Shown here: piece after piece, positions 1 through 64,000 of the stretch
How positions within the stretch are numbered: the stretch's first letter is position 1
Layout of the letters: each line of letters opens with the position of its first letter
Assembly (NCBI RefSeq): GCF_000058485.1
Contig: NC_008278.1
Coordinates: forward strand, 6,690,962-6,754,961
DNA from: Frankia alni ACN14a
GTDB taxonomy: Bacteria; Actinomycetota; Actinomycetes; Frankiales; Frankiaceae
Length of the DNA: 64,000 bases
Direction of reading: 5' to 3'
Made by a program: the position numbers and the translations under genes
The notes under the pieces: model-generated
The model's input: only the letters and a program-made list of their open reading frames with translations
Told to the model about the DNA's origin: nothing
The model's database searches: none

Positions 1-145
1 CGAGGATGCACGGCCCGGTGTCGAACACCGCGGACTGCACCGTCGACGTCATCAGCCGCAGCCCCAGCCCGTCGCGGTACCAGGCGGTCATCGGGCCGAT
101 GTCGTGCGCCCACACCAGGTTCCAACTGATCGATCCCAACGCCAT
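1..145 (-). CDS. VOC-family protein, N-terminal part (cut by window edge)
   Basis: Reading from the ATG at 145 towards the window edge gives about 48 residues beginning MALGSISWNLVWAHDIGPM, followed by a tyrosine-rich helix and a TxxFDTG-like strand. This is the first beta-alpha-beta unit of the vicinal-oxygen-chelate (glyoxalase/extradiol) fold. It closely resembles the start of the other VOC protein at 2629-3039 (both have the LSWNLV-like first strand), so the two are probably paralogues. An AGGAGAG ribosome site precedes the ATG. The gene lies 96 bases after the SDR gene on the same strand and is probably the next member of the catabolic operon. Substrate unknown; the metal ligands are outside the window. 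Confidence 0.7.
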   Translation of the reverse strand, partial: MALGSISWNLVWAHDIGPMTAWYRDGLGLRLMTSTVQSAVFDTGPCIL

Positions 146-241
146 CGGACTCTCCTGCCCGGTCGGTGCCCCGCTGACGGTGCAACGTTGGTGGCGGGAG
201 CGCACGAGCCCGAGGCCGGCGGCGCGCCCCCGCCCGGCCGG

Positions 242-1129
242 TCACCCCACGGCGGCCACGCCGCCGTCCACGACCAGCGAGGTGCCGTGGACGAAGTCGG
301 CGCTGTCGGAGGCGAGGTACACGGCGGCGGCCGCGACGTCGACGGGCAGGCCGTTGCGCCGCGCCGGGGTGCCCGCGGCCGAGGCCTCGGCGGCGCCCGG
401 CGGGGAGAGCAGCTTGTTCGTCGGCATGTCGATGCTGCCGGGCACCACGCAGTTGACGTTGATGCCGTGCGGCGCGAGCTCGCCCGCGAGCACCTGGGTG
501 AGGAAGCCGACGGCCGCCTTCGTCGCCCCGTACACCGACACCCCGGGGAACGCCCGCAGCCCGGCCACCGAGCCGACGGTGATGATCTTCCCGCGTCGGC
601 CCTGGTCGACGAGGTGGCGCGCTGCCGCCTGGGCGCAGAAGTACGTGCCCTTGACGTTGAGGTCGAACTGGATGTCGTAGTCGGCCTCGGTCGCGTCCAG
701 CAGCGGGGCGCCCTCGAAGACGCCCGCGACGGTGGCGAGGATGTCGAGCCCACCGAAGTGGTCGACGGTCGCGGAGACGATCCGGGCCGCCTCGGCGACG
801 ACGGTCACGTCGGCCTGGATGCCGATGATCTCGCCAAGCGGCGCCAGCGACTCGACGACCGCGTCCATCTTCGCCTTGTCCCGCCCGACGACGGCGACCC
901 TCGCCCCGGCGGCGAGGAACGCCTCGGCCACGCCGAGCCCGATACCCTGCGTGCCGCCGGTGATCAGCGCGATCCGCCCGGCCAGCGGCGAACCCGGCAG
1001 CGGCGCCGGGCTCGACGCCGGGACCGGCGCGGACACCCCGGTCACCTCGGCGCCGCCGTCGGCGCCGGGCGGTTCGGCGCTCACCGCGTCCAGCGGCAGC
1101 GCCACCCCGGCCGCGGGCTCCTCGCTCAT
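242..1129 (-). CDS. SDR-family NAD(P)-dependent oxidoreductase
   Basis: A 295-residue classical short-chain dehydrogenase. The cofactor motif TGGTQGIG is at residues 57-64, the catalytic serine at S187 (VGSVAG) and the YxxxK pair at Y200/K204. The C-terminal part has the usual PGSIDMP and VVDGG segments. About 48 Ala/Pro-rich residues precede the Rossmann fold, which is unusual; a shorter protein starting later cannot be excluded. The ATG overlaps the stop of the upstream Rieske oxygenase gene (ATGA), so the two are translationally coupled. By context it would oxidise or reduce an alcohol, diol or ketone made by the oxygenases of this cluster. The family gives no substrate. Confidence 0.9.
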   Translation of the reverse strand: MSEEPAAGVALPLDAVSAEPPGADGGAEVTGVSAPVPASSPAPLPGSPLAGRIALITGGTQGIGLGVAEAFLAAGARVAVVGRDKAKMDAVVESLAPLGEIIGIQADVTVVAEAARIVSATVDHFGGLDILATVAGVFEGAPLLDATEADYDIQFDLNVKGTYFCAQAAARHLVDQGRRGKIITVGSVAGLRAFPGVSVYGATKAAVGFLTQVLAGELAPHGINVNCVVPGSIDMPTNKLLSPPGAAEASAAGTPARRNGLPVDVAAAAVYLASDSADFVHGTSLVVDGGVAAVG

Positions 1130-2445
1130 CGGGTCCGTCCCCGGGTGGGGTTGCGGCGGCTGCGCGGCGCGACGAGCTTGTCGGGCGTCTGGATCGCCCG
1201 CGCGTGCTCGCTGAAGAACTTCCGGAACATGGTGATCTCGAGGTCGGGGCGGTAGAGGCGCTCCCGGTCCCAGCCGTTCTCGGTCTCGTAGAAGGTCTGC
1301 ATGCTCTCGCGCGCGGCGTTGTCGTCGACGAGGAACTTCTCGACGGCCGGCTCCCGCCACTCGACCCGGCCGACCTCGCCGCGCCAGTCGGCGGCCTCCT
1401 GCTCCGTCGCGCACACCCGCCCGCCGATCATGAAGCTGCGGGTGGTGTTCTCGTCGATCGGTACGAGCCAGTCGTAGGTGATCATGTCGCTCGGGAAGTT
1501 GACCGTCTCGTTGCAGGACGGCAGCCAGATGCCCACGTCGATCGGCGGCATCGCCATGAACGCGTCGACCAGTTCCTGGTGCGAGCGGCCGACCGCCGCC
1601 GGGGCGGTGTAGGTGGTGTCCGGCCGGCCGTCCTTGCCCGGGATGACGGCGGAGAAGATCAGCTCGGTCGTCCGCGTGCAGCGGGAGAAGCCCTTGGGCC
1701 CGGTGGTGTCGACGACGTACTTGACCTCGCCCGCCTCCTCGCCCGGCTTGGCGACGTAGCCGAACGTCATCGGAAAACCGGATTCGATCACGTACTGCGA
1801 CCAGTTGTGGATGAAGTGGTGGCCGGGATCGAACGAGTTCTCCAGCGCCAGTCGCCAGTTCGCCCGGATGACGTTCGGCTCGGCGTAGTGCATGACGATG
1901 TCGTCGGCGAGGAAGCTCGCCGGGACGTCGGCCTCCAGCGGCGGCGGCTCGGCGTCGCCGACGTAGACGAAGATCAGGCCCTTGGCCTCGGTGATCGGGT
2001 AGGCGCGGACCCCGGTCCTGCCGGCCAGCGCCGTGCCCGGCTCGTTGAGGATGCAGCGCAGGTCGCCGTCCTCCAGATCGAACGTCCACGTGTGGTACCA
2101 GCACGTGATCGTGTCCTCGGAGAGCACCAGCGGCCGCTCGGAGAAGCGGGTGCCGCGGTGGGCGCAGCGGTCCTCGACGGCATACAGTTTGCCGTTCTTG
2201 CGGACGAGCAGCACCTCCTCGCCGAGCATCTTCACCTTGTGCGTGCCGCCCTCGGCGAGCTCGCCGGAGTGCGCCGCCGGGTACCAGTACTCCCGCAGGC
2301 CGAGGTCGGCCTCCAGGTAGCGCTGCCACGGTCGGGCCCGGCGCGGCGGAGCCTCGGCCTGGTCGACCTGGTCGCGCGTCTCGGCCACGAGCCGGTTCGC
2401 GACCTCCATCCCCGAGCTGGTGTGCTCGGGCACGCTGATGCTCAC
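1126..2445 (-). CDS. Rieske non-heme iron oxygenase, catalytic subunit
   Basis: A 439-residue aromatic-ring-hydroxylating oxygenase alpha subunit. The Rieske [2Fe-2S] ligands are C94-x-H96 and C115-x2-H118. The mononuclear iron site is D206-PGHHFIH in the segment after NSF, with H209/H210 and H213 as candidate ligands. I chose the GTG at 2445 because GAGGTG lies just upstream; ATG at 2409 is an alternative. No ferredoxin or reductase gene lies nearby, so electrons must come from elsewhere in the genome. It is followed by the coupled SDR gene. Members of this branch hydroxylate or demethylate aromatic rings; the substrate here is not evident. Confidence 0.92.
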   Translation of the reverse strand: MSISVPEHTSSGMEVANRLVAETRDQVDQAEAPPRRARPWQRYLEADLGLREYWYPAAHSGELAEGGTHKVKMLGEEVLLVRKNGKLYAVEDRCAHRGTRFSERPLVLSEDTITCWYHTWTFDLEDGDLRCILNEPGTALAGRTGVRAYPITEAKGLIFVYVGDAEPPPLEADVPASFLADDIVMHYAEPNVIRANWRLALENSFDPGHHFIHNWSQYVIESGFPMTFGYVAKPGEEAGEVKYVVDTTGPKGFSRCTRTTELIFSAVIPGKDGRPDTTYTAPAAVGRSHQELVDAFMAMPPIDVGIWLPSCNETVNFPSDMITYDWLVPIDENTTRSFMIGGRVCATEQEAADWRGEVGRVEWREPAVEKFLVDDNAARESMQTFYETENGWDRERLYRPDLEITMFRKFFSEHARAIQTPDKLVAPRSRRNPTRGRTR

Positions 2446-2523
2446 GTCATCATCACCTCGTTCACGGATCAGCCCACCCCTCCCCGCCCCGCCCCGCCGC
2501 TCGCCCTGCCGGCCGGCCCCCTG

Positions 2524-2569
2524 CATATCCAGAGGGATAAATCGGACGCGGGGGGCTCCGGACAAGCAG
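2524..2569. repeat. Palindromic intergenic element A, copy 1 (degenerate)
   Basis: ATATCCAGAGGG, then the conserved loop ATAAATCGGAC, then a right arm GGCTCCGGACAAG. It matches the copies at 23388-23430 and 48188-48232 but its stem is imperfect. It lies about 60 bases downstream of the VOC gene stop (2629) and before the Rieske gene. Confidence 0.75.
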
Positions 2570-2628
2570 AAGGCGGGCGCGGCGCGGCGCGGTTGGCGGC
2601 GGGGAGTCGGGGCGGGGCCGGGTCGGTC

Positions 2629-3039
2629 TCAGTAGAAGACGGGCTCGTCGCAGAGCTCGAAGATGTTGCCCTCGGGGTCGGCGAACTGGGCGACCCGGCC
2701 GTCGGGCTCCTGGCCGTCCTCGTTCACCGTCGGCGCCGGGCCGTGCAGCAGCTTCGCGCCGCGGCGGCCCAGCTCGGCGATGACCTCGTCCATCTTCTCG
2801 ACCTTGAACGACATCAGGACGCGGTTGCGGTCCCAGCCGCGGCGCAGGTTCTCCGCGTCGGGGCCGTTGTCCTTGCGCGCCATGAGCTCCAGCGTGCAGC
2901 CGCCGGTGTTGTACGCCGCGAAGTACTTCGTGGCGTGCCGCAGCGGCAGGCCGAGGACGTTCTCGTAGAACTCCCGCATGGCGGCCAGGTCGTCGACGTA
3001 GACGAGGTTCCAGGACAGCGGCCCGAGCAGCGGCTTCAT
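2629..3039 (-). CDS. VOC-family (glyoxalase/dioxygenase superfamily) protein
   Basis: A 136-residue protein with two beta-alpha-beta-beta-beta units typical of the vicinal-oxygen-chelate fold: first strand LSWNLVYVDDL, helix with FYENVLGLPL, and near the C-terminus VAQFADPEGNIFEL, the usual DPxGNxxEL motif that carries a metal-ligand glutamate. The ATG overlaps the stop of the upstream dioxygenase-like gene (ATGA), so it belongs to the same transcript. In catabolic clusters such proteins act as extradiol dioxygenases, isomerases or product-binding proteins; the exact reaction cannot be deduced. Confidence 0.85.
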   Translation of the reverse strand: MKPLLGPLSWNLVYVDDLAAMREFYENVLGLPLRHATKYFAAYNTGGCTLELMARKDNGPDAENLRRGWDRNRVLMSFKVEKMDEVIAELGRRGAKLLHGPAPTVNEDGQEPDGRVAQFADPEGNIFELCDEPVFY

Positions 3040-4154
3040 GACGCACCCACCAGCGAGGCGCCGGCCGGGTCGAGCCGGGCGAAGCCGTCGTCGAAGGCGA
3101 GCTCGTCGACGACGAACCGGCCGTGGTCGAGGATCTGCCGACCGTCGAGCCACACGCTGCACCGGCGCACCGGCACGTCGGAGTGGGCGAGGGTGAACCG
3201 GCTGCCGCCCGCCTCGTTGTTCGGGCCGGTGGAGAACAGCACGTTGCCGGCGTAGCAGCGGCCGTCCATACCCTGGGTGGCGGAACGGTCGAGCAGGGCG
3301 AGCGCGTTCCAGCGGGCCCGGTCGTTGCAGCCCCAGCCGATGTGCGACATCGCGAAGCCCTCCGGGTCGCCCCAGGACTCCAGGTAGTCGCGGTACAGCT
3401 CGGCGTCCGCACCGGGCCCGGTGATGGCGACGATGAACCCGTCGACCACGTCCACGGTGATCGGCGACTGCACGTACGTCTTGAACGGGAAGATGATGTC
3501 CCCGGCGTCGATGACCCAGCGGCCGTTCGCGCCACCGTCGTTCGGGTAGATCGCGGCGAGGCCGGAACCCAGGTGGGCGTGGGTCCCGGGGCCCGAGGTG
3601 AAGCCCCAGCCGCCGCCCGCGCCGAACTGGCCGAGCTTCATCGTGATGTCGGTGCCGGCGTCGGAGCGGATGAGGATCTCGCTCGCCGCGCCGAGCAGTT
3701 TCGCGCTGGCCTGGACCCGCCGGCGCAGCTCGTCGGTCGGGAACATCCGTTCCAGGATCTCCGGCGGCTCGGTGATCATCAACATCCGCGTGCCGGCGGC
3801 CAGGATGGCCTCCTGCTCGGCGGAGTGCAGCAGGACGGACAGATCGACGACCATGTCGACCCCCTTGAGCGCCTCGACGAGCGGCCCGAGGTCGGTCAGA
3901 CCGGTCAGCCCGTAGACCTCGCCGACGCCGGGCACGGTGCCGGCGGCGCGCTGGATGGACGGCAGGCCGACGGTGAAGACCTTCGCGCCGAGGGTCGCCG
4001 CCGCGGCGGCGGTGGCCTCGATGTACGCGGGGGGCGACTGGGCGTTGGACAGCACCGCGACGGTCTCGCCGGGCTGCACCTGGCACCCGGCGAGCGCCCG
4101 CCGGAACAGGGTGGTGAGGGTGCCGCCGTCGGCGGCCTGGTTCGGAATGAGCAC
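3036..4154 (-). CDS. NicX-like ring-cleavage enzyme (2,5-dihydroxypyridine 5,6-dioxygenase / M29-like family)
   Basis: A 372-residue protein resembling the aminopeptidase M29-related family that contains NicX, the iron enzyme opening 2,5-dihydroxypyridine in nicotinate breakdown. NicX binds iron through His265, His318 and Asp320 (family knowledge, from memory). Here H271 (MSHIGWG), H324 and D326 (AHSDV) reproduce both gaps, 53 and 2 residues. The middle region has glycine-rich strands (GQFGAGGGWGF) typical of the group. The ATG at 4154 is 235 bases from the preceding FAH gene; its 3' end is coupled to a VOC gene. No recognisable nicD or nicF sits beside it, so the substrate is probably a different N-heterocycle or a related compound. 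Confidence 0.72.
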   Translation of the reverse strand: MLIPNQAADGGTLTTLFRRALAGCQVQPGETVAVLSNAQSPPAYIEATAAAAATLGAKVFTVGLPSIQRAAGTVPGVGEVYGLTGLTDLGPLVEALKGVDMVVDLSVLLHSAEQEAILAAGTRMLMITEPPEILERMFPTDELRRRVQASAKLLGAASEILIRSDAGTDITMKLGQFGAGGGWGFTSGPGTHAHLGSGLAAIYPNDGGANGRWVIDAGDIIFPFKTYVQSPITVDVVDGFIVAITGPGADAELYRDYLESWGDPEGFAMSHIGWGCNDRARWNALALLDRSATQGMDGRCYAGNVLFSTGPNNEAGGSRFTLAHSDVPVRRCSVWLDGRQILDHGRFVVDELAFDDGFARLDPAGASLVGAS

Positions 4155-4389
4155 GATGCACCTTCAAGTGGTTTTGGCGCGCCGGCCGGATTGATCTATA
4201 TCAGTGTGCGGAGCAGGTGTTTCGGTTACCGTTCGACCCGATTTCGGTTCAGCAAAGTCTGCGTTTCCTGACCGACCTGCGAGATGGCCACCGAATGGTG
4301 TCACCATGCGCATCGGATCGCGCATCCTGCGTCATCGCACACCTATCGCCGATCAGCCGGACGGCGCCTGGGTGCGGCCAACCCGGGAA

Positions 4390-5220
4390 TCAGGCGAATC
4401 GCACGGTGTTGCGCACGACGCCGAGTCCCTCGACATCCACGGTCACCACGTCGCCGTCGGCGAGATAAACCTTCGGATTCCGGCCGTGGCCGACGCCACC
4501 CGGCGTTCCGGTGGTGAGCACGTCGCCGGGCTCCAGGGTGATGAACTGGCTGACGTAACGCACGATCTCCACCGGCGGGAACAGCAGGTCGGAGGTCCGC
4601 GACTTCTGCATCACCTCGCCGTTGACGAGGGTACGCAGCGCCAGGTCGGCAGGATTGTCCAGCTCGTCCGGGGTGACCAGCGCGGGCCCGAGCGGAGTCG
4701 ACCCCTCGAACGACTTCCCCTGCAGGAACTGCAGCGTCCGGAACTGCCAGTCGCGCATGGTGACGTCGTTCATGATGGTGTATCCGGCGATCGCCTCGCG
4801 GGCCGCCGCCTCGTCGGCGAAACGCACCGTCGTCCCGATGACGAAGGCGAGCTCCCCCTCCCAGTCGACGGCTTCGGTCACCGGCGGCACCAGAATGTCG
4901 TCGGTCGGCCCGATCAGCGCGCGGGTGTACTTCGCGAACAGCGTCGGATGCGTCGGCGGCGTCCGCCCCATCTCCTTCAGATGGGTCGCGTAGTTCAGAC
5001 CCATGCAGATGATTTTCGGCGGGGCGGGGACGAGCGGCGCCAGATCGGCGCCGTCGAGCGGAAGCACCTCGCCGCCGCCGCCGGCCGCGGCCGTGCGCCA
5101 GTCGAGACCGGACGCGATGAGCGTGCCCACGCACGGATGGTCCAGCAGCACGATCGTGTCGCCTTCGATCCGGCCGGCGGCGGTGGTGCCGTCCGGGCGG
5201 CGGACGGTCGACAGACGCAT
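4390..5220 (-). CDS. Fumarylacetoacetate hydrolase (FAH) family protein
   Basis: A 276-residue FAH-fold hydrolase. The metal-binding acidic set is E121/E123 (DWEGELAFVIG) and D152 (NDVTMRDWQ). The C-terminal GDVLTTGTPGGVG motif is also diagnostic. About 60 N-terminal residues form the usual cap domain. A GGGAGAC ribosome site precedes the ATG at 5220. Family members hydrolyse acylpyruvates, decarboxylate oxaloacetate or act on ring-fission products such as 2-hydroxyhepta-2,4-diene-1,7-dioate. Beside a ring-cleaving dioxygenase, hydrolysis of the ring-opened product is the most likely role. It follows the LLM monooxygenase gene by 97 bases on the same strand. Confidence 0.9.
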   Translation of the reverse strand: MRLSTVRRPDGTTAAGRIEGDTIVLLDHPCVGTLIASGLDWRTAAAGGGGEVLPLDGADLAPLVPAPPKIICMGLNYATHLKEMGRTPPTHPTLFAKYTRALIGPTDDILVPPVTEAVDWEGELAFVIGTTVRFADEAAAREAIAGYTIMNDVTMRDWQFRTLQFLQGKSFEGSTPLGPALVTPDELDNPADLALRTLVNGEVMQKSRTSDLLFPPVEIVRYVSQFITLEPGDVLTTGTPGGVGHGRNPKVYLADGDVVTVDVEGLGVVRNTVRFA

Positions 5221-5317
5221 GACGTCTCCCTTGCTCGGGGTGGAAGTGCTGGGGCTGGTGGGCGCCCGGGACACCCCCGGGCGGCGCGGGCGCCGGGGGC
5301 GGCGCGGGCGGCGCGGG

Positions 5318-6388
5318 CTACGCGGCGGAGGGCTCGGGGAAGGCCGGCATGACCTCGGCGGCGAACAGTTCCATCGTCCGGCGCGCGTCGGCGAAGGGCA
5401 TCGCGGCAAAGTTGATCTGCATGGACGGTTCGACGGCGCCGAAGACCTCGAACGTCGCGGCGACCTGCTCGCGCACCTGTCCCGGCGTGCCCACGTACAC
5501 CTGGGCGTTCTCCTCCAGGGTCGCCAGGGACTTCTTGCGCATGCCGGCGATCATGTCCGCGTAGCCGGCATACTGCTCCGGCCGGGCGGTCATGTACGCC
5601 TCCCAGGTGTGGACCATCTTCTCGACGTAGTCGGAGTAGTACTCCGCGGCCTCCCGGCGCGCCCGGTCCCCGTCGTCGTCGACGAAACAGTGGATGCCCA
5701 TCTGGATCCGCTCCGAGCCCGGGGCGTATCCCGCCGCCAGCCGCGCGCCGCGATACAGCGCCAGCAGTTCGGCGACCTTCTCGTTCGTCGACGTGAACGG
5801 GATGAACATCAGGTTGAAACCCTGGCTGCCGGCCCAGACGAAACTCTCCGGCGTCGAGGTCGCGGCGATGAAGACCGGCGGCGTGGGCTGCTGGTAAACC
5901 CGCGGGAGCATGGTCACCGGGCCGAAACGGTGGAAGGTGCCGTCCCAGACGACCTCCTCCTCCTGCCACAGCCGCAGAATCGCGGCGATGCCCTCCTGAT
6001 GGCGCGCTCGGCTGGAGTCCATGCTGATCTCGAACGCCTCGAACTCGCCGGGCAGGAACGCGCGGGCGAATCCGACGTCGAGCCGGCCGTGGCAGATGTT
6101 GTCGAGCATGGCGAGCTGCCCGGCCAGTTTGATCGGATGGTTGAAGGCGGGCACGTTCGCGCCGGTGACGAGGCGGACCCGCTCCGTCCGGGTCGCCACC
6201 GCGGCCAGGAAGGTCACCGGGTCCGGGCTGTATCCCCCGTACGGGTAGAAATAGTGTTCCACGATCTTCACGGAGTGGTATCCGAGTCGATCCGCCAGGA
6301 CGCTCAGTTCCAGACACTCGTCGAAGAACTGGACGGCCGGCTTCTCCGCCGGAGAGACGGTGGGAAAGAAGTTGATTCCGGCGAGCAC
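5318..6388 (-). CDS. LLM-class flavin-dependent monooxygenase
   Basis: A 356-residue bacterial-luciferase-like TIM-barrel oxygenase. It begins VLAGINFFPTVSP, contains EHYF, TGANVPAFNHPIKLAGQLAMLD and the phosphate-binding region VYVGTPGQVREQVA near the C-terminus. I chose GTG at 6388 because GGAGG lies five bases upstream; upstream ATG codons lack such a site. It needs reduced FMN from a reductase; one is encoded at 21825. As the first gene of the minus-strand array, divergent from a GntR regulator, it is probably the initial or an early oxygenase of the pathway. Candidate reactions are ring hydroxylation, N-dealkylation or Baeyer-Villiger-type oxidation. Confidence 0.9.
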   Translation of the reverse strand: MLAGINFFPTVSPAEKPAVQFFDECLELSVLADRLGYHSVKIVEHYFYPYGGYSPDPVTFLAAVATRTERVRLVTGANVPAFNHPIKLAGQLAMLDNICHGRLDVGFARAFLPGEFEAFEISMDSSRARHQEGIAAILRLWQEEEVVWDGTFHRFGPVTMLPRVYQQPTPPVFIAATSTPESFVWAGSQGFNLMFIPFTSTNEKVAELLALYRGARLAAGYAPGSERIQMGIHCFVDDDGDRARREAAEYYSDYVEKMVHTWEAYMTARPEQYAGYADMIAGMRKKSLATLEENAQVYVGTPGQVREQVAATFEVFGAVEPSMQINFAAMPFADARRTMELFAAEVMPAFPEPSAA

Positions 6389-6423
6389 CGGTACCTCCAG
6401 GCATCCGTGGATGCATCGTATGA

Positions 6424-6547
6424 TGTATACAAGTCGAGAGACACGGGCGCGGCGTCCGGGCATCCAGGGCGCGGCCTCCCAGCCCCGGCAACGCCGGGGC
6501 TGGGCCGGGATGCGAGCGGCACCCCGCCCCGTATACTGTCCACAAAC
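6424..6547. promoter_or_regulatory. Divergent control region with GTATAC motifs
   Basis: Between the minus-strand catabolic array (start 6388) and the GntR gene (start 6574). TGTATACA at 6424-6431 is a perfect 8-bp palindrome, and GTATACTGTCCAC at 6531-6543 carries the same GTATAC core. The motif also occurs in the second divergent region at 9146-9294. GntR/FCD proteins commonly bind short palindromes of this type, so these are candidate operators. Binding is inferred from position and symmetry only. Confidence 0.5.
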
Positions 6548-6573
6548 TGAGAACTGCGGCGGTGGTCAACAGC

Positions 6574-7254
6574 ATGAAGACGCTCGGAGCCGCCCACCGG
6601 CCCCTGCGCGAGCTCGTCGCCGACGAGCTCCGGCAGCGCATCCTCGACGGCCGCATCACCCAGGGCAGCCGGGTCATCGAGGACCGGCTCGCCGAGGAGC
6701 TCGGCGTGTCGCGCAACCCGGTCCGGGAGGCCATCCGGGCGCTGGAGTCGGAGGGCCTGGTCGAGGTGACCCCGCGCCGCGGCGTGGTCGTCACCGTCAT
6801 CAGCGCCGAGGAGGCGCACGACCTCATCGAGGTCCGCGCGGCGCTGGAGGTCACGGCGGTGCGCCGGGCCGCCGCCCGCGGGGTGGACCCGGCGGTCCTC
6901 GCCGAGCTGGCGGAGATCGTCGCCACCGGTTCCGAGGCGGCCGCGGCGGGCGAGTTCGAGCGCCTGCCGATGCTCAACACCCGCTTCCACGACCTGCTCG
7001 CCCGGGGCAGTGGCAACGGCGCGCTGGTCGAGGTCCTGCGCGACCTGCAGAACCGCCTTCAGCTGCTGTTCTCCACCGGCGTGCAGCGCCGCTCCGGCGG
7101 CGCGTGGGACGAGCACCGGCGCATCCTCGACGCGATCCGCGCCGGCGACGCCGACTGGGCCGAGGCGGAGATGCGCTCGCACATCCGCGGCGCCGCCAGC
7201 CGGTACGAGGACACCCGCGCCGGCGTCGCGGCGGCCACCGGCGGCGCGGCCTAG
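6574..7254 (+). CDS. GntR-family transcriptional regulator, FCD subfamily
   Basis: A 226-residue regulator. The N-terminal winged helix includes LAEELGVSRNPVREAIRALE, the classical GntR recognition helix, and a PRRGVVVT wing. From about residue 80 an all-helical FCD ligand domain follows, with the usual metal-histidine positions in NTRFHDLL, DEHRRI and MRSHIRG. I prefer the ATG at 6574 preceded by GGTGG; a GTG at 6562 is possible. It is divergent from the minus-strand catabolic operon and probably controls it in response to a carboxylate-type intermediate, which is the usual effector class for FCD domains. Confidence 0.92.
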   Translation: MKTLGAAHRPLRELVADELRQRILDGRITQGSRVIEDRLAEELGVSRNPVREAIRALESEGLVEVTPRRGVVVTVISAEEAHDLIEVRAALEVTAVRRAAARGVDPAVLAELAEIVATGSEAAAAGEFERLPMLNTRFHDLLARGSGNGALVEVLRDLQNRLQLLFSTGVQRRSGGAWDEHRRILDAIRAGDADWAEAEMRSHIRGAASRYEDTRAGVAAATGGAA

Positions 7255-7301
7255 CACCGTCTGATCCCGGCGGCCGGCGGCACCCGTCATCCCGGCGTCG
7301 C

Positions 7302-8672
7302 TCATCGCGGGGCTCCCGGGGCCACCAACGGCCAGGGGCGGACCCGCTCCACGGCGGCGGCGAGCTCGATGAGCAGCGCGTCCCGGTGGTGCGGCGCGAA
7401 CACCTGCAGGCCGACGGGCAGCCCGGTCGGGCCGGACCCGGCCGGGATCGAGATCGCCGGGCAGCCGCTGACGTTCGCGATGGCCAGCGGGCCCGGCGGC
7501 CGCGGCGCGGAGTCGCCGGCGGGGAACGCCTCGGTGGCCACCGTCGGGCAGGCGACCAGGTCGACGGCCTCGAACAGCGCGGCGACCGCCTCGATCACGG
7601 CGATCCGGTAGTCGTCGAGGCCGGCCAGCACCGTGGGGTCGAGCAGCGTGACGGCCCGCATGGCCGAGGCGATGTCGTCGGTCAGCTCGTCGGCGCTCGC
7701 CGGCCAGTGCGGGGCCAGCCAGCGGTAGAGCCGCAACGCCGCGATGCCCGCGAAGCTCGCCGCGCCGGCCGGGAAGCTCACCTCGGGCGGCGCGACCTGG
7801 CACAGTCCGGCCGCGGCGACCAGCTCCGCGAACGTGTCCCCGACCGCGGCGAGCACGCCCGGTTCGGGCCGCGCGCCGCCGAGCCCCGGCATCCACGCGA
7901 TGCGCAGCCCCCGGGTGGGCACCGCACCGAGCCCCGCGACGAACCGCCGCCCCCCGACGGGGCCGGGCGCGCTGTAGGGGTCGCGCGGGTCGAAGCCGAC
8001 CGTGAGGTCGAGGACGCGGGCGAGGTCGCGCACCGAGCGGGTCAGCACCGTGGTCACGACGGTCAGCGGCTCGATCACCGGTTCCGGACCGCCGGGCGTG
8101 ATCCGCCAGGTGGTCTTGAGCCCGGGAAGGCCGCAGAAGGCCGCGGGCTGGCGGGTCGAGCCGCCGCCGTCGGTGGCCGTCGCCAGGGTGACCAGGCCGC
8201 CCGCGACCGCCGCCGCGCTGCCGCCGGAGGAGCCGCCGGCCGAGGCGTCCGGGCGCCACGGGTTGCGGGTGACGCCGTGCAGGCGGCTCACCGTGTCGTC
8301 GCCGCGGGCCAGCTCGCTCGACGGAGTCTGGAACACCGGGATCGCGCCGGCCGCGACCAGCCGCTGGACCTGGGTGGAGGTACGCGCCGACCGGCGGTGC
8401 CGCAGCGGTACCGACGCGTCGGCCCGGGGCCAGCCCGCGACCTGCTCCAGCTCCTTGACGGCGAACGGCACCCCGGCGAGCGGAAGGTCGAGGTCGACGT
8501 CGCGGGCGGCGGCGCCCGCCGCCTCAACGTCGACGTGGCAGACGGCGCCCAGCCCGGACCGCTCGACCGCGCCGAGCACGGCGGCGAGCTCCTGCGCCGG
8601 GCTGCGCCGGCCGGCCCGGAACTCCTCGACCAGGCCGACGACGTCGCCGGGCCAGGGGTCGGCTGTCAGCAC
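7302..8672 (-). CDS. Amidase (amidase-signature family)
   Basis: A 456-residue amidase-signature hydrolase. The catalytic triad is visible: K73 (FAVKELE), S148 in the GGSSGGS loop and nucleophile S172 in DGGGSTRQPA. Length and order match the family. The GTG at 8672 overlaps the stop of the upstream VOC gene, so the two are co-transcribed. Amidase-signature enzymes release ammonia or an amine from amides, which fits a pathway for an amide-bearing aromatic or heteroaromatic compound. Cofactor-free and cytoplasmic (no signal peptide). It could equally be a GatA-like or aryl-amide hydrolase of unrelated use. Confidence 0.9.
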   Translation of the reverse strand: MLTADPWPGDVVGLVEEFRAGRRSPAQELAAVLGAVERSGLGAVCHVDVEAAGAAARDVDLDLPLAGVPFAVKELEQVAGWPRADASVPLRHRRSARTSTQVQRLVAAGAIPVFQTPSSELARGDDTVSRLHGVTRNPWRPDASAGGSSGGSAAAVAGGLVTLATATDGGGSTRQPAAFCGLPGLKTTWRITPGGPEPVIEPLTVVTTVLTRSVRDLARVLDLTVGFDPRDPYSAPGPVGGRRFVAGLGAVPTRGLRIAWMPGLGGARPEPGVLAAVGDTFAELVAAAGLCQVAPPEVSFPAGAASFAGIAALRLYRWLAPHWPASADELTDDIASAMRAVTLLDPTVLAGLDDYRIAVIEAVAALFEAVDLVACPTVATEAFPAGDSAPRPPGPLAIANVSGCPAISIPAGSGPTGLPVGLQVFAPHHRDALLIELAAAVERVRPWPLVAPGAPR

Positions 8673-9118
8673 GGGCCGTCCAGCTGGGAGGGTCCGTAGT
8701 GGCGCAGCTCGACGACGTTGCCGTCGGGGTCGCGGATGTAGAGCAGATCGCTGTTGCCGTACGCGCCGTAGCGGTGGAACGGGCCGCCGACGACGTCGAA
8801 GGTGCCGGAGGCGGCGAGCTCGGCGAGATCGCACGGCTCGATCACCAGGCAGAAGTGGTTGACGTTGCGACCCGGCCCGGACCGCGGGGTGCGGGCGTCG
8901 AGATCGATGATCACGCCCGGCGCGACCTCCACCGACGGGAACGGCGCCCGGCCCTCGCGCCACTGCTCCAACCGGTGGGTCCTCATGCCGAACTTCTCCA
9001 CCCACCACCGCACGGACCGCTCCGGATCCGCCACCGCGAGCACGATGTGATCAAAGGCGACCGTGACGATGGGTGGTCGGACCGTGGGCAGGAGGTTGGG
9101 TTCATCGACGAGGCTCAC
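8666..9118 (-). CDS. VOC-family protein
   Basis: A 150-residue vicinal-oxygen-chelate protein. The first strand AFDHIVLAVADPERSVRWW contains an early histidine ligand, NVNHFCLVIE opens the second module with another histidine, and IRDPDGNVVELRHY closes it with the ligand glutamate. That His/His/Glu set makes this copy a plausible metal enzyme, for example an extradiol-type dioxygenase or a lyase. The GTG start follows GGAGAGGGAG. It is coupled to the amidase gene downstream and sits behind the second GTATAC-bearing promoter region, which points to the same regulon as the 6.4 kb operon. Confidence 0.87.
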   Translation of the reverse strand: MSLVDEPNLLPTVRPPIVTVAFDHIVLAVADPERSVRWWVEKFGMRTHRLEQWREGRAPFPSVEVAPGVIIDLDARTPRSGPGRNVNHFCLVIEPCDLAELAASGTFDVVGGPFHRYGAYGNSDLLYIRDPDGNVVELRHYGPSQLDGPC

Positions 9119-9145
9119 AGACGCTCCCTCTCCGTCGCTCGGCTA

Positions 9146-9294
9146 CTGTATACCAAATACTAGGCAACCCAGGGTTGGGTGCAACTACCCGGCGTGAAAA
9201 GTGCATGTGACAGGCACGTTTCGAGTGGCCCAGCTCACCAGACGCGCCGCCCGCTCTCGGCACAGTCCGGAGCTTCGTATACAGTGGACAGTGC
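9146..9294. promoter_or_regulatory. Second divergent control region with GTATAC motifs
   Basis: Upstream of the minus-strand VOC/amidase pair and the plus-strand GntR gene. CTGTATACCAAATAC is at 9146-9160 and CGTATACAGTGGACAG at 9276-9291. The GTGGACAGT string of the second site also occurs, in the reverse direction, beside the GTATAC at 6531. Shared motifs suggest one regulon covering both divergent units. Confidence 0.5.
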
Positions 9295-9509
9295 GTATCG
9301 CAGGGAAGGTCGCACGTCCGGCGGATCGGGCGGCGAGCTCCCGGGAGATGGATACGGAGTGTGCCTGCCCGCGCGGAGCGCGAGGCGCGCGGCATCACCC
9401 CCGGGGAAAGGGTGGACGCCGCGCACCGGACGGCCGGTGCGCCCCGCCCCATCGCCGGGAGCACAGGACCACCCGGGGATCTCCACCGCAGAGAGGGACG
9501 GTGCCAAGC

Positions 9510-10400
9510 ATGGTTGCGCCCGACAGGTTCGCCGAGATCGAGAAGTGCCGGGTCGAGTTCGGCCGGGCCCGTCGCGAGCGTGCCGAGACCCGCCCGCTGC
9601 ACGCCTCCCCGCGCCGGGCCTACGAGCTGATCCGTGCCAGCCTGCGCTCGGGCGAGCTGGAGCCGGACGCGCTGGCGGAGGGCCGCCTCATCGACGCGCT
9701 GGGCATCACCCGCAACTCGGTGCGCCGCGCGCTGTCGATGCTTGCCGACGAGGGGCTGCTCAGCCGGGCCCCCCGCCGCGGCACCAGCGTCAGCCACGGC
9801 ATCTGGCAGATCCCCGCCGGCGAGGTGCTTCCCCGCGAGATCAGCGAGTCCCAGGAGTGGCAACGGCTCCAGATCGAGGAGCTGGCGCACTGCGCGGTGC
9901 CCGCCACCGACGGCCTGCGGGACCGGCTGGAGATCACCGATGCCGACATCCTCATGACCGAGCAGCTCTTCCGCCTCGACGGCCAGCCGCTGTGCGTGCG
10001 CACCGGCTACGTCCCCATGATCGTCGAGCCGGAGCGGTACTTCGCCGAAGTGGTGGCGATCGACCGGCGCCCGCCCCGCTACGAGGCCCTGTTCGAGCGG
10101 CTGTTCGGCGCGCCGCTGGGCACCGCCGAGGCGGTGGTCGAGGCGGTGCCGTGCGAGGAGCGCACGGCCCGCCTGCTCGGCGTCGACGCAGGCAGCCCCG
10201 TCCTGCTGCGGGAGGTGCTCGTCCGCGACGGCACCGGCCGTCCCCGCGAGGTCAGCTACACCCACTTTCGCGGCGACCGGGTCGCCCTGTCCTCGGTGAC
10301 CGGACCCGGTCCCGCCGCGCCGGGACCGACGAACGCACCCCACGGACCGGCCCAGCCGGCGCAGCGACGGTCGGCCTCACCTCAGGCAGACGTGGCGTGA
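9510..10400 (+). CDS. GntR-family regulator with UTRA domain (HutC-like)
   Basis: A 296-residue regulator. The winged helix near residues 30-95 includes LIDALGITRNSVRRALSMLA and the PRRGTSV wing; the rest, with DGQPLCVRTGYVP, AVPCEERTARLLGV and SYTHFRGDRVAL, is a UTRA ligand-binding domain. I chose the ATG at 9510; a GTG nine bases upstream, closer to GAGAGGG, is also possible. Its stop overlaps the start of the exporter gene (GTGA), so the pair forms one unit. It probably controls the exporter and perhaps the divergent amidase/VOC pair. Confidence 0.9.
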   Translation: MVAPDRFAEIEKCRVEFGRARRERAETRPLHASPRRAYELIRASLRSGELEPDALAEGRLIDALGITRNSVRRALSMLADEGLLSRAPRRGTSVSHGIWQIPAGEVLPREISESQEWQRLQIEELAHCAVPATDGLRDRLEITDADILMTEQLFRLDGQPLCVRTGYVPMIVEPERYFAEVVAIDRRPPRYEALFERLFGAPLGTAEAVVEAVPCEERTARLLGVDAGSPVLLREVLVRDGTGRPREVSYTHFRGDRVALSSVTGPGPAAPGPTNAPHGPAQPAQRRSASPQADVA

Positions 10401-11707
10401 CCCAGACGGTGCCCGTTACCTCGGCCGGCATCGTCGATCAGTCAGAGGTCGATCAGTCAGAGGTCGATCAGTCAGAGGTCGATCAACCGGACGCCGGTCA
10501 GTCGGACGCCGACCGGGGCCGGATCACGATCACGACGATGGTGCTGCTCGGGGCGATGACCGGTCTCGGCCCGTTCTCGATGAGCGTGCACCTGCCCGGC
10601 CTGCCGCGGATGGCCGACGACCTGGCCACGTCCCAGTCCTCGGTGCAGTTGACGATGACGGCGTGCGTCGTCGGAATCGCCGTCGGCCAGGTGGTGGCCG
10701 GCCCGCTGTCCGACGCCTACGGGCGGCGCCGCCCCCTGCTCGTGGCGATGGCGCTGTACTGCGCGACCTCGGCGGTGTGCGCGGCGGCCTGGACGGTGCC
10801 GATGCTCGCCGGCCTGCGCTTCGCCCAGGGGATGTTCGCCGCCTTCGGCATGACGATCGCCCGGGCGGTGATCCGGGATGTCGCCGACGGTCAGCGCCTG
10901 GTCCGCCTCTTCGCGAGGATGGCGCTGGTCAGTGGCCTGACTCCGATCATCGCCCCGAACCTCGGCAGCGCCCTGCTCGTGGTCACCGACTGGCGCGGCA
11001 TCTTCGTGGTGCTCGCCGCACTCGGCGCGTTGTTCGCCGCACTGAGCGTGGGCTCGCTCCGGGAGACGCTGCCCCCGGCGCGCCGAACGCGCCTGCGCCC
11101 GGCCTCGACGGCCCGGACCTACGCCGCGCTCGCCACCGACGGCGCCTTCCTCGCCCCGTCGCTCGTCGTCGGGCTCGCCTACGGGGCGATGTTCTCGTAC
11201 GTGTCGTCGTCGTCGTTCGTGCTCTCCGACGCCTACGGGGTCTCGCAGACGGTGTTCGGCGTCCTGTTCGCCGCGAACGCGGTCGGGTTCATGGCCGGCG
11301 GTCAGCTCGGCGCGGCGCTCGCCGGCCGGCGCGGAACGATCCGGGCCCTGCGGATCACCCTGCCGGCCGCGGCGACGGCGGCGGCGGGGATCACGCTGGC
11401 CGCGCTCGCCGGCAGCGGGCCCGCCGTCGTCGGCACGCTGTTCCTCACCGTGGCCTCGATCGGCGCCTGCATGCCGATCGCCTCGGCGGAGGCGATGCGC
11501 ACCCGACCCGACAGCTCGGGCACGGCCTCGGGCCTGCTCGGCCTGACCCAGTTCGCCCTCGGCGGACTGATCGGACCGATCGTCGGCGCCTTCGGCTCCA
11601 CCAGCGCGCTGCCCCTGGGCATCGGCATGTGCCTGTGCCTGCTCGCCGCCTTCGCCCTGTGCCTACGCCCCGCCGCCCCCCGCCCGACCCCCTCCCCCGC
11701 CGCTTGA
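10397..11707 (+). CDS. MFS transporter, Bcr/CflA drug-resistance type
   Basis: A 436-residue major-facilitator protein with about 12 membrane segments. The DHA1 motif A is seen as GPLSDAYGRRRPL between helices 2 and 3, and the first helix reads LLGAMTGLGPFSMSVHLPGLP, as in Bcr/CflA exporters. The soluble N-terminus has a VDQSE unit repeated three times, encoded by a 15-bp tandem at about 10432-10484. The GTG start overlaps the regulator's stop. It probably exports a substrate, intermediate or antimicrobial; import is less usual for this branch. Confidence 0.9.
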   Translation: MTQTVPVTSAGIVDQSEVDQSEVDQSEVDQPDAGQSDADRGRITITTMVLLGAMTGLGPFSMSVHLPGLPRMADDLATSQSSVQLTMTACVVGIAVGQVVAGPLSDAYGRRRPLLVAMALYCATSAVCAAAWTVPMLAGLRFAQGMFAAFGMTIARAVIRDVADGQRLVRLFARMALVSGLTPIIAPNLGSALLVVTDWRGIFVVLAALGALFAALSVGSLRETLPPARRTRLRPASTARTYAALATDGAFLAPSLVVGLAYGAMFSYVSSSSFVLSDAYGVSQTVFGVLFAANAVGFMAGGQLGAALAGRRGTIRALRITLPAAATAAAGITLAALAGSGPAVVGTLFLTVASIGACMPIASAEAMRTRPDSSGTASGLLGLTQFALGGLIGPIVGAFGSTSALPLGIGMCLCLLAAFALCLRPAAPRPTPSPAA

Positions 11708-11789
11708 CCTGAACCTGGCCGCCCCGCCGCCGCACCTCGGACCACGAGCGGCCGCTGGCATCAGCCGATTGCGGTGCGCGGGAAGCGCA

Positions 11790-11843
11790 TTGCGGTGCGA
11801 TGCGTACGATCCGCAGGCTCAGACCGTGCACAACGCACCGCGA
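11790..11843 (+). repeat. Palindromic intergenic element B, copy 1
   Basis: A 54-bp element matching 43 of 54 bases of the inverted copy at 41234-41287. The outer stem GCGGTGCG/CGCACCGC is perfect; the inner stem ACGATC/GACCGT has one mismatch. It lies 83 bases after the exporter stop, between convergent genes. Confidence 0.75.
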
Positions 11844-11916
11844 CCCGGCCCGCCCCGGTTCGGACCGCGTCATCCAGTCGAGATCTGGGACCATGGTCAG
11901 GATCCGGCGGCAGCAC

Positions 11917-12010
11917 GCGGTTCCGCGGAACACCATGATCCCCAGCTGTGGCGCCACGGCCGGGAACCAGGCACCGGGCACGTGACGCGGTTCCGCGGAA
12001 CACCACGATC
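11917..12010 (+). repeat. GGTTCCGCGGAAC-core repeat pair (element C)
   Basis: GCGGTTCCGCGGAACACCA followed by TGATC at 11917-11940 and by CGATC at 11987-12010: two near-identical 24-bp direct repeats 70 bases apart. The core GTTCCGCGGAAC is a perfect palindrome. A related pair with similar spacing occurs at 37111-37195. Confidence 0.7.
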
Positions 12011-12196
12011 ATCCGGATCGACTGCCGAAGCCCTGCCCGGCGCCTTCCGGATCAACACCCTGACCTGCACACTTGCATCACCGCCGGACCGCTGCAAGAT
12101 CGCCCTCAATCACCCCATTTCCCCCCTCACGACCTGCACCTTTACCATGGGGTCACTGATCATCCCTGGAGGGGGCGCGGCGCGGGGCCGGGGTGG

Positions 12197-12802
12197 TCAG
12201 GTGGGGCGCAGGAGGCGGCGGAGGAGTTCGTCGACGGCGGCGCGGGCGTGGCGGATCGCGGCGCGCTGGTTGTCGGCGCGGGCGACGAGCAGGGCGATCT
12301 CGTTCATCGAGGCGAGCAGCACGTGGGCGAACAGGTCGGCCATCGAGGCGTCGAACACGCCGTCCCGGGCGAGTTCGGCGACCGTCTGCTTGATCTTGCC
12401 GAAGGCGTGCCGTTCGTCGAGTTCCCGCCACCGCGCCCAGCCGAGGACCCCCGGCGCGTCGATGAGCAGGATCCGCTGGACGACGGGGTCGCCCGCGATG
12501 CCGATCCAGGCCATGCAGCCCAGGCGCAGTGCCGTGGCGGGGTCACGGGAGCTGTCGGTGCCGACCGCGGCCACCAGCCGCCGGCCCACGTCCAGCTCGA
12601 CCGCCTCCAGCACCGCGTCGAACAGCGCGTCCTTGCCCTTGAAGTGGTGGTAAAGCGAACCGCGGCTCACGCCGGTCTCGGTAAGTACGGCGTCGATCGA
12701 GGTGCCCTCGTAGCCCCGCTCGGCGAACAGCCGGGTGGCGACGCCGAGCAGGTGCTCCCGGGTCGCGGCACCCCGTTCGACGTTCCTGCTGGGTGGGTTC
12801 AT
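12197..12802 (-). CDS. TetR/AcrR-family transcriptional regulator
   Basis: A 201-residue repressor. The helix-turn-helix is at about residues 28-58 (SIDAVLTETGVSRGSLYHHF), followed by FKGKDALFDAVL; the rest is the variable helical ligand domain. I chose ATG 12802, with GAGGA five bases upstream, over an ATG 27 bases earlier. It is divergent from the ABC importer operon starting near 13224, the most likely target. Its ligand cannot be predicted. Confidence 0.92.
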   Translation of the reverse strand: MNPPSRNVERGAATREHLLGVATRLFAERGYEGTSIDAVLTETGVSRGSLYHHFKGKDALFDAVLEAVELDVGRRLVAAVGTDSSRDPATALRLGCMAWIGIAGDPVVQRILLIDAPGVLGWARWRELDERHAFGKIKQTVAELARDGVFDASMADLFAHVLLASMNEIALLVARADNQRAAIRHARAAVDELLRRLLRPT

Positions 12803-13223
12803 GGGTTCCTCGTGACTCGGCGCCGACATCTCATTGTCGGCGCGCGGTCGCTTCAGCCACCCCCAGAAAGCGCCATCGAAACGACGTACCGGGTGAAGAT
12901 GTAAGGAACGCGAAAGAAACCGGCCGGCGCCGGGCCGCGACCGGACCAGCCGACCGGGCCGCCCCCCAGGCCCGCAGGTCGACCGCCGGGCCTGCGCCGA
13001 TCGATCAGCAAACCGATCGGCGGACCAACCAGCAGGTTGATCAGCGGACCGACCAGCGAACCGATCAGCGCGTCGCCGGCGGAAATCGTCGCAACGGCGT
13101 AACCAGACGTTTCTGCCTACGCCGCAGCGACTTCCCCATCACGATCATCGGCGCAATGCGCGGGTTACCCGCCTCGCGACGACGAGAAACACACAGCCGC
13201 GACTGTTGTCCCCACGGTGACCG
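12803..13223. other. 421-bp divergent intergenic region with imperfect tandem repeat
   Basis: Upstream of both the TetR and the ABC importer genes. At 12998-13071 there is an imperfect 12/24-bp tandem built from units such as GATCAGCGGACC and GACCAGCGAACC. The repeats may include operator sites, but no clean palindrome is seen. No coding frame is convincing. Confidence 0.6.
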
Positions 13224-14267
13224 GTGGCGCAAACCCGCCGTCACGCGGACGACCTGGGGCGGTGGGCATTGACCACTGGCATTGTGATCGACGAGGCGGA
13301 GCCTCGCAGCGCGGTCTCCGGCCTGACCGGCAGACCCATCCTCACCGTCGAGGGCATGACGGTCCGTTACGGTACGTCGCACGGCGACGTCACCGCCGTG
13401 GACGACGTCAGCTTCACCCTCGGCCACGGCGAACGGGTGGCGCTCGTCGGCGAGTCCGGGTCCGGGAAGACCACGTTGGGCCTCGCGCTCGCGGGCTTCC
13501 TCACCCAGGACAACGTGCGCATCGAGCACTCCCGGCTGGACTTCGACGGCGCCGCGCTGTCCCGGGTGGCCCGCTCGCGGCTGCCCGAACGGACTCCCGG
13601 CCTGTCGATGATCTTCCAGGACGCGATGACGACGCTGGACCCGGTGTGGCCGATCGGCGGCCAGCTGCGGGCGGTGATCCGAGCCGCGGCCCGGACCGGT
13701 GGCGGTGGCGGCGGTGGCGGTGGCGGTGGCGGTGGCGGGCGACCGAAGCGGGCCGAGGTGCGCGACCGGGCCCGCTACTGGCTGGACAAGGTGGGCCTGC
13801 GCGACACCGAGCGGGTCCTGCGGGCCCGGCCGTACGAGCTCTCCGGCGGCATGCGGCAGCGCGCGATGATCGCGATCGCGCTGTGCGGCGGCCCGAAGCT
13901 GCTCATCGCCGACGAGCCGACCAGCGCCCTGGACGCCTCCCTGGCCCGGGAGGCGATGGAGACCATGCTCGCGCTGACCCGGGAGAGCGGGACCAGCGTG
14001 CTCGTGATCAGCCACGACATCCTGCTCGCGCAGGAGTACACCGACCGCACGTTCGTCATGTACGGCGGGCGGATCGTCGAACAGCGCTCGTCGGCGCGCC
14101 TCGTCGACACGGCCACCCACCCGTACACGGTCGCGCTGCTGCGCTGCGTGCCCACGCTGGAGTCCGCCGAGCTCGACGAGCTGCCGACGCTCGCCTCCGT
14201 CGCCGCCGAGACCCGACCCGCGGCGCCCGCCGAGGTGCCCAGCGCACGGACGGAGGGCCAGGACTGA
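13224..14267 (+). CDS. ABC transporter ATP-binding protein, peptide/nickel type (DppD-like)
   Basis: A 347-residue ATPase with Walker A GESGSGKTT, Q-loop FQDAMTTLDP, signature LSGGMRQR, Walker B LLIADEPTSALD and a switch histidine (VISHD). The C-terminal HPYTVALLRCVP segment is typical of oligopeptide/nickel ATPases. Between Q-loop and signature sits a run of 14 glycines (about residues 159-172) encoded by GGT/GGC repeats, an unusual insertion. The start is uncertain: GTG 13224 is used; TTG 13269 after GGTGGG, and GTG 13284, are alternatives. First gene of a five-gene importer unit. Confidence 0.9.
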   Translation: MAQTRRHADDLGRWALTTGIVIDEAEPRSAVSGLTGRPILTVEGMTVRYGTSHGDVTAVDDVSFTLGHGERVALVGESGSGKTTLGLALAGFLTQDNVRIEHSRLDFDGAALSRVARSRLPERTPGLSMIFQDAMTTLDPVWPIGGQLRAVIRAAARTGGGGGGGGGGGGGGRPKRAEVRDRARYWLDKVGLRDTERVLRARPYELSGGMRQRAMIAIALCGGPKLLIADEPTSALDASLAREAMETMLALTRESGTSVLVISHDILLAQEYTDRTFVMYGGRIVEQRSSARLVDTATHPYTVALLRCVPTLESAELDELPTLASVAAETRPAAPAEVPSARTEGQD

Positions 14268-15064
14268 TGGACCGGTTCGCCCAGATGACCGTGGACGGGG
14301 TGTCGAAGTCGTTCGGCCCGCAGCACCGCCGGCACGTGGCCGTCGACGCGGTGACCCTGGAGGTGACGCCGGGCTCGCGGATCGGCGTCGTCGGCGAGTC
14401 CGGTTCCGGCAAGTCCACGCTGGCCCGGATGATGGTCGGCCTGGACGCGCCGTCGGCGGGCTCGATCAGCTTCAACGGCGCGCCGCTGCGCAGCCTGCTC
14501 AAGCTGCGCGCCTCCCGGCTGGAGCTGCGCCGCGAGGTGCAGTTCGTCGCCCAGGACACCACGTCGTCGTTCGACCCGCTGCGCACCCTGCGGGACTCGA
14601 TCCGCACTCCCGCGCAGCGCCTGGCCGGGCTCGACCGGCGGGCCGCCGACGCGCGGGTCGACGCCACGGTGTCGATGCTCGGGCTGTCCCCGGCGCTGGC
14701 GGACCGCCATCCCGGCGAGGTCTCCGGCGGGCAGCGCCAGCGCTTCGCGATCGCCCGCGCCCTGGTCGTCGAGCCGAACCTGCTCGTCTGCGACGAGGTC
14801 GTCTCCGCCCTCGACGTCTCCGTGCAGGGGTCGATCCTGAACTTCCTCAAGCGCTACTGCGTCGAACGCGACGCCGCCCTGGTGTTCGTCTCGCACGGCC
14901 TGCCGGCGACGGCGTTCGTCTGCGAGCGCCTGGTCGTGATGCGCGGCGGGCAGATCGTCGAGGACGGGCCGACGAGCACGGTCCTGAACTCCCCCCGCCA
15001 CGACTACACCCGCAGCCTGCTGGCCGCCTTCCGCGGCCCGGCCGCACAGGAAGGGCCAGCCTGA
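14267..15064 (+). CDS. ABC transporter ATP-binding protein, peptide/nickel type (DppF-like)
   Basis: A 265-residue second ATPase of the importer. Walker A GESGSGKST, signature VSGGQRQR, Walker B LLVCDEVVSALD (D-E-V in place of the usual D-E-P) and switch histidine in FVSHG. The C-terminus HDYTRSLLAAF matches the family's short tail. Its ATG overlaps the preceding stop (TGATG) and its own stop overlaps the next start, showing tight translational coupling. It should pair with the preceding ATPase to energise uptake. Confidence 0.92.
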   Translation: MDRFAQMTVDGVSKSFGPQHRRHVAVDAVTLEVTPGSRIGVVGESGSGKSTLARMMVGLDAPSAGSISFNGAPLRSLLKLRASRLELRREVQFVAQDTTSSFDPLRTLRDSIRTPAQRLAGLDRRAADARVDATVSMLGLSPALADRHPGEVSGGQRQRFAIARALVVEPNLLVCDEVVSALDVSVQGSILNFLKRYCVERDAALVFVSHGLPATAFVCERLVVMRGGQIVEDGPTSTVLNSPRHDYTRSLLAAFRGPAAQEGPA

Positions 15065-16107
15065 TGAGGGAGATACTGCGCCGACAGCGGTGGTGGCTGG
15101 GCAGGATCATCGCGCTGCCGTTCCAGCTGCTCGTCTTCGCGGCCGTGTCGTTCCTGCTCGTGCAGAGCATCCCCGGCGATCCGGTGGCGGTGCTGACCGG
15201 CGGCCAGGCCGACAGGGCAAACTACGCCGCGATCCAGAAACAGCTCGGCCTCGACGGCAGCCTGCTTCACCAGCTCCTGCGCTACCTGGGGCACACCGTC
15301 CAGCTCGACCTCGGCAACTCGATCATGACGGGTCGGCCGGTGGCCCACGAGTTCAGCGACCGGCTGCCGGCGACGATCGAGCTCGCGCTGATGAGCCTGT
15401 TCTTCTCGATCCTGCTGGCGGTCGGCCTGTCCTACCTGGCGGTCGTGCGGCCCCGCAACCCGCTGTCCTACGTGGTGCGGGGCTACGCCCGGGTCGCCGG
15501 CGGCCTGCCCGACTTCGCCATCGGCGTCGCCGCGGTGTTCGTGTTCTACGCGACCCTGCACTGGGCACCCGCGCCGCTGGGCCGGCTGGGCTCCGGCGTC
15601 GACGACGTCCCGAAGGTCACCGGGCTGCCGTTCCTCGACACTCTCCTGACCGGCCACCTCGACGCGACGTGGTCGATGGCGGGCCACCTGGTGCTCCCGG
15701 TCGGCACGCTGGTGATCAGCCAGGCCGGGGTTCTGGTGAAGATGCTGATCGCCGGGTTGGAGGAGGCCGTCGACGCCCCGCCGACGCGGTTCCGCATCGC
15801 CTCGGGCGCCTCCCGGGCGATGGTGCGGGCGAGCCTGTTCCGCCGCGCGCTGCCGCCGGCGGTCACGACCTCGGGGACGCTGTTCGGCTACGCGCTGGGC
15901 GGCGCCGTCATCGTCGAGTCGATCTTCGGGTTCACCGGGATCGGCGGCTACCTCGGCGACGCCGTGAGCAGCGGTGACATCCCGGCCATGCAGGGCTTCC
16001 TGGTGATCGTCGCCGCCGTGTCGCTGGTGGTCTTCCTCATCGTCGACCTCGTGAACATGAGCCTCGACCCGCGGCGGCGGCCCGGGGTCCGGACGGAGGG
16101 ATCGTGA
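15064..16107 (+). CDS. ABC transporter permease, DppB-like
   Basis: A 347-residue membrane protein of the binding-protein-dependent permease family. The N-terminal helix (LLVFAAVSFLLVQSIPGDP) and the following GDP-rich periplasmic loop are characteristic of DppB/OppB subunits. Later, FRIASGASRAMVRASLFRRA is the EAA-like cytoplasmic loop that contacts the ATPases, and about six membrane segments are predicted by eye. It overlaps both neighbours by a few bases. It forms the channel with the next gene product. Confidence 0.92.
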   Translation: MREILRRQRWWLGRIIALPFQLLVFAAVSFLLVQSIPGDPVAVLTGGQADRANYAAIQKQLGLDGSLLHQLLRYLGHTVQLDLGNSIMTGRPVAHEFSDRLPATIELALMSLFFSILLAVGLSYLAVVRPRNPLSYVVRGYARVAGGLPDFAIGVAAVFVFYATLHWAPAPLGRLGSGVDDVPKVTGLPFLDTLLTGHLDATWSMAGHLVLPVGTLVISQAGVLVKMLIAGLEEAVDAPPTRFRIASGASRAMVRASLFRRALPPAVTTSGTLFGYALGGAVIVESIFGFTGIGGYLGDAVSSGDIPAMQGFLVIVAAVSLVVFLIVDLVNMSLDPRRRPGVRTEGS

Positions 16108-17051
16108 CCACCACACCGACCGTGGGCGTCGCCCCGGCAGCGCTCGGCCCCCTACCCGCCGGCGCCCCCGGCGCCCCCGGCGCGCCGGCGACCGAGAGCA
16201 CCCCGGCCGCCCCGAGCTCCACCGGCGGCGGCCTGCGGCGCTGGCTGCCTGTCGTACTGCGGCTGCTGCCGCTGGCCGTGCTGGTCATCATTGCGATCAT
16301 CGGCCCGTGGGTGGCGCCGCACAACCCCGAGCGGGTCAGCGGCCCGACGTCGGCGCCGCCGAGCGGGGACCACCTGTTCGGCACGGACACCTCCGGTCTC
16401 GACGTGTTCTCCCAGACGCTGGCCGCAACCCGGACCAACGTCTGGGTGGCCACCGTCGTCGTGCTGCTGGCGACCGCGGCCGGCGCGCTGCTCGGCCTGC
16501 TGACCGGCATGAACGAGTCCTCCCGCGGCCCGCGCGGCGTGATCGCCCGGATCGTCGGGCGGGTCGTCGACTTCGTCCAGGCGGTACCCGGCATGCTGCT
16601 CGGCCTCGTCGCCGTCGCCTTCTACGGCGCCTCCGTCACCACGCTGGTCCTGACCCTGGCCGTCGTGCTCGCCCCGCTGCAGGCCCGCCTCGTGCGCACC
16701 GAGGTGCTGCGGGTCCGCTCGGACGCCTACGTCGACGCCGCCCGGATGGCCGGGCTCAGCGAGCTGCGGCTGACCCTGCGCCACGTCCTGCCGAACTCCT
16801 GCCGACCGGCGCTGGAGAACATGTCGGTCATCTTCGCGGTGAGCATCATCCTGACCGCCTCGCTGGGCTTCCTCGGCGCCGGCCTGCCCACGCCGAAGCC
16901 CGAGTGGGGCTCGATGATCTCCCGCGGGGCGACCGACGCGGCGGTGGGCAACTGGTGGCCGGCCACCTTCCCGACCCTCGCCCTGATCCTCACCGTGGCG
17001 ATCATCGCCACCACCTCGTCGACCCTGCTCGGCGGCCGGCGCGGCCGGTAA
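16104..17051 (+). CDS. ABC transporter permease, DppC-like
   Basis: A 315-residue permease partner. After an Ala/Pro-rich cytoplasmic N-terminus that includes a GAPGAPGAP repeat comes the first helix, then the DppC hallmark HLFGTDTSGLDVFSQTL. The EAA-like loop is AYVDAARMAGLSELRLTLRHVLP. The C-terminus GSMISRGATD and the final helix fit the family. The GTG start overlaps the DppB-like stop (GTGA). Confidence 0.92.
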   Translation: MTTTPTVGVAPAALGPLPAGAPGAPGAPATESTPAAPSSTGGGLRRWLPVVLRLLPLAVLVIIAIIGPWVAPHNPERVSGPTSAPPSGDHLFGTDTSGLDVFSQTLAATRTNVWVATVVVLLATAAGALLGLLTGMNESSRGPRGVIARIVGRVVDFVQAVPGMLLGLVAVAFYGASVTTLVLTLAVVLAPLQARLVRTEVLRVRSDAYVDAARMAGLSELRLTLRHVLPNSCRPALENMSVIFAVSIILTASLGFLGAGLPTPKPEWGSMISRGATDAAVGNWWPATFPTLALILTVAIIATTSSTLLGGRRGR

Positions 17052-17173
17052 TCGCCGCCGCCCGCCCACCCGTCCCACCTCAACCCGCCGCCGGCATTCC
17101 CTGCGCCCGGAATCCCTCTGCCGGCGACCCCCCAGCACGGCGTCTCGCTTCGTTCTCTGACAGGAGTGCACTG

Positions 17174-18886
17174 ATGCGTGTCCGTCTCGCCTCGCCACGA
17201 GGTGACCGTCCGGGAGCCGCGGTCGCCGACTCCGGCGGGCACCGCCGGCTCGCCCGCGCGGCCAGCGCGACCGTCGCCGGCGGGCTGGCCCTCACGCTGG
17301 CCGCCTGTGCCGGCAGTTCCAGCTCGTCGTCCTCCTCGTCCTCGGGTTCCTCCGGTAACACGGACTCCCTCACCGAGGCGGTGGCCGCGCTGCCGACGGC
17401 GTTCGCCTACGACGCGGGGGCGTTCACCTACGAGGGCTTCGAGTTCCAGATCAACACCCAGGCGCAGCTCGTGCGCAATCCGACGGTCACGGCCGACCGG
17501 CCGAACGGTTCGCCGATGCAGAACTTCTTCAAGTTCGAGGGCGAGCTGGCGAAGAGCTACGACGTCAGCCCCGACAAGCTGACCTACACCTTCCACCTGC
17601 GCGAGGGCGTCAAGAGCGTCGCCGGCCACGAGCTGACCGCCGACGACGTCCTGTACTCCTACGAGCGCAAGTGGAACTCGACGTCGGTCGCGCCGTTCAT
17701 CTCCAAGCCGGCCATCTACGACCCGGCGAAGCAGTTCAAGAAGGTCGACGCGCACACGGTCAGCATCACCATCGACCGGCCCGGCGACGGCTTCACCCTG
17801 CTGTCCCTGCTCGCGAACGTCAGCGGCGACATCTTCGACAGCACGCTGCTGAAGGAGCACGCGACGAAGGACGACCCGTACGCGGTCAAGTGGTCGGCGA
17901 AGAACGGGAACTACGGCTTCGGCGCCTACACGCTGGACAAGTTCACCCCCGGTCAGAGCCTGGTGCTGAAAGCCAACCCGAACTACTGGGAGGGCGAGCC
18001 GGCGATCAAGACCATCACCCAGAAGGTCGTGACGAACCCCGGCACCCGCACCAACCTGCTCCAGAACGGCGATGCCGACATCGCCGTCCAGCTCCGCCCG
18101 TCCGACGTGGTGTCGATGGCCAAGGACTCGAAGCTCAAGACCTTCAACGTCGACTCCATCGAGTACCTCGACACGTTCATCAACACCACCAGGGCGCCGT
18201 TCACGAATCCGCTCGTCCGCCAGGCGCTGAGCTACGCGATCCCCTACCAGAAGATCATCGATGACGTCTTCATGGGCCGCGGCGACCCGATGAAGGGCTT
18301 CATCAACCCGCACTACCCGAACTACACCACGGACGGGCTGCGGCAGGGTGCGTACGACCCGGCCAAGGCCAAGGCGCTGCTCGCCCAGGCGGGGGTGAAG
18401 AGCGTCAACGCGAAGATCCTGGTCGAGAACAGCATCCCGGCCCTGGAGCAGGCCGCGGTCCAGATCCAGTCCGCGGCGGCCGACGCGGGATTCACCTTCA
18501 CCGTCGACAAGCAGACGGCGACCGCCGTGTCGGACCAGAAGGAGAACAAGTCGTTCGACATCCAGCTCACGCTGAACAAGGCGATCAGCCAGTCGCCGCC
18601 GTACGAGCTGCTGCTGTCGCTGACGAAGGGCTCGCCGCTCAACACCTCCAACTGGTCGGACGACGCGTACTACGCGGCCGTCGAGAAGGGTAACCAGGCC
18701 GGCGACCCGCTGCTCCCCGAGGCCGGCAAGTACTGGAACCAGGCGCAGCAGATCTGGCAGAACGGCCAGCCTGAGATCCCCATCGCCTTCGACCAGCCGA
18801 ACGTCGTCTTCCGCAGCAACGTCGACGGCTACGTCTACCGCTCCGAGGGAGCGATCGACTTCGCCCACCTGTCGAAGAGCCAGTAG
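17174..18886 (+). CDS. ABC transporter substrate-binding lipoprotein, family 5 (peptide/nickel type)
   Basis: A 570-residue solute-binding protein. An arginine-containing N-terminus leads into a hydrophobic segment ending LTLAAC, a lipobox for lipid attachment, then a serine-rich linker of ten or more serines. The mature part has SBP_bac_5 features: LAKSYDVSPDKLTYTFHLRE, LTADDVLYSYER, PNYWEGEPAIKTI and QALSYAIPYQKI. AGGAG lies eight bases before the ATG. The gene is 122 bases after the permease and ends at a strong terminator. Such proteins bind oligopeptides, nickel chelates, opines or other organic ligands; the ligand probably belongs to the adjacent pathway. Confidence 0.93.
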   Translation: MRVRLASPRGDRPGAAVADSGGHRRLARAASATVAGGLALTLAACAGSSSSSSSSSSGSSGNTDSLTEAVAALPTAFAYDAGAFTYEGFEFQINTQAQLVRNPTVTADRPNGSPMQNFFKFEGELAKSYDVSPDKLTYTFHLREGVKSVAGHELTADDVLYSYERKWNSTSVAPFISKPAIYDPAKQFKKVDAHTVSITIDRPGDGFTLLSLLANVSGDIFDSTLLKEHATKDDPYAVKWSAKNGNYGFGAYTLDKFTPGQSLVLKANPNYWEGEPAIKTITQKVVTNPGTRTNLLQNGDADIAVQLRPSDVVSMAKDSKLKTFNVDSIEYLDTFINTTRAPFTNPLVRQALSYAIPYQKIIDDVFMGRGDPMKGFINPHYPNYTTDGLRQGAYDPAKAKALLAQAGVKSVNAKILVENSIPALEQAAVQIQSAAADAGFTFTVDKQTATAVSDQKENKSFDIQLTLNKAISQSPPYELLLSLTKGSPLNTSNWSDDAYYAAVEKGNQAGDPLLPEAGKYWNQAQQIWQNGQPEIPIAFDQPNVVFRSNVDGYVYRSEGAIDFAHLSKSQ

Positions 18887-18900
18887 CCACGACCAGCCGG

Positions 18901-18936
18901 ATCGCCCGCGCGGCCCCCACCGGCCGCGCGGGCGAT
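18901..18936 (+). terminator. Strong hairpin terminator after the ABC importer operon
   Basis: A perfect 15-bp stem (ATCGCCCGCGCGGCC with its exact complement), a six-base loop CCCACC, then TTTCG. It begins 15 bases after the stop of the binding-protein gene, so the importer operon very probably ends here. Confidence 0.85.
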
Positions 18937-19122
18937 TTCGTCGCCGACCGGCCCGCGTTCGCGACGCCGCAGGCGAAAGACGAGCGGCGCGCCGGCCTGC
19001 CACCGGCGCAATATCCGCCGTACCGGCCGGCCGTCGTTCCGAAACACGGCTGAGATGTGCTTTCGGACAGCACGGGAGTTCCAGGCACAGGGTTCCAGGT
19101 TCGAAGTTCCAAGGGAGAATAC

Positions 19123-20436
19123 ATGTTCCACATGGGATGGTTCGTCGGACACGGCTTCAGCGTGCAGTCCTGGAAAGGCACCTGGTCCGGCGCCGGTGCC
19201 CGCGAGTGGATGATGCCGGACCTCTATGTGGACATGGCCCGGTCCCTCGAACGGGCCTGCTTCGACTACATGATCTTCGAGGACGGTCTGATGATTCCCG
19301 ACGCCTTCGGCGGGAGCATGGACACCTACCTGAAGTACAACATGGAATGCCCGCGGCACGACCCGACCGCGCTCATCGGCATCCTCGGCCAGGCGACCTC
19401 GCGGATCGGCCTCATCCCGACGATGTCGACGTCGTTCTACCCGCCGTTCATGGCCGCCCGCATGCTGGTCACCCTCGACCACCTCACCCGCGGCCGGGTC
19501 GGCGGGAACCTCGTCACCTCCTCCAGCCACCGGGCGGCCCAGAACTTCGGCCACGCCGAGCACTTCGAGCACGACCTGCGCTACCGGATGGCCGACGAGT
19601 GGATGGACCTCGTCGGGAAGCTGTGGGGGTCCTGGGAGCCGGGCGCGGTCGTCTTCGACGAGGAGACGGGCACGTTCGCGGACGGCAGCAAGGTGCACAC
19701 CATCGATTTCGAGGGCGAGTTCTTCCGCTGCCGCGGCCCGCTGAACGCCGTCCCCGGCCCGCAGGGCCGCCCGGTGATCTGCCAGGCCGGCGGCTCCCCG
19801 GCCGGGCGCGAGTTCGCCGCCCGCAACGCCGACACGGTCATCTGCGTCCCGCTCGGCGTCGCGGCGATGAAGGCCTACCGGGAGGACATGTCCGCCCGGC
19901 TCATCGCGGCCGGCCGCAAGCCCGCGGACTGCAAGGTGCTCTACCTCATCCGCCCGGTGCTCGCCGAGACCGACGCCGAGGCGCAGGAGAAGCGCAGGCG
20001 CCTGCGCGCCGCCCAGCGCGAGCAGGCGGCGATCGAGACGCAGCTCGCGGTGATGTCCTACTTCAGCGGCCTGGACTTCTCGACGTTCGACCTCGACAAG
20101 CCGCTGCCCGACCTCAGCGGGCAGGTCAACGGCCACCAGAGCTCGATGACGCGTTACGCCAAGGACAGCGAGGACGGCAAGACGCTGCGCGAGCTCGTCT
20201 CCACCCACGAGACGACCACGTCGCTGGAGCTCGTCGGCACCCCGGACACCGTCGCCGCGCTGATGGGCGAGGCCATGGAGGAGGTCGGCGGCGACGGCTT
20301 CCTCATCTCCAACGACGTCGACCGGCACTCCATCGCCCAGATCGCCGACGGCCTCGCGCCCGCGCTCAAGCGCCGCGGCCTGATCCGCGAGTCGTACACG
20401 CACGAGCACTTCCGGGACAACCTGCTCGAGTTCTGA
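19123..20436 (+). CDS. NtaA/DmoA-like FMN-dependent monooxygenase 1
   Basis: A 437-residue luciferase-fold oxygenase of the nitrilotriacetate monooxygenase component A / EmoA / DszA group. Typical segments are the N-terminal barrel strand MFHMGWFVGHGFSVQSW, TSFYPPFMAARMLVTLDHLT, GRVGGNLVTSSS, and RGPLNAVPGPQGRPVICQAG, a hallmark of the group. GGGAG precedes the ATG. It is followed by a close paralogue and a flavin reductase that could supply FMNH2. Known members oxidise aminopolycarboxylates, dibenzothiophene sulfone, pyrimidines or alkyl sulfides; which applies here is open. Confidence 0.92.
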   Translation: MFHMGWFVGHGFSVQSWKGTWSGAGAREWMMPDLYVDMARSLERACFDYMIFEDGLMIPDAFGGSMDTYLKYNMECPRHDPTALIGILGQATSRIGLIPTMSTSFYPPFMAARMLVTLDHLTRGRVGGNLVTSSSHRAAQNFGHAEHFEHDLRYRMADEWMDLVGKLWGSWEPGAVVFDEETGTFADGSKVHTIDFEGEFFRCRGPLNAVPGPQGRPVICQAGGSPAGREFAARNADTVICVPLGVAAMKAYREDMSARLIAAGRKPADCKVLYLIRPVLAETDAEAQEKRRRLRAAQREQAAIETQLAVMSYFSGLDFSTFDLDKPLPDLSGQVNGHQSSMTRYAKDSEDGKTLRELVSTHETTTSLELVGTPDTVAALMGEAMEEVGGDGFLISNDVDRHSIAQIADGLAPALKRRGLIRESYTHEHFRDNLLEF

Positions 20437-20507
20437 CCGCCCGACCCAGAACGCCCGACCCAGAACGCCCGATCCAGAACGCCCACTCCAGAACGCCCGA
20501 TCGAGAA
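20437..20507. repeat. 14-bp tandem repeat between the two monooxygenase genes
   Basis: Five units of about 14 bp (CGCCCGAYCCAGAA) starting immediately after the stop codon of the first monooxygenase and ending just before the next ribosome site. They are contiguous with no spacers, which distinguishes them from a CRISPR array. Confidence 0.85.
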
Positions 20508-20519
20508 CGGGGAGCGACG

Positions 20520-21809
20520 ATGTTTCACCTGGGCCTGTTCACCGGCTGCGGCGTCCAGTCCTGGAACGGGATGTGGTCCGGCGAGGGCGCCACCGAGTGG
20601 CTGCACCCCCAGCTCTACATCGACACCGCGAAGGCGGTGGAACGAGCCGGCTTCGACTGCATCATCCTGGAGGACGCCCACTTCATCCCGGACGTCTTCC
20701 GCGGAAACATGGACTTCGCCCTGCACAACGGATTCCACGCGCCCAAGCAGGACCTGTTCGTGATGGCGCCGTTCATGCTCACCGCGACCGAGCACGTGGG
20801 CATTCTGCCGACCCTGACGACCACCTTCCACCCGCCGTACCTGGCGGCCCGGACGCTGGCCACCCTCGACCACATCTCGCACGGCCGCGGCGGAGCGAAC
20901 CTCGTCATGTCGCACAACGACCGCACCGCGCAGAACTACGGCGCCGACGCCCAGGCCGACCACGACGCCCGCTACGACGCCGGCGACGAATGGGTCGCCC
21001 TGGTCGAGGCGCTGTGGAACTCCTGGGACCCCGACGCCCTCGTCATCGACCGGGAACGCGGCGTCTACGTCGACACGGCCAAGGTGCGCCCGATCGACTT
21101 CTCCGGACGGTTCTACCGCTCCCGCGGGCCGTTGAACTCGCTGCCGCCGCCGCAGGGTCGCCCGGTGTTCTCCCAGGCCGGCGGCTCCGGCCGGGGCCGG
21201 GACTTCGCCGCGAAGAACGTCGATCTGGTGATGACGAACGTCACCGGCATCGACACGATGAAGGCCTTCCGCGACGACGTCGTCGCGAAGGCGCTCGCCC
21301 ACGGCCGCAAGCCCGACTCCTGCAAGGTGATGTTCAACATCGCCCCCGTCCTCGGGGAGACCCGGCGGGAGGCCGAGGAGAAGCGGCAACGGGCGCTGGC
21401 CGCCGCGGCCGCGAACGTCGAGATCAATCTGGGCTGGATGTCCTACTACAGCGGCATCGACTTCGGGAAGTTCGACCTGGACGCCCCGATGCCGGCGCTG
21501 CAGACCAACGCCAGCCGCAGCACCACCGAGAACCTGCGCGAGAAGAGCGGCGGGATGACGCTGCGGGAGTTCGCCTCCTACCCGGCGTCGGGCGCCGTCG
21601 AGCTCGTCGGCACGCCGGACGCGGTCGCCGCGCAGATGGGCGAGGTGATGGACGAGGTCGGCGGTGACGGCTTCCTCATCCAGCAGCCGATGTACCGCGA
21701 GGGCATCAGCATGATCACCGATGGGCTGGCGCCCGCCCTGCGGCGCCGGGGACTGATCCGCGACGGCTACGCGCACCGCCAGTTCCGGGACAACCTGCTC
21801 GACTTCTGA
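20520..21809 (+). CDS. NtaA/DmoA-like FMN-dependent monooxygenase 2
   Basis: A 429-residue paralogue of the preceding gene product, aligning along its whole length: MFHLGLFTGCGVQSWNGMW, TTFHPPYLAARTLATLDHIS, GRGGANLVMSHNDR, RGPLNSLPPPQGRPVFSQAG and the shared C-terminus FRDNLLDF. GGGGAG lies just before the ATG. The tandem pair suggests duplication followed by divergence, or two subunits or successive oxidation steps. The 15-base gap to the flavin reductase gene implies co-expression and reductase-supplied FMNH2. Confidence 0.92.
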   Translation: MFHLGLFTGCGVQSWNGMWSGEGATEWLHPQLYIDTAKAVERAGFDCIILEDAHFIPDVFRGNMDFALHNGFHAPKQDLFVMAPFMLTATEHVGILPTLTTTFHPPYLAARTLATLDHISHGRGGANLVMSHNDRTAQNYGADAQADHDARYDAGDEWVALVEALWNSWDPDALVIDRERGVYVDTAKVRPIDFSGRFYRSRGPLNSLPPPQGRPVFSQAGGSGRGRDFAAKNVDLVMTNVTGIDTMKAFRDDVVAKALAHGRKPDSCKVMFNIAPVLGETRREAEEKRQRALAAAAANVEINLGWMSYYSGIDFGKFDLDAPMPALQTNASRSTTENLREKSGGMTLREFASYPASGAVELVGTPDAVAAQMGEVMDEVGGDGFLIQQPMYREGISMITDGLAPALRRRGLIRDGYAHRQFRDNLLDF

Positions 21810-21824
21810 TCTCCAAGGGAGAAC

Positions 21825-22340
21825 GTGGGTGTGATGGGATCCCCGATGACCGTCGTCGACGCGGCGACCGACCCGAAGCTGCTGCGCTCGACGTTCGGCT
21901 GTTTCCCCAGCGGTGTGACGGCGGTCTGCGCGCTCGTCGACGGTGAGCCGGTCGGCATGGCGGTGAGCTCGTTCACCTCGGTGTCGCTCGACCCGCCGCT
22001 GGTGTCGGTGTGCGTGGCGAACACGTCGACGACCTGGCCGCGGCTGCGGGACCCGGCCCGGTTGGGAGTCAGCGTCCTCGGCGAGAGCCACGACGTCGCC
22101 TGCCGCCAGCTCTCCGCCCGCGACGGCGACCGGTTCGCCGGCATCTCCTGGCGGGCCAGCGACGTCGGCGCGCTGTTCGTCGCGGACTCGGCGGCGGCGC
22201 TGGAGTGCGAGCTCGTCCGGGAGGTCGCGGCCGGCGACCATCTCATCGCGCTGCTGCGCGTCCATGCGCTCAGTTCGGACACGAACGTGACACCGTTGGT
22301 GTTCCACCACAGCCGGTTCCGCCAGCTCGTGGCCCACTGA
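21825..22340 (+). CDS. Flavin reductase-domain protein (NtaB/HpaC-like)
   Basis: A 171-residue split-barrel flavin reductase. Signature segments are LRSTFGCFPSGVTAVCAL (flavin contact), GMAVSSFTSVSLDPPLVSVCVA, FAGISW and the C-terminal PLVFHHSRFRQL. GTG at 21825 follows AAGGGAG; a second start lies a few codons in. Such proteins reduce FMN or FAD with NAD(P)H and pass free reduced flavin to two-component monooxygenases. Its position right behind the tandem LLM genes makes it their probable partner, and it may also serve the LLM enzyme at 5318. Confidence 0.92.
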   Translation: MGVMGSPMTVVDAATDPKLLRSTFGCFPSGVTAVCALVDGEPVGMAVSSFTSVSLDPPLVSVCVANTSTTWPRLRDPARLGVSVLGESHDVACRQLSARDGDRFAGISWRASDVGALFVADSAAALECELVREVAAGDHLIALLRVHALSSDTNVTPLVFHHSRFRQLVAH

Positions 22341-22369
22341 CCAGGCCGCCACCCCGCCCACCACCCCAC

Positions 22370-22410
22370 CACGAACCCCAGCCCACGAACCCCAGCCACG
22401 AACCCCAGCC
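22370..22410. repeat. 13-14 bp tandem repeat before the MBL-fold gene
   Basis: Three contiguous units of CACGAACCCCAGC(C) between the flavin reductase stop and the next GTG start. No other signal is seen in the gap. Confidence 0.8.
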
Positions 22411-22427
22411 GCCGACCCGTCCCGGGG

Positions 22428-23273
22428 GTGCCCGTGCCGCCGTTCCGCCTTCCCGACCTCGATCTCGACCTGCCGATCTGCCTGACCTGCGGGGTGCAGT
22501 ACGGCGCCGAGCGGGTCGACTGCCCGGTCTGCGAGGACGAGCGGCAGTACGTCGGGTGGGAGGGGCAGCGCTGGACGTCGCTGGCCCGGCTGCGCGCCGA
22601 GGGCTACCACGGCGTGCTGCGCCCGGAGGGCGAGCGGGTGACCGGCGTCGGCGCCGAGCCGAAGATCTCCATCGGGCAGCGGGCGCTGCTCGTGCAGACG
22701 GACGCGGGCAACATCCTCTGGGACTGCGTGCCCTTCCTCGACGACGACCTCGGCGGCCGGGTCGCCGAACTCGGCGGGGTCACCGCCATCGCGGTCAGCC
22801 ACCCGCACTTCTACGGAGCGATGGTCGACTGGAGCCGGGCGTTCGGCGGGGCCCCGATCTACGTCCACGCCGCGGACGCCGAGTGGCTCGGCCGACCGGA
22901 CGGCGCCGTCGAGCTGTGGTCCGGCGACGCGCTGACGATCGGCGCCGGGCTGACCCTGATCAACGGCGGGGTGCACTTCGCCGGCGGCACGGTCCTGCAC
23001 TGGGCGCAGGGCGAGGGCGGGCGGGGGGCGCTGTTCTCCGGCGACATCCTGCAGGTGGTCCTCGACCGCCGGTGGGTGAGCTTCATGTACAGCTACCCGA
23101 ACTACATCCCGGAGCGGCCCAGCGTCGTCCGCCGGGCGCTGGACCTGCTCGAACCGTTCGACTTCGACGCCGTCTACGGCGCGTTCTGGCAGACCGTGGT
23201 CCGCGCCGACGGCCGGGCCGCCGTGCGCCGCTCCGCCGACCGCTACCTCCGCTTCGTCGCCGACACCCCGTAG
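22428..23273 (+). CDS. MBL-fold metallo-hydrolase-like protein with N-terminal zinc ribbon
   Basis: A 281-residue protein. Four cysteines, C18-x2-C21 and C32-x2-C35, form a likely zinc knuckle. The remainder looks like a metallo-beta-lactamase fold: a VQTDAGNILWDC strand, then H125-P-H127 in SHPHFYG, H183 in GGVHF and D206 in FSGDILQ. The canonical HxHxDH motif lacks its Asp-His pair (Y129, G130), so one metal site is probably altered. It follows the monooxygenase/reductase genes and may hydrolyse a thioester, lactone or ester in the pathway. No experimentally known close relative comes to mind. Confidence 0.75.
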   Translation: MPVPPFRLPDLDLDLPICLTCGVQYGAERVDCPVCEDERQYVGWEGQRWTSLARLRAEGYHGVLRPEGERVTGVGAEPKISIGQRALLVQTDAGNILWDCVPFLDDDLGGRVAELGGVTAIAVSHPHFYGAMVDWSRAFGGAPIYVHAADAEWLGRPDGAVELWSGDALTIGAGLTLINGGVHFAGGTVLHWAQGEGGRGALFSGDILQVVLDRRWVSFMYSYPNYIPERPSVVRRALDLLEPFDFDAVYGAFWQTVVRADGRAAVRRSADRYLRFVADTP

Positions 23274-23387
23274 CCGCCACTCTCCGCACCCGCCCTCCTG
23301 CCCGCCGCCCGCCCGCCCGCCTGCCCGCCCGCTGCCCGCCCGCCGCCCGCCCGCCTGCCCGCCCGCTGCCCGCCCGCTGCCCGCCCG
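23274..23387. repeat. Low-complexity CCCGCC/CTGCCCGCC tandem
   Basis: Over 100 bases made almost only of CCCGCCCGCC and GCCTGCCC/GCTGCCC steps, an expanded C-rich tract with an 11-23 bp period. It leads directly into palindromic element A copy 2. Confidence 0.75.
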
Positions 23388-23430
23388 CTTATCCAGAGGG
23401 ATAAATCGGACACCCAAGCCTCTGGATAAC
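23388..23430. repeat. Palindromic intergenic element A, copy 2
   Basis: Arms TTATCCAGAGG (23389-23399) and CCTCTGGATAA (23419-23429) pair perfectly around a loop starting GATAAATCGGACAC. Same design as 48188-48232, with A-T pairs replacing G-C pairs in the stem. It lies between the MBL gene and the kinase gene. Confidence 0.85.
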
Positions 23431-23509
23431 TATGGGGTGGGCCGGTCGGACGCGGCCTGCGAGACTTCTGGGCCGATGGCTGGACCGGCGTGGCTCCCGG
23501 AGGTCTCCG

Positions 23510-25198
23510 ATGGCGCAGCACGACCCTCTCCGCGACGACGACCCCCGCCGGGTCGGGCCCTACACGCTGCTGGAGCGCGTCGGTGCCGGCGGCATGGGCG
23601 TCGTCTACCTGGCGCGCGACTCCGTCGGTCGGCGGGTCGCGCTGAAGATCCCGGGCAGCCCCGGCCGTGCCAACCAGATCCCGCACTCGCACGAGCGCTT
23701 CGTCGCTGAGGTGGCGACCCACCGGACGCTGACGAGCGAGCGGGTGGTCCGCTTCCTCGACGCCGACGTGCACGGCCGCCCGCCCTGGGTCGCCCTCGAG
23801 TACGTCCAGGGCGCCAACCTGAGCCAGGTCGTGTCCGAGACCGGCGTCTTTTCCCACCGCTTCCTGCTGGCCCTCGCCGCCGAGCTCGCCGAGGCGGTGG
23901 CCGACATCCACGCGCACGGCATCGTCCACCGGGACCTGCACCCGGCGAACGTCATCTGCCTGCCGAACGGCATCAAGGTCATCGACTTCGGCCTGGCCCG
24001 CATCCAGGCCGACGACGAAAGCCTCATCACCAAGGGCCCGCCGATCGGCGTCCCGGCCTTCATGGCGCCGGAACGCTTCGCGGGCGTCGTCACCCGGGCC
24101 TGCGACGTCTTCGCCTGGGGATGCTGCGTGGCCTACGCCGCCGCCGGGACGCCGCCGTTTCCCAACGTGGCGCCGCGCGACGCCTACGCCGCCGTCGCGG
24201 GCTCCCCGCCGGTCCTGACGAACCTGCCCGGCGACCTCGCCGACCTGGTCGGCTGGGCGCTCGCGAAGAAGCCGGAAGACCGGCCGACCGCATCCCGGGT
24301 GGCCGCCGAGCTCCAGGGCCTGGGTGTCCCGGTGACTCGCCCGGCCGCCCGCCCCTGGCCCGCGCAGGCGCTCCCGCTGATCAGCCAGGCCGTCCCCGGT
24401 CCGGCCATCGCCGGTACAGACGGCTGGATCGACGGCCCGCACGCCGGGACCGCCCGCTCGGGAAGCGGCGACTCGGGAGTGGTTTACCGGGGCCCCGGCG
24501 GCTCGGGAGTGCATAACTCACGGATCGGCGACTCGGAACTCGGCGACTCGGAACTCGGGGACTCGGAACTCGGGGACTCGAGGATCGGGGACTCGGGCCT
24601 GATCACGACGCCGAGCCAGCCGAGCCGCCCAGAGCACCCGAACCACCGCGAGCCGGCGCCGATCGGTCCCCGCGGCGCCGGCGCGGTGGTGGCAGCGGTG
24701 GTCGCAGCGGCGTTCTGCCTGTTGGGCCTCGCGCTCACGGCAGGGGGGTACGCCGCGGGCGACGTCACCGGCCCGGTCTGCGCCGGACTGGTGGCCGCCG
24801 CGGCGGGAGTGCTGGCCCTCGTCCGGGCCGGTCGCCGTGCCGGCCCGGTCGCCCCGGTCGCCCCGGCGGGTGCGGCGGGTGCGGCGGGTGCGGCGGGTGC
24901 GGCGGGTGCGGCGGGTGCGGGGGCCCCGCGCCCGCCGGTCGGCGTACCCGCCTGGTTCGTGCCCGTAACCGTCGCCGTCGGCGGCGTCGCCGGCGGTGTG
25001 TTCGGACTGCTCCTCGCCCGCGGGCTGTGGGCCGGCAGCCCGCGGGCGGCCGCGGCGTCGGAGCTCGCCCTGGCCTGCTGCTTCGCGGCGGCGTTCGCGC
25101 TGTACCTGCGAGGTTCGGATCCAACCCGGTCGGCGGGGCACCCGACCCCGCGATCCGGAATCAGGTCACCAGGCGGGAGTGGCGGGACGCCTTCGTGA
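23510..25198 (+). CDS. Membrane-bound Ser/Thr protein kinase (PknB-type)
   Basis: A 562-residue Hanks-type kinase. The kinase domain (about 17-300) has glycine loop GAGGMG 25-30, K46, HRDLHPAN at 140-147, DFG at 159-161 and APE at 186-188, so it should be active. The juxtamembrane part (about 345-400) has a GDSEL tandem (15-bp units at 24526-24596). The C-terminus has about four hydrophobic helices with an Ala-Gly-Ala linker between the second and third. No PASTA or other extracellular sensor is seen. GGAGG six bases before ATG 23510 fixes the start. Its 3' end overlaps the convergent Nudix gene by 38 bases. Confidence 0.93.
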   Translation: MAQHDPLRDDDPRRVGPYTLLERVGAGGMGVVYLARDSVGRRVALKIPGSPGRANQIPHSHERFVAEVATHRTLTSERVVRFLDADVHGRPPWVALEYVQGANLSQVVSETGVFSHRFLLALAAELAEAVADIHAHGIVHRDLHPANVICLPNGIKVIDFGLARIQADDESLITKGPPIGVPAFMAPERFAGVVTRACDVFAWGCCVAYAAAGTPPFPNVAPRDAYAAVAGSPPVLTNLPGDLADLVGWALAKKPEDRPTASRVAAELQGLGVPVTRPAARPWPAQALPLISQAVPGPAIAGTDGWIDGPHAGTARSGSGDSGVVYRGPGGSGVHNSRIGDSELGDSELGDSELGDSRIGDSGLITTPSQPSRPEHPNHREPAPIGPRGAGAVVAAVVAAAFCLLGLALTAGGYAAGDVTGPVCAGLVAAAAGVLALVRAGRRAGPVAPVAPAGAAGAAGAAGAAGAAGAGAPRPPVGVPAWFVPVTVAVGGVAGGVFGLLLARGLWAGSPRAAAASELALACCFAAAFALYLRGSDPTRSAGHPTPRSGIRSPGGSGGTPS

Positions 25199-25652
25199 GC
25201 TTCGTGCCGAGCCGGCCCGCGACCTGACCGGGCTCGACCCAGCGGACGCGGGTGCTGACGGAGTCGGGCACGGCGAGGCTGCGGTCCTCGACGTGGAACA
25301 GGTAGGTCATGTCGTAGTGGACGTGTTCGGGTTCCCCGCGCGTCGGCGCGGCCTCGACGATCCTCGCCTCGACGTCGAAGGGGATGATTCCGCCGGGGAT
25401 GACCATGTTCGTCTCCACTCCGGCGCGGCGGGCGGCGAGCCCGAGCGCCGCGCCGAGCAGGGAGGAGTCACCCGCGTCCACGTGGCCGCCCGGCAGATGC
25501 CAGGCGGACGTGGCCGAATCCATGATCTCGAGAACCCGCCAGTCGGGGGAAACGATCGCGGCGCGGCAGGTGACGTGAGCCGGCGTCGTGCTACGTGCCG
25601 TGATGGCAGGCCCGTGCAGGGCCAGCACGACCAAGGACCGTATGAGGTCCAT
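25161..25652 (-). CDS. Nudix-fold protein with degenerate Nudix box (likely non-hydrolase)
   Basis: A protein of about 163 residues from the ATG at 25652; a longer form from ATG 25796 is possible. The Nudix scaffold is clear: WHLPGGHVDAGDSSLLGAAL at residues 51-70, then GLAARRAGVE where active enzymes have REVEEETGVE. All Nudix-box glutamates that bind magnesium are therefore replaced, while the surrounding fold (YLFHVEDR, VRWVEPGQV) is kept. It may be a ligand-binding or inactive paralogue. The gene converges on the kinase gene and overlaps it by 38 bases. Confidence 0.75.
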   Translation of the reverse strand: MDLIRSLVVLALHGPAITARSTTPAHVTCRAAIVSPDWRVLEIMDSATSAWHLPGGHVDAGDSSLLGAALGLAARRAGVETNMVIPGGIIPFDVEARIVEAAPTRGEPEHVHYDMTYLFHVEDRSLAVPDSVSTRVRWVEPGQVAGRLGTKLTKASRHSRLVT

Positions 25653-26523
25653 CTCGTCCGGGTTCGCCTCGATGTAGCCCAGGGCTACACCGATCACCGC
25701 GTTGTTGGTGACCGCCACGCTCAGAGAACGTACAGGTGTCGGGTGCTCAACACGGAACACCGGGGCGGGACACTCCGAAGTTCGTACTGCACACATATCC
25801 TCACTTACCGCGTCGGAGAACCTGGCTATATCGGAAGAAATCGGAATGCCAGTTCGGCATGTTCCTGGACTTCCTCGTCCAGTCGCGCTGGCCCGCGAGA
25901 CGATGCGCGCGACACTCGGCCACGCTCGGCACGACGCACCCTTCCTCGCGGGCAACCCACCAGACCGCCCCGACATCGCGACGGAGAGTGACAGTTGGTC
26001 GAGCTTTGCGGCACGCCGGCCGCAGCTCCTACGGCATCCCGCACGTCGATCCATCCTTCCCGAGATCGGGTGAAGCGGACAAACAGGGCAAGTACCCGCC
26101 TGCCGGGTACCCAGCCCCTACCATCGCCAAACCTCCTTCGTGCCGCAAATCAGAAATTTTGCTCCATCTTCAGTCGAGGGTCCCGCTCACCCCCAGGTCA
26201 GCCCGGATGCGGGCGGCCCGAGGCGGCGGGACGCGCGGACGTCGAACGCGGGGGCAATCGGCACCTGTAGGCACCACGTTCGGGTGGCCCCGCACCCGGT
26301 GGCGGTACCCCCGGCACCGGGAGTCGTGACGGTCAGCCGACACCTCGGGCAGCCGCCGTCCGGCCACGACTAGGGTCGGCGAGGACGCAACGGCACAATG
26401 CCGACTCCGGGCCGCCATCCATCGGCACCCTGGCGCGTCGCCACCACGTACGCCCTCACCGGCTACCTGAAGCGACGCGGCAGTGGGACCCGGGAACCGC
26501 GGGACGAACGGGAGGACCCCACC
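25653..26523. other. 870-bp region without a convincing gene
   Basis: Upstream of the Nudix gene and the lipoprotein gene, which are divergent. Part of it (25740-26170) is visibly less GC-rich than its neighbours. Short open frames exist, but their third codon positions lack the strong G/C bias of real genes here. Promoters for both neighbours must lie within it; I could not pick out firm -35/-10 pairs. Confidence 0.5.
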
Positions 26524-27120
26524 GTGGCCGACAGTCAGGCTCTCGACGCGCCGCGCCCGCAGGGCCGTCGGGCCCGTCGGGCCACGGTGCTCGTGGCGGG
26601 GCTCGCCCTGACCGGGCTCGTCGGCCTGACGGCCGGCTGCGGCTCGGACGGCATCGACCTGCCGGATCCGAGCGCCAGCGCGAGCCTGCCGACGGCGCTG
26701 CCCACAGCCCTGCCGACCGCGCTGCCGAGCGGCCTGCCCACGGCCCTGCCGACCGCCCTGCCCAGCTCGCTGTCGACCTCCATCCCCGGGGTGGGGAAGA
26801 TCGACGCGGTGACCGGACCGGCCGCGCTGCGCGGCACCAACGTCCCCGCGGGCTTCCCCGTGCCGCCCGGCGCGACGGTGAAGGTCGGCACCACCACCGG
26901 GAAGAGCTCGACGGTGACGCTGTCGGGGGTGTCCAGCGACAAGGTGGCGGCGTTCTACCGCACGGCGCTGCCACCGGCCGGCTACCGGATCACCTCGGAC
27001 GTCGGCATTCCCGGCGTCGCGCGCGCGCTGGCCTTCACCGGGCACGGCGTCACCGGGAGCCTCGGCGCCGCGGGCCTCGGCCAGTCCAACGCGATCGCCA
27101 TCGTCTTCACCAAGAGCTGA
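26524..27120 (+). CDS. Small secreted lipoprotein with LPTA repeats
   Basis: A 198-residue protein of unknown function. Arginine-rich N-terminus, hydrophobic stretch VLVAGLALTGLVGLTAGC with the lipobox cysteine at C39, then a proline-rich linker built from LPTA/LPSG units (12-15 bp DNA tandem at about 26686-26775). The remaining ~95 residues form a compact domain (NVPAGFPVPPGATVKVG, VAAFYRTALPPAGYRI) resembling small actinobacterial surface domains of unknown role. GGAGG eight bases before GTG 26524 supports this start. Predicted to be anchored to the outer face of the membrane. Confidence 0.8.
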   Translation: MADSQALDAPRPQGRRARRATVLVAGLALTGLVGLTAGCGSDGIDLPDPSASASLPTALPTALPTALPSGLPTALPTALPSSLSTSIPGVGKIDAVTGPAALRGTNVPAGFPVPPGATVKVGTTTGKSSTVTLSGVSSDKVAAFYRTALPPAGYRITSDVGIPGVARALAFTGHGVTGSLGAAGLGQSNAIAIVFTKS

Positions 27121-27144
27121 CGAGGCGGCCGGCGCCGACGGGGA

Positions 27145-27801
27145 TCACACCGCCGCGGGGGCCAGGTCCGGCAGGTTGAAGTACCCGCGGATCTCCGTCT
27201 GGACGGCCCGCGGCTCGCGGCGGGCGTCGACGACGGCCACGAACTCCTTACGCTGGAAGATCTCCATCACCGGCTGGGTCTTCTCGTGATAGTCACGCAG
27301 TCGCACGGCCAGCGCCTGGGGATTGTCGTCGGCGCGCCTGCGCAGCCGTGCTCCGCAGACGTCGCAGGTGTCCGGCATGACCGGCCGGCTCGCTATCAGG
27401 TTGTAGTCCAGGCCGCAGCGGGAGCACAGCCGGCGGGCCAGCACCCGCCGGTAGACCTCGTCGTCCGGGAGGTCCAGGTAGATGACCCCGTCGATGTCGT
27501 AGCTCTCCAGAAAGAACTCCGCCTGCCGCGCGTTGCGGGGAAATCCGTCGATGATGAAGCCGTAGTTCCAGTCGTGGTCGGCCAGCCGGGTGCGCACCAC
27601 CGATTCGACGAGGTCGTCGCCGACGAGGTGGCCGGCGGCGACCGTCCGCTTCACCTGGGCGCCCAGCTTCGTGTGATTCTGTACGTTCCAGCGGAAGACG
27701 TCGCCGACGCTTATGTGGACGAGGTCGAAATCCCGTGCCAGCATCGTCGCCTGGGTTCCCTTGCCGCTGCCCTGCACTCCCATGATGACGAACTTGCGCA
27801 C
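27145..27801 (-). CDS. adk: Adenylate kinase-family nucleoside monophosphate kinase
   Basis: A 218-residue enzyme with P-loop GVQGSGKGTQ (8-17), NMP-binding HISVGDVFRW, DGFPRN at 85-90, and a LID domain carrying four cysteines (C126, C129, C146, C149) that suit structural zinc. Function: ATP + AMP to 2 ADP. The housekeeping adk of actinobacteria usually sits in the ribosomal spc operon near secY; this one does not, so it may be a second copy, and the symbol is given with that reservation. GGGAGAGGG precedes the GTG at 27801. It lies next to a PPK2 gene on the same strand. Confidence 0.85.
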   Translation of the reverse strand: MRKFVIMGVQGSGKGTQATMLARDFDLVHISVGDVFRWNVQNHTKLGAQVKRTVAAGHLVGDDLVESVVRTRLADHDWNYGFIIDGFPRNARQAEFFLESYDIDGVIYLDLPDDEVYRRVLARRLCSRCGLDYNLIASRPVMPDTCDVCGARLRRRADDNPQALAVRLRDYHEKTQPVMEIFQRKEFVAVVDARREPRAVQTEIRGYFNLPDLAPAAV

Positions 27802-28181
27802 GAAATCCCTCTCCCGCCCGAATCGCAGGTCGCACAGGTGGTCGGCCGCGGACCGTCGTCCGGTTCATTCCCTGCCGGGTACCGTATCCGCTGAACGAAT
27901 GGATCGACCCGGAGGCCCGCCCGGTGAATGCGGCGTGGGCAACGACACATATCCCGGTCAACGGCGGGAGGGCCCGCGGGTGAGTGCCGAAGAACCGCGG
28001 GCAGCGGGAGGTTACGGCCACCGCCGGCGGGTCCGTCGACCCGGCCGCGCCGCCCCACGGACGGCCGGCGCGGCGCCGCGACCGGCACCGAAAGGGCGGT
28101 TGCGCGAGGGCCGACTCACCCTCGTCAGGTGGCACCTGCGCGCCACCCGCGGCGGGTCGCCTGGCCCGGCGGGCGGCTCGC
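27802..28181. other. 380-bp gap between PPK2 and adenylate kinase genes
   Basis: Both neighbours are on the minus strand, so this gap holds the end of the PPK2 transcript and probably a promoter for the kinase gene. No coding frame with normal codon bias was seen and no clear palindrome. Confidence 0.5.
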
Positions 28182-29150
28182 TCAGCCCCGCACATAGCGG
28201 CGCGGCACCCAGGTCTGGCTGTCGATCGGGGGCCGCTGGTAGGCCTTCTCCTGCCGCGGGGGCAGGACGACACGGTCATGCGGCACGTCGCCGTACGGGA
28301 CGACCGACAGCAGATGGCTGATCAGGTTGAGCCGGGCCGTGCGCTTGTCGTCGGCGTCCACCACGTGCCAGGGCGCCTCCCGGATGTCGGTGTAGGCGAA
28401 CATCTCGTCCTTGGCCGCCGCGAAATCCACCCAGCGGGCCCGCGCCTGCAGGTCCATCGCCGACAGCTTCCACCGCTTTCCGGGATTGTCGATGCGCTCC
28501 TGGAAACGCCGTTCCTGCTCCTCGTCGCTCAGCGAGAGCCAGTATTTCACCAGGACGATCCCGGCGCGGACCAGCGCCCGCTCGAGCTGCGGGCAGGTGC
28601 GCAGGAAGTCGTCGTACTCGTCGTCGGTGCAGAATCCCATCACCCGTTCGACCCCAGCCCGGTTGTACCAGCTCCGGTCGAACAGCACGATCTCGCCGGC
28701 GGCGGGCAGGTGCGCCAGGTAACGCTGGAAGTACCACTGGGTGCGTTCCCGCTCGGTCGGCGTGCCCAGCGCGACGACCCGGCACTGGCGGGCGTTGAGC
28801 CGCTCGAGGATGCGTTTGATGGTGCCACCCTTGCCCGCGGTGTCCCGCCCCTCGAAGACCACCACCAGCCGGAAGCCGGTATGCCGGATCCATTCCTGCA
28901 TCCGGACCAGCTCGGTCTGCAGGCGGGCGAGTTCCCGCTCATACTCCTTCCTGGAGACCCGGGACGGGGTGATGCCCGCCGCGAGCGCCGCCGCGGTCGA
29001 GGGATCGGCCGCCACCGTACCGGCGGTCCCGGCGGTCCCGGCGGGCCCGGCGGGCCCGGCGGCCTGCGGCGATCCGTCGTCGCCGGCCGCGACCCCGCCG
29101 CCCTCGTCGGCCCTGTCCCCCGTCGATCCGCCGTGCCGCCCCTGTGCCAT
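28182..29150 (-). CDS. ppk2: Polyphosphate kinase 2 (PPK2)
   Basis: A 322-residue PPK2 family protein. Walker A is GRDTAGKGGT at 101-110, Walker B FDRSWYNRAG with D158/R159, and the downstream lid has LVKYWLSLSDEEQERRF and KRWKLSAMD. The first 60 residues are Gly/Ala-rich and disordered. PPK2 enzymes transfer phosphate between polyphosphate and nucleoside mono- or diphosphates; the subclass cannot be fixed by eye. With an adenylate kinase next door, polyphosphate-driven ATP/ADP/AMP balancing is a natural suggestion. Confidence 0.93.
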   Translation of the reverse strand: MAQGRHGGSTGDRADEGGGVAAGDDGSPQAAGPAGPAGTAGTAGTVAADPSTAAALAAGITPSRVSRKEYERELARLQTELVRMQEWIRHTGFRLVVVFEGRDTAGKGGTIKRILERLNARQCRVVALGTPTERERTQWYFQRYLAHLPAAGEIVLFDRSWYNRAGVERVMGFCTDDEYDDFLRTCPQLERALVRAGIVLVKYWLSLSDEEQERRFQERIDNPGKRWKLSAMDLQARARWVDFAAAKDEMFAYTDIREAPWHVVDADDKRTARLNLISHLLSVVPYGDVPHDRVVLPPRQEKAYQRPPIDSQTWVPRRYVRG

Positions 29151-29346
29151 GTCCCCACTCTCCCGCCATCAACGACGATCGCCGTGGACCCATCGTCGCC
29201 GCGACCGGGCGCGTGGCCGCCCACCCCGCGCCGGCCCTACCGGTGCAGGACGACAATTCACTACAGAGCAGGATGTGTACGGGAATCGGGGACGTGGGGA
29301 ACGGCCGCGCGGGTGGCGACCTCCCCGGTTTCGGGGAGGAACGCGG

Positions 29347-30837
29347 GTGTCGAGGGGACTGCGGCGGGCGGTCGGTGCGGGTCTGGCCGCGGCCGCACTG
29401 ACGGTCGGGCTCGGGGCGTGCGGCTCCGGCGACAAGGCGCCGGCACCGCCGGCGGAGGTCGTGCTGAACCGGGGGCAGGACGCCTCGCTGCCGTTCCGGA
29501 CCGCCAATGAGGGCGAGGTCCTGCTCGACGTCACCACCGCCGCGCCCGGCGTGTCGTGGGGCTCGCCGGGCAGCGAGTCGGCCGTGGTGTCCCTGTTCGT
29601 CGACAACACCTACGCCACCGACGTCGTCATCCCCGCCTCGTTCCCGATCAAGCGGAGCCTGGCGCTGGGCCACCTCGCCGCCGGCGACCACACCCTGCGG
29701 GCGCAGTTCGCCACCGACCGCTCGCCGCAGGCGGCCGCGTCGGCCCGGCTGACCGGCTTCACCTTCCGGACGGTGACGCCGCAGGACAACGGCTACCAGG
29801 CGCTGGCCCACGCCCCGGTGGTGTATGGACGGACGACGCCGCTGCCCGCCGCCGGTTCCCCCGACGTCGGCGCGCCGTCGTCGGCGACCGCGGCGGACCC
29901 GCTGGCCGGCGGACCGTTCCAGAACGCCATCACGGACACGCCGCTGCTGGCCTTCCACTCCGAGGCGCCGACGGCGATCTCGGGGCACCGGCTGCTGACC
30001 TACTCGACCGTGTGGAGCAACGAGGACGGCGGCACGTCCACCCCGGCGCTGATGGCACAGTGGGGCCGCACCACCGACATCGAGTGGACCTACCAGGTGG
30101 AGATCGACGCCGCCGGCAACGCGATTCCCGGCAGCGCCGTGATCCAGGGCCCCGACCACACGACGCAGCCCTTCACCGGCCGCTCCGAGGGCGGCCACCC
30201 GCTGCTCGGGACCTGCACGCTGAACAACGCCATGTGCCAGAACCCGGACGGCCCGATGCGGTTCGCCCTGTCCGCCGCCGACACCCTCGACCCGAACGCC
30301 GACGCCCGCGAGCGGCAGATGGACCGCAACCCGTGGACCTACTGGGTGATGGCGCAGGAGGTCGCCCGCGAGGGCAAGGTCGACGAGAACAAGGCGCCGA
30401 ACTCCACCACGAAGATCAGCGACCCGCGCAACTACCTCTATCTGATCATCCGTAAGAACACCGTGGGGGCGCCGAACACGGAGAACAGCTGGGTCGGCCT
30501 GTCGGTCGGCGTGCGGTTGTCCGGCAACGGCGAGACCTACCGGTCGAACAAGATCTACCCCCTCTGGGCCATCGAACGGGACACCCCCGCCGCGACGGCC
30601 GTCGAGCTACCCCCCGGCACGGTCGCCGAGGACATCTCGACGATCGAGGCCACCCGCGTCGTCGGGGCGGGCGTCGACCGCGGGGCCCGCATCACGGTCG
30701 ACTCGATCGAGCGGGCGTTCCTGCTCGGGCCGGACGGCGTGCCCCAGCAGTCGTTCCTGTTCACCCCGGCGAAGGCGACCCTGACCCCGGCCGCGCCGAC
30801 CGCGACTCTGTTCCGGCGCCCCCAGGGCGGTTCCTGA
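29347..30837 (+). CDS. Large secreted lipoprotein of unknown function
   Basis: A 496-residue protein. A twin-arginine-containing N-terminus and hydrophobic segment end in LGAC, with lipobox cysteine C25. The mature part is beta-rich with no catalytic motif I recognise; segments such as LLTYSTVWSNEDGGTSTPALM, ADARERQMDRNPWTYWVMAQE and NYLYLIIRKNT suggest a carbohydrate-binding or adhesion-type domain, but this is a guess. GTG 29347 follows GGAGG by seven bases. It is divergent from PPK2. Its last codons lie inside a tandem repeat that runs into the intergenic region. Confidence 0.8.
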   Translation: MSRGLRRAVGAGLAAAALTVGLGACGSGDKAPAPPAEVVLNRGQDASLPFRTANEGEVLLDVTTAAPGVSWGSPGSESAVVSLFVDNTYATDVVIPASFPIKRSLALGHLAAGDHTLRAQFATDRSPQAAASARLTGFTFRTVTPQDNGYQALAHAPVVYGRTTPLPAAGSPDVGAPSSATAADPLAGGPFQNAITDTPLLAFHSEAPTAISGHRLLTYSTVWSNEDGGTSTPALMAQWGRTTDIEWTYQVEIDAAGNAIPGSAVIQGPDHTTQPFTGRSEGGHPLLGTCTLNNAMCQNPDGPMRFALSAADTLDPNADARERQMDRNPWTYWVMAQEVAREGKVDENKAPNSTTKISDPRNYLYLIIRKNTVGAPNTENSWVGLSVGVRLSGNGETYRSNKIYPLWAIERDTPAATAVELPPGTVAEDISTIEATRVVGAGVDRGARITVDSIERAFLLGPDGVPQQSFLFTPAKATLTPAAPTATLFRRPQGGS

Positions 30838-30901
30838 CACCAGGGCGGTTCCCTGACACGCCCAGGGCGGTTCCGGACACCCCAGGGGCGGTTCCGGACA
30901 C
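30821..30901. repeat. Tandem repeat spanning a stop codon (lipoprotein 3' end)
   Basis: Four units of 19-21 bp around CCCAGGGCGGTTCC. The first unit encodes the last residues (Gln-Gly-Gly-Ser) and the TGA stop of the lipoprotein gene; the second also ends in CTGA, the last two have GGA instead. Confidence 0.85.
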
Positions 30902-30931
30902 CTTCGAGCCGCACCTGAGTGCCGGCACCTC

Positions 30932-30995
30932 GGTGCCTCCCGGCCGCCCCCGCCGCCCTCGGCGTCGCCGTGCGGTGGCACACCCGGGAGGCACC
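30932..30995. terminator. Long-loop inverted repeat in convergent gap
   Basis: GGTGCCTCCCGG at 30932-30943 and its exact complement at 30984-30995 form a 12-bp stem with a 40-base loop. It lies between the lipoprotein stop and the convergent gene ending at 31031, where a shared terminator is expected. No T-tract follows. Confidence 0.5.
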
Positions 30996-31030
30996 ACCGC
31001 GGTGCAACCCCGGCCCCGGCCGAGCCGGGG

Positions 31031-31756
31031 TCAGACGCCGGGATGCAGTGCCGGGAGCAGGGCGACGTCGCCGTAGGCGGCGAGATCGGGACTGTCGAAC
31101 GGCAGCCGCCCCCACAGGGCGAGCAGGACCGCGGCGGCGGGGCCACGCAGGGCGGCGTCCCCCTTGGCGTGCTCCCGGGTCACCGTGACGTCATTGCCGG
31201 CCAGCGCGACCAGCCACTCTCCCTCGACGTCGGTGAGATGGACGTGCACGCCGCCGTGCGCCGCTGCGGCACTCGTCGCCCGGGCGCGCCCGCCGGGCAG
31301 CAGGATGGTCAGCAGCTCGTCCACGCCGTCCGCGGCCACCTCCGCCGCAGGTGGGCGGGCGGCGCCGACAGCGTTGTCGGCGTCCCAGCGATGCACGGTG
31401 AGCTCCTGGGCGAGGCGGCGGCGCCAGAACCCGGCGACTGGCGGCGCGACCCCGGTGTGGTTCCAGGCCGGCCGGGCGGGATCGGTCTCGCGCAGCACGT
31501 CCAGCAGGCCGTCGAGGGAACGCCGGTAGTAGTCGACCAGCCCCTCGTCGTCGGCGGGCGCGGGCGGATTCGGCGGCGGCGGCTCGGCCGTGCCCCGCGA
31601 CACGACGACACTCACGCTGTGTAGCAGGCGACCGGCGTGCCGCAGCAGGCGGCGCGAGCTCCAGCCCGGGCAGGTGGGCACGGGAGTGTCGAGATGTCGG
31701 CTGGTCGTCGCCAGCAGCGCGACGCCCTCGGTCTCGATGAGCGCGAGATGGTCCAC
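31031..31756 (-). CDS. Maleylpyruvate isomerase-family (mycothiol-dependent, DinB-like) protein
   Basis: A 241-residue protein of the family whose N-terminal metal-binding domain is shared by mycothiol-dependent maleylpyruvate isomerase and DinB. Features are VPTCPGWSSRRLLRHAGRLLH (first histidine) and RRRLAQELTVHRWDADNA, where the HxxD/H triad is usually completed. The C-terminal half is an SCP2-like domain with GDAALRGPAAAVLLALWGR. GTG 31756 is the best start I see, without a strong ribosome site. Probably a mycothiol-dependent enzyme; the substrate is unknown. Confidence 0.82.
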   Translation of the reverse strand: MDHLALIETEGVALLATTSRHLDTPVPTCPGWSSRRLLRHAGRLLHSVSVVVSRGTAEPPPPNPPAPADDEGLVDYYRRSLDGLLDVLRETDPARPAWNHTGVAPPVAGFWRRRLAQELTVHRWDADNAVGAARPPAAEVAADGVDELLTILLPGGRARATSAAAAHGGVHVHLTDVEGEWLVALAGNDVTVTREHAKGDAALRGPAAAVLLALWGRLPFDSPDLAAYGDVALLPALHPGV

Positions 31757-31807
31757 CTGCCCGAGTCTGGCAGGGCAGACGCCCACGGGCGACGGGCGAG
31801 GGCAGCC

Positions 31808-31844
31808 GTTCCCAGGTCCCGTTCCAGGTCCCGTTCCAGGTCCC
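31808..31844. repeat. 12-bp tandem repeat
   Basis: Three contiguous copies of GTTCC(C)AGGTCCC in the gap between two minus-strand genes, with no further structure. Confidence 0.8.
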
Positions 31845-31869
31845 GTGCCCGTGGTCGCCGGCGCGAGGC

Positions 31870-32430
31870 CTAGTTCGTCGAGACGATCTGCGCCGGCGCG
31901 CCGACCTGGGCGGCCAGCCTCGTCCAGTGGCCATCGGCGGTGTTCAGGGCATCGGTCGTGCGCTGGAGCAGGACCGGCGGGGGCAGTGCGGTGCCGTCGA
32001 AGAGGTTCCCGCAGGTGGTGACGGCCTGGGCGTAGGCGGTGGCGCCGTTGGTCCAGGTCTGGCTGGCGGCGGCGACGGGCGGCACGCCGAGCTCGCCGAT
32101 CCGGTCCACGGCCTGACCGAGCTGGACGCACGCCGGCCGCAGTGCCGTGCCGTCGGCTGCCTGGATGTCCGTGCGCACTGCGTTGACGGAGGTCACGACC
32201 TCGTCGCGGACCCCGGCGGTGGTGGCGTACCAGGTGGCGAGCTGGGTCTTCACATCGATGGTCGGCGGGACCACCGCGCCGGCCTCGGCCTGCGTGCCGC
32301 CGCCACCGACGATCAGGTAGACGGCGGTCACCGCGCCGGCGCCGGCCACGCCGAGGATCGCGAGGCCCCGGCGGCGTTCCTGGCGGGACAGTTCCTCCCA
32401 GTTGCGGTAATCGTTACGGCGCCGGCGCAC
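31870..32430 (-). CDS. Membrane-anchored hypothetical protein
   Basis: A 186-residue protein of unknown function. A basic N-terminus (MRRRRNDYRNWEELSRQERRR) precedes one membrane helix at about 22-42, after which the rest lies outside. The outer part is helical with two cysteines (about C101 and C140) that could form a disulfide. GGGGGAT precedes the GTG start. It is followed on the same strand by the maleylpyruvate isomerase-like gene. Confidence 0.75.
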   Translation of the reverse strand: MRRRRNDYRNWEELSRQERRRGLAILGVAGAGAVTAVYLIVGGGGTQAEAGAVVPPTIDVKTQLATWYATTAGVRDEVVTSVNAVRTDIQAADGTALRPACVQLGQAVDRIGELGVPPVAAASQTWTNGATAYAQAVTTCGNLFDGTALPPPVLLQRTTDALNTADGHWTRLAAQVGAPAQIVSTN

Positions 32431-33049
32431 GGATCCCCCACATCGCGAGAAGTAACCGACAGAACAGACGCCCGAATCAACCCGGACGTTGCGCCCGGAT
32501 CGCCGCCGGTCCGCCCCGGCCCCCTCCCGATCACTCCCCGGTCACCCCCGCGGCCTCCCGACCCGGTTCGCCCCTCGCCGGACCGGCCCGCGCCCCACCG
32601 GGCCCTCACCGGACCGGCCCGCACCCCACCGGGCCCGCGCCGGGCGCCACCCTCGCGCCACCCCGCGGCGGGTCGCCGGAGCACTCGACGACGTACGTCA
32701 CATTTTCGATTCGGCCGTGCCCGGAGCGCCGCGAACGTATGCCGGATGAGAACGGCCGTGCACCAGCCAATGCAGACGCGCGTTCCGTGGGCTGCTCGCC
32801 GGACATCGCCGAGAAAAATTCGGCCGTTTCGGTGGACAAGGCGACGGGAAAGCGCACGATATCGGAGGGGGCCATCCACGGCGTCGGCGTGCATCGTGGC
32901 GCATCGCCGGGCCGACCGGAGGGACGAGACGACGATGATTTCGGCAACGGCATCCAGCGGCGCGAATTTGCGCGCCCGGAGCGATGACCTGCCGAACCAT
33001 GTGTCGCCGCCCTGGGTGGCCGCTGAAAAACGTGCACAAGGGGGCGTGA
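32431..33049. other. 619-bp intergenic region
   Basis: Divergent gap. Holds a 31-bp tandem at about 32579-32640 and a less GC-rich stretch near 32695-32850. An 82-codon open frame at 32739-32987 lacks the expected third-position G/C bias and is not called as a gene. Confidence 0.5.
32579..32640. repeat. 31-bp direct tandem repeat (two copies)
   Basis: Two adjacent copies starting CCGGACCGGCCCGC and ending in CACCGGGCCC, differing by a few bases. No coding role is apparent. Confidence 0.8.
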
Positions 33050-33307
33050 ATGGTCGAGGGTGGGCCGTACTGGTGGGAATCCACATCCTTGCCGGACGGG
33101 GCGGCGGATGACGACGCCGCGGCGTGGGCCGTGGTCGTGCTCGGTGGCCAGGGTGGGCGGGTCCGCGGGGTGGTCGGCCCGTTCCGCACCCCGGGCTACG
33201 CGCACACGTACGCACACGACGAGGGATTGCGGGAGTGGCTCGTCGTCCCCGCTCTGTGTCTGACGCTGCCGGCCAGCCAGCAGGCCGCCGGCGTCGCTGT
33301 GCTGTGA
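33050..33307 (+). CDS. Small hypothetical protein
   Basis: An 85-residue open frame beginning MVEGGPYWWESTSLPDG. Its codons mostly end in G or C, as in real genes here, and GGGGG sits seven bases before the ATG. It has an aromatic N-terminus, an acidic patch (DDDAAAW) and a middle strand VVVLGGQGGRVRGVVGPF, with no family I recognise. It ends 64 bases before the HAD gene on the same strand. Confidence 0.45.
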   Translation: MVEGGPYWWESTSLPDGAADDDAAAWAVVVLGGQGGRVRGVVGPFRTPGYAHTYAHDEGLREWLVVPALCLTLPASQQAAGVAVL

Positions 33308-33371
33308 GACGCCGCTCCCAGTGACCACCCCTGCCCGCCGTCGGGCCGGGCGGCGGGCAGAATCAGTGGCC

Positions 33372-34247
33372 ATGTCGGAACGGATCATCGAGAACTATCT
33401 CATCGACATGGACGGCGTTCTCGTCCACGAGGAACACCCGATTGCCGGGGCGGACGCGTTTATCGCCGGCGTCATCGCCGCGGGCCTCGGCTTTCTGGTG
33501 CTGACGAACAACTCGATCTACACGGCCCGCGATCTGTCGGCACGGCTGTCCCGCTCGGGCCTGGAGATCCCGCCCGAGCGAATCTGGACCTCCGCGCTCG
33601 CCACCGCGCTCTTCCTGCACACGCAGCGGCCGGGCGGCTCGGCGTATGTCGTCGGCGAGGCGGGGCTCACCACGGCGCTGCACGACATCGGATATGTGCT
33701 CAGCGACAGCTCCCCGGATTATGTGGTGCTCGGGGAAACCCGGACCTACAGCTTCGAAGCGATCACCCGAGCGGTCCGGCTGGTGCGCGACGGCGCCCGC
33801 TTCATCGCGACGAACCCCGACCCGACCGGTCCGTCGGTCGAGGGGCTCCTCCCGGCGACAGGTGCCGTCGCCGCCATGATCACCAAGGCGACCGGGGTCA
33901 CCCCCTACTTCGTCGGCAAGCCGAACCCGCTGATGATGCGCAGCGCCCTGAACACCCTGTCCGCGCACAGCGAGACGACGGTGGTGATCGGCGACCGGAT
34001 GGACACCGACGTGGTCGCCGGTCTGGAGGCCGGGATGGACACCGTGCTCGTGCTCTCCGGCATCACGACGCACGCCGACATCGAGCGATTCCCCTACCGG
34101 CCGAGCGCGGTCGTCGACAGCATCGCCCGGGTCCCGGTGGGGCGGGACGTCCACACGATCGACGGGGCACTCACCGGGGCGACCCGCCGCCCCGCGCCCA
34201 CCGCCCCCGCCGACGACACGGCACCACGGCACACCACCCAGAGTTGA
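33372..34247 (+). CDS. HAD-IIA (NagD-type) phosphatase
   Basis: A 291-residue HAD hydrolase. Motif I is LIDMDGVLV (nucleophile D12, acid D14), motif II LTNNS, motif III lysine in YFVGKPNP, motif IV IGDRMDTDVVAGLEAGMDT. The long cap between motifs II and III marks class IIA. NagD-like enzymes dephosphorylate sugar phosphates or nucleotides. The ATG at 33372 is supported by homology of the first residues (ENYLIDMDGV). A terminator hairpin follows at 34333. Confidence 0.92.
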   Translation: MSERIIENYLIDMDGVLVHEEHPIAGADAFIAGVIAAGLGFLVLTNNSIYTARDLSARLSRSGLEIPPERIWTSALATALFLHTQRPGGSAYVVGEAGLTTALHDIGYVLSDSSPDYVVLGETRTYSFEAITRAVRLVRDGARFIATNPDPTGPSVEGLLPATGAVAAMITKATGVTPYFVGKPNPLMMRSALNTLSAHSETTVVIGDRMDTDVVAGLEAGMDTVLVLSGITTHADIERFPYRPSAVVDSIARVPVGRDVHTIDGALTGATRRPAPTAPADDTAPRHTTQS

Positions 34248-34332
34248 CCTCGCGACCACACGCCGCCGCGAGCTGACCGCCCGGCGGCACCCAAACCCGG
34301 GAGGTCAGCCGATCGCCCGGCGCACGCAACGA

Positions 34333-34359
34333 CCGGCCGGCGGCCCCACCGCCGGCCGG
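34333..34359. terminator. Bidirectional hairpin terminator
   Basis: A perfect 11-bp stem, CCGGCCGGCGG and its complement, with loop CCCCA. It lies between the convergent HAD and msrA genes, so it can end both transcripts. Confidence 0.75.
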
Positions 34360-34376
34360 GAGACGCGGACTACGGG

Positions 34377-35069
34377 TCAGGCCACGCCCGCGGAACCCTC
34401 ACGGTCCGCACCGACCCCGGCCACGCCGACCGGGCAGGACAGGCCCGTGCCGCCGAGGCCGCAGTAGCCGTAGGGGTTCTTGGCGTCCGACAGGTACTGC
34501 TGGTGGTACTCCTCGGCGAGGTAGAACGGACCCGCCGGGGCGATCTCGGTGGTGATCGGGCCGTAGCCCGCGCCCTGCAGCACCTTCTCGAACCCGTCCC
34601 GACTCGCGTCGGCCGCCGCCGCCTGCGCGTCGGACGTCGTGTAGATCGCCGAGCGGTACTGGGTGCCGACGTCGTTGCCCTGGCGCATGCCCTGGGTCGG
34701 GTCATGCCCCTCCCAGAACACCTTCAGCAGCTCCGCGTAGGAGACCTTCGCCGGGTCGAACACGACCAGGACCGCCTCGGTGTGCCCGGTCTGGCCGGAA
34801 CACACCTCCTCGTACGTCGGATTGGGCGTGGATCCACCGGCGTAGCCGACCGCGGTCGTGTACACGCCGGGAACCTGCCAGAACGCGCGCTCGGCGCCCC
34901 AGAAGCAGCCGAGGCCGAACACGGCCGTGTCCAGCCCGGCCGGGAACGGGCCGGTGAACGAGGTACCGAGGACGGTGTGCCGGGAGTCGCCGACGAAAAC
35001 CGGGCGGTCCCGGCCGGGGAGCGCCTCCTCGGGCGTGGGCAGCGTGGTCTTATGGCGACCGAAGAACAT
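34377..35069 (-). CDS. msrA: Peptide-methionine (S)-S-oxide reductase MsrA
   Basis: A 230-residue MsrA. The catalytic cysteine C55 is in [14 protein letters not shown]; downstream are [25 protein letters not shown] and [12 protein letters not shown]. The two C-terminal cysteines ([15 protein letters not shown]) are the resolving residues that recycle the enzyme through thioredoxin. GGAGG eight bases before ATG 35069 argues for that start rather than a GTG nine bases upstream. The protein repairs oxidised methionine in the cytoplasm. Confidence 0.96.
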
Positions 35070-35175
35070 CTGTGCCACCTCCGATGAGTGTCTCCTCTGA
35101 CAACCATCCAGAGTGGCCGGGCGTTCCCGCGACGCGCCGGGCGCCGGCCGGATTCGGGCGCCGCGAGCCGCGGAG

Positions 35176-35220
35176 CTGCACCGCGGACCGGGCCGCCACG
35201 CGGGCCCGGTCCGGGTGCAG
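35176..35220 (-). terminator. Hairpin terminator after the PIN-PhoH gene
   Basis: CTGCACCGCGGACCGGGCC (35176-35194) pairs with 35203-35220 with a single bulged base and an eight-base loop. It is 41 bases past the stop at 35261 on the minus strand. Confidence 0.75.
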
Positions 35221-35226
35221 CGCGGG

Positions 35227-35273
35227 TCAGAGGACGGCGCCCATCAGGGGACGGCCCCCATCAGAGGACCAGG
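35227..35273. repeat. 17-bp tandem repeat spanning a stop codon (PhoH 3' end)
   Basis: Read on the minus strand, GTCCTC-TGA-TGGGGGCC is repeated about 2.5 times. The first copy encodes the final Val-Leu and stop of the PhoH gene; later copies place further TGA triplets downstream. Confidence 0.85.
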
Positions 35274-36553
35274 TCCTCCAGCATCGTGGTCACGAGCGCC
35301 GCGATCGGCGAACGCTCCGAGCGGGTGAGCGTGACGTGCGCGAACAGTGGGTGACCCTTGAGCGTCTCGATGACCGACGCGACCCCGTCATGCCGACCGA
35401 CCCGCAGGTTGTCGCGCTGCGCCACGTCGTGCGTGAGCACCACCCGGGAGCCCTGCCCCAGCCGGGACAGCACGGTGAGCAGCACCCCACGCTCCAGCGA
35501 CTGCGCCTCGTCCACGATCACGAAGGCGTCGTGCAGGGACCGTCCGCGGATGTGGGTGAGCGGGAGCACCTCCAGCATCCCCCGGTCGACGACCTCCTCG
35601 ATCACCTCCTGGGAGACCAGGGCGCCGAGGGTGTCGAACACGGCCTGTGCCCAGGGCGCCATCTTCTCGTTCTCGCTACCCGGGAGGTAACCGAGCTCCT
35701 GGCCGCCGACGGCGTAGAGCGGCCGGAAGACGACGACCCTCCGGTGGGCCCGGCGCTCCATCACCGCCTCCAGGCCCGCGCACAGGGCCAGCGCCGACTT
35801 GCCGGTGCCGGCCCGGCCGCCGAGCGAGACGATGCCGACGTCCGGGTCGAGCAGCAGGTCGAGCGCCACCCGCTGCTCCGCGGAACGCCCGTGCAGCCCG
35901 AACGCGTCCCGGTCGCCCCGCACCAGCCGGACCTGCTTGTCCGCCGTGACCCGGCCGAGCGCCGAGGCACTGCCGCCCGCCGTGGTGAGCACCAGGCCGG
36001 TGTGGCAGGGCAGGTCGGCGGCCTCCAGGATCTCCGTGTACTCGCGGGAGTAGAGCCGGTCGAGATCCTCCTGGGCGACGGTGAGCTCCGCCATGCCGGA
36101 GAAGCCGGTGTCCACCGGCGACAGCGCCTGGTACTCCTCCGCCGGCAGCCCCAGCACCGAGGCCTTGACCCGCAGCGGGAGGTCCTTCGTGACCAGCACG
36201 ACGTCCGCGCCCTCGCGGGCGAGGTTCATCGCGACACACAGGATCCGCGAGTCGTTCGTGTCCACCCGGAACCCCGGTGGAAGCACAGCCGCGTCGGTGT
36301 GATTAAGTTCCACCCGAAGCGTTCCCCCACCCGCCAGCGGGATGGGCTGGTCGAGGCGACCGTGCCGGATGCGCAGGTCATCCAGCAGGCGCAGGGCCTC
36401 CCGGGCGAACCAGCCCAGCTCCGGGTGGTTCCTCTTGCCCTCCAGCTCCCCTATGACGACGAGGGGGAGCACGACATTGTGCTCCGCGAACCGCAGCAGC
36501 GCGCCAGGATCAGAAAGCAGCACGCTTGTGTCGACGACATGCGTTCGTGGCAC
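35261..36553 (-). CDS. PIN domain-PhoH ATPase fusion (PhoH2 type)
   Basis: A 430-residue protein. The N-terminal PIN ribonuclease domain (1-150) has D8 in [12 protein letters not shown]36 (GELEGK) and D101 (TNDSRIL) as acidic metal ligands. The C-terminal PhoH ATPase has Walker [11 protein letters not shown] at 245-254, [17 protein letters not shown] and Walker B FVIVDEAQ. PhoH2 proteins of mycobacteria couple RNA unwinding to RNA cleavage and can behave like toxins with an upstream antitoxin; no antitoxin gene is recognisable here. GTG 36553 follows GGTGGG. Confidence 0.93.
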
Positions 36554-37110
36554 ACGCCCACCCGCTTACTCGGAGGTAGTCCGGGACCGACCCCTCCAGG
36601 AGCCGGGCACCGGCCTCCTGGTGTAGTCGCGCTTGCGGCACCGAGGGGCCTCCCGAGAGGTCCGGCACCACGCCGGACCACGGCTTGAGACGCTAGGGCT
36701 CTCACGGTAGCTGCCACCTCCCAGGATGGCGACCCACTTCGGGCAACACGTTGCGTTAAGAACGGGAAACGTTTTGCCTCCTCGGGTGCCCATCGTGTCC
36801 CTTTCGGTGACATGCCGACCCGATCATGACGCCCCGCAGCGACCCTCCTCCCCACGGCGCCAACCAGCACCCGCCGACCTCGCCGCGATCCCCACCACCG
36901 TCAGACCACAAGATCAATAGAGTCGCACGCGAGCAACAGCCCCGTCACGCAGCCGATCCCGTCGGCAGTGATCAGGCTCCCCGCGCGGGAGCACCGCGTC
37001 GACCGGTGCCCGGCGCGGTGGCGTCGGCAAGCGCAGATGGTTGACGGCGGTTCCACGTCCCGCATGGTCCACAACCTGCGCGTAGGTGGAGGCCGGTCGG
37101 GGCGATGTGG

Positions 37111-37195
37111 CGGGGTTCCGCGGAACCGCGCATACCGGGCTGGCTGGAGCAGGGGTCCGGGGGCAGGGCACGGTTCCGAAATGCACCATGATCGT
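37111..37195 (+). repeat. GGTTCCG-core repeat pair (element C), diverged copy
   Basis: GGGGTTCCGCGGAACCGCG at 37112-37130 and CGGTTCCGAAATGCACCATG at 37171-37190. Spacing (about 60) and sequence resemble the pair at 11917-12010. Confidence 0.55.
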
Positions 37196-38139
37196 CGAAG
37201 CTGGGGCTGGGGCTGGGCAGTGTGCCCGGTTTCGCCGAGCAGCGCGACCAGCACCGCGGGAGAGAACTGGGCCTCGGATGGGGATGGAGACCCGCACCGC
37301 AGGACCTCGGGAGCCTGGCGCGACCCGGCCGCGACCGGCGGCAGCACAGGCTGGCGGCAACCACGGCAACCACGGCAACCACGGGAGCCGGCGGGCGGTC
37401 GGGGAGCAGGGAGCGGTCCGCTCCGTCGGGAAGGGCAGAAAGGCGTCACGGAGAGGTGCGGAAATCGGAGAAAGGGAAGCGGAGGGCACCGGGCGCGCGT
37501 GAGCGGAGAACAGGCCGGCGCGACAGGGGTGGGCGGTGCGGTCGGCCTGCTCGGTTGACGATGCCATGGTCCCCAGAAGACCAGGAAAGGTAAGGAGTAC
37601 CTAACCGAGTCGGATCCTCGGGCCATGTGCGGCCAGGCGGTGATCGGGAGCCCGTCGCGCGGCGGGATCAGGTCCGGACCCGGAGCAAGGAATCGGGCGG
37701 CTCCGGCTTGGGAGCCAGGTAACGCGAGTGCCCTTCCCGGCGCGGACGGGGTGGCCGGAAGCCTTTCGGAAACATGGCCAGGTGGCCCGGCAACATCAGG
37801 AAATCTGGATGGAACGACTCGGGCTGGATGGATCGGGCGGCACGGGGCCGGACGGACCGCGCTTTCCGGCGGGCGGGCGGCCGGCGGGGGTCCGATTCTC
37901 CTACGGATCAGCGCTCCCGCCCTCTTGACGGAAATCCACCGACCAGCCGCGGACGTTGCAGGAAATCCCAAAGACGACACGCACAGACACCCGTGGAACA
38001 TGCGGGCTGGGGCGCACAGCGAGCGGCGAGCGGGTCCGTTTCCCGGTGAATGCGGGCCTGCTGATCACCTCGAAGCAGACACCCGAATACGTGCCACGTA
38101 CACGGAATCTGTGACGGAGCGCAACCAGCCGACGTGAGC

Positions 38140-38280
38140 CGGTCGGGCCCGACGTCCGACGGGAACCGGCTGGCCCACGTCCGGCGGGAGACCAGATCGC
38201 GGACGTCCGACGGAGCCCGGCTGACCGACGTCACAGGCCAGCAGCTGGCCGACGTCACAGGCGAGCAGGTGGCGGGAACC
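38140..38280. repeat. Degenerate 24-bp tandem repeats
   Basis: About five units starting GACGTCCGACGG or GACGTCACAGGC and ending in GGCTGGC-like strings. They lie just upstream (plus sense) of the pckG terminator and encode nothing convincing. Confidence 0.6.
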
Positions 38281-38302
38281 TGGCTGGAGGCGGACAGGCG
38301 AC

Positions 38303-38339
38303 GGCCCGCGCCGGGCGGGGGAACCGCCCGGCGCGGGCC
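38303..38339 (-). terminator. Strong hairpin terminator of pckG
   Basis: A perfect 16-bp stem, GGCCCGCGCCGGGCGG and its complement, with a five-base loop. It lies 49 bases beyond the pckG stop on the minus strand. Confidence 0.85.
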
Positions 38340-38387
38340 GGGGTGTCGCGGGAGATGCTGTGTCGCGGGTGTCGCGGGTGATGCTGG

Positions 38388-40211
38388 TCAGCCGTCGAGG
38401 CGGCTGACCAGGGCCTCGTGCTCGGCCCAGAGAGCGGCGGGGAGCCGGTCGCCGAACGTCTGGTAGTGCTCGGGAATCAGCTCGGCCTCCTGCTTCCAGA
38501 CGTCGATGTCGACCGTGAGCAGGGCGTCCAGGTCGGCTTCGTCGATCTGAAGGCCGTCGGTCGGCAGGGCGTCCCTGGTCGGCAGGACACCGAGCGGGGT
38601 CTCCACACCGTCGGCGTGGCCCTCGAGGCGGCCGACGATCCAGGCCAGGACACGGCTGTTCTCGCCGAAGCCGGGCCAGAGGAACTTGCCCTCCGGGCTC
38701 TTGCGGAACCAGTTCACGTAGTAGATCCGGGGCAGCTTCGCCTGATCGGCCTTCTGGCCGACCTCCAGCCAGTGGGCGAAGTAGTCGGCCATGTTGTAGC
38801 CACAGAACGGCAGCATGGCGAACGGGTCGCGGCGCAGCTTGCCGATCGCGCCGGCCTGAGCCGCGGTCGTCTCGGAGGCGACGATCGAGCCGAAGAAGAC
38901 CCCGCGCCGCCAGTCGGGCGCCTCGGTGACCAGCGGAACCGCGGTCGCCCTGCGACCGCCGAACAGGATCGCCGAGATCGGCACGCCCTTCGGGTCCTGC
39001 CACTCGGAGGCGATGGTCGGGCACTGCCCGGCGGGGACGGTGAACCGCGCGTTGGGGTGCGCGGCGGGCTCGGTGGACTCGGGAGTCCAGTCGCGGCCCT
39101 TCCAGTCGGTGAGGTGCCCCGGGGCCTGCTTGGTCAGCCCCTCCCACCAGACGTCGCCGTCGTCGGTGCGGGCCACGTTCGTGAAGACCGTGTTACCCCA
39201 CAGCGTCTTGATCGCGTTCGGGTTGGTCTGCTCGCCCGTGCCGGGGGCGACACCGAAGAAGCCGGCCTCGGGGTTGACGGCGTAGAGCCGGCCGTCCTCA
39301 CCGAACCGCATCCACGCGATGTCGTCACCGACAGTCTCCGCCTTCCACCCGGGAAGGGTGGGGATGAGCATTGCGAGGTTGGTCTTTCCACAGGCCGACG
39401 GGAAGGCCGCGGCAATGTAGTGAACCTTACCCGCGGGCGACGTCAGCTTGAGGATGAGCATGTGCTCGGCAAGCCAGCCCTCATCGCGCGCCATAACGGA
39501 CGCGATGCGCAGTGCGTAGCATTTCTTGCCGAGGAGCGCGTTACCACCGTAACCCGATCCATAGGACCAGATCTCGCGGGTCTCCGGGAAATGAGTGATG
39601 TACTTCGTCGTGTTGCACGGCCACGGAACGTCGGCCGCACCGGATTCCAGCGGAGCACCAAGCGAATGCACCGCCGGAACAAAGAAGCCATCTTCACCGA
39701 GCTGTTCCAGCGCGGGCGCGCCCATACGGGTCATCGTGCGCATGGAAATGACGACGTAGGGCGAGTCGGTGATTTCCACCCCGAGCGCCGAGATATGCGA
39801 TCCAAGCGGACCCATGCAGAAGGGCACGACATACATCGTGCGACCGCGCATGGAGCCCTCGAACAGGCCCTGGAGCTTGACCCGCATCTCCGCCGGGTCC
39901 ATCCAGTTGTTCGTGGGGCCGGCGTCCTCGGCCTTCTCGGAGCAGATGTAGGTGCGATCCTCGACCCGGGCCACGTCGCTGGGGTCCGAGGCGGCGTAAA
40001 AGCTGTTGGGACGCTTTTCGTCGTTCAGTCGGACCAGGGTCCCCTTCTCGATCAGGAGACTGGTCAGCCGGTCGAACTCGGCCTCCGATCCGTCGCACCA
40101 CTCAACCCGTTCCGGCTGGGTGAGTTCGGCGATCTCACGCACCCAGGCGACCAGCCTGGCGTGCTTCGTGGGGGCCGCTTCCAGCCCCGGAATCTGTGCC
40201 GCGGTCGTCAC
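38388..40211 (-). CDS. pckG: Phosphoenolpyruvate carboxykinase (GTP)
   Basis: A 607-residue GTP-dependent PEP carboxykinase, the normal length for the family. The P-loop [11 protein letters not shown] (270-280) contains the reactive cysteine C274. Also present are [22 protein letters not shown], the metal site [13 protein letters not shown], the GTP-loop segment [23 protein letters not shown] and [11 protein letters not shown]. It converts oxaloacetate and GTP to PEP, CO2 and GDP, the first committed gluconeogenic step. GTG 40211 has GGAGG eight bases upstream. It ends at a strong hairpin. Confidence 0.97.
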
Positions 40212-40493
40212 AGCTCACACCTCCGGTCGAGTCGAACCCGCCGCGTTCTCGCCCCGTATGCAGGTGCCGACTTCAGTACTCGAACGTTCTCGTTCACGCG
40301 CTGACAAAACCCGCGGTACAGGGGCAGTTCGAGGTCGCGTTCAGGATCATTAGACTGTACCGCGCGTTCCCCCCGCAGTCGCGCGATAGCGAGTGGACAG
40401 AAGCGTCGGATCCATCACGCACCGGTACGGACGGACCGCCGCCGGGTGACTCCGTCTCGTGGCTGCCGGAAGCCTCGGGTTATCGTCCTGGAC

Positions 40494-41189
40494 GTGGCTT
40501 CCCTCACGCAGCAGCCCGCCGGGCCTCCGCAGGCGGACGGCCCCTCCCACCCCCGTGACCTGGTGCGACCACGCATGCGGGGATGGCTACATGCCGGGGC
40601 ATTCCCCGTAAGCCTTGCACTGGGTCTCCTCGCCGTGGCGCTGGCCACCACGCTCCGTGCCCGACTGGGGATCGCAATATACGCGCTGAGTATTGCGGCG
40701 CTGTTCGGAACGAGCGCGCTCTACCACCGCACGATGTGGTCGACGTCACGTGCCCGGTCGCGCATGAAACGCCTCGACCATTCAATGATCTTTGTTTTCA
40801 TCGCCGGCACTTATACCCCTTTTGCCCTCCTTGGGATGCCGGAGCGCACGGCTCGCGTGGTCCTGGCCGTGGTGTGGGGCGGAGCGGCACTCGGCGTGAC
40901 CATCCGGATGCTGTGGCTGCACTCGCCGCGGTACCTGACCGTGCCGCTGTACATCGCCCTCGGCTGGGTCGCCGTCTTCGTCATCCCGGAGCTGGCTCAC
41001 CGGGCCGGGATCGCCTCGATGGTCCTGCTGCTGGTCGGCGGCGTCTGCTACAGCCTCGGTGCCATCGTCTACGCCGCGCGGCGACCGGACCCGGCCCCGG
41101 CGACCTTCGGCTACCACGAGGTGTTCCACGCCTTCACCCTCGTCGCCGCGGCCTGCCACTACATCGCCCTGATGTTCGCGATCCGCTGA
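40494..41189 (+). CDS. Hemolysin III / PAQR-family membrane protein
   Basis: A protein of about 231 residues with seven membrane segments. Family motifs are RGWLHAGAFPVSL, SALYHRTMW, KRLDHSMIFVFIAGTYTPF and the C-terminal YHEVFHAFTLVAAACHYIA, whose histidines and aspartate form the metal site of the PAQR/HlyIII fold. Start uncertain: GTG 40494 is used; none of the candidates has a strong ribosome site. Despite the name, most bacterial members are not proven haemolysins. It ends just before palindromic element B copy 2. Confidence 0.88.
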   Translation: MASLTQQPAGPPQADGPSHPRDLVRPRMRGWLHAGAFPVSLALGLLAVALATTLRARLGIAIYALSIAALFGTSALYHRTMWSTSRARSRMKRLDHSMIFVFIAGTYTPFALLGMPERTARVVLAVVWGGAALGVTIRMLWLHSPRYLTVPLYIALGWVAVFVIPELAHRAGIASMVLLLVGGVCYSLGAIVYAARRPDPAPATFGYHEVFHAFTLVAAACHYIALMFAIR

Positions 41190-41233
41190 CCCCACCACCC
41201 ACCCCATCCCACCCCAGCTCAGCCCAGGGCCAG

Positions 41234-41287
41234 TGGCGGTGCGCACTGCACGGTCTGCCCACGCGGACCGTACGCAACGCGCCGCAA
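41234..41287 (-). repeat. Palindromic intergenic element B, copy 2 (inverted)
   Basis: Reverse complement of the 54-bp element at 11790-11843 (43 of 54 identical). The inner stem ACGGTC/GACCGT is perfect here, the outer stem has one mismatch. It lies 45 bases after the hemolysin III stop, again between convergent genes. Confidence 0.75.
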
Positions 41288-41321
41288 CCCGCCCGGCATG
41301 CCGCCGCGGACCGTGCGGGAG

Positions 41322-41930
41322 TCAGCGGCCGGGGCCCTCGGCACGGATCTTCTCGACCTGTTCGAGGGCCTCGCGAAGCTGGCGCAGCCAGGTGTCGGAG
41401 TTGTCCCCGACCAGCCGGACGCACCAGGCCAGCGCCTCGCTGCGGCTGCGCGCCACGCCGGACTCGACGAGGGTGTCCAGCACCTGACGCTCCGGCTGGC
41501 GCAGCCGCGTCATCACCGGCACGGACAGCACGGTGAACAGCTCGCTGGCCGCGCCCGCGGTCGCCCCCCACGCGACCTTGCGTCCATAGCGCCGCTCGGC
41601 CTCGGCGGCGATGGCGATCCGCTCGTCCCGGGTGCGCTCGCGGAACCCGCGGATCAGGGCGGCGGCCTCCAGGTCAGGCCCGTTCGACGGTGCCACCCCC
41701 CCGGGGTGAGAGGCAGCGGCCTGATCGGCGCGGGGTTTCTCGACAGGGGGTTGCTCGAAGGGGAGTTCCCCGACGACGGTGATCTCGTCCCGGTCGACGA
41801 CCACGGCCGGCGGGCCGGTGAACCATCCGGCGGGGACGTGGGCCGCGAACCAGTCCGGCGCGTCCTGCGCCGGCACCGACTCCGCCCGATCCCCCGGCCT
41901 GCCGTAACCACGCCCACGCGGACCGGACAT
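41322..41930 (-). CDS. Conserved hypothetical protein with helical C-terminus
   Basis: A 202-residue protein. ATG 41930 follows GAGGAG. The N-terminal half is low-complexity (Gly/Arg then Pro/Ala) with one short ordered segment, DWFAAHVPAGWFTGPPAVVV. The last ~70 residues (LRQPERQVLDTLVESGVARSRSEALAWCVRLVG plus a final coiled helix) look like a ribbon-helix-helix or antitoxin-like helical module, split here into two readable halves. No family can be named. It converges on the hemolysin III gene. Confidence 0.75.
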   Translation of the reverse strand: MSGPRGRGYGRPGDRAESVPAQDAPDWFAAHVPAGWFTGPPAVVVDRDEITVVGELPFEQPPVEKPRADQAAASHPGGVAPSNGPDLEAAALIRGFRERTRDERIAIAAEAERRYGRKVAWGATAGAASELFTVLSVPVMTRLRQPERQVLDTLVESGVARSRSEALAWCVRLVGDNSDTWLRQLREALEQVEKIRAEGPGR

Positions 41931-42079
41931 GACGAGTCTCCTCAGGTCCCCCGGCCGGACCCGCGGGCGGGCCCAACCTGCCGAACTGGTCCGGAGCCGT
42001 GGCCCCGCCAGGGTGCGCGCCGACACACCCCGCCGACGATTACACGCTTACCGGGTCACGAGTGAAAGTGCTTGGGGCC

Positions 42080-44110
42080 TCAGGTGGCGACCTTCACGCC
42101 GAGCTGCCTGCGAACCTCCTCGGCGGTGTGCACGGGCAGCTCGCAGACGAAGTCGCGGCAGACGTACACCCCCGGGGCTCCCCGCCCGGCGACCAACGGC
42201 CCGCTGGTCACCACGACGGCACCGGGCGCGGTGCCCAGCCGGGCGAGCCGTTCCAGGGCCGGACTGTCCACGACGGCGACCTCGGCCGGTCCGGCGAGCA
42301 GCGCCTCGGCGACCGCTCCGGCCCAGCCGGCGAACCGGGCGTCGCGGGACAGCAGCGGCGCGAACCGGGCCACGGTCGCCTCGGCGGTGCTCCGGTGCTC
42401 GGCCGAGCCGGTCAGGGCCGCGTAGGTCAGCAGGGCACCCGCCACCGCCGCCTGGCCCGACGGGGTCGCCGAGTCCGAGTCGTCGCGGGGGCGGCGCAGC
42501 AGCGCCTCCGCGTCGTCCGCGGTGTCGAAGAAGCCGCCGTCCGGCGCGGCGAACCGGGCCCGGACCACCTCGAGCAGCTCCCCGGCCAGGGTCAGCCACT
42601 CCGGATCACCGGTGACCTGGTGCAGGGTGAGCAGCCCCTCGGCGACGTCGCCGTAGTCCTCCAGCACGCCGGCGTTCGTCCCGACCCGGCCGTCCCGGCT
42701 GGTGCGCCGCAGCCGGCCCGCCACGAGGTGGACGTCGCGCAGCAGCACGGCCGCGTCCTCGGCGGCGCGGATCCAGGCCGGCTCGTCGAGCAGCGCCCCG
42801 GCCTCGGCGAGGGCGGCGATGGCCAGCCCGTTCCACGCGGCGACCACCTTGTCGTCCCGGGCGGGCTGCGGACGGCCGGCCCGGGCGGCGGCCAGGGCCG
42901 CGCGCACCGCCGCGAAGCGCGCCGCGTCGGGCGGGTCCGCCGGAAGCTGCAGCACCGACGTCCCGTGCTCGAACGTGCCCTCCGCGGTGACGCCGAAGAT
43001 CTCCGCTGCCCAGGCACCGTCGTCCGCGCCGAGGGCGGCGCGCAGGCCGGCGGGTGTCCACGAGTAGCTCGCGCCCTCCTCGGGCTGCGCGTGGGCCGCC
43101 GGGACGCCCGCCGGCACCGCGTCCGCGTCGAGCGCCGAGGCGAACCCGCCCTGCGGGGTACGCAGGTCGGCGAGCAGGAACGCCGCGGTCTCCCGGACCA
43201 CCCGCTGGGCCAGCGGCGAGCCGGTGGCCCGCCACAGGTGCAGGTACACCCGCAGCAGCTGGGCGTTGTCGTAGAGCATCTTCTCGAAGTGCGGGACGGT
43301 CCACGTCGCGTCGACGCTGTAGCGGGCGAAGCCGCCGGCGAGCTGGTCGTACATGCCGCCGCGGGCCATTCGCTCGCAGGTCAGCGCCACCATCTCCAGG
43401 CTGTGCCCGTCGCCGGTGCGGGCGGCGTGGCGCAACAGCATCTCCGCGACCATGGACGGCGGGAACTTCGGCGCCCCGCCGAAACCGCCGTGCCGCGCGT
43501 CGAACCGGGCGGACAGGCCCGCGACGGCCGTGTCCAGCAGCGGCGGGCTCAGCTCGTCGGCGACGCCGGAGGTGGGGCTCGCGGCGAGCCCGGCGACCGG
43601 GCCGCGCGCCGCCGCCTCCGCCAGCCGGCGGGCGATGTCGGCTCCCGACTCCTCGATCTCCGCCCGCCTGGTCTGCCAGGCGGCGACCACTGCCTCCAGC
43701 ACCTGGCGGAACGACCCCATGCCCGGCCGGGGCCGGGGCGGGAAGTAGGTGCCCGCGAAGAACGGCTCGGCGGTCGGGGTGAGGAAGACCGTCATCGGCC
43801 AACCGCCGTGACCGGTCAGGGCGACGGTGACGTCCATGTAGACGGAGTCGACGTCCGGCCGCTCCTCCCGGTCCACCTTGATGTTGACGAAGTGGTCGTT
43901 CATGTAGGCGGCGGTGACCACGTCCTCGAACGACTCGTGCGCCATGACGTGGCACCAGTGGCAGGACGCGTAGCCCACCGAGAGCAGCACGGGCACCCCT
44001 CGGCGGGCCGCCTCGGCGAACGCCTCCGGGCACCACGGCCACCAGTCGACGGGGTTGTCCGCATGCTGGAGCAGGTACGGAGACGTCTGCTCCGCCAGCT
44101 TGTTCGGCAC
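42080..44110 (-). CDS. Thioredoxin-fold DUF255 protein (YyaL/SSP411-like)
   Basis: A 676-residue protein. The N-terminal thioredoxin-like domain starts [20 protein letters not shown] and has the CHWCH motif (SCHWCHVM) followed by [14 protein letters not shown] and [10 protein letters not shown]. The larger C-terminal part is an (alpha/alpha)6-barrel like that of N-acylglucosamine epimerases, with [14 protein letters not shown] and [18 protein letters not shown] precedes the GTG. Human SSP411 and Bacillus YyaL share this layout; the biochemical function is not established. Confidence 0.93.
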
Positions 44111-44318
44111 CGGGCAACTCCTCAGGGTCTGGCGTCGCCCGGGTCTGTGGAGCCCCGGGTCACTGGCTATGCAACCAAAGCGGCGAGCGGCTATGCCCCC
44201 ACCCGTGCCCCGGCGCGCCGACTGTGGCCATCGGCACCCCCAACTCGCCAGCCACCCCTGCCGGGCGCCGGCGGGTCAGCCCCTCGGCGACGTGTCGTCG
44301 AGGGCACCGTCCGATGGG

Positions 44319-44525
44319 TCAGCCGCGGAAGATGTCGTGGGTACCGACCCGAAGCCAGATCACATGCGGGTCGGTACCGCGACCCGGCAGCGGATCCCCG
44401 TACGTCCACAGCGCCCGGCCGTCCGGCGCCCAGGTCATCTCGAACAGGCCCGGCTTCGACGTGAACGCCTTGACCCGCAGCGACGGGTGAAATCGCGGAC
44501 GGAGAGACCCTGAACGAACAGCCGC
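44319..44525 (-). pseudogene. Frameshifted small protein, possible RelE-like toxin remnant
   Basis: One frame ends VKAFTSKPGLFEMTWAPDG followed by WTYGDP and HVIWLRVGTHDIFRG, which resembles small actinobacterial proteins sometimes annotated as RelE/ParE-like (from memory, not certain). This frame has no good start. The natural upstream part, LFVQGLSVRDFT, is in a different frame; the switch falls within 44472-44491. A one-base indel has therefore probably split the gene, unless it is a sequencing error. No antitoxin gene is recognised next to it. Confidence 0.4.
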
Positions 44526-44550
44526 CGGGCGGGCAGGAACGCGGCGCGCT

Positions 44551-45003
44551 GCTCCGGCCGAAGCCGGTGGTGCTCCGCCAGTCCCACCCGTGCCCCGCGG
44601 GATGCCTGAACATGCCAGCAGATGCCAGGGGCGGCGTCGGGTGAGACAGGGTGAGACCCGGCACGGCACCATGGCGGCGACCCTCGGGTGGAGGAAAACC
44701 GATTGCCGAGGTCGATCATCGTGGCGACCATGGAGGGGAAGATCACCCGGTGCCCGGGACTGCTCGGGCGGCACGGTCCGTTCGTGGTGGCGTGCGGTCG
44801 GAACCGGGTTGTGCGGCACCGGATACGCTCGGGGGAAGGCACGATCCCGGCTCCTCCGCTCGCCCACCCGTTCGCCGTCCACTCGCTCGACCGCCGTCCG
44901 CCAGGCCGCCGTTGCGCCGCGAGAGCGGTCGAGGAGTCGCCGCGGGCACGCGGCAGGGTTGTCGCAGGGTCGGCGTACCAACGAGTTGGGGTGGCACGAG
45001 CGA
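44551..45003. other. Upstream region of leuS
   Basis: About 450 bp with no convincing gene. A GGGTGAGAC string is repeated at about 44637-44657. I looked for a T-box antiterminator before leuS and did not find its conserved GGTGGAACCGCG motif. The leuS promoter must lie here. Confidence 0.5.
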
Positions 45004-48000
45004 ATGAGTGAGACGGCCGAGCACGGTACCGGCGCCGCGAACGCCACGGCATCCCCGTCCGGCGCTGTACCCCCCTCCGGTGCCACGGCCACGGCCGGGA
45101 CCGGCGACGAGCCGGGGTTCCGCTACGACGCCCGGCTCGCCGCGGACATCGAGCGCCGCTGGCAGCGCCGGTGGGCCGACGAGGGCACGTTCAACTCGCC
45201 GAACCCGGTCGGGCCGCTCGCCGCGGGCTTCGACGAGGTCGCCGGGCGCGAGCCGTTCTACATCATGGACATGTTCCCGTACCCCAGCGGCACCGGCCTG
45301 CACGTCGGTCACCCGCTCGGGTACATCGGCACCGACGTGTTCGCCCGCTACCTGCGCATGTCCGGCCGCCACGTGCTGCACCCGTTCGGCTACGACGCCT
45401 TCGGCCTGCCCGCGGAGCAGTACGCCATCAACACCGGCCAGCACCCGCGCACGACCACCGACGCCAACATCGCCAACATGCGCCGGCAGCTGTCCCGGCT
45501 GGGGCTCGGCCACGACACCCGCCGCGAGATAGCCACGACCGACGTCGGGTACTACCGCTGGACGCAGTGGATCTTCGAGCAGATCTTCGACGCCTGGTAC
45601 GACCCGCAGGCCGGCCGGGCGCGACCGATCGCCGAGCTGATCGCCGAGTTCGAGGCCGGGACCCGCTCGCCGGCGGCCGGCCCCGCCGCCGGCACCACCG
45701 CCGTGTCGGTCGACGCCGTGCGCGCCGCGAACCCGACGGGCCTGCCCTGGGCCGAGCTGGACCGGGTCACCCGCCGCCGGGTCGTCGACGCCCACCGGCT
45801 GGCCTACATCTCCGAGCAGCTCGTCAACTGGTGCCCCGGGCTCGGCACCGTGCTGGCGAACGAGGAGGTCACCGCCGAGGGCCGCAGTGACATCGGGAAC
45901 TACCCGGTGTTCCGCCGGCCGCTGCGGCAGTGGGTGCTGCGGATCACCGCCTACGCCGAGCGGCTGGTCGACGACCTCGACCTGGTCGACTGGTCCGACT
46001 CGATCAAGCAGATGCAGCGCAACTGGATCGGCCCGAGCGACGGCGCCGGCGTCGAGTTCGCCGTCGTCCCCCCGTCCGGCTCGGCCGGGGCGGCGCCCGG
46101 CCAGCGCATCGAGGTGTACACCACCCGGCCCGACACCCTCGCCGGGGCGACCTTCCTGGTGCTCGCCCCCGAACATCCGCAGGTCGACGCGCTGGTCGCC
46201 GACGCGTGGCCGGCCGGCACCCCCGGCGCCTGGCGCTTCCCCGCCGGCCGCGGCCCGGCCGTCGGCGAGGCCGCCGAGGTGGCGGCCGAGGAGGTGGCGG
46301 CCGAGGAGGTGGGAGCCGCCGAGGTCGAGGCCGCCGCCGCGGACCCCGCCTGGACGCCGCGCGCCGCCGTCGAGGCGTACCGGGCCTTCGCCGCGCGGCG
46401 CAGCGACCGCCAGCGCGGCGAGGAGGTCGACCGCACGGGCGTGTTCACCGGTGCCTACGTGCGCAACCCGGTGGGCGGCGGGCTGCTCCCCGTCTTCCTC
46501 GCGGACTACGTGCTCGTCGGCTACGGCACCGGCGCGATCATGGCCGTGCCGGCGCACGACAGCCGGGACTTCAGCTTCGCCCGCGCGTTCGACCTGCCGA
46601 TCCCGGCGGTGCTGGCGCCGGACGAGCAGTGGTACGCCGAGCACCGGGTGACCCCGGGCGCCCCGCCGTCCGCGTGGCCTGAGGCGTTCGGCGGCGAGGG
46701 TGCCTACCTGCCCGGGCCCGCGGGTACGCCGGTGCTCGCCGGCCTGACCAAGCCCGACGCGATCAAGACGACGGTGCGGTGGTTGGAGGACGGCGGCCAC
46801 GGCCGGCTGGCCCGGTCCTACCGGCTGCGGGACTGGCTGTTCTCCCGGCAGCGCTACTGGGGCGAGCCGTTCCCGATCGTCTTCGACGACGACGGCCTGC
46901 CGTACGCCGTCCCGGACGAGCTGCTGCCCGTCGAACTGCCCGAGATGACCGACTTCCGGCCGACGGCGATGGCCGAGGACGACGAGAGCGATCCGGTGCC
47001 GCCGCTGGCCCGCGTGGCCGACTGGGCGAGCGTCACGCTCGACCTCGGTGACGGCCCGAAGCGCTACCGGCGCGAGACGAACACGATGCCGCAGTGGGCC
47101 GGGTCCTGCTGGTACCACCTGCGCTACCTGGACCCGACCAACACCGAGCGGTTCGTCGACGAGACCGTCGAGCGGTACTGGCTGGCCAAGCCGGGCGCGG
47201 CGGCCGGCGACGGCGGCGTCGACCTCTACGTCGGCGGCGTCGAGCACGCGGTGCTGCACCTGCTCTACGCCCGGTTCTGGCAGAAGGTGCTCTACGACCT
47301 GGGGCACGTGTCGTCCAAGGAGCCGTTCAAGCGGCTGTTCAACCAGGGCTACATCCAGGCCGACGCGTTCACCGACGCCCGCGGGATGTACGTCCCGGCG
47401 GCCGAGGTGAAGCAGACCGACGACGGCCGCTTCACCCACCACGGCGCGCCGGTCGACCGCCGCTCCGGCAAGATGGGCAAGAGCCTGAAGAACAGCGTCA
47501 GCCCGGACGAGATGTACGAGCGGTTCGGCGCCGACACGCTGCGCGTCTACGAGATGGCGATGGGTCCGCTCGACGCCGACCGGCCCTGGCACACCGACGA
47601 CATCGTCGGCTCCCACCGGTTCCTGCAGCGCCTGTGGCGCGCGGTCGTCGACGAGGGCAGCGGCACGGTCGCCGTCTCCGACGAGCAGCTGGACGCCGAG
47701 GCCACCCGCGTCCTGCACCGGACGATCATCACGTTGGCGGCGGAGTACGCGGGCCTGCGGTTCAACACGGCCGTCGCCCGGCTCATCGAGCTGACGAACT
47801 ACGTCTCGAAGCGGTACGGCCAGGCCGCGACGCCCCGGGCGCTGGCCGAGCCGCTCGTCCTGATGGTGGCGCCGCTGGCCCCGCACATCGCGGAGGAGCT
47901 CTGGACCCGGCTCGGGCACAGCGAGTCGGTGAGCCGCGCGGCCTTCCCCGTGGGCGACCCGGCGCTGGCCGCCGAGTCCGAGCGGACCATCCCGGTCCAG

Positions 48001-48168
48001 GTGAACGGGAAGGTGCGGTTCACCCTCCAGGTACCCGACGGTGCCGCAGAGCCCGTGATCCGCGAGCTGCTCACCGCGCACCCCGACTACGCGCGCCAGA
48101 CCGAGGGCCGAACCATCAAGAAGACCATCATCGTGCCCGGCCGCATCGTCAACATCGCCCTGGGCTGA
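45004..48168 (+). CDS. leuS: Leucyl-tRNA synthetase
   Basis: A 1054-residue class Ia synthetase. The HIGH-type motif is H100-VGH (YPSGTGLHVGHPLGY) and the KMSKS-type motif is GKMGKSLKN near residue 825. Other landmarks are FGLPAEQYAI, the editing domain (VEVYTTRPDTLAGATF-like segment, GTGAIMAVPAHDSRD) and the C-terminal anticodon-binding helices. It is about 100 residues longer than common actinobacterial LeuRS: a disordered N-terminal 35 residues and an Ala/Glu-Val tandem insert (EEVAAEEV) at about 420-445, in the editing domain. GGGGTGG precedes the ATG. Function: charging of tRNA-Leu. Confidence 0.97.
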   Translation: MSETAEHGTGAANATASPSGAVPPSGATATAGTGDEPGFRYDARLAADIERRWQRRWADEGTFNSPNPVGPLAAGFDEVAGREPFYIMDMFPYPSGTGLHVGHPLGYIGTDVFARYLRMSGRHVLHPFGYDAFGLPAEQYAINTGQHPRTTTDANIANMRRQLSRLGLGHDTRREIATTDVGYYRWTQWIFEQIFDAWYDPQAGRARPIAELIAEFEAGTRSPAAGPAAGTTAVSVDAVRAANPTGLPWAELDRVTRRRVVDAHRLAYISEQLVNWCPGLGTVLANEEVTAEGRSDIGNYPVFRRPLRQWVLRITAYAERLVDDLDLVDWSDSIKQMQRNWIGPSDGAGVEFAVVPPSGSAGAAPGQRIEVYTTRPDTLAGATFLVLAPEHPQVDALVADAWPAGTPGAWRFPAGRGPAVGEAAEVAAEEVAAEEVGAAEVEAAAADPAWTPRAAVEAYRAFAARRSDRQRGEEVDRTGVFTGAYVRNPVGGGLLPVFLADYVLVGYGTGAIMAVPAHDSRDFSFARAFDLPIPAVLAPDEQWYAEHRVTPGAPPSAWPEAFGGEGAYLPGPAGTPVLAGLTKPDAIKTTVRWLEDGGHGRLARSYRLRDWLFSRQRYWGEPFPIVFDDDGLPYAVPDELLPVELPEMTDFRPTAMAEDDESDPVPPLARVADWASVTLDLGDGPKRYRRETNTMPQWAGSCWYHLRYLDPTNTERFVDETVERYWLAKPGAAAGDGGVDLYVGGVEHAVLHLLYARFWQKVLYDLGHVSSKEPFKRLFNQGYIQADAFTDARGMYVPAAEVKQTDDGRFTHHGAPVDRRSGKMGKSLKNSVSPDEMYERFGADTLRVYEMAMGPLDADRPWHTDDIVGSHRFLQRLWRAVVDEGSGTVAVSDEQLDAEATRVLHRTIITLAAEYAGLRFNTAVARLIELTNYVSKRYGQAATPRALAEPLVLMVAPLAPHIAEELWTRLGHSESVSRAAFPVGDPALAAESERTIPVQVNGKVRFTLQVPDGAAEPVIRELLTAHPDYARQTEGRTIKKTIIVPGRIVNIALG

Positions 48169-48187
48169 CCGCTCCCGCCACCACCCT

Positions 48188-48232
48188 GCTTATCCGGAGG
48201 GATAAATCGGACACGAAACCCTCCGGATAAGC
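48188..48232. repeat. Palindromic intergenic element A, copy 3 (perfect stem)
   Basis: GCTTATCCGGAGGG (48188-48201) and its exact complement (48219-48232) form a 14-bp stem with the 17-base loop ATAAATCGGACACGAAA. It begins 20 bases after the leuS stop, between convergent genes, so it may act as the leuS terminator. Confidence 0.88.
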
Positions 48233-48264
48233 AGAAGATCCGGAAGCGGCCGAGGGGAGACTGC

Positions 48265-48624
48265 TTAGCGGCCGCCGGGACCCGGGGGGCCGGGCTGGGC
48301 GGGCAGGTCGAGATGCTCGCCCTCGCCATCCGTGGCCGCGGCGTCGTCGACGACCTCGCCGTCGATCACCGGGCCGCGCCGGCCGGCCAGCACCGAGCGG
48401 CGGCGGATCGCCTGGCGGGGGTCGACCGGGCCGGTGAGCCGGTCGGGATCGACCCCGAGGAAGTCACCGTTCGCCACGTTCGCGCGCATCCGGCGCAGGC
48501 TCTTCGAGAGCATGAAGAACAGCCCGGTGGAGACCACGATCAGCCCCACGACGATGAGCAGTCCGAGACCGCCCGCGCTGCTCTCCTGCTCGGCCAGCAC
48601 GGAACCGGCGAAGATCTCGTTCAC
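48265..48624 (-). CDS. Small single-pass membrane protein
   Basis: A 119-residue protein of unknown function. One membrane helix at about 19-40 (LGLLIVVGLIVVSTGLFFML) is followed by a basic stretch (SKSLRRMRANV) and a cytoplasmic tail with FLGVDPDRL and an acidic Pro/Gly-rich end. GAGGA precedes the GTG start. Small proteins of this shape are common beside mca in actinobacteria, where their role is unknown. Confidence 0.78.
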   Translation of the reverse strand: MNEIFAGSVLAEQESSAGGLGLLIVVGLIVVSTGLFFMLSKSLRRMRANVANGDFLGVDPDRLTGPVDPRQAIRRRSVLAGRRGPVIDGEVVDDAAATDGEGEHLDLPAQPGPPGPGGR

Positions 48625-48825
48625 GGTGACGTCCTCACACCCGGATCCAAACTCTGCGGTCTACCCGCCGCTGCGCCGCGCGCGAGCGCGCGACCGGCTC
48701 CGCCCAGCGGGCGGTGCGCCGTGGGCTCCCGGCGGTGCCCACCCCGACATTACGCCGCGCCGGACCGCCGCCGGCGGGCGCCGATCAGCTCCCGCCGGCC
48801 GGCCGGCCACCCGCCGTGCGCACGG

Positions 48826-49719
48826 TCACACGCCGTTGAACAGGTCGTCCTCGGGCAGCGTGCCGACCTCGATCAGCGATCGGGCGAGTTGGTAGTCCTC
48901 GGTGGGCCAGACCTCCCGCTGCACGTCGAGCGGGACCCGGAACCACCATCCGGTGGGATCGACCTGGGTGGCGTGCGCGATCAGGGCGCGATCGCGGGTG
49001 GCGAACCAGTCCGCGCACGGCACCCGGGTGGTGAGCCGGCCGGCGTCCGCCGCCCGGTCGGCCCACTCGTCGAGGCGTTCCGTGTAGGGGGACTCCAGGC
49101 CGCGGGCCAGCAGCGCCTCGTGCAGCGCGAGGATGCGCTCCTTGTGGAAAGTGAGGTGGTAGTAGAGCTTGAGCGGCTGCCAGGGGGCGAGCCCGGCGTC
49201 CACCCCCACCTCGGGATAGCGCTCGGGGTCGCCGGCCGCCTCGAACGCCTCGATGCTGATGTTGTGCGTCATGACGTGGTCGGGGTGCGGATAACCGCCG
49301 GACTCGTCGTAGGTCGTGATGACCTGCGGCCGGAAGGTGCGAATCAGCCTGACCAGGGGCCGGGCCGCCGCGGTGAGGGGCGTGGTGGCGAAGCGCCCCG
49401 GCGGCACGGGCGGCAGCGGGTCGCCCTCGGGCAGGCCGGAGTCGACGAAGCCGAGCCACTCCTGGCGGACGCCAAGGATGCGCCGGGCGTTCTCCATCTC
49501 CTCGCGGCGGATCTCGGTGATGCGCTCGGCGACGCCGGGTTGGTCCATCGCCGGGTTGAGGACACTGCCCTCCTCTCCGCCGGTACATGTCACGACCAGC
49601 ACGTCCACGCCCTCGCTCGCGTAACGCGCCATCGTGGCCGCGCCCTTACTGGACTCGTCATCGGGGTGGGCATGGATGGCCATGAGACGCAGGCCATGCC
49701 GCTCGTCGACCGAAGGCAT
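48826..49719 (-). CDS. mca: Mycothiol S-conjugate amidase
   Basis: A 297-residue LmbE-like zinc amidase. The zinc motif is HAHPDDES with H18 and D21, and the third ligand lies in SGGYPHPDHVMTH. Downstream are WFRVPLDVQREVWPTEDYQL, close to other Mca proteins; the related MshB deacetylase is shorter there. The enzyme cleaves mycothiol conjugates of electrophiles to mercapturic acids for export, a detoxification route restricted to actinobacteria. ATG 49719 lacks a strong ribosome site. The mca-greA neighbourhood is common in actinobacteria. Confidence 0.95.
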   Translation of the reverse strand: MPSVDERHGLRLMAIHAHPDDESSKGAATMARYASEGVDVLVVTCTGGEEGSVLNPAMDQPGVAERITEIRREEMENARRILGVRQEWLGFVDSGLPEGDPLPPVPPGRFATTPLTAAARPLVRLIRTFRPQVITTYDESGGYPHPDHVMTHNISIEAFEAAGDPERYPEVGVDAGLAPWQPLKLYYHLTFHKERILALHEALLARGLESPYTERLDEWADRAADAGRLTTRVPCADWFATRDRALIAHATQVDPTGWWFRVPLDVQREVWPTEDYQLARSLIEVGTLPEDDLFNGV

Positions 49720-50165
49720 GCCACCATTGTCGCTGACGGCCGGGCCGGACCACGGCCATCGACCTGGGTGGCCGTGGCGTGACCGCCGTGCTACACCACT
49801 GTGCGGAACCATGGAGCCCGCCTCCACGTTTGATCTGGAAAAGTCACCCAACGCCGTGGCACAATGCACCGTCCGCGCATGCGGTGACGGGTGCGACGTC
49901 GCCGGCCGGCGTACCGACATCGGTGTCGGTCCGGCCCCAGGGGGACCGATGGAGCCCGGCACCCGTTCGCCGTGCTCCCGCTCCGCCAGGCGTGCGGTCT
50001 TGGTCCACACCACGGACTGACGGATCACCCGGAAGGGTAGAACCGCTGGTCTGGGGTCTCCCGGCGGTGGACGGCCGGTGCTGGAGTCAGCGGGCTCGAC
50101 CCTGGATTCCTTGATTCACCTTGATATCGTGACCCTTTTGATGTTCACCGAGGAGCGTGACCCGC
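49720..50165. other. Divergent intergenic region between mca and greA
   Basis: 446 bp, no convincing coding frame. A TTGATT...TTGATATC...TTTTGATG stretch at 50111-50142 is much less GC-rich than its surroundings and is the probable greA promoter area; individual boxes cannot be assigned safely. Confidence 0.5.
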
Positions 50166-50648
50166 GTGACGCAGCAGACTTGGCTCACTCAGGAGGCATA
50201 CGACCGGCTCCGCTCCGAGCTCGACTACCTCACCGGCCCCTGGCGCACGGAGATCGCGACCAAGATCGAGGCGGCCCGCGAGGAGGGCGACCTCAAGGAG
50301 AACGGCGGTTACCACGCCGCCAAGGAGGAGCAGGGCAAGCAGGAGGCCCGGATCCGCCAGCTCTCCGACCTGCTACGGGACGCCCAGGTGGGCGAGTCGC
50401 CCGCCACGACCGGTGAGGCCGGTCCGGGCACGGTCGTCGAGGTGCGCTTCCCCGGCGAGCAGGAGACCGAGAAGTTCCTCATCGGCTCCCGCGAGGACCA
50501 CAGCGCTCCCATCGACGTGTTCTCCCCCGCCTCCCCGCTCGGTGGCGCCGTGAACGGCCACAAGGCCGGCGAGACCGTCAGCTACACACTTCCCAACGGC
50601 CGCTCCGCGAAGGTCGAGATCGTCTCGGTCGCACCTTACGGCTCCTGA
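50166..50648 (+). CDS. greA: Transcription elongation factor GreA
   Basis: A 160-residue GreA. The N-terminal coiled coil begins WLTQEAYDRLRSELDYL and contains the EEGDLKENGGYHAAKEEQG segment, whose acidic tip (D/E pair) enters the RNA polymerase channel and triggers transcript cleavage. The C-terminal FKBP-like domain (VEVRFPGEQETEKFLIG, SPASPLGGAVNGHKAGETV) is typical. I chose GTG 50166; GAGGAG is ten bases upstream, and too close to a GTG at 50157. Confidence 0.96.
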   Translation: MTQQTWLTQEAYDRLRSELDYLTGPWRTEIATKIEAAREEGDLKENGGYHAAKEEQGKQEARIRQLSDLLRDAQVGESPATTGEAGPGTVVEVRFPGEQETEKFLIGSREDHSAPIDVFSPASPLGGAVNGHKAGETVSYTLPNGRSAKVEIVSVAPYGS

Positions 50649-50866
50649 CGGCGCCGGAGCCGGGATCGTCCATGCCACTTGGGCCGGGCCGGGGGTCACC
50701 CATCGTGGCTGGCGCGCCGGCACCTTCGCGCCAGTCCGCCCGGACGAGCCAGTCGGCGGGCGCGGGGCTCCTTCGGGCGGGGCGGCCGGCGTACCCCCGA
50801 CTACGCCTGCAGCGGACGGCAGCCGACTTCGCTGCGCCGCGGGCGGTGTCGACGTACCGTCGACGC

Positions 50867-52351
50867 GTGGAGGATCTGCCGGCACCGCCCCGTCATTCCA
50901 TGCCACCGACCGCGACATCCCCGGCCACCGCGCCGGCGGATGCCGCTCCGCCCTATGCCACGGTGGGTGAGCTTCGCCGCAGCGGGCACGTTCACCGGCC
51001 CGTCCGCACGGAGCTGCGCGACAACCTCGTCGCCCTGATGAAGGGCGACACGCCGCGTTTCCCGGGCATCGTCGGGTTCGACGAGACCGTCCTGCCGCAG
51101 GTCGAGCGCGCCATCCTCGCCGGCCACGACATCGTCTTCCTGGGCGAGCGCGGCCAGGGCAAGACGCGGCTCATCCGCACCCTGGTGAATCTGCTCGACG
51201 AGTGGTCGCCCGCCGTCGCCGGCTGCGAGATCAACGACCACCCGTACGTGCCCGTCTGCGGCCGTTGCCGGGCGCTGGCGGCCGAGCTCGGCGAGGATCT
51301 TCCGATCGCCTGGCGCCACCGCTCCGACCGGTTCGGCGAGAAGCTCGCCACGCCGGACACCAGCGTGGGCGACCTGATCGGCGACGTCGACCCGGTGAAG
51401 GTCGCCGAGGGCCGCACCCTCGGCGACCCGGAGACGGTGCACTACGGCCTGGTGCCGCGCACGAACCGCGGCATCTTCAGCGTCAACGAGCTGCCCGACC
51501 TCGCCGAGCGCATCCAGGTGTCGCTGCTCAACGTGCTGGAGGAGCGCGACATCCAGGTCCGCGGCTACCTGCTGCGCCTGCCGCTCGACCTGCTGCTGGT
51601 GGCCTCGGCGAACCCGGAGGACTACACCAACCGCGGCCGGATCATCACCCCGCTCAAGGACCGCTTCGGCGCCGAGGTGCGCACCCACTACCCCCTGCAG
51701 CTCGCCGACGAGCTCGCGCTGATCCGCCAGGAGGCCGTGATCTCCTGGGCGGGGTCGCCGCTGGGGACCCCCGAGCTCGCCGAGCACCTGGTGGAGATCG
51801 TGGCCCGGTTCACCCGGCTCGTCCGTGACGCCCCGCAGGTCGACCAGCGTTCGGGCGTGTCGGCCCGGCTGGCGGTGGCCGCGGCGGAGACGGTGGCCGC
51901 CTCCGCGGTCCGCCGCGCGGCACTGACCGGAGAGGAGACGCCCACCGCCCGGGTGGTCGACCTCGCCGCGATCGTGCCGGCGGTGCGCGGCAAGGTCGAG
52001 TTCGACCAGCTCGAGGAGGGGCGCGAGGACGAGGTGCTCGCGCTGCTGCTGCGCCGCGCGATCGCCGAGACGTTCCGGGCCCGCCTCGCCGGAGCCGACC
52101 TCACCGGGCTGCAGAACCGGTTCGACGCCGACGGCCCGGTCGAGACGGGCGACATGGTGCCCGCCGCCGAGCTACTGCGCCGGGTCGGTCCGGTGCCCGG
52201 TCTCGCGGCGATCCTGAACCGGCTCGGCGTGGACGGCGCGGAGTCGCCCGGCCTCGCCGCGGCGGCGCTGGAGCTGGCGATGGAGGGACTGCACCTCAAC
52301 CGCCGGCTCGCCAAGGAGGAGCTGCCGGGCCGGACGGTCTACGGCTCCTGA
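50867..52351 (+). CDS. MoxR-type AAA+ ATPase (magnesium chelatase ChlI-like)
   Basis: A 494-residue AAA+ ATPase. Walker A GERGQGKT is at 93-100, Walker B-like GIFSVNELPDL follows a CxxC pair (VCGRCRAL), and sensor-type segments are NVLEERDIQVRGY and ASANPEDYTNRGRIITPLKDRFG. The C-terminal helical lid is complete. GTG 50867 is used; ATG 50900 is possible. Together with the VWA gene 59 bases downstream it forms a MoxR/VWA pair, a chaperone-like type that assembles or activates partner proteins; the client is unknown. Confidence 0.93.
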   Translation: MEDLPAPPRHSMPPTATSPATAPADAAPPYATVGELRRSGHVHRPVRTELRDNLVALMKGDTPRFPGIVGFDETVLPQVERAILAGHDIVFLGERGQGKTRLIRTLVNLLDEWSPAVAGCEINDHPYVPVCGRCRALAAELGEDLPIAWRHRSDRFGEKLATPDTSVGDLIGDVDPVKVAEGRTLGDPETVHYGLVPRTNRGIFSVNELPDLAERIQVSLLNVLEERDIQVRGYLLRLPLDLLLVASANPEDYTNRGRIITPLKDRFGAEVRTHYPLQLADELALIRQEAVISWAGSPLGTPELAEHLVEIVARFTRLVRDAPQVDQRSGVSARLAVAAAETVAASAVRRAALTGEETPTARVVDLAAIVPAVRGKVEFDQLEEGREDEVLALLLRRAIAETFRARLAGADLTGLQNRFDADGPVETGDMVPAAELLRRVGPVPGLAAILNRLGVDGAESPGLAAAALELAMEGLHLNRRLAKEELPGRTVYGS

Positions 52352-52394
52352 CATGACACCGGCTCCTGACATGCCCGGCTCCTGACATGACACT
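52343..52394. repeat. 16-18 bp tandem repeat spanning a stop codon (MoxR 3' end)
   Basis: GGCTCCTGACATGACACC, then two further copies (16 and 18 bp). The first encodes the last Gly-Ser and TGA stop of the ATPase gene; the second unit brings a further in-frame TGA. Confidence 0.9.
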
Positions 52395-52409
52395 CGTGGG
52401 AGGACCCCG

Positions 52410-54404
52410 GTGAGCTCCGGCGCATTCCGTTACGGCCCCTGGGACGGCGGGCCCGACCCGCTGGCCTCCCCCTTCACCGCGGCCGGCGCGCTCGACGAGA
52501 TGTCCCGCCAGATCCTGGAGGGGCGCACCCCCCGGGAGGCGCTGGAGGCGCTGCTGCGCCGCGGCATGCCGGGCCGGCGTGGCCTGGACGACATGCGCCG
52601 CGCCATCGAGCGGCGCCGGCGCGAGGCCCGGTCCCGCGGCCGGATGGACGGCACCCTGGAGGAGGTCCGCCGGCTGCTCGACACGGCCGTCGGTCAGGAA
52701 CGGGCGGCACTGTTCCCCGACCCGTCGGACGAGGCCCGCCTGCGGGAGGCCGAGCTCGACGCGCTGCCCGCCGACCCGGCGCGCGCGGTGCGGTCGCTGG
52801 CCGAGTACGACTGGCGTTCCCCGCAGGCCCGCGAGACCTACGAGAAGATCTCCGAGCTGCTGCGCCGGGAGGTCCTCGACAGCCAGTTCAGGGGCATGAA
52901 GCAGGCCCTGGAGGGGGCGACGCCGGAGGATTTCGCCCGCATCCGGGACATGATCGGGGCGCTGAACACCCTGCTGGAGGCCGACGCCCGCGGCGAGGAC
53001 ACCGACGCGGCGTTCGCCGAGTTCATGTCCCAGTACGGCGACTTCTTCCCGGAGAACCCGCAGTCGCTCGAGGAGCTGGTCGACGCGCTGGCGCGCCGGT
53101 CGGCGGCGGCCGCCCGGCTGCTCGCCGGGCTCACCCCGCAGCAGCGCTCCGAGCTCGCCGACCTGATGTCCACCGCCATGGAGGATCTGGGCCTGGCGGC
53201 CGAGATGTCCCGGCTCGCCCAGGCGCTGCGCGCCTCCCGCCCGGACCTGAACTGGGGCGGCCGGGCCCGTGGCCGCGGCGGCCGGCTCGGCGAGGGCCTC
53301 ACCGGGGACGAGCCGCTGGGCCTCGGCGACGCCACCTCGGCGCTGGAGGAGCTCGCGGAGCTCGACGAGCTCGCCTCCGCCCTCGGGCAGGACTACGCCG
53401 GCGCCTCCCTGGAGGACATCGACCCGGATGCGGTCGCCCGGGCGCTGGGCCGGTCCGCCGTCGACGACCTGCGCAGCCTCCAGCAGATCGAGCGGGAGTT
53501 GGAGCAGCAGGGGTTCATCACCCGCCGGGCCGGCAGCCTGGAGCTCACCCCCCGCGCGGTCCGCCGGATCGGGCAGGCGGCGCTGGCCCGGATCTTCCGC
53601 CAGGTCTCCGCCCGGGGCCGCGGCGACCACAACCTCACCGACGCCGGTTCGGCCGGCGACCTGCTCGGCACCTCGCGGGCCTGGCAGTTCGGCGACACCC
53701 AGCCGATCGACGTCGTCCGCACAGTGCGCAACGCCGTGCTGCGCGCCGGGCCGACCGGCAAGGGCCGGCCGGTGCGGCTGGAGGTCGGCGACTTCGAGGT
53801 CGCCGAGACCGAGCGGCGCACCACCGCCGCGGTCTGCCTGCTCGTCGACCTGTCCTACTCGATGGCCCTGCGTGGGACGTGGGGGATCGCGAAGTCGACG
53901 GCGCTGGCGCTGCACACCCTCGTCAGCACGTCGTTCCCGCAGGACAAGATCCACATCATCGGTTTCTCGGACTACGCCCGCGAGCTGCGGCCGGTGGAGC
54001 TCGCCGGCCTCGACTCCGAGATGGTTCAGGGCACCAACCTGCAGCACGCGCTGCTGATCGCCGGCCGGCTGCTCAGCCGGTACCCGCAGGCCGAACCGGT
54101 CGTCATGGTCGTCACCGACGGGGAGCCCACCGCGCACCTGCTGCGCGACGGCACCCCGTCGTTCTCCTGGCCGCCGATGCCCGAGACCCTCGAGCTGACC
54201 CTGGCCGAGGTGGACCGGCTGACCCGCCGCGGGGTGACCATCAACGTGTTCATGCTCGACGACGAGCCGCGGCTCGTGCAGTTCGTCGAGGAGATGGCCC
54301 GGCGCAACGGCGGGCGGGTGCTCTCACCCGACCCCACCGCCCTCGGCAGCTACGTCATCCGTGACTACCTGCGGTCCCGGGGACGCCACCGCGTCGCCCG
54401 CTGA
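52410..54404 (+). CDS. VWA-domain protein, MoxR partner
   Basis: A 664-residue protein. The first 430 residues are helical and charged. The C-terminal von Willebrand factor A domain has the MIDAS motif DLSYSMALRG near residue 480, a threonine in MVQGTNLQHAL and VVTDGEPT. GGAGG six bases before GTG 52410 fixes the start. Such proteins work with the MoxR ATPase next to them, in a manner likened to magnesium chelatase I/D subunits. Its last 81 bases overlap the convergent PadR gene. Confidence 0.93.
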   Translation: MSSGAFRYGPWDGGPDPLASPFTAAGALDEMSRQILEGRTPREALEALLRRGMPGRRGLDDMRRAIERRRREARSRGRMDGTLEEVRRLLDTAVGQERAALFPDPSDEARLREAELDALPADPARAVRSLAEYDWRSPQARETYEKISELLRREVLDSQFRGMKQALEGATPEDFARIRDMIGALNTLLEADARGEDTDAAFAEFMSQYGDFFPENPQSLEELVDALARRSAAAARLLAGLTPQQRSELADLMSTAMEDLGLAAEMSRLAQALRASRPDLNWGGRARGRGGRLGEGLTGDEPLGLGDATSALEELAELDELASALGQDYAGASLEDIDPDAVARALGRSAVDDLRSLQQIERELEQQGFITRRAGSLELTPRAVRRIGQAALARIFRQVSARGRGDHNLTDAGSAGDLLGTSRAWQFGDTQPIDVVRTVRNAVLRAGPTGKGRPVRLEVGDFEVAETERRTTAAVCLLVDLSYSMALRGTWGIAKSTALALHTLVSTSFPQDKIHIIGFSDYARELRPVELAGLDSEMVQGTNLQHALLIAGRLLSRYPQAEPVVMVVTDGEPTAHLLRDGTPSFSWPPMPETLELTLAEVDRLTRRGVTINVFMLDDEPRLVQFVEEMARRNGGRVLSPDPTALGSYVIRDYLRSRGRHRVAR

Positions 54405-55031
54405 CCCGCCGGGGACGTCCCGCGCCGGTCGTGTGGGTGCGGCGGTCGGTGTCGATGTCGGCGGAGCCGGGGTCGGCGGCGGAGCCGGGGCGGTCGGGGT
54501 GAGGGCGGGGTCGGCGGCGAGCCGCTCCCAGAACTCCGCCACGAGCCGCTCGTAGGCGAGACCCAGGTCCAGCGTGCGCCGCAGCGTCCAGACCATGGCG
54601 TCCGGCGGCAGTGCGGCCAGCGTGCGGTAGACCTCCAGGTGCGCCCGGTGCGCGGCGGCCTGGGCGCGGGCGAGCCGGGCGACGTCGCCGGGGCGGCCGA
54701 GGTCGGCGAACGCGAGTTTGAGCAGGCCGAGGTCGCGTAGTTCGGTGCGCCCGGGATCGGGCGAGGAGAGCCAGTCCTGCAGGCTGCGCCGGCCGGCGTC
54801 GGTGATCCGGAAGGTGCGCCGGCGCCGACCCCCGGTCTCCCGCTCCTCGGCCAGCAGCCCGGCCTCGGCGAGGCGCGGCGGCTCCTTGTAGAGCTGCGCG
54901 TGCGGGAACGACCAGTAGTTCCCGACCGATTCGGCCACCGCCACCTTGAGGTCGTAGGGGGTGGCGCTGCCGCGCCGGGCCACCTCTCCGAGGACCAGGT
55001 ACGACACCGGTGTCAGCGCGATCTCCGCCAT
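54324..55031 (-). CDS. PadR-family transcriptional regulator
   Basis: A 235-residue regulator. The N-terminal winged helix (TPVSYLVLGEVARRGSATPYDLK, then a wing near GGRRRRTFRITDAGRRSLQ) and the helical C-terminal dimerisation domain (LKLAFADLGRPGDVARLA) are typical of PadR. A Pro/Thr/Ala-rich tail of about 50 residues runs antisense into the VWA gene (81-base overlap). ATG 55031 is preceded by GGAG; an ATG nine bases upstream is possible. Divergent from the ABM-like gene, with an operator-like palindrome between. Confidence 0.9.
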   Translation of the reverse strand: MAEIALTPVSYLVLGEVARRGSATPYDLKVAVAESVGNYWSFPHAQLYKEPPRLAEAGLLAEERETGGRRRRTFRITDAGRRSLQDWLSSPDPGRTELRDLGLLKLAFADLGRPGDVARLARAQAAAHRAHLEVYRTLAALPPDAMVWTLRRTLDLGLAYERLVAEFWERLAADPALTPTAPAPPPTPAPPTSTPTAAPTRPARDVPGGSAGDAVASPGPQVVTDDVAAEGGGVG

Positions 55032-55048
55032 GGTCTCCATAATACGGC

Positions 55049-55079
55049 TTGACTCATACCGTCTCATTGAGACTATTCT
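55049..55079 (+). promoter_or_regulatory. Promoter with overlapping palindromic operator
   Basis: TTGACT at 55049 and TATTCT at 55074 could be a -35/-10 pair (spacing 19). Between them GTCTCATTGAGAC (55061-55073) is a perfect 6-bp-arm palindrome. PadR proteins usually repress the divergent gene by binding such a site; inferred from position. Confidence 0.55.
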
Positions 55080-55125
55080 GATCTGGAGGACAGTCCGAGT
55101 CAGACGATTGTGGAGGTGGGTCACC

Positions 55126-55602
55126 ATGCCGACGATTCCCTGGACCGCCCCGCGCGACGGCAAGGCCCGCGGCGCCGAACCCGAGGGCACCAGCGCCGCG
55201 GGACGCACCGGTGGTGCTGGTGGTGCTGGTGGTGCTGGCGACGCCATCGAGGACGGCGCCATCGAGGTCATGGCCTCGCACTTCGTCCTCACCTCGACCA
55301 GGCACACGATCGCGATGCTGCGCTCGGCACTCGCCGTGCGGCGGGCCGTGCTCGCGGCGCCCGGCGCCCTCGGCGTCTCGCTCGTCGCCCGGCCGCTGCG
55401 CCGCGAGTACTTCACCCTGTCCGCGTGGATGGACCGGGCCGCGCTGGACGCGTTCGTCGGCAACCCGCACCACCGGCAGGCGATGCGCCGCCTCGGACCC
55501 GCGATGGCCCAGGCCCGGCTCGTCCACTGGCACCCGCCGGCCAGCGCCGGCGCCCCCACCTGGGCGCAGGCCCACGAGCACCTCGCCGCGCCCGCCGACT
55601 GA
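55126..55602 (+). CDS. ABM-like (antibiotic biosynthesis monooxygenase fold) protein
   Basis: A 158-residue protein. After a disordered N-terminus with a GGAGGAGGAG tract comes a ferredoxin-like domain: MASHFVLTSTRHTIAMLR, VLAAPGALGVSLVARPLRR, YFTLSAWMDRAALDAFV and PHHRQAMRRLGPAMA, as in small ABM/DUF3291-type dimers. GGAGG precedes ATG 55126. It may be a heme- or quinol-related oxygenase, or a detoxification protein; no active residue is evident. It is probably repressed by the divergent PadR regulator. Confidence 0.75.
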   Translation: MPTIPWTAPRDGKARGAEPEGTSAAGRTGGAGGAGGAGDAIEDGAIEVMASHFVLTSTRHTIAMLRSALAVRRAVLAAPGALGVSLVARPLRREYFTLSAWMDRAALDAFVGNPHHRQAMRRLGPAMAQARLVHWHPPASAGAPTWAQAHEHLAAPAD

Positions 55603-55704
55603 CCGCACCCCACTCTCACCCGCCGCGGGGCATCTGACCGGCACCTGGCGAGGGGCCGCCGCGCCCCGCCCCAGCAATCTCGAGTTCTGCTACTCTGCGC
55701 GATC

Positions 55705-56922
55705 GTGAAGTCACGGTGGGCAGGGGAAGGCGTGGCCGGCGCGAGGCATCGGGCGAGCCTGCGGCAGCGCGGGCCGCAGCCCCGGCCACCGGTCCGTTCG
55801 CGGCTGGTCGCCACCGTGCTGCTGACCGCGGGCATGGGACTCGCCCCCACGACCATGCCGGCCGATCCCGCTCAGGCCGCGCCGGGCGGCGCGGTCCTCG
55901 CGGACGGCCTGCGCGGCTCTGTCGGCCTGCCGGGCGCGGGGGCGCGGCCGGTGGTCGGCGGCCCGCCGATCGCGGGTCCCGACGCCGGACTGGTCCGGCC
56001 GGCCGACCTCGCCGCCGAGATCACCCGGGGGCAGCCGGCGCCGCTGTCTGCACCCGGCGCGGTGACCGACGCCGAGCAGCGCGCGGTCGAACGGTACTGG
56101 ACGGCCGAGCGTCGCGACCGGGCCTTCGGCTCCCACACCACCGACCGGGCCGACGCCAAGTCCGGCACCGCGGCGGCGGTGGGCACGCCGTTCGCCGACG
56201 ACCCGAGCCCCGGGCTGTCGAGCACGCCCCCGCCGCCCAGCGACGGCACGCCGTACACCCGGGGCGGTCTGGTCACGGTGACCACCGGCCGACTGTTCAC
56301 CACCATCGGCGGCGCCGACTTCGCGTGTTCGGCGAGCGTGGTGACCAGCCCGGGCCATGACCTCGTCGTGACCGCGGGGCACTGTCTGCATGGCGGCGCG
56401 CGCGCGCAGTTCGCCCGGCGGGTCGCCTTCGTCCCCGGCTACACCGACGGGACCATGCCGTACGGCATCTGGACCGCCCGCCGGCTGACCGTGACACCGG
56501 GGTGGGCGGGCGGCTCGAACTTCGACGTCGACGCCGGCTTCGCGCTGTTCAACACCCACGGCGGCCAGCACATCGAGAACGTGGTCGGCGGCCAGGGCAT
56601 CGCCTTCGGCCTGCCGAGCACCTCCGCGCAGTACAGCTTCGGCTACCCACGCCTGTCGCCGTACGACGGCAGCCAGCTCATCTACTGCGGCGGGCCCGGG
56701 TCGGTCGACCGGTACGGGGGCCCGTCGATCGGCGTGCACTGCCGGATGACGGCGGGCGCGAGCGGCGGTCCGTTCATCACCGGGTTCGGCCGGCTCGGCC
56801 CCGGCCACGGCTGGATCGACGGGGTGGTCAGCTACGCCTACGCCGGCTCCACCGACCGCCTGTACGGGACGTACTTCGGCGATGCGGTGAAACTGCTCTA
56901 TTACCAGTCCTTCCCGCTCTGA
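55705..56922 (+). CDS. Secreted trypsin-like serine protease
   Basis: A 405-residue protein. A basic N-terminus and hydrophobic stretch (LVATVLLTAGMGLAPTT, then an AQAA-type cleavage site) form a signal peptide; about 130 residues of prosequence follow. The chymotrypsin-fold domain has the triad histidine in VVTAGHCLHG, the aspartate in NFDVDAGFALF and the serine in AGASGGPF. It resembles V8/glutamyl-type secreted proteases of actinobacteria. GTG 55705 has no strong ribosome site. Probably exported by Sec and matured outside the cell. Confidence 0.9.
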   Translation: MKSRWAGEGVAGARHRASLRQRGPQPRPPVRSRLVATVLLTAGMGLAPTTMPADPAQAAPGGAVLADGLRGSVGLPGAGARPVVGGPPIAGPDAGLVRPADLAAEITRGQPAPLSAPGAVTDAEQRAVERYWTAERRDRAFGSHTTDRADAKSGTAAAVGTPFADDPSPGLSSTPPPPSDGTPYTRGGLVTVTTGRLFTTIGGADFACSASVVTSPGHDLVVTAGHCLHGGARAQFARRVAFVPGYTDGTMPYGIWTARRLTVTPGWAGGSNFDVDAGFALFNTHGGQHIENVVGGQGIAFGLPSTSAQYSFGYPRLSPYDGSQLIYCGGPGSVDRYGGPSIGVHCRMTAGASGGPFITGFGRLGPGHGWIDGVVSYAYAGSTDRLYGTYFGDAVKLLYYQSFPL

Positions 56923-57040
56923 GGGCGCCGAGCCCCGCGAGGCACGACCCCCCAGAGCACCGGACCTGCACAGGCGGCCCACAGCCGGTGCTCAGGCGGT
57001 CGGTGCACAAGGGTGAGGAGTCGGTCGGTACCGTCTGCGC

Positions 57041-57502
57041 ATGCCGCATCCGGGCAGCTTCGGGCTCCTCCTCACCCTGCACGTCCTTCTCGCGATCTTC
57101 GTCATCGGACCGCTGACCCTGGTCTGCGCGGCCATTCCCCGGCTGCTGCGGGCCGGGCCGGGCGCCCTGCCGATGCTGCGGCTCGCCGCCCGGCTGGTGC
57201 GCGGGTTCGGGCTGGCCTCGCTGCTCATCGCGGTAACCGGCGCGGGGATGGTGCACCAGGGGTCCTTCGGCAGTGTGCGGTCGTTCAGCGACTCCTGGCT
57301 GCTGGGCTCGCTGGTGCTGTGGGTGGTGGCGTGCGGGATCTGCCTGGCGGTCATCGCACCCGGCCTGTCGCACGCCGTCGCCGAGATCGACGCGGGCGGG
57401 GACGCCCGGCGCCGGCTCGGCACCGTCACCGGCGGCGCGGTGCTGAGCTCCGCCTGCTGGGTCGTGGTCGTCGCCCTGATGGTGGTCAAACCCGGCGCGT
57501 AG
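57041..57502 (+). CDS. DUF2269-like integral membrane protein
   Basis: A 153-residue protein with four membrane segments: GLLLTLHVLLAIFVIGP at the start, LVRGFGLASLLIAVTGAGMV, WLLGSLVLWVVACGICLAVIA and AVLSSACWVVVVALMVV. The pattern matches small predicted membrane proteins of the DUF2269 type (family assignment from memory). No catalytic residue stands out. ATG 57041 is preceded by a weak ribosome site. It converges on the hydrolase gene. Confidence 0.75.
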   Translation: MPHPGSFGLLLTLHVLLAIFVIGPLTLVCAAIPRLLRAGPGALPMLRLAARLVRGFGLASLLIAVTGAGMVHQGSFGSVRSFSDSWLLGSLVLWVVACGICLAVIAPGLSHAVAEIDAGGDARRRLGTVTGGAVLSSACWVVVVALMVVKPGA

Positions 57503-57528
57503 GCCGGGGGCGGCGCCTCGACGGCCGC

Positions 57529-57575
57529 ACGGCCGCTCAGCTCACGGCCGCTCAGCTCACGGCCGGGATCAGCTC
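57529..57575. repeat. 15-17 bp tandem repeat spanning a stop codon (hydrolase 3' end)
   Basis: Read on the minus strand, GAGC-TGA followed by a GGCCGT-ending string is repeated three times. The first copy carries the last Ser codon and TGA stop of the hydrolase gene; the other two lie downstream. Confidence 0.88.
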
Positions 57576-58468
57576 GCGGCGGCGAGGTAGTGCCGACCGG
57601 CCTCTCCACGGTCGACGACGTCCTCCAGCTTGTCCAGCACCCGGTCCCACACCTGCCGGGGCAGGTCGTGGCCCATCCCGTCGATCTCCAGCAGCTCCGC
57701 GGCCGGGATCGCCGCGGCCGTGAGCCGGCCGCCGATCACGGGAACGAGTGGGTCGGCGCCGCCGTGGACGACGAGGGTGGGCGGGCGCAGCCCGGCGAGC
57801 TCCGCGGTGCGGTCCGGGGCGGAGAGCACCGCGGCGACCTGGCGCAGCAGACCGTCGGGGTTGGCCCGCCGGTCCCAGTAGATCTCGGCGCGCCGGCGCA
57901 CCCACGCCTCGTCCGGCGCGAACTCCGGCGAGCCGAGCACCCGATACGCCTCGTGCGCGGCGAGGACGGACTGCTCCAGGTCGAGCGGCGCCGGGCGCAG
58001 GAACAACCCGATGGCCTCCCGCGTCGGCTGCACCCGGTGGTCGCCGGGGTGCGACATCACCGACGTGAGGCTGCGGACCTGCCCCGGGCTGCGCAACGCC
58101 GCGATCTGGGCGATCATGCCGCCCATCGACAGGCCCAGCAGGTGCGCCGACTCGACGCCGAGCGCGGTGAGCAGGCCCAGCGCGTCGGTGGCGAGGTCGG
58201 CGAGCCCGTAGGGGGCGAGGTCGAAGCGCCCGGCGATGATCGCCCCGAGGTCGGGCCGGCCGAGGTGATCGAGATGGGTGGACAGGCCCACGTCGCGGTT
58301 GTCGAAGACGATCGCCCGGTAGCCGCGCCGGGCGAGCGCGGCGAGCAGGTCGGGATGCCAGCCGACGAGCTGCTGGCCAAGGCCGCCGATCAGCAGCAGC
58401 GGCAGACCGTCGTCGTCGCCGTGGATCTCGTAGGCGAGGTCGATGCCGTTGACCGTGACGATGCCCAT
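57569..58468 (-). CDS. Alpha/beta-fold hydrolase
   Basis: A 299-residue hydrolase. Oxyanion region LLIGGLGQQLVGWHPDL, nucleophile serine in LGLSMGGMIA, acid in VVHGGADPLVPV and histidine in DGMGHDLP. The FDNRDVGLSTHLDH motif after the first strand is common in actinobacterial esterase/peroxidase-like members. ATG 58468 has no clear ribosome site. Substrate unknown; cytoplasmic. Confidence 0.92.
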   Translation of the reverse strand: MGIVTVNGIDLAYEIHGDDDGLPLLLIGGLGQQLVGWHPDLLAALARRGYRAIVFDNRDVGLSTHLDHLGRPDLGAIIAGRFDLAPYGLADLATDALGLLTALGVESAHLLGLSMGGMIAQIAALRSPGQVRSLTSVMSHPGDHRVQPTREAIGLFLRPAPLDLEQSVLAAHEAYRVLGSPEFAPDEAWVRRRAEIYWDRRANPDGLLRQVAAVLSAPDRTAELAGLRPPTLVVHGGADPLVPVIGGRLTAAAIPAAELLEIDGMGHDLPRQVWDRVLDKLEDVVDRGEAGRHYLAAAS

Positions 58469-58717
58469 GGTCGGAAGGTAACCATCCCGTGGCTGGCGCG
58501 CACGTCTTCCAGGCCAAATCGAGCCAACCTCACCCAATCGGGCCGCTGCGCCCGCCGAGGAGGCGGAGCCCACCGGTCCTCCCGCCACGCGTGGGCACCC
58601 ATCCTCGGCCAGTCGCTACTTTATGCATCCCGACAACTCCATAGAGTAGCGACGTGTAGCCCCTCCGTCAGGCGACCCGCCACCCGCCGCCCGCCCGATC
58701 TCCCTGGACGACAACAC

Positions 58718-60304
58718 GTGATCTTTCCGACGATCGAGTTCGCGGCGTTCTTCGTCGTGGTGATGGCGCTGTCCTGGCTGCTGATGCCCCGACCGGCGCT
58801 GTGGAAGCCGTTCGTCCTCGCCGCGTCGTACTTCTTCTACGGCTTCGCCGACGCCCGGTTCGTCCTGCTCATCGTCGCCTCGACCCTGATCAACCAGGCC
58901 GCCGCGCGGGCGATCCACCGCTTCCGGGACCGGCGCATCCTCGCCGCCGCGATCGCCTGCGACCTCGGCCTGCTCGGCTGGTTCAAGTACTACGGCTTCT
59001 TCGCGCTGTCCGTCGATCGCGCCCTGGCCGACGTCGGGCTGCCCGCGCCGCTCCCCCTGCTCCAGGTGGCGCTGCCCATCGGGATCTCGTTCTTCACCTT
59101 CCAGGCGCTGAGCTACGTCATCGACGTCCACCGGGGGACCAGCGCGCCGGCGCCGCTGCTCGACTTCGCCGTCTACGAGGCGTTCTTCCCGCACCTCGTG
59201 GCCGGTCCGATTGTGCGGGCCAGCGAGTTCCTCCCGCAGCTCGCGACGCCGCGCGACCCGGCCCGGGTGCCGACCACCCGCGCGGCGTTCCTCATCCTCG
59301 GCGGGCTGGTCAAGAAGGTGGTGCTCGCCGACGTCCTCGCCGCCCGGCTGGTCGACCCGGTCTTCGACGCCCCGGGCCAGCACTCGTCCGCGGAGATCCT
59401 CGCCGCCGTCTACGGCTACGCCGTCCAGATCTACTGCGACTTCTCGGCCTACTCCGACATCGCCATCGGGATCGCGCTGCTGCTGGGCTTCCGCTTCCCG
59501 GACAACTTCGACCGGCCGTACGCGTCGCGCAGCCTGCAGGAGTTCTGGCGGCGCTGGCACATGACCCTGTCGCGCTGGCTGCGCGACTACGTGTACCTGC
59601 CGCTCGGGGGGAGCCGACGCGGACGTCGCCGGACCTACCTGAACCTCATGATCACCATGACTTTGGGCGGCCTGTGGCACGGCGCGTCGTGGACCTTCGT
59701 GCTGTGGGGGGCGCTGCACGGCGCGGCCCTGGTCACCGAGCGCCGGCTGCGGACCTGGCGGGCGAGACAGGCGCGGCGGGCGGACGCCGCCGGGCTCGCC
59801 CGCATACCGCTGCCGCGCGCCGCAGCTCCGGCCGCCCCCCAGAGCGCCGCCGGGGGTGCGGCTCGAAGCGCCGCCGGGCCGCCGAGTGCGGCTCGGAGCG
59901 CCGCCGGGTCGCCGAGTGCGGCTCGAAGCGCCGCCGGGCCACCGAGTGCGGGCCGGGTCGGCGGCGCCGTGCGCGGCTGGGCGGCCCGGCTGGCTGTCTT
60001 CCACTTCGTCTGCGCGACCTGGGTGCTCTTCCGCGCCCCGAATCTGGCCACGGCGGGCCGGCTGTTCGCGCGGCTGTTCACCGCGGGCGGCCCGGCGCCG
60101 CTGGTCACCCCCGCGGCGCTGGCCGCGATCGTGGTGGGCCTGGCCACGGCGGCCATCCCGCCCGGCTGGTGGGCCGCGACGCGGGCCCGGTTCGCCGAGG
60201 TGCGCCTCGGCCCCCAGATCGCCCTGCTGACCGCCTCGATGATGGTCATCTACGCGGTCGTCGGCCAACAGGACGTCGCCCCCTTCATCTACTTCCGCTT
60301 CTGA
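58718..60304 (+). CDS. MBOAT-family O-acyltransferase (AlgI-like)
   Basis: A 528-residue polytopic protein of the membrane-bound O-acyltransferase family. Signature parts are IGISFFTFQALSYVIDVHRG, FFPHLVAGPIVRASEFLPQL, YCDFSAYSDIAIG, WRRWHMTLSRWLRDYVYLPLGGSRRG and the catalytic-histidine region GGLWHGASWTFVLWG. A 30-bp tandem (59856-59945) adds SAARSAAGPP units in a cytoplasmic loop. With the SGNH-type protein encoded next it resembles alginate/peptidoglycan O-acetylation pairs: MBOAT moves the acyl group across the membrane, the partner places it on a cell-surface glycan. Target unknown. Confidence 0.93.
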   Translation: MIFPTIEFAAFFVVVMALSWLLMPRPALWKPFVLAASYFFYGFADARFVLLIVASTLINQAAARAIHRFRDRRILAAAIACDLGLLGWFKYYGFFALSVDRALADVGLPAPLPLLQVALPIGISFFTFQALSYVIDVHRGTSAPAPLLDFAVYEAFFPHLVAGPIVRASEFLPQLATPRDPARVPTTRAAFLILGGLVKKVVLADVLAARLVDPVFDAPGQHSSAEILAAVYGYAVQIYCDFSAYSDIAIGIALLLGFRFPDNFDRPYASRSLQEFWRRWHMTLSRWLRDYVYLPLGGSRRGRRRTYLNLMITMTLGGLWHGASWTFVLWGALHGAALVTERRLRTWRARQARRADAAGLARIPLPRAAAPAAPQSAAGGAARSAAGPPSAARSAAGSPSAARSAAGPPSAGRVGGAVRGWAARLAVFHFVCATWVLFRAPNLATAGRLFARLFTAGGPAPLVTPAALAAIVVGLATAAIPPGWWAATRARFAEVRLGPQIALLTASMMVIYAVVGQQDVAPFIYFRF

Positions 60305-60585
60305 GCAGGGACGTGATCCTGGCCGCCGCGGCTCGGGCTGGCACGGCTCGGGCTGGCACGGCTCGACCTGACGGACCGAACAAACGCCGATCGGGTCGAC
60401 GGCCGTCCACCCGCGCCGGCATCTGCCGGCGGCACGCGCACCGCTCGCCGAGGGCGGGCACTCCACCGCGGGCGAGGGGGACACGGCGCCGAGGGAGCGG
60501 GGTCAATCACCTGAGGCAGTCGGCGCGCAACGGAGGATGAGGTTCGGCTTCCCTCCTCCCCGAGCCGCCGACGGAGTCCCCGACC

Positions 60586-61896
60586 ATGACCGAGCGCGAC
60601 GATGCGGTGCCGACCTGGCCGCCGGCGTCCGCGCCACCGCCCGTCGGAGCACCACTGCCCGTCGGAGCACCACCGCCCGTCGGAGCACCACCGCGGACCC
60701 CCGGTGCGCCACGGAGCCGTCTCCTCGCGAAGGGCCGTCCACCTGACCAGACCCCACGCGGACCGCGGGGCGGTCACGTCAGCCAGGACTCTCGACCGCT
60801 CCAAGCCGCCGGGGCAGAGATGCCGGCCCCGTCGCCGGCACGCCATCGCGCCCGGCTCGCGCGGGTCGAGGCGGACGCCGTCCCGGCTCGGCGCGCCCTG
60901 CTGCTGGTCGTCGCCGTGCTGGGGCTGCTCGCCGTGCTGCGCGCCCCCGCCATGGTCCATGCCGGCGAGGGGATGCGGCCGGGGCTCACCCGCACGATCG
61001 TGCTGAGCGCGGCGCGGCCCCTCGAGCGGGCGACGCACACGGCGCGCCTCGACGCGCCGGACCGCTGGCTGACCCGAGCCTTCGGCCACCCATCCGCGCC
61101 GCGCGGCGGCGATTCGGAGCTGGCGACCGCGGCGAGCCGCTACGCGGAGGCGGGAACGGACGGAGGAACGACGGCGCCGGACCGCCCAGGCCACGCCGGG
61201 ACACCCACCGCCCCGCCCGTACCCGCCCCGCTGCGCTCGCCCACCGCCGCCGACCCGCTGCGGGTGCTCGTCACCGGCGACTCCCTGACCGAGTCCCTCG
61301 GCCCCACCATCACGAACACGGCTCCGGGCACGATCCGGGCACGGACCGAGACCCGGTTCGGCACCGGTCTGGTCCGCCCCGACTTCTTCGACTGGGCCGC
61401 CCATGCCCGCGACCAGGTCGCCGGGCGCAACCCGGAGCTGGCCGGCACCCCGGAGCTGATCATCGTCGCCATGGGCGGTAACGACGGGCAGGGCATCACG
61501 TTCCCCGACGGGACGGTGCTGCCCGCCGGATCGGCCGGCTGGGAGGCGGAGTACCGGCGGCGGGCCAGCGTCGTCATGCGGATCTGGACCGGGAACGGCG
61601 CCAGGCGGCTGCTCTGGCTCGGCCTGCCACCGGCCCGCTCCCACCGGCTGAACGGTTACTTCCACCAGCTGAACGCGGCGACGGCGGCCGCGGCGGCGGG
61701 GGTGAGCGGCGCGAGCTACCTCGACCTGACCCCGTGGCTGTCGAAGGACGGCGCCTACAGCGACTACCTGACCGGCGCCGGCGGCCGGGACGTGCTCGCC
61801 CGGTCGCGCGACGGGGTGCACCTGACCCTCGACGGGGCGCGGATCGCCGCGGCGCACGCGCTCGACGCCGTCCGGAGCACCTGGCAGCTGCGGTGA
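60586..61896 (+). CDS. SGNH/GDSL-type protein, DUF459-like, partner of MBOAT
   Basis: A 436-residue protein. A Pro-rich cytoplasmic N-terminus with PVGAPP repeats (18-bp tandem near 60640-60693), one membrane helix at about 103-122 (RALLLVVAVLGLLAVLRAPA), then an outer SGNH domain: block I LVTGDSLTESLG (serine), block III AMGGNDGQ, and the C-terminal DGVHLTLDG with the Asp/His pair. This is the arrangement of AlgX/DUF459-type acetyl-transfer or esterase proteins. It follows the MBOAT gene by 281 bases. Confidence 0.87.
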   Translation: MTERDDAVPTWPPASAPPPVGAPLPVGAPPPVGAPPRTPGAPRSRLLAKGRPPDQTPRGPRGGHVSQDSRPLQAAGAEMPAPSPARHRARLARVEADAVPARRALLLVVAVLGLLAVLRAPAMVHAGEGMRPGLTRTIVLSAARPLERATHTARLDAPDRWLTRAFGHPSAPRGGDSELATAASRYAEAGTDGGTTAPDRPGHAGTPTAPPVPAPLRSPTAADPLRVLVTGDSLTESLGPTITNTAPGTIRARTETRFGTGLVRPDFFDWAAHARDQVAGRNPELAGTPELIIVAMGGNDGQGITFPDGTVLPAGSAGWEAEYRRRASVVMRIWTGNGARRLLWLGLPPARSHRLNGYFHQLNAATAAAAAGVSGASYLDLTPWLSKDGAYSDYLTGAGGRDVLARSRDGVHLTLDGARIAAAHALDAVRSTWQLR

Positions 61897-61942
61897 TGCC
61901 CGCTGCCACCACCAACCACCAACCGCCGACCACCGACCGCGA

Positions 61943-62323
61943 TCAGCGGACGCGGAACCCGAAGCCGGCGCCGTCGAGATCCGCCCGCGCCCCGGTCACC
62001 GCCGCGCGGGCGTCGGCCAGCACCCCACGAGCGGAGGGAGAGGTGGCGCCGGCGGCGTCGAGCGCGGCCAGCAGGTCCTCGGCGAGCACGGCGAGCTGAT
62101 CAGGCAGGGCGTGGGCGGCGAGCCTCGGCGGACGCATCCCGACGGGCGCCCCCGTGCCGATCCGTTCGCCGAGCGCGGCCAGTTCGTCGAGCAGCTGGAC
62201 CGTGCGCTCCGCCCGAGTCAGCCCCGAACCCACCGCGACGTCCCAGGAAGAGCCGACCCATCCCCGGATGCGGCGGATGAGCAGGCCCACCTCCCGACTG
62301 AGATCACCGACCTCATCGGACAT
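61943..62323 (-). CDS. Small helical hypothetical protein
   Basis: A 126-residue protein beginning MSDEVGDLSREVGLLIRRIR. It is rich in Leu, Ala and charged residues and is probably all-helical, with possible coiled-coil segments. No family is recognised. It lies between the SGNH-type gene and the DUF4287 gene, on the opposite strand to both. Confidence 0.6.
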   Translation of the reverse strand: MSDEVGDLSREVGLLIRRIRGWVGSSWDVAVGSGLTRAERTVQLLDELAALGERIGTGAPVGMRPPRLAAHALPDQLAVLAEDLLAALDAAGATSPSARGVLADARAAVTGARADLDGAGFGFRVR

Positions 62324-62432
62324 CCGGGCATGATACCCCACAGGGCCCGAACGGGGCCTTGCCCTTTGCTGTGGCATGGGGCACGCTGGCGACATGAGCC
62401 GTTGACGTCGGGTTTTACTTCTGGAGGCGCGC

Positions 62433-62660
62433 ATGTCGCTCAACCGCTCCCCGCAGACCCACCAGAGCCTCATCGAGCGGATTCCGAAGGCAACGGGGCA
62501 CGGGGTGAACCACTGGCTCAGCCGGCTGGACGACGGTCCAGGCCTGCTGCGCTTCACCGAACGGGTGAACTGGCTACGCGCCGAACACGACCTGCCACAC
62601 AGCTTCGCGGCCGCCCTCGTCCACGAGGCGGACCTGCGGCGGCGGGCAAGCCGGGCGTAG
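62433..62660 (+). CDS. DUF4287-domain protein
   Basis: A 75-residue protein. SPQTHQSLIERIPKATGHGV and WLRAEHDLPHSFAAALVHEA match the short DUF4287 family (assignment from memory). GGAGG six bases before the ATG supports the start. Members of this family are small, sometimes fused to DUF5655; their function is unknown. Confidence 0.8.
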   Translation: MSLNRSPQTHQSLIERIPKATGHGVNHWLSRLDDGPGLLRFTERVNWLRAEHDLPHSFAAALVHEADLRRRASRA

Positions 62661-62817
62661 GCCCCCGCGGCGCCGCGGCGGTCCTGCCTGGCCTCGACGG
62701 GCCTGCCTGGCCGCCACGGCGCCGGTCCCGCGCCACCGCCACCACGGTTTGCGTTCCACTGTTCGCGGCCCGCGGTTCACCTCGCGGGGTCCACGTCCCG
62801 TCGGACAGAATGTGTGG

Positions 62818-63228
62818 ATGGATCTCGATGCCGCCACCGCGTTCGTCCGCGATCATCACAGGGCGGTGCTGAGCACCACCCGCCGGGACGGCAGTCCGCA
62901 GATGTCGCCGGTGACGGTCGGGGTGGACGCCGAGGGTCGCCTGCTGATCAGCACCAGGCTCACCGCGTACAAGGTCGGTCACGTCGAACGGGACACGACC
63001 GTGCGGCTGTGCGTGCTGCCGGACGACTTCTTCGGACCGTGGGTGCAGATCACCGGCACCGCTGAGATCGTCCGGCTGCCGGCGGCGATGGAACTCCTCG
63101 TCGGTTACTACCGCGACATCTCCGGCGAGCACCCCGACTGGGACGACTACCGGGCCGCGATGGTCCGCGACCAGCGCTGCATCCTGCGGATCACGCCGAC
63201 CGCCGCCGGCCCGGACCACTCCGGCTGA
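62818..63228 (+). CDS. PPOX-class (F420/FMN-dependent) oxidoreductase-like protein
   Basis: A 136-residue split-barrel protein. FVRDHHRAVLSTTRRDGSPQ starts the fold, then STRLTAYKVGHVERDTTVRL and the C-terminal RCILRITPT. The pattern is that of the small PPOX-class proteins of actinobacteria that use F420 or flavin. Such proteins reduce quinones, biliverdin or other compounds; which one applies is unclear. ATG 62818 was chosen by similarity of the N-terminus. Confidence 0.85.
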   Translation: MDLDAATAFVRDHHRAVLSTTRRDGSPQMSPVTVGVDAEGRLLISTRLTAYKVGHVERDTTVRLCVLPDDFFGPWVQITGTAEIVRLPAAMELLVGYYRDISGEHPDWDDYRAAMVRDQRCILRITPTAAGPDHSG

Positions 63229-63275
63229 CCCCGGTCAGGAGCTGATCCGGTCCAGACGAGACGCGCGCCGGGCTG

Positions 63276-64000
63276 CTACTGGCGCAGCTTGGACAGCAGC
63301 CGCAGCATCTCCAGATAGACCCAGACGAAGCCGACCAGCAGGCCGAAGCCGGCTCGCCAGGCCTCGGAGCGCGGAGCGCCGGCGGCGATCGCCCGCTCGA
63401 TGTAGTCGAAGTCGAGGATGAACTGGAGGCTCGCGACGCCGAGCACCAGCACGCTGAACAGAATGCCCAGCGGCGTCGCGTCATTGATCACCGGCAGGTG
63501 GCTCCCGCTGACCGCCCTGACGACGAGGTCGACCAGGCTGATCAGGATGACGCCGAACAGCACCCCGGTGACGATGCGGGCCATCCGCGGTGTGGCCCGC
63601 AGCCGGCGGCTGCGGTAGGCGAGGAGCATGACGACGAAGATCAGACCGGTGCCGAGCAGCGCCTGCGGGACGATGCCGGCGAAGTCGTCCTCGTAGAAGC
63701 GCGAGATCGCCCCCACCGCGACGCCCTCGATCAGCGCGAAGGCGATGACCAGCGACGGGCGCAGCCGATTGCGCATCGACACGACGAGGCTGATGACCAG
63801 AGCGACGAGTCCGGCGGCCAGCGCGATGCCCGGTGCGTCCCGCCCGACCACCCAGCCGACGGCACCGCCGACACCCAGCAGGGCGAACAGCCCCAGCGTG
63901 TGCACGACCACGTCGTCGACGGTGAGGGTGGTCGGCTGCCGGTAGTGGCTGGCGAGCTCCTCCGGGGTGGGCGTCGGCGGCGGCGCGAACCCGCCGCGGC
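63276..64000 (-). CDS. Bax inhibitor-1/YccA-family membrane protein (5' end beyond window)
   Basis: At least 241 residues; the frame stays open to the window edge, so the start lies outside. The first residues in view are GGFAPPPTPTPEELASHYRQ, then TVDDVVVHT, which is standard for actinobacterial YccA proteins. About seven membrane helices follow, with FYEDDFAGIVPQALLGTG and LDFDYIERAIAAGAPRSEAW as family motifs. BI-1 proteins are proton/calcium-sensitive leak channels or stress proteins of the inner membrane. It ends 48 bases from the convergent PPOX gene. Confidence 0.93.
   Translation of the reverse strand, partial: RGGFAPPPTPTPEELASHYRQPTTLTVDDVVVHTLGLFALLGVGGAVGWVVGRDAPGIALAAGLVALVISLVVSMRNRLRPSLVIAFALIEGVAVGAISRFYEDDFAGIVPQALLGTGLIFVVMLLAYRSRRLRATPRMARIVTGVLFGVILISLVDLVVRAVSGSHLPVINDATPLGILFSVLVLGVASLQFILDFDYIERAIAAGAPRSEAWRAGFGLLVGFVWVYLEMLRLLSKLRQ

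Follow-up and report, generated by a model that had tools for sequence, protein, structure and literature searches.

A genus-wide family of gene-end hairpins with a conserved loop and changing stems in Frankia

Behind the leucyl-tRNA synthetase gene (leuS) of Frankia alni ACN14a lies a palindrome whose loop recurs at two other places in the surrounding DNA. Frankia fixes nitrogen in alder roots. We asked what this palindrome is, how far it extends across genomes, and what its constant loop and changing stems might mean. The window, that is, the whole stretch of DNA analysed, is 64,000 nucleotides long (positions 6690962–6754961 of a single 7,497,934-bp contig). An earlier note on it had described three intergenic copies and offered a selected hairpin as explanation, possibly a REP-like element, a terminator or a binding site.

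From three copies to a genus-wide family

The three copies were recovered where the earlier note had placed them, and all share GATAAATCGGAC exactly; its positions hold, but the hairpins run slightly further than it gave (Table 1, with all three spans taken from the covariance model). The stems it quoted, CCAGAGG/CCTCTGG in copy 2 and CCGGAGG/CCTCCGG in copy 3, are right. The stem of copy 3 is perfect over 16 bp (48186–48201 paired with 48219–48234), and GGATAAATCGGAC lies at 48200–48212. Fold z-scores are −7.3 for copy 3, −3.6 for copy 2 and −1.1 for copy 1, whose stem is damaged and whose hairpin is not the minimum-energy fold. The statement that each copy follows a gene's stop is accurate for copies 2 and 3 (109 and 15 nt past the stops of plus-strand genes, as called by our own codon-usage script) and needs qualification for copy 1, which does lie 57 nt after the stop of a minus-strand gene (2629–3039) but is antisense to it. 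Directly before copy 2 (window 23289–23389) is a GC-rich tandem repeat of about 2.9 units of 34 bp, beginning CCCGCCCGCTG. The numbers of tRNA and tmRNA genes found in the window were both 0.

Table 1. Hairpin copies in the window and the genes beside them
Feature	Position	Strand	Basis or context
Copy 3 hairpin	48184..48236	+	covariance model; convergent gap, 15 nt behind leuS stop
Copy 2 hairpin, TTATCCAGAGG/CCTCTGGATAA with GGATAAATCGGAC	23383..23435	+	between two plus-strand genes, sense
Copy 1 hairpin, same loop, damaged stem	2519..2571	+	between two minus-strand genes
Leucyl-tRNA synthetase gene (leuS), neighbour of copy 3	45004..48168	+	PF13603, PF00133, PF08264
Convergent open reading frame, neighbour of copy 3	48265..48624	-	no Pfam match
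Metallo-beta-lactamase-fold protein, upstream of copy 2	22428..23273	+	PF00753
Protein kinase, downstream of copy 2	23510..25198	+	PF00069
Glyoxalase-family protein, neighbour of copy 1	2629..3039	-	PF00903

Within the window alone, GGATAAATCGGAC with up to two mismatches gives 4 matches against 1.4 expected, and the window's evidence is therefore weak by itself. The whole genome holds 12 exact occurrences against 0 for a reversed control; allowing up to two mismatches raises these numbers to 75 and 15. A covariance model seeded from the copies (R1) and run genome-wide returned 81 rows; many hairpins were matched on both strands, and the rows reduce to 57 distinct places. Copy 3 thus belongs to a hairpin family with 57 places in a 7.50-Mb genome, the weakest of which are uncertain (for example L150 and L151, at 29 bits). 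The counterpart of L151 is in place in Frankia sp. QA3. So further copies do exist, and the phenomenon is larger than first described, a family and not three copies. The highest identity between any two copies in the genome is 0.92; no near-identical pairs were found, and a recent transposition burst was rejected on that ground. In searches of the literature on Frankia and on such hairpins generally, conducted mostly outside subscription journals, the element was not found.

Each copy is a 15–17-bp hairpin carrying the loop-side motif GGAYNNNNCGGRC. The loop is ~18 nt long and its conserved motif 13 nt; on the loop side GGGA, C25, G27 and C29 are nearly invariant, and the next four bases vary. 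In 91 copies drawn from QA3 and the window's genome (those of QA3 being the best-scoring among the matches listed, 36 places in 31 loci, plus later-matched ones), 87% of the cells of the stem and 77% of those of a small inner helix are paired, with pair 18–52 unpaired in 40 of 91. Conservation within the element is highest in the loop, a constancy that is partly forced because the detection models were seeded on it; support independent of that seeding comes from other Frankia species, in which the same loop sits over wholly different stems. By eye, the copies of the window's genome fall into three stem groups: one beginning CCCTGCTTATCC, one beginning TTCCTTGCC, and one whose outer arms are GGGAGCGGCGC...GCGCTCTCCC.

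Several loci have features of their own. A stem subgroup (L131, L133, L137, L139, L143, L175 and L179) has an extra outer inverted repeat, GGGAGCGGCGC ... GCGCTCTCCCACGC. At L116 (7216–7269) the loop is destroyed and the stem intact, with a paired change relative to the QA3 ortholog; downstream at L116 (3001), a plain long inverted repeat follows the element in both strains, and some gaps therefore hold both kinds of hairpin. There are also signs of local copying at the hairpins: half-elements are repeated next to complete ones, a complete unit recurs 84 bp away in one case, and in another three hairpins follow each other (L134 3001–3100, L161, L170, L177, L182, L212, L130 3001–3137 and L200 7555–7744).

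Among the matches listed, R1 found the family in 12 of 13 Frankia genomes and in 0 of 45 others; a second model, R2, built from the 91 copies, found it in all 13. A pattern scan of one genome per species (84,980 species, the window's own genome possibly not among them) located the main stem-and-loop string only in QA3, in 5 stretches. Of 22 genomes from the same taxonomic family outside the genus, 1 (G022) had a match at E ≤0.001 among those listed, and its sequence has no such loop; a match in G030 had E 0.015. The sister-genus matches in G022 (E 5e-5) and G020 (E 0.001) were rejected as sequences without the full motif, and no convincing copy outside Frankia was seen among the matches listed for the genomes examined. 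These searches show the family to be restricted to the genus Frankia among those genomes.

Maintenance and replacement of the stems

An initial test on 28 aligned copies, covering a stem of 17 pairs and the 3-pair inner helix, counted 47 changes on both sides of a pair, compared with 17.7 in shuffles. With 91 copies the count rose to 142 against 53 shuffled, a value reached in 0 of 500 shuffles, and slid controls were far lower; copies lacking stem covariation, a result that the earlier note had named as counting against its proposal, were not what the alignment contained.

Comparison of orthologous loci gave a similar outcome. QA3 stretches were fetched by synteny and copies from the window's genome were paired with them by their flanks. 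In 28 such pairs, 32 stem pairs had changed on both sides and still paired, against a shuffled mean of 7.3 (maximum 16 in 2000), with 4 of the 32 contributed by L115/L176, whose orthology is doubtful. The 472 stem cells include 353 that are unchanged and 8 that changed on both sides without pairing; one-sided changes keep the pair in both strains in 15 cases and produce a mismatch in one strain in 64. Identity over 26 pairs is 0.88 in the loop, 0.82–0.83 in the arms and 0.64 and 0.67 in the 20-nt flanks. Both alignments show pairing maintained while the stem sequence changes.

Both flanks could be located in QA3 for 34 places, and the gap between them holds a same-orientation element in 26, an element of a different type facing the other way in 1, no element in 5 and an unclear arrangement in 2. 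The element is missing from QA3 at L110 (3001), L118, L123, L143 and L146; at these five sites the gaps differ more widely, and L146 has TAG on both sides. A clean empty site with target duplication was not seen among the two-flank sites. At L132/L179 and L109/L262, the elements that two strains carry in a shared gap belong to different stem groups and face opposite ways. Overall, orientation relative to QA3 is the same in 31 cases and opposite in 1, and copies are inherited at orthologous places.

Part of this pattern favours a REP-like, non-autonomous mobile hairpin, whose loop would be a single-stranded DNA site for a Y1/HUH-type or other enzyme, and which would be tolerated behind genes as the least harmful place, with any effect on termination incidental. 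The gain or loss between strains (5 of 34 places), the two gaps with an other-type element turned around, the half-element duplications and the occurrence in both orientations, with the loop conserved whatever the gene strand, all speak for it. Covariation of stems at fixed places with unchanged orientation, the lack of near-identical copies and the missing clean empty site speak against it. We regard this explanation, the main rival to the one preferred below, as rather unlikely.

The relation between stems within and between genomes depends on the strain compared. With QA3 (20 loci), orthologous likeness is 0.84, against 0.71–0.77 within genomes. With G012 (14 loci) the order is reversed, a sign of genome-wide stem rewriting in this relative: orthologs share a stem identity of 0.64, below the 0.72 among copies of the window's genome and the 0.69 among those of G012, and a result as strong arose in 5 of 5000 label swaps. 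Two of these 14 pairs are in opposite orientation (L109/L262 and, by reading, L119/L267); for the 12 loci left when they are removed, the values are 0.71, 0.74 and 0.67, with 6 of 2048 arrangements as good. Flanks of the loci shared with G012 are mostly 88–97% identical. Some stems are kept (the outer arms of L142/L258 are identical, and L133/L066 has 0.93), and the stem type has changed at L103, L120, L121, L124, L126 and L144. Of the 13 matched places 12 have kept their orientation, a sign of change in situ and not of fresh insertion. Intermediate stems occur (L206 and L276), and given these the change may be gradual.

A tentative scheme, which we consider unlikely as a whole, would unite these patterns. 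In it, a genus-specific machine would recognise the loop as a constant address, and the stems would be rewritten in place and in concert by copying from family members, giving species stem 'dialects' at orthologous gene ends, with the hairpins doubling as terminators. If true, this would be genome-wide concerted evolution of dispersed hairpins. Whole stem types swapped in place at orthologous genes, between flanks 93–97% identical, would also offer an unusual view of small-repeat homogenisation in a bacterial genome.

Paired changes do not have to reflect selection. Template switching between the arms of a hairpin makes them without it, and neutral repeats altered by such copying (quasipalindrome correction) or by gene conversion would give paired changes of this kind. 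The excess of within-genome over orthologous likeness in the comparison with G012 is also in keeping with neutral repeats. Against that account, the elements change less than the sequence beside them, their gene context departs strongly from random, and a single loop is combined with wholly different stems; mismatches such as pair 18–52 also persist where copying should erase them. We consider it distinctly improbable. The 57 places, the covariation across the 91 copies and the orthologous loci, and the position behind genes support the proposal that the hairpin is selected and its loop conserved; on this comparative evidence the family is real, genus-wide and selected or at least actively maintained.

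Gene context and candidate functions

Of the 57 places, 56 could be assigned to a gap between genes: 27 convergent, 26 tandem and 3 divergent. Control gaps of at least 80 bp (n = 213, drawn from the window and twenty 20-kb QA3 stretches) comprise 30 convergent, 120 tandem and 63 divergent. Convergent gaps are therefore enriched (27/56 versus 30/213, p 2e-7) and divergent ones scarce (3/56 versus 63/213, p 8e-5). The distance from stop to element is often <35 nt. Sense orientation relative to the nearest stop is mildly preferred, with 34 of 52 copies (p 0.036); copies between tandem genes are sense in 15 cases and antisense in 11, or 27 versus 18 when pooled with QA3 (p 0.23). Antisense copies, for example L119, retain the loop.

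The sense preference, the short distance from the stop and the conservation of the loop motif and small inner helix in their structural context would suit a sense-strand signal in the 3' untranslated region, whose loop an RNA-binding protein would bind or an RNase would cut, so setting mRNA stability. Such a signal is improbable: among the 26 tandem copies are 11 that keep the motif while running antisense to the gene whose stop precedes them, and Rfam holds no such family. The antisense copies that keep the loop count against any function of the loop in RNA alone.

The element appears to exchange with plain hairpins. With the element masked, another stem of at least 11 pairs is present in 16 of 39 convergent gaps with an element versus 35 of 49 without (p 0.005), gaps from the window's genome and QA3 being pooled so that orthologous ones are not independent. 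Restricted to gaps of 60–160 nt, the comparison gives 9 of 25 versus 25 of 35 (p 0.009), and for 60–130 nt 7 of 21 versus 15 of 24, which is not significant (p 0.07). Another stem of at least 9 pairs is present in 22 of the 39 element gaps.

The leuS end offers a direct view. A leucyl-tRNA synthetase (LeuRS) of the window's type is encoded in 8 of the 13 Frankia genomes, at 84–100% identity. The best match in the other 5 is 30–36% identical, and the genus therefore holds two LeuRS types. Seven of the 8 genomes could be read at the leuS end (G010, missed by our stop pattern, was left out), and 5 of the 7 have the element there (the window's genome, G003, G011, G012 and G009, the last with an extra arm). 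In G008 a plain 14-bp hairpin stands directly behind the stop instead, and in G002 no element was found within the stretch remaining on its contig. The stems differ between genomes, and each has a second arm to match: CTGCTTATCCGGAGGG in the window's genome and G003, CTGCCCTTCCAGAGGG in G011 and CTTGCCCTTTTGGGGGG in G012. The copy 2 site beside the kinase gene holds intact elements in G003 and G012 and one with a damaged 5' arm in G011; the copy 1 site in G012 (L087) has an intact hairpin with another stem.

The reading that we prefer, with a probability of about one half, is that of a genus-wide 3'-end hairpin acting as a two-way terminator or insulator, its loop read by a putative partner. 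The hairpin would form in RNA transcribed out of a gene, whichever the strand, and would end or insulate transcription between neighbouring units, taking the role that plain GC-rich hairpins have at other genes. Less certainly, a genus-specific protein or RNA would read the loop, because terminator function alone needs no fixed loop; such a reader might aid termination or 3'-end processing, or use the loop as a handle for the spread and rewriting of copies. Of the three functions offered in the earlier note, the terminator fits position and plain-hairpin interchange best, though no U-tract accompanies it; the REP-like label suits the anatomy and genomic distribution but not the lack of REP tags and a transposase; and loop conservation suggests a candidate binding site. 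Several observations weigh against a terminator, namely the missing U-tract, the mild sense preference, the 64 pair-breaking one-sided changes and the other stems in 22 of 39 gaps. A terminator or insulator nevertheless appears the best-supported reading, and it and a REP-like mobile origin could hold together.

To our knowledge, high-GC actinobacteria are largely without the textbook hairpin-plus-U terminator. The family, dispersed, structurally selected and interchangeable with plain gene-end hairpins, is a testable candidate for transcript ending in this group, and its almost invariant loop suggests a partner molecule that one could isolate.

Comparison with known systems

In the window, Rfam 15 gave no match at gathering score, and around copy 3 there were 17 sub-threshold chance matches; membership in a known RNA family was rejected for want of a match at gathering score.

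The hairpins at the ends of IS200/IS605 elements are imperfect, with a loop that could be read as single-stranded DNA. The Frankia element resembles them in both respects, and differs in having no nearby transposase and no guide sequence; an insertion boundary was not found either. Open reading frames between close copies in L106 and L117, considered as possible partner genes, look, by eye only, like ordinary genes. A survey of Frankia insertion sequences has, in its available text, no IS200 entry for ACN14a and does have IS605-type entries (PMC2770080).

As with REP/RAYT systems, the element is a short dispersed intergenic palindrome found mostly in convergent and tandem gaps, in both orientations and sometimes in small clusters. 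REPs are described, in the accessible portion of PMC3733652, with GTAG or CGTC tags and a preference for convergent and tandem gaps; the latter agrees with the distribution seen here and favours a REP-like origin. Against that origin, no conserved tag, GTAG or CGTC, stands at either foot of the hairpin in the 91 copies (the commonest flanking 4-mers are GCCA/GCCT upstream, 5/91, and AAGG downstream, 8/91), the window's genome (G000) has 0 matches to the Y1 transposase (PF01797), and no such transposase is tied to copy number across the genus, where per-genome numbers are rough counts among the candidates scored and weak outliers may escape. None of 10 Y1 loci fetched from relatives carries the element (best score E 0.58). 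REP/RAYT membership was rejected on the absence of tag and Y1 transposase; a partner that is extinct or not of the Y1 type is conceivable. The Frankia element differs further in its 13-nt conserved loop motif, freely changing stems and ~57 copies.

Like Rho-independent terminators, the element places a strong hairpin close behind stops, with damaged stems in copy 1 and some others, and a plain hairpin replaces it at leuS in G008. Unlike them, it has no U-tract, a loop of ~18 nt with a fixed motif, and the form of one dispersed family. None of the 91 copies has TTTT in the 14 nt to either side, and at least 4 T in 12 nt are found in 1 of 91 sense and 3 of 91 antisense, in a genome of 73% GC; a canonical intrinsic terminator was rejected since no run of T directly follows the stem.

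The nearest functional parallel is provided by Haemophilus, in which terminators made of two uptake signals (USS) are described in the available part of PMC5217627. As that text presents them, these too are a dispersed short signal forming gene-end hairpins that are read as terminators. The arrangement is inverted between the two: in Haemophilus the repeated signal builds the stem, whereas in Frankia the stem is free and the loop constant.
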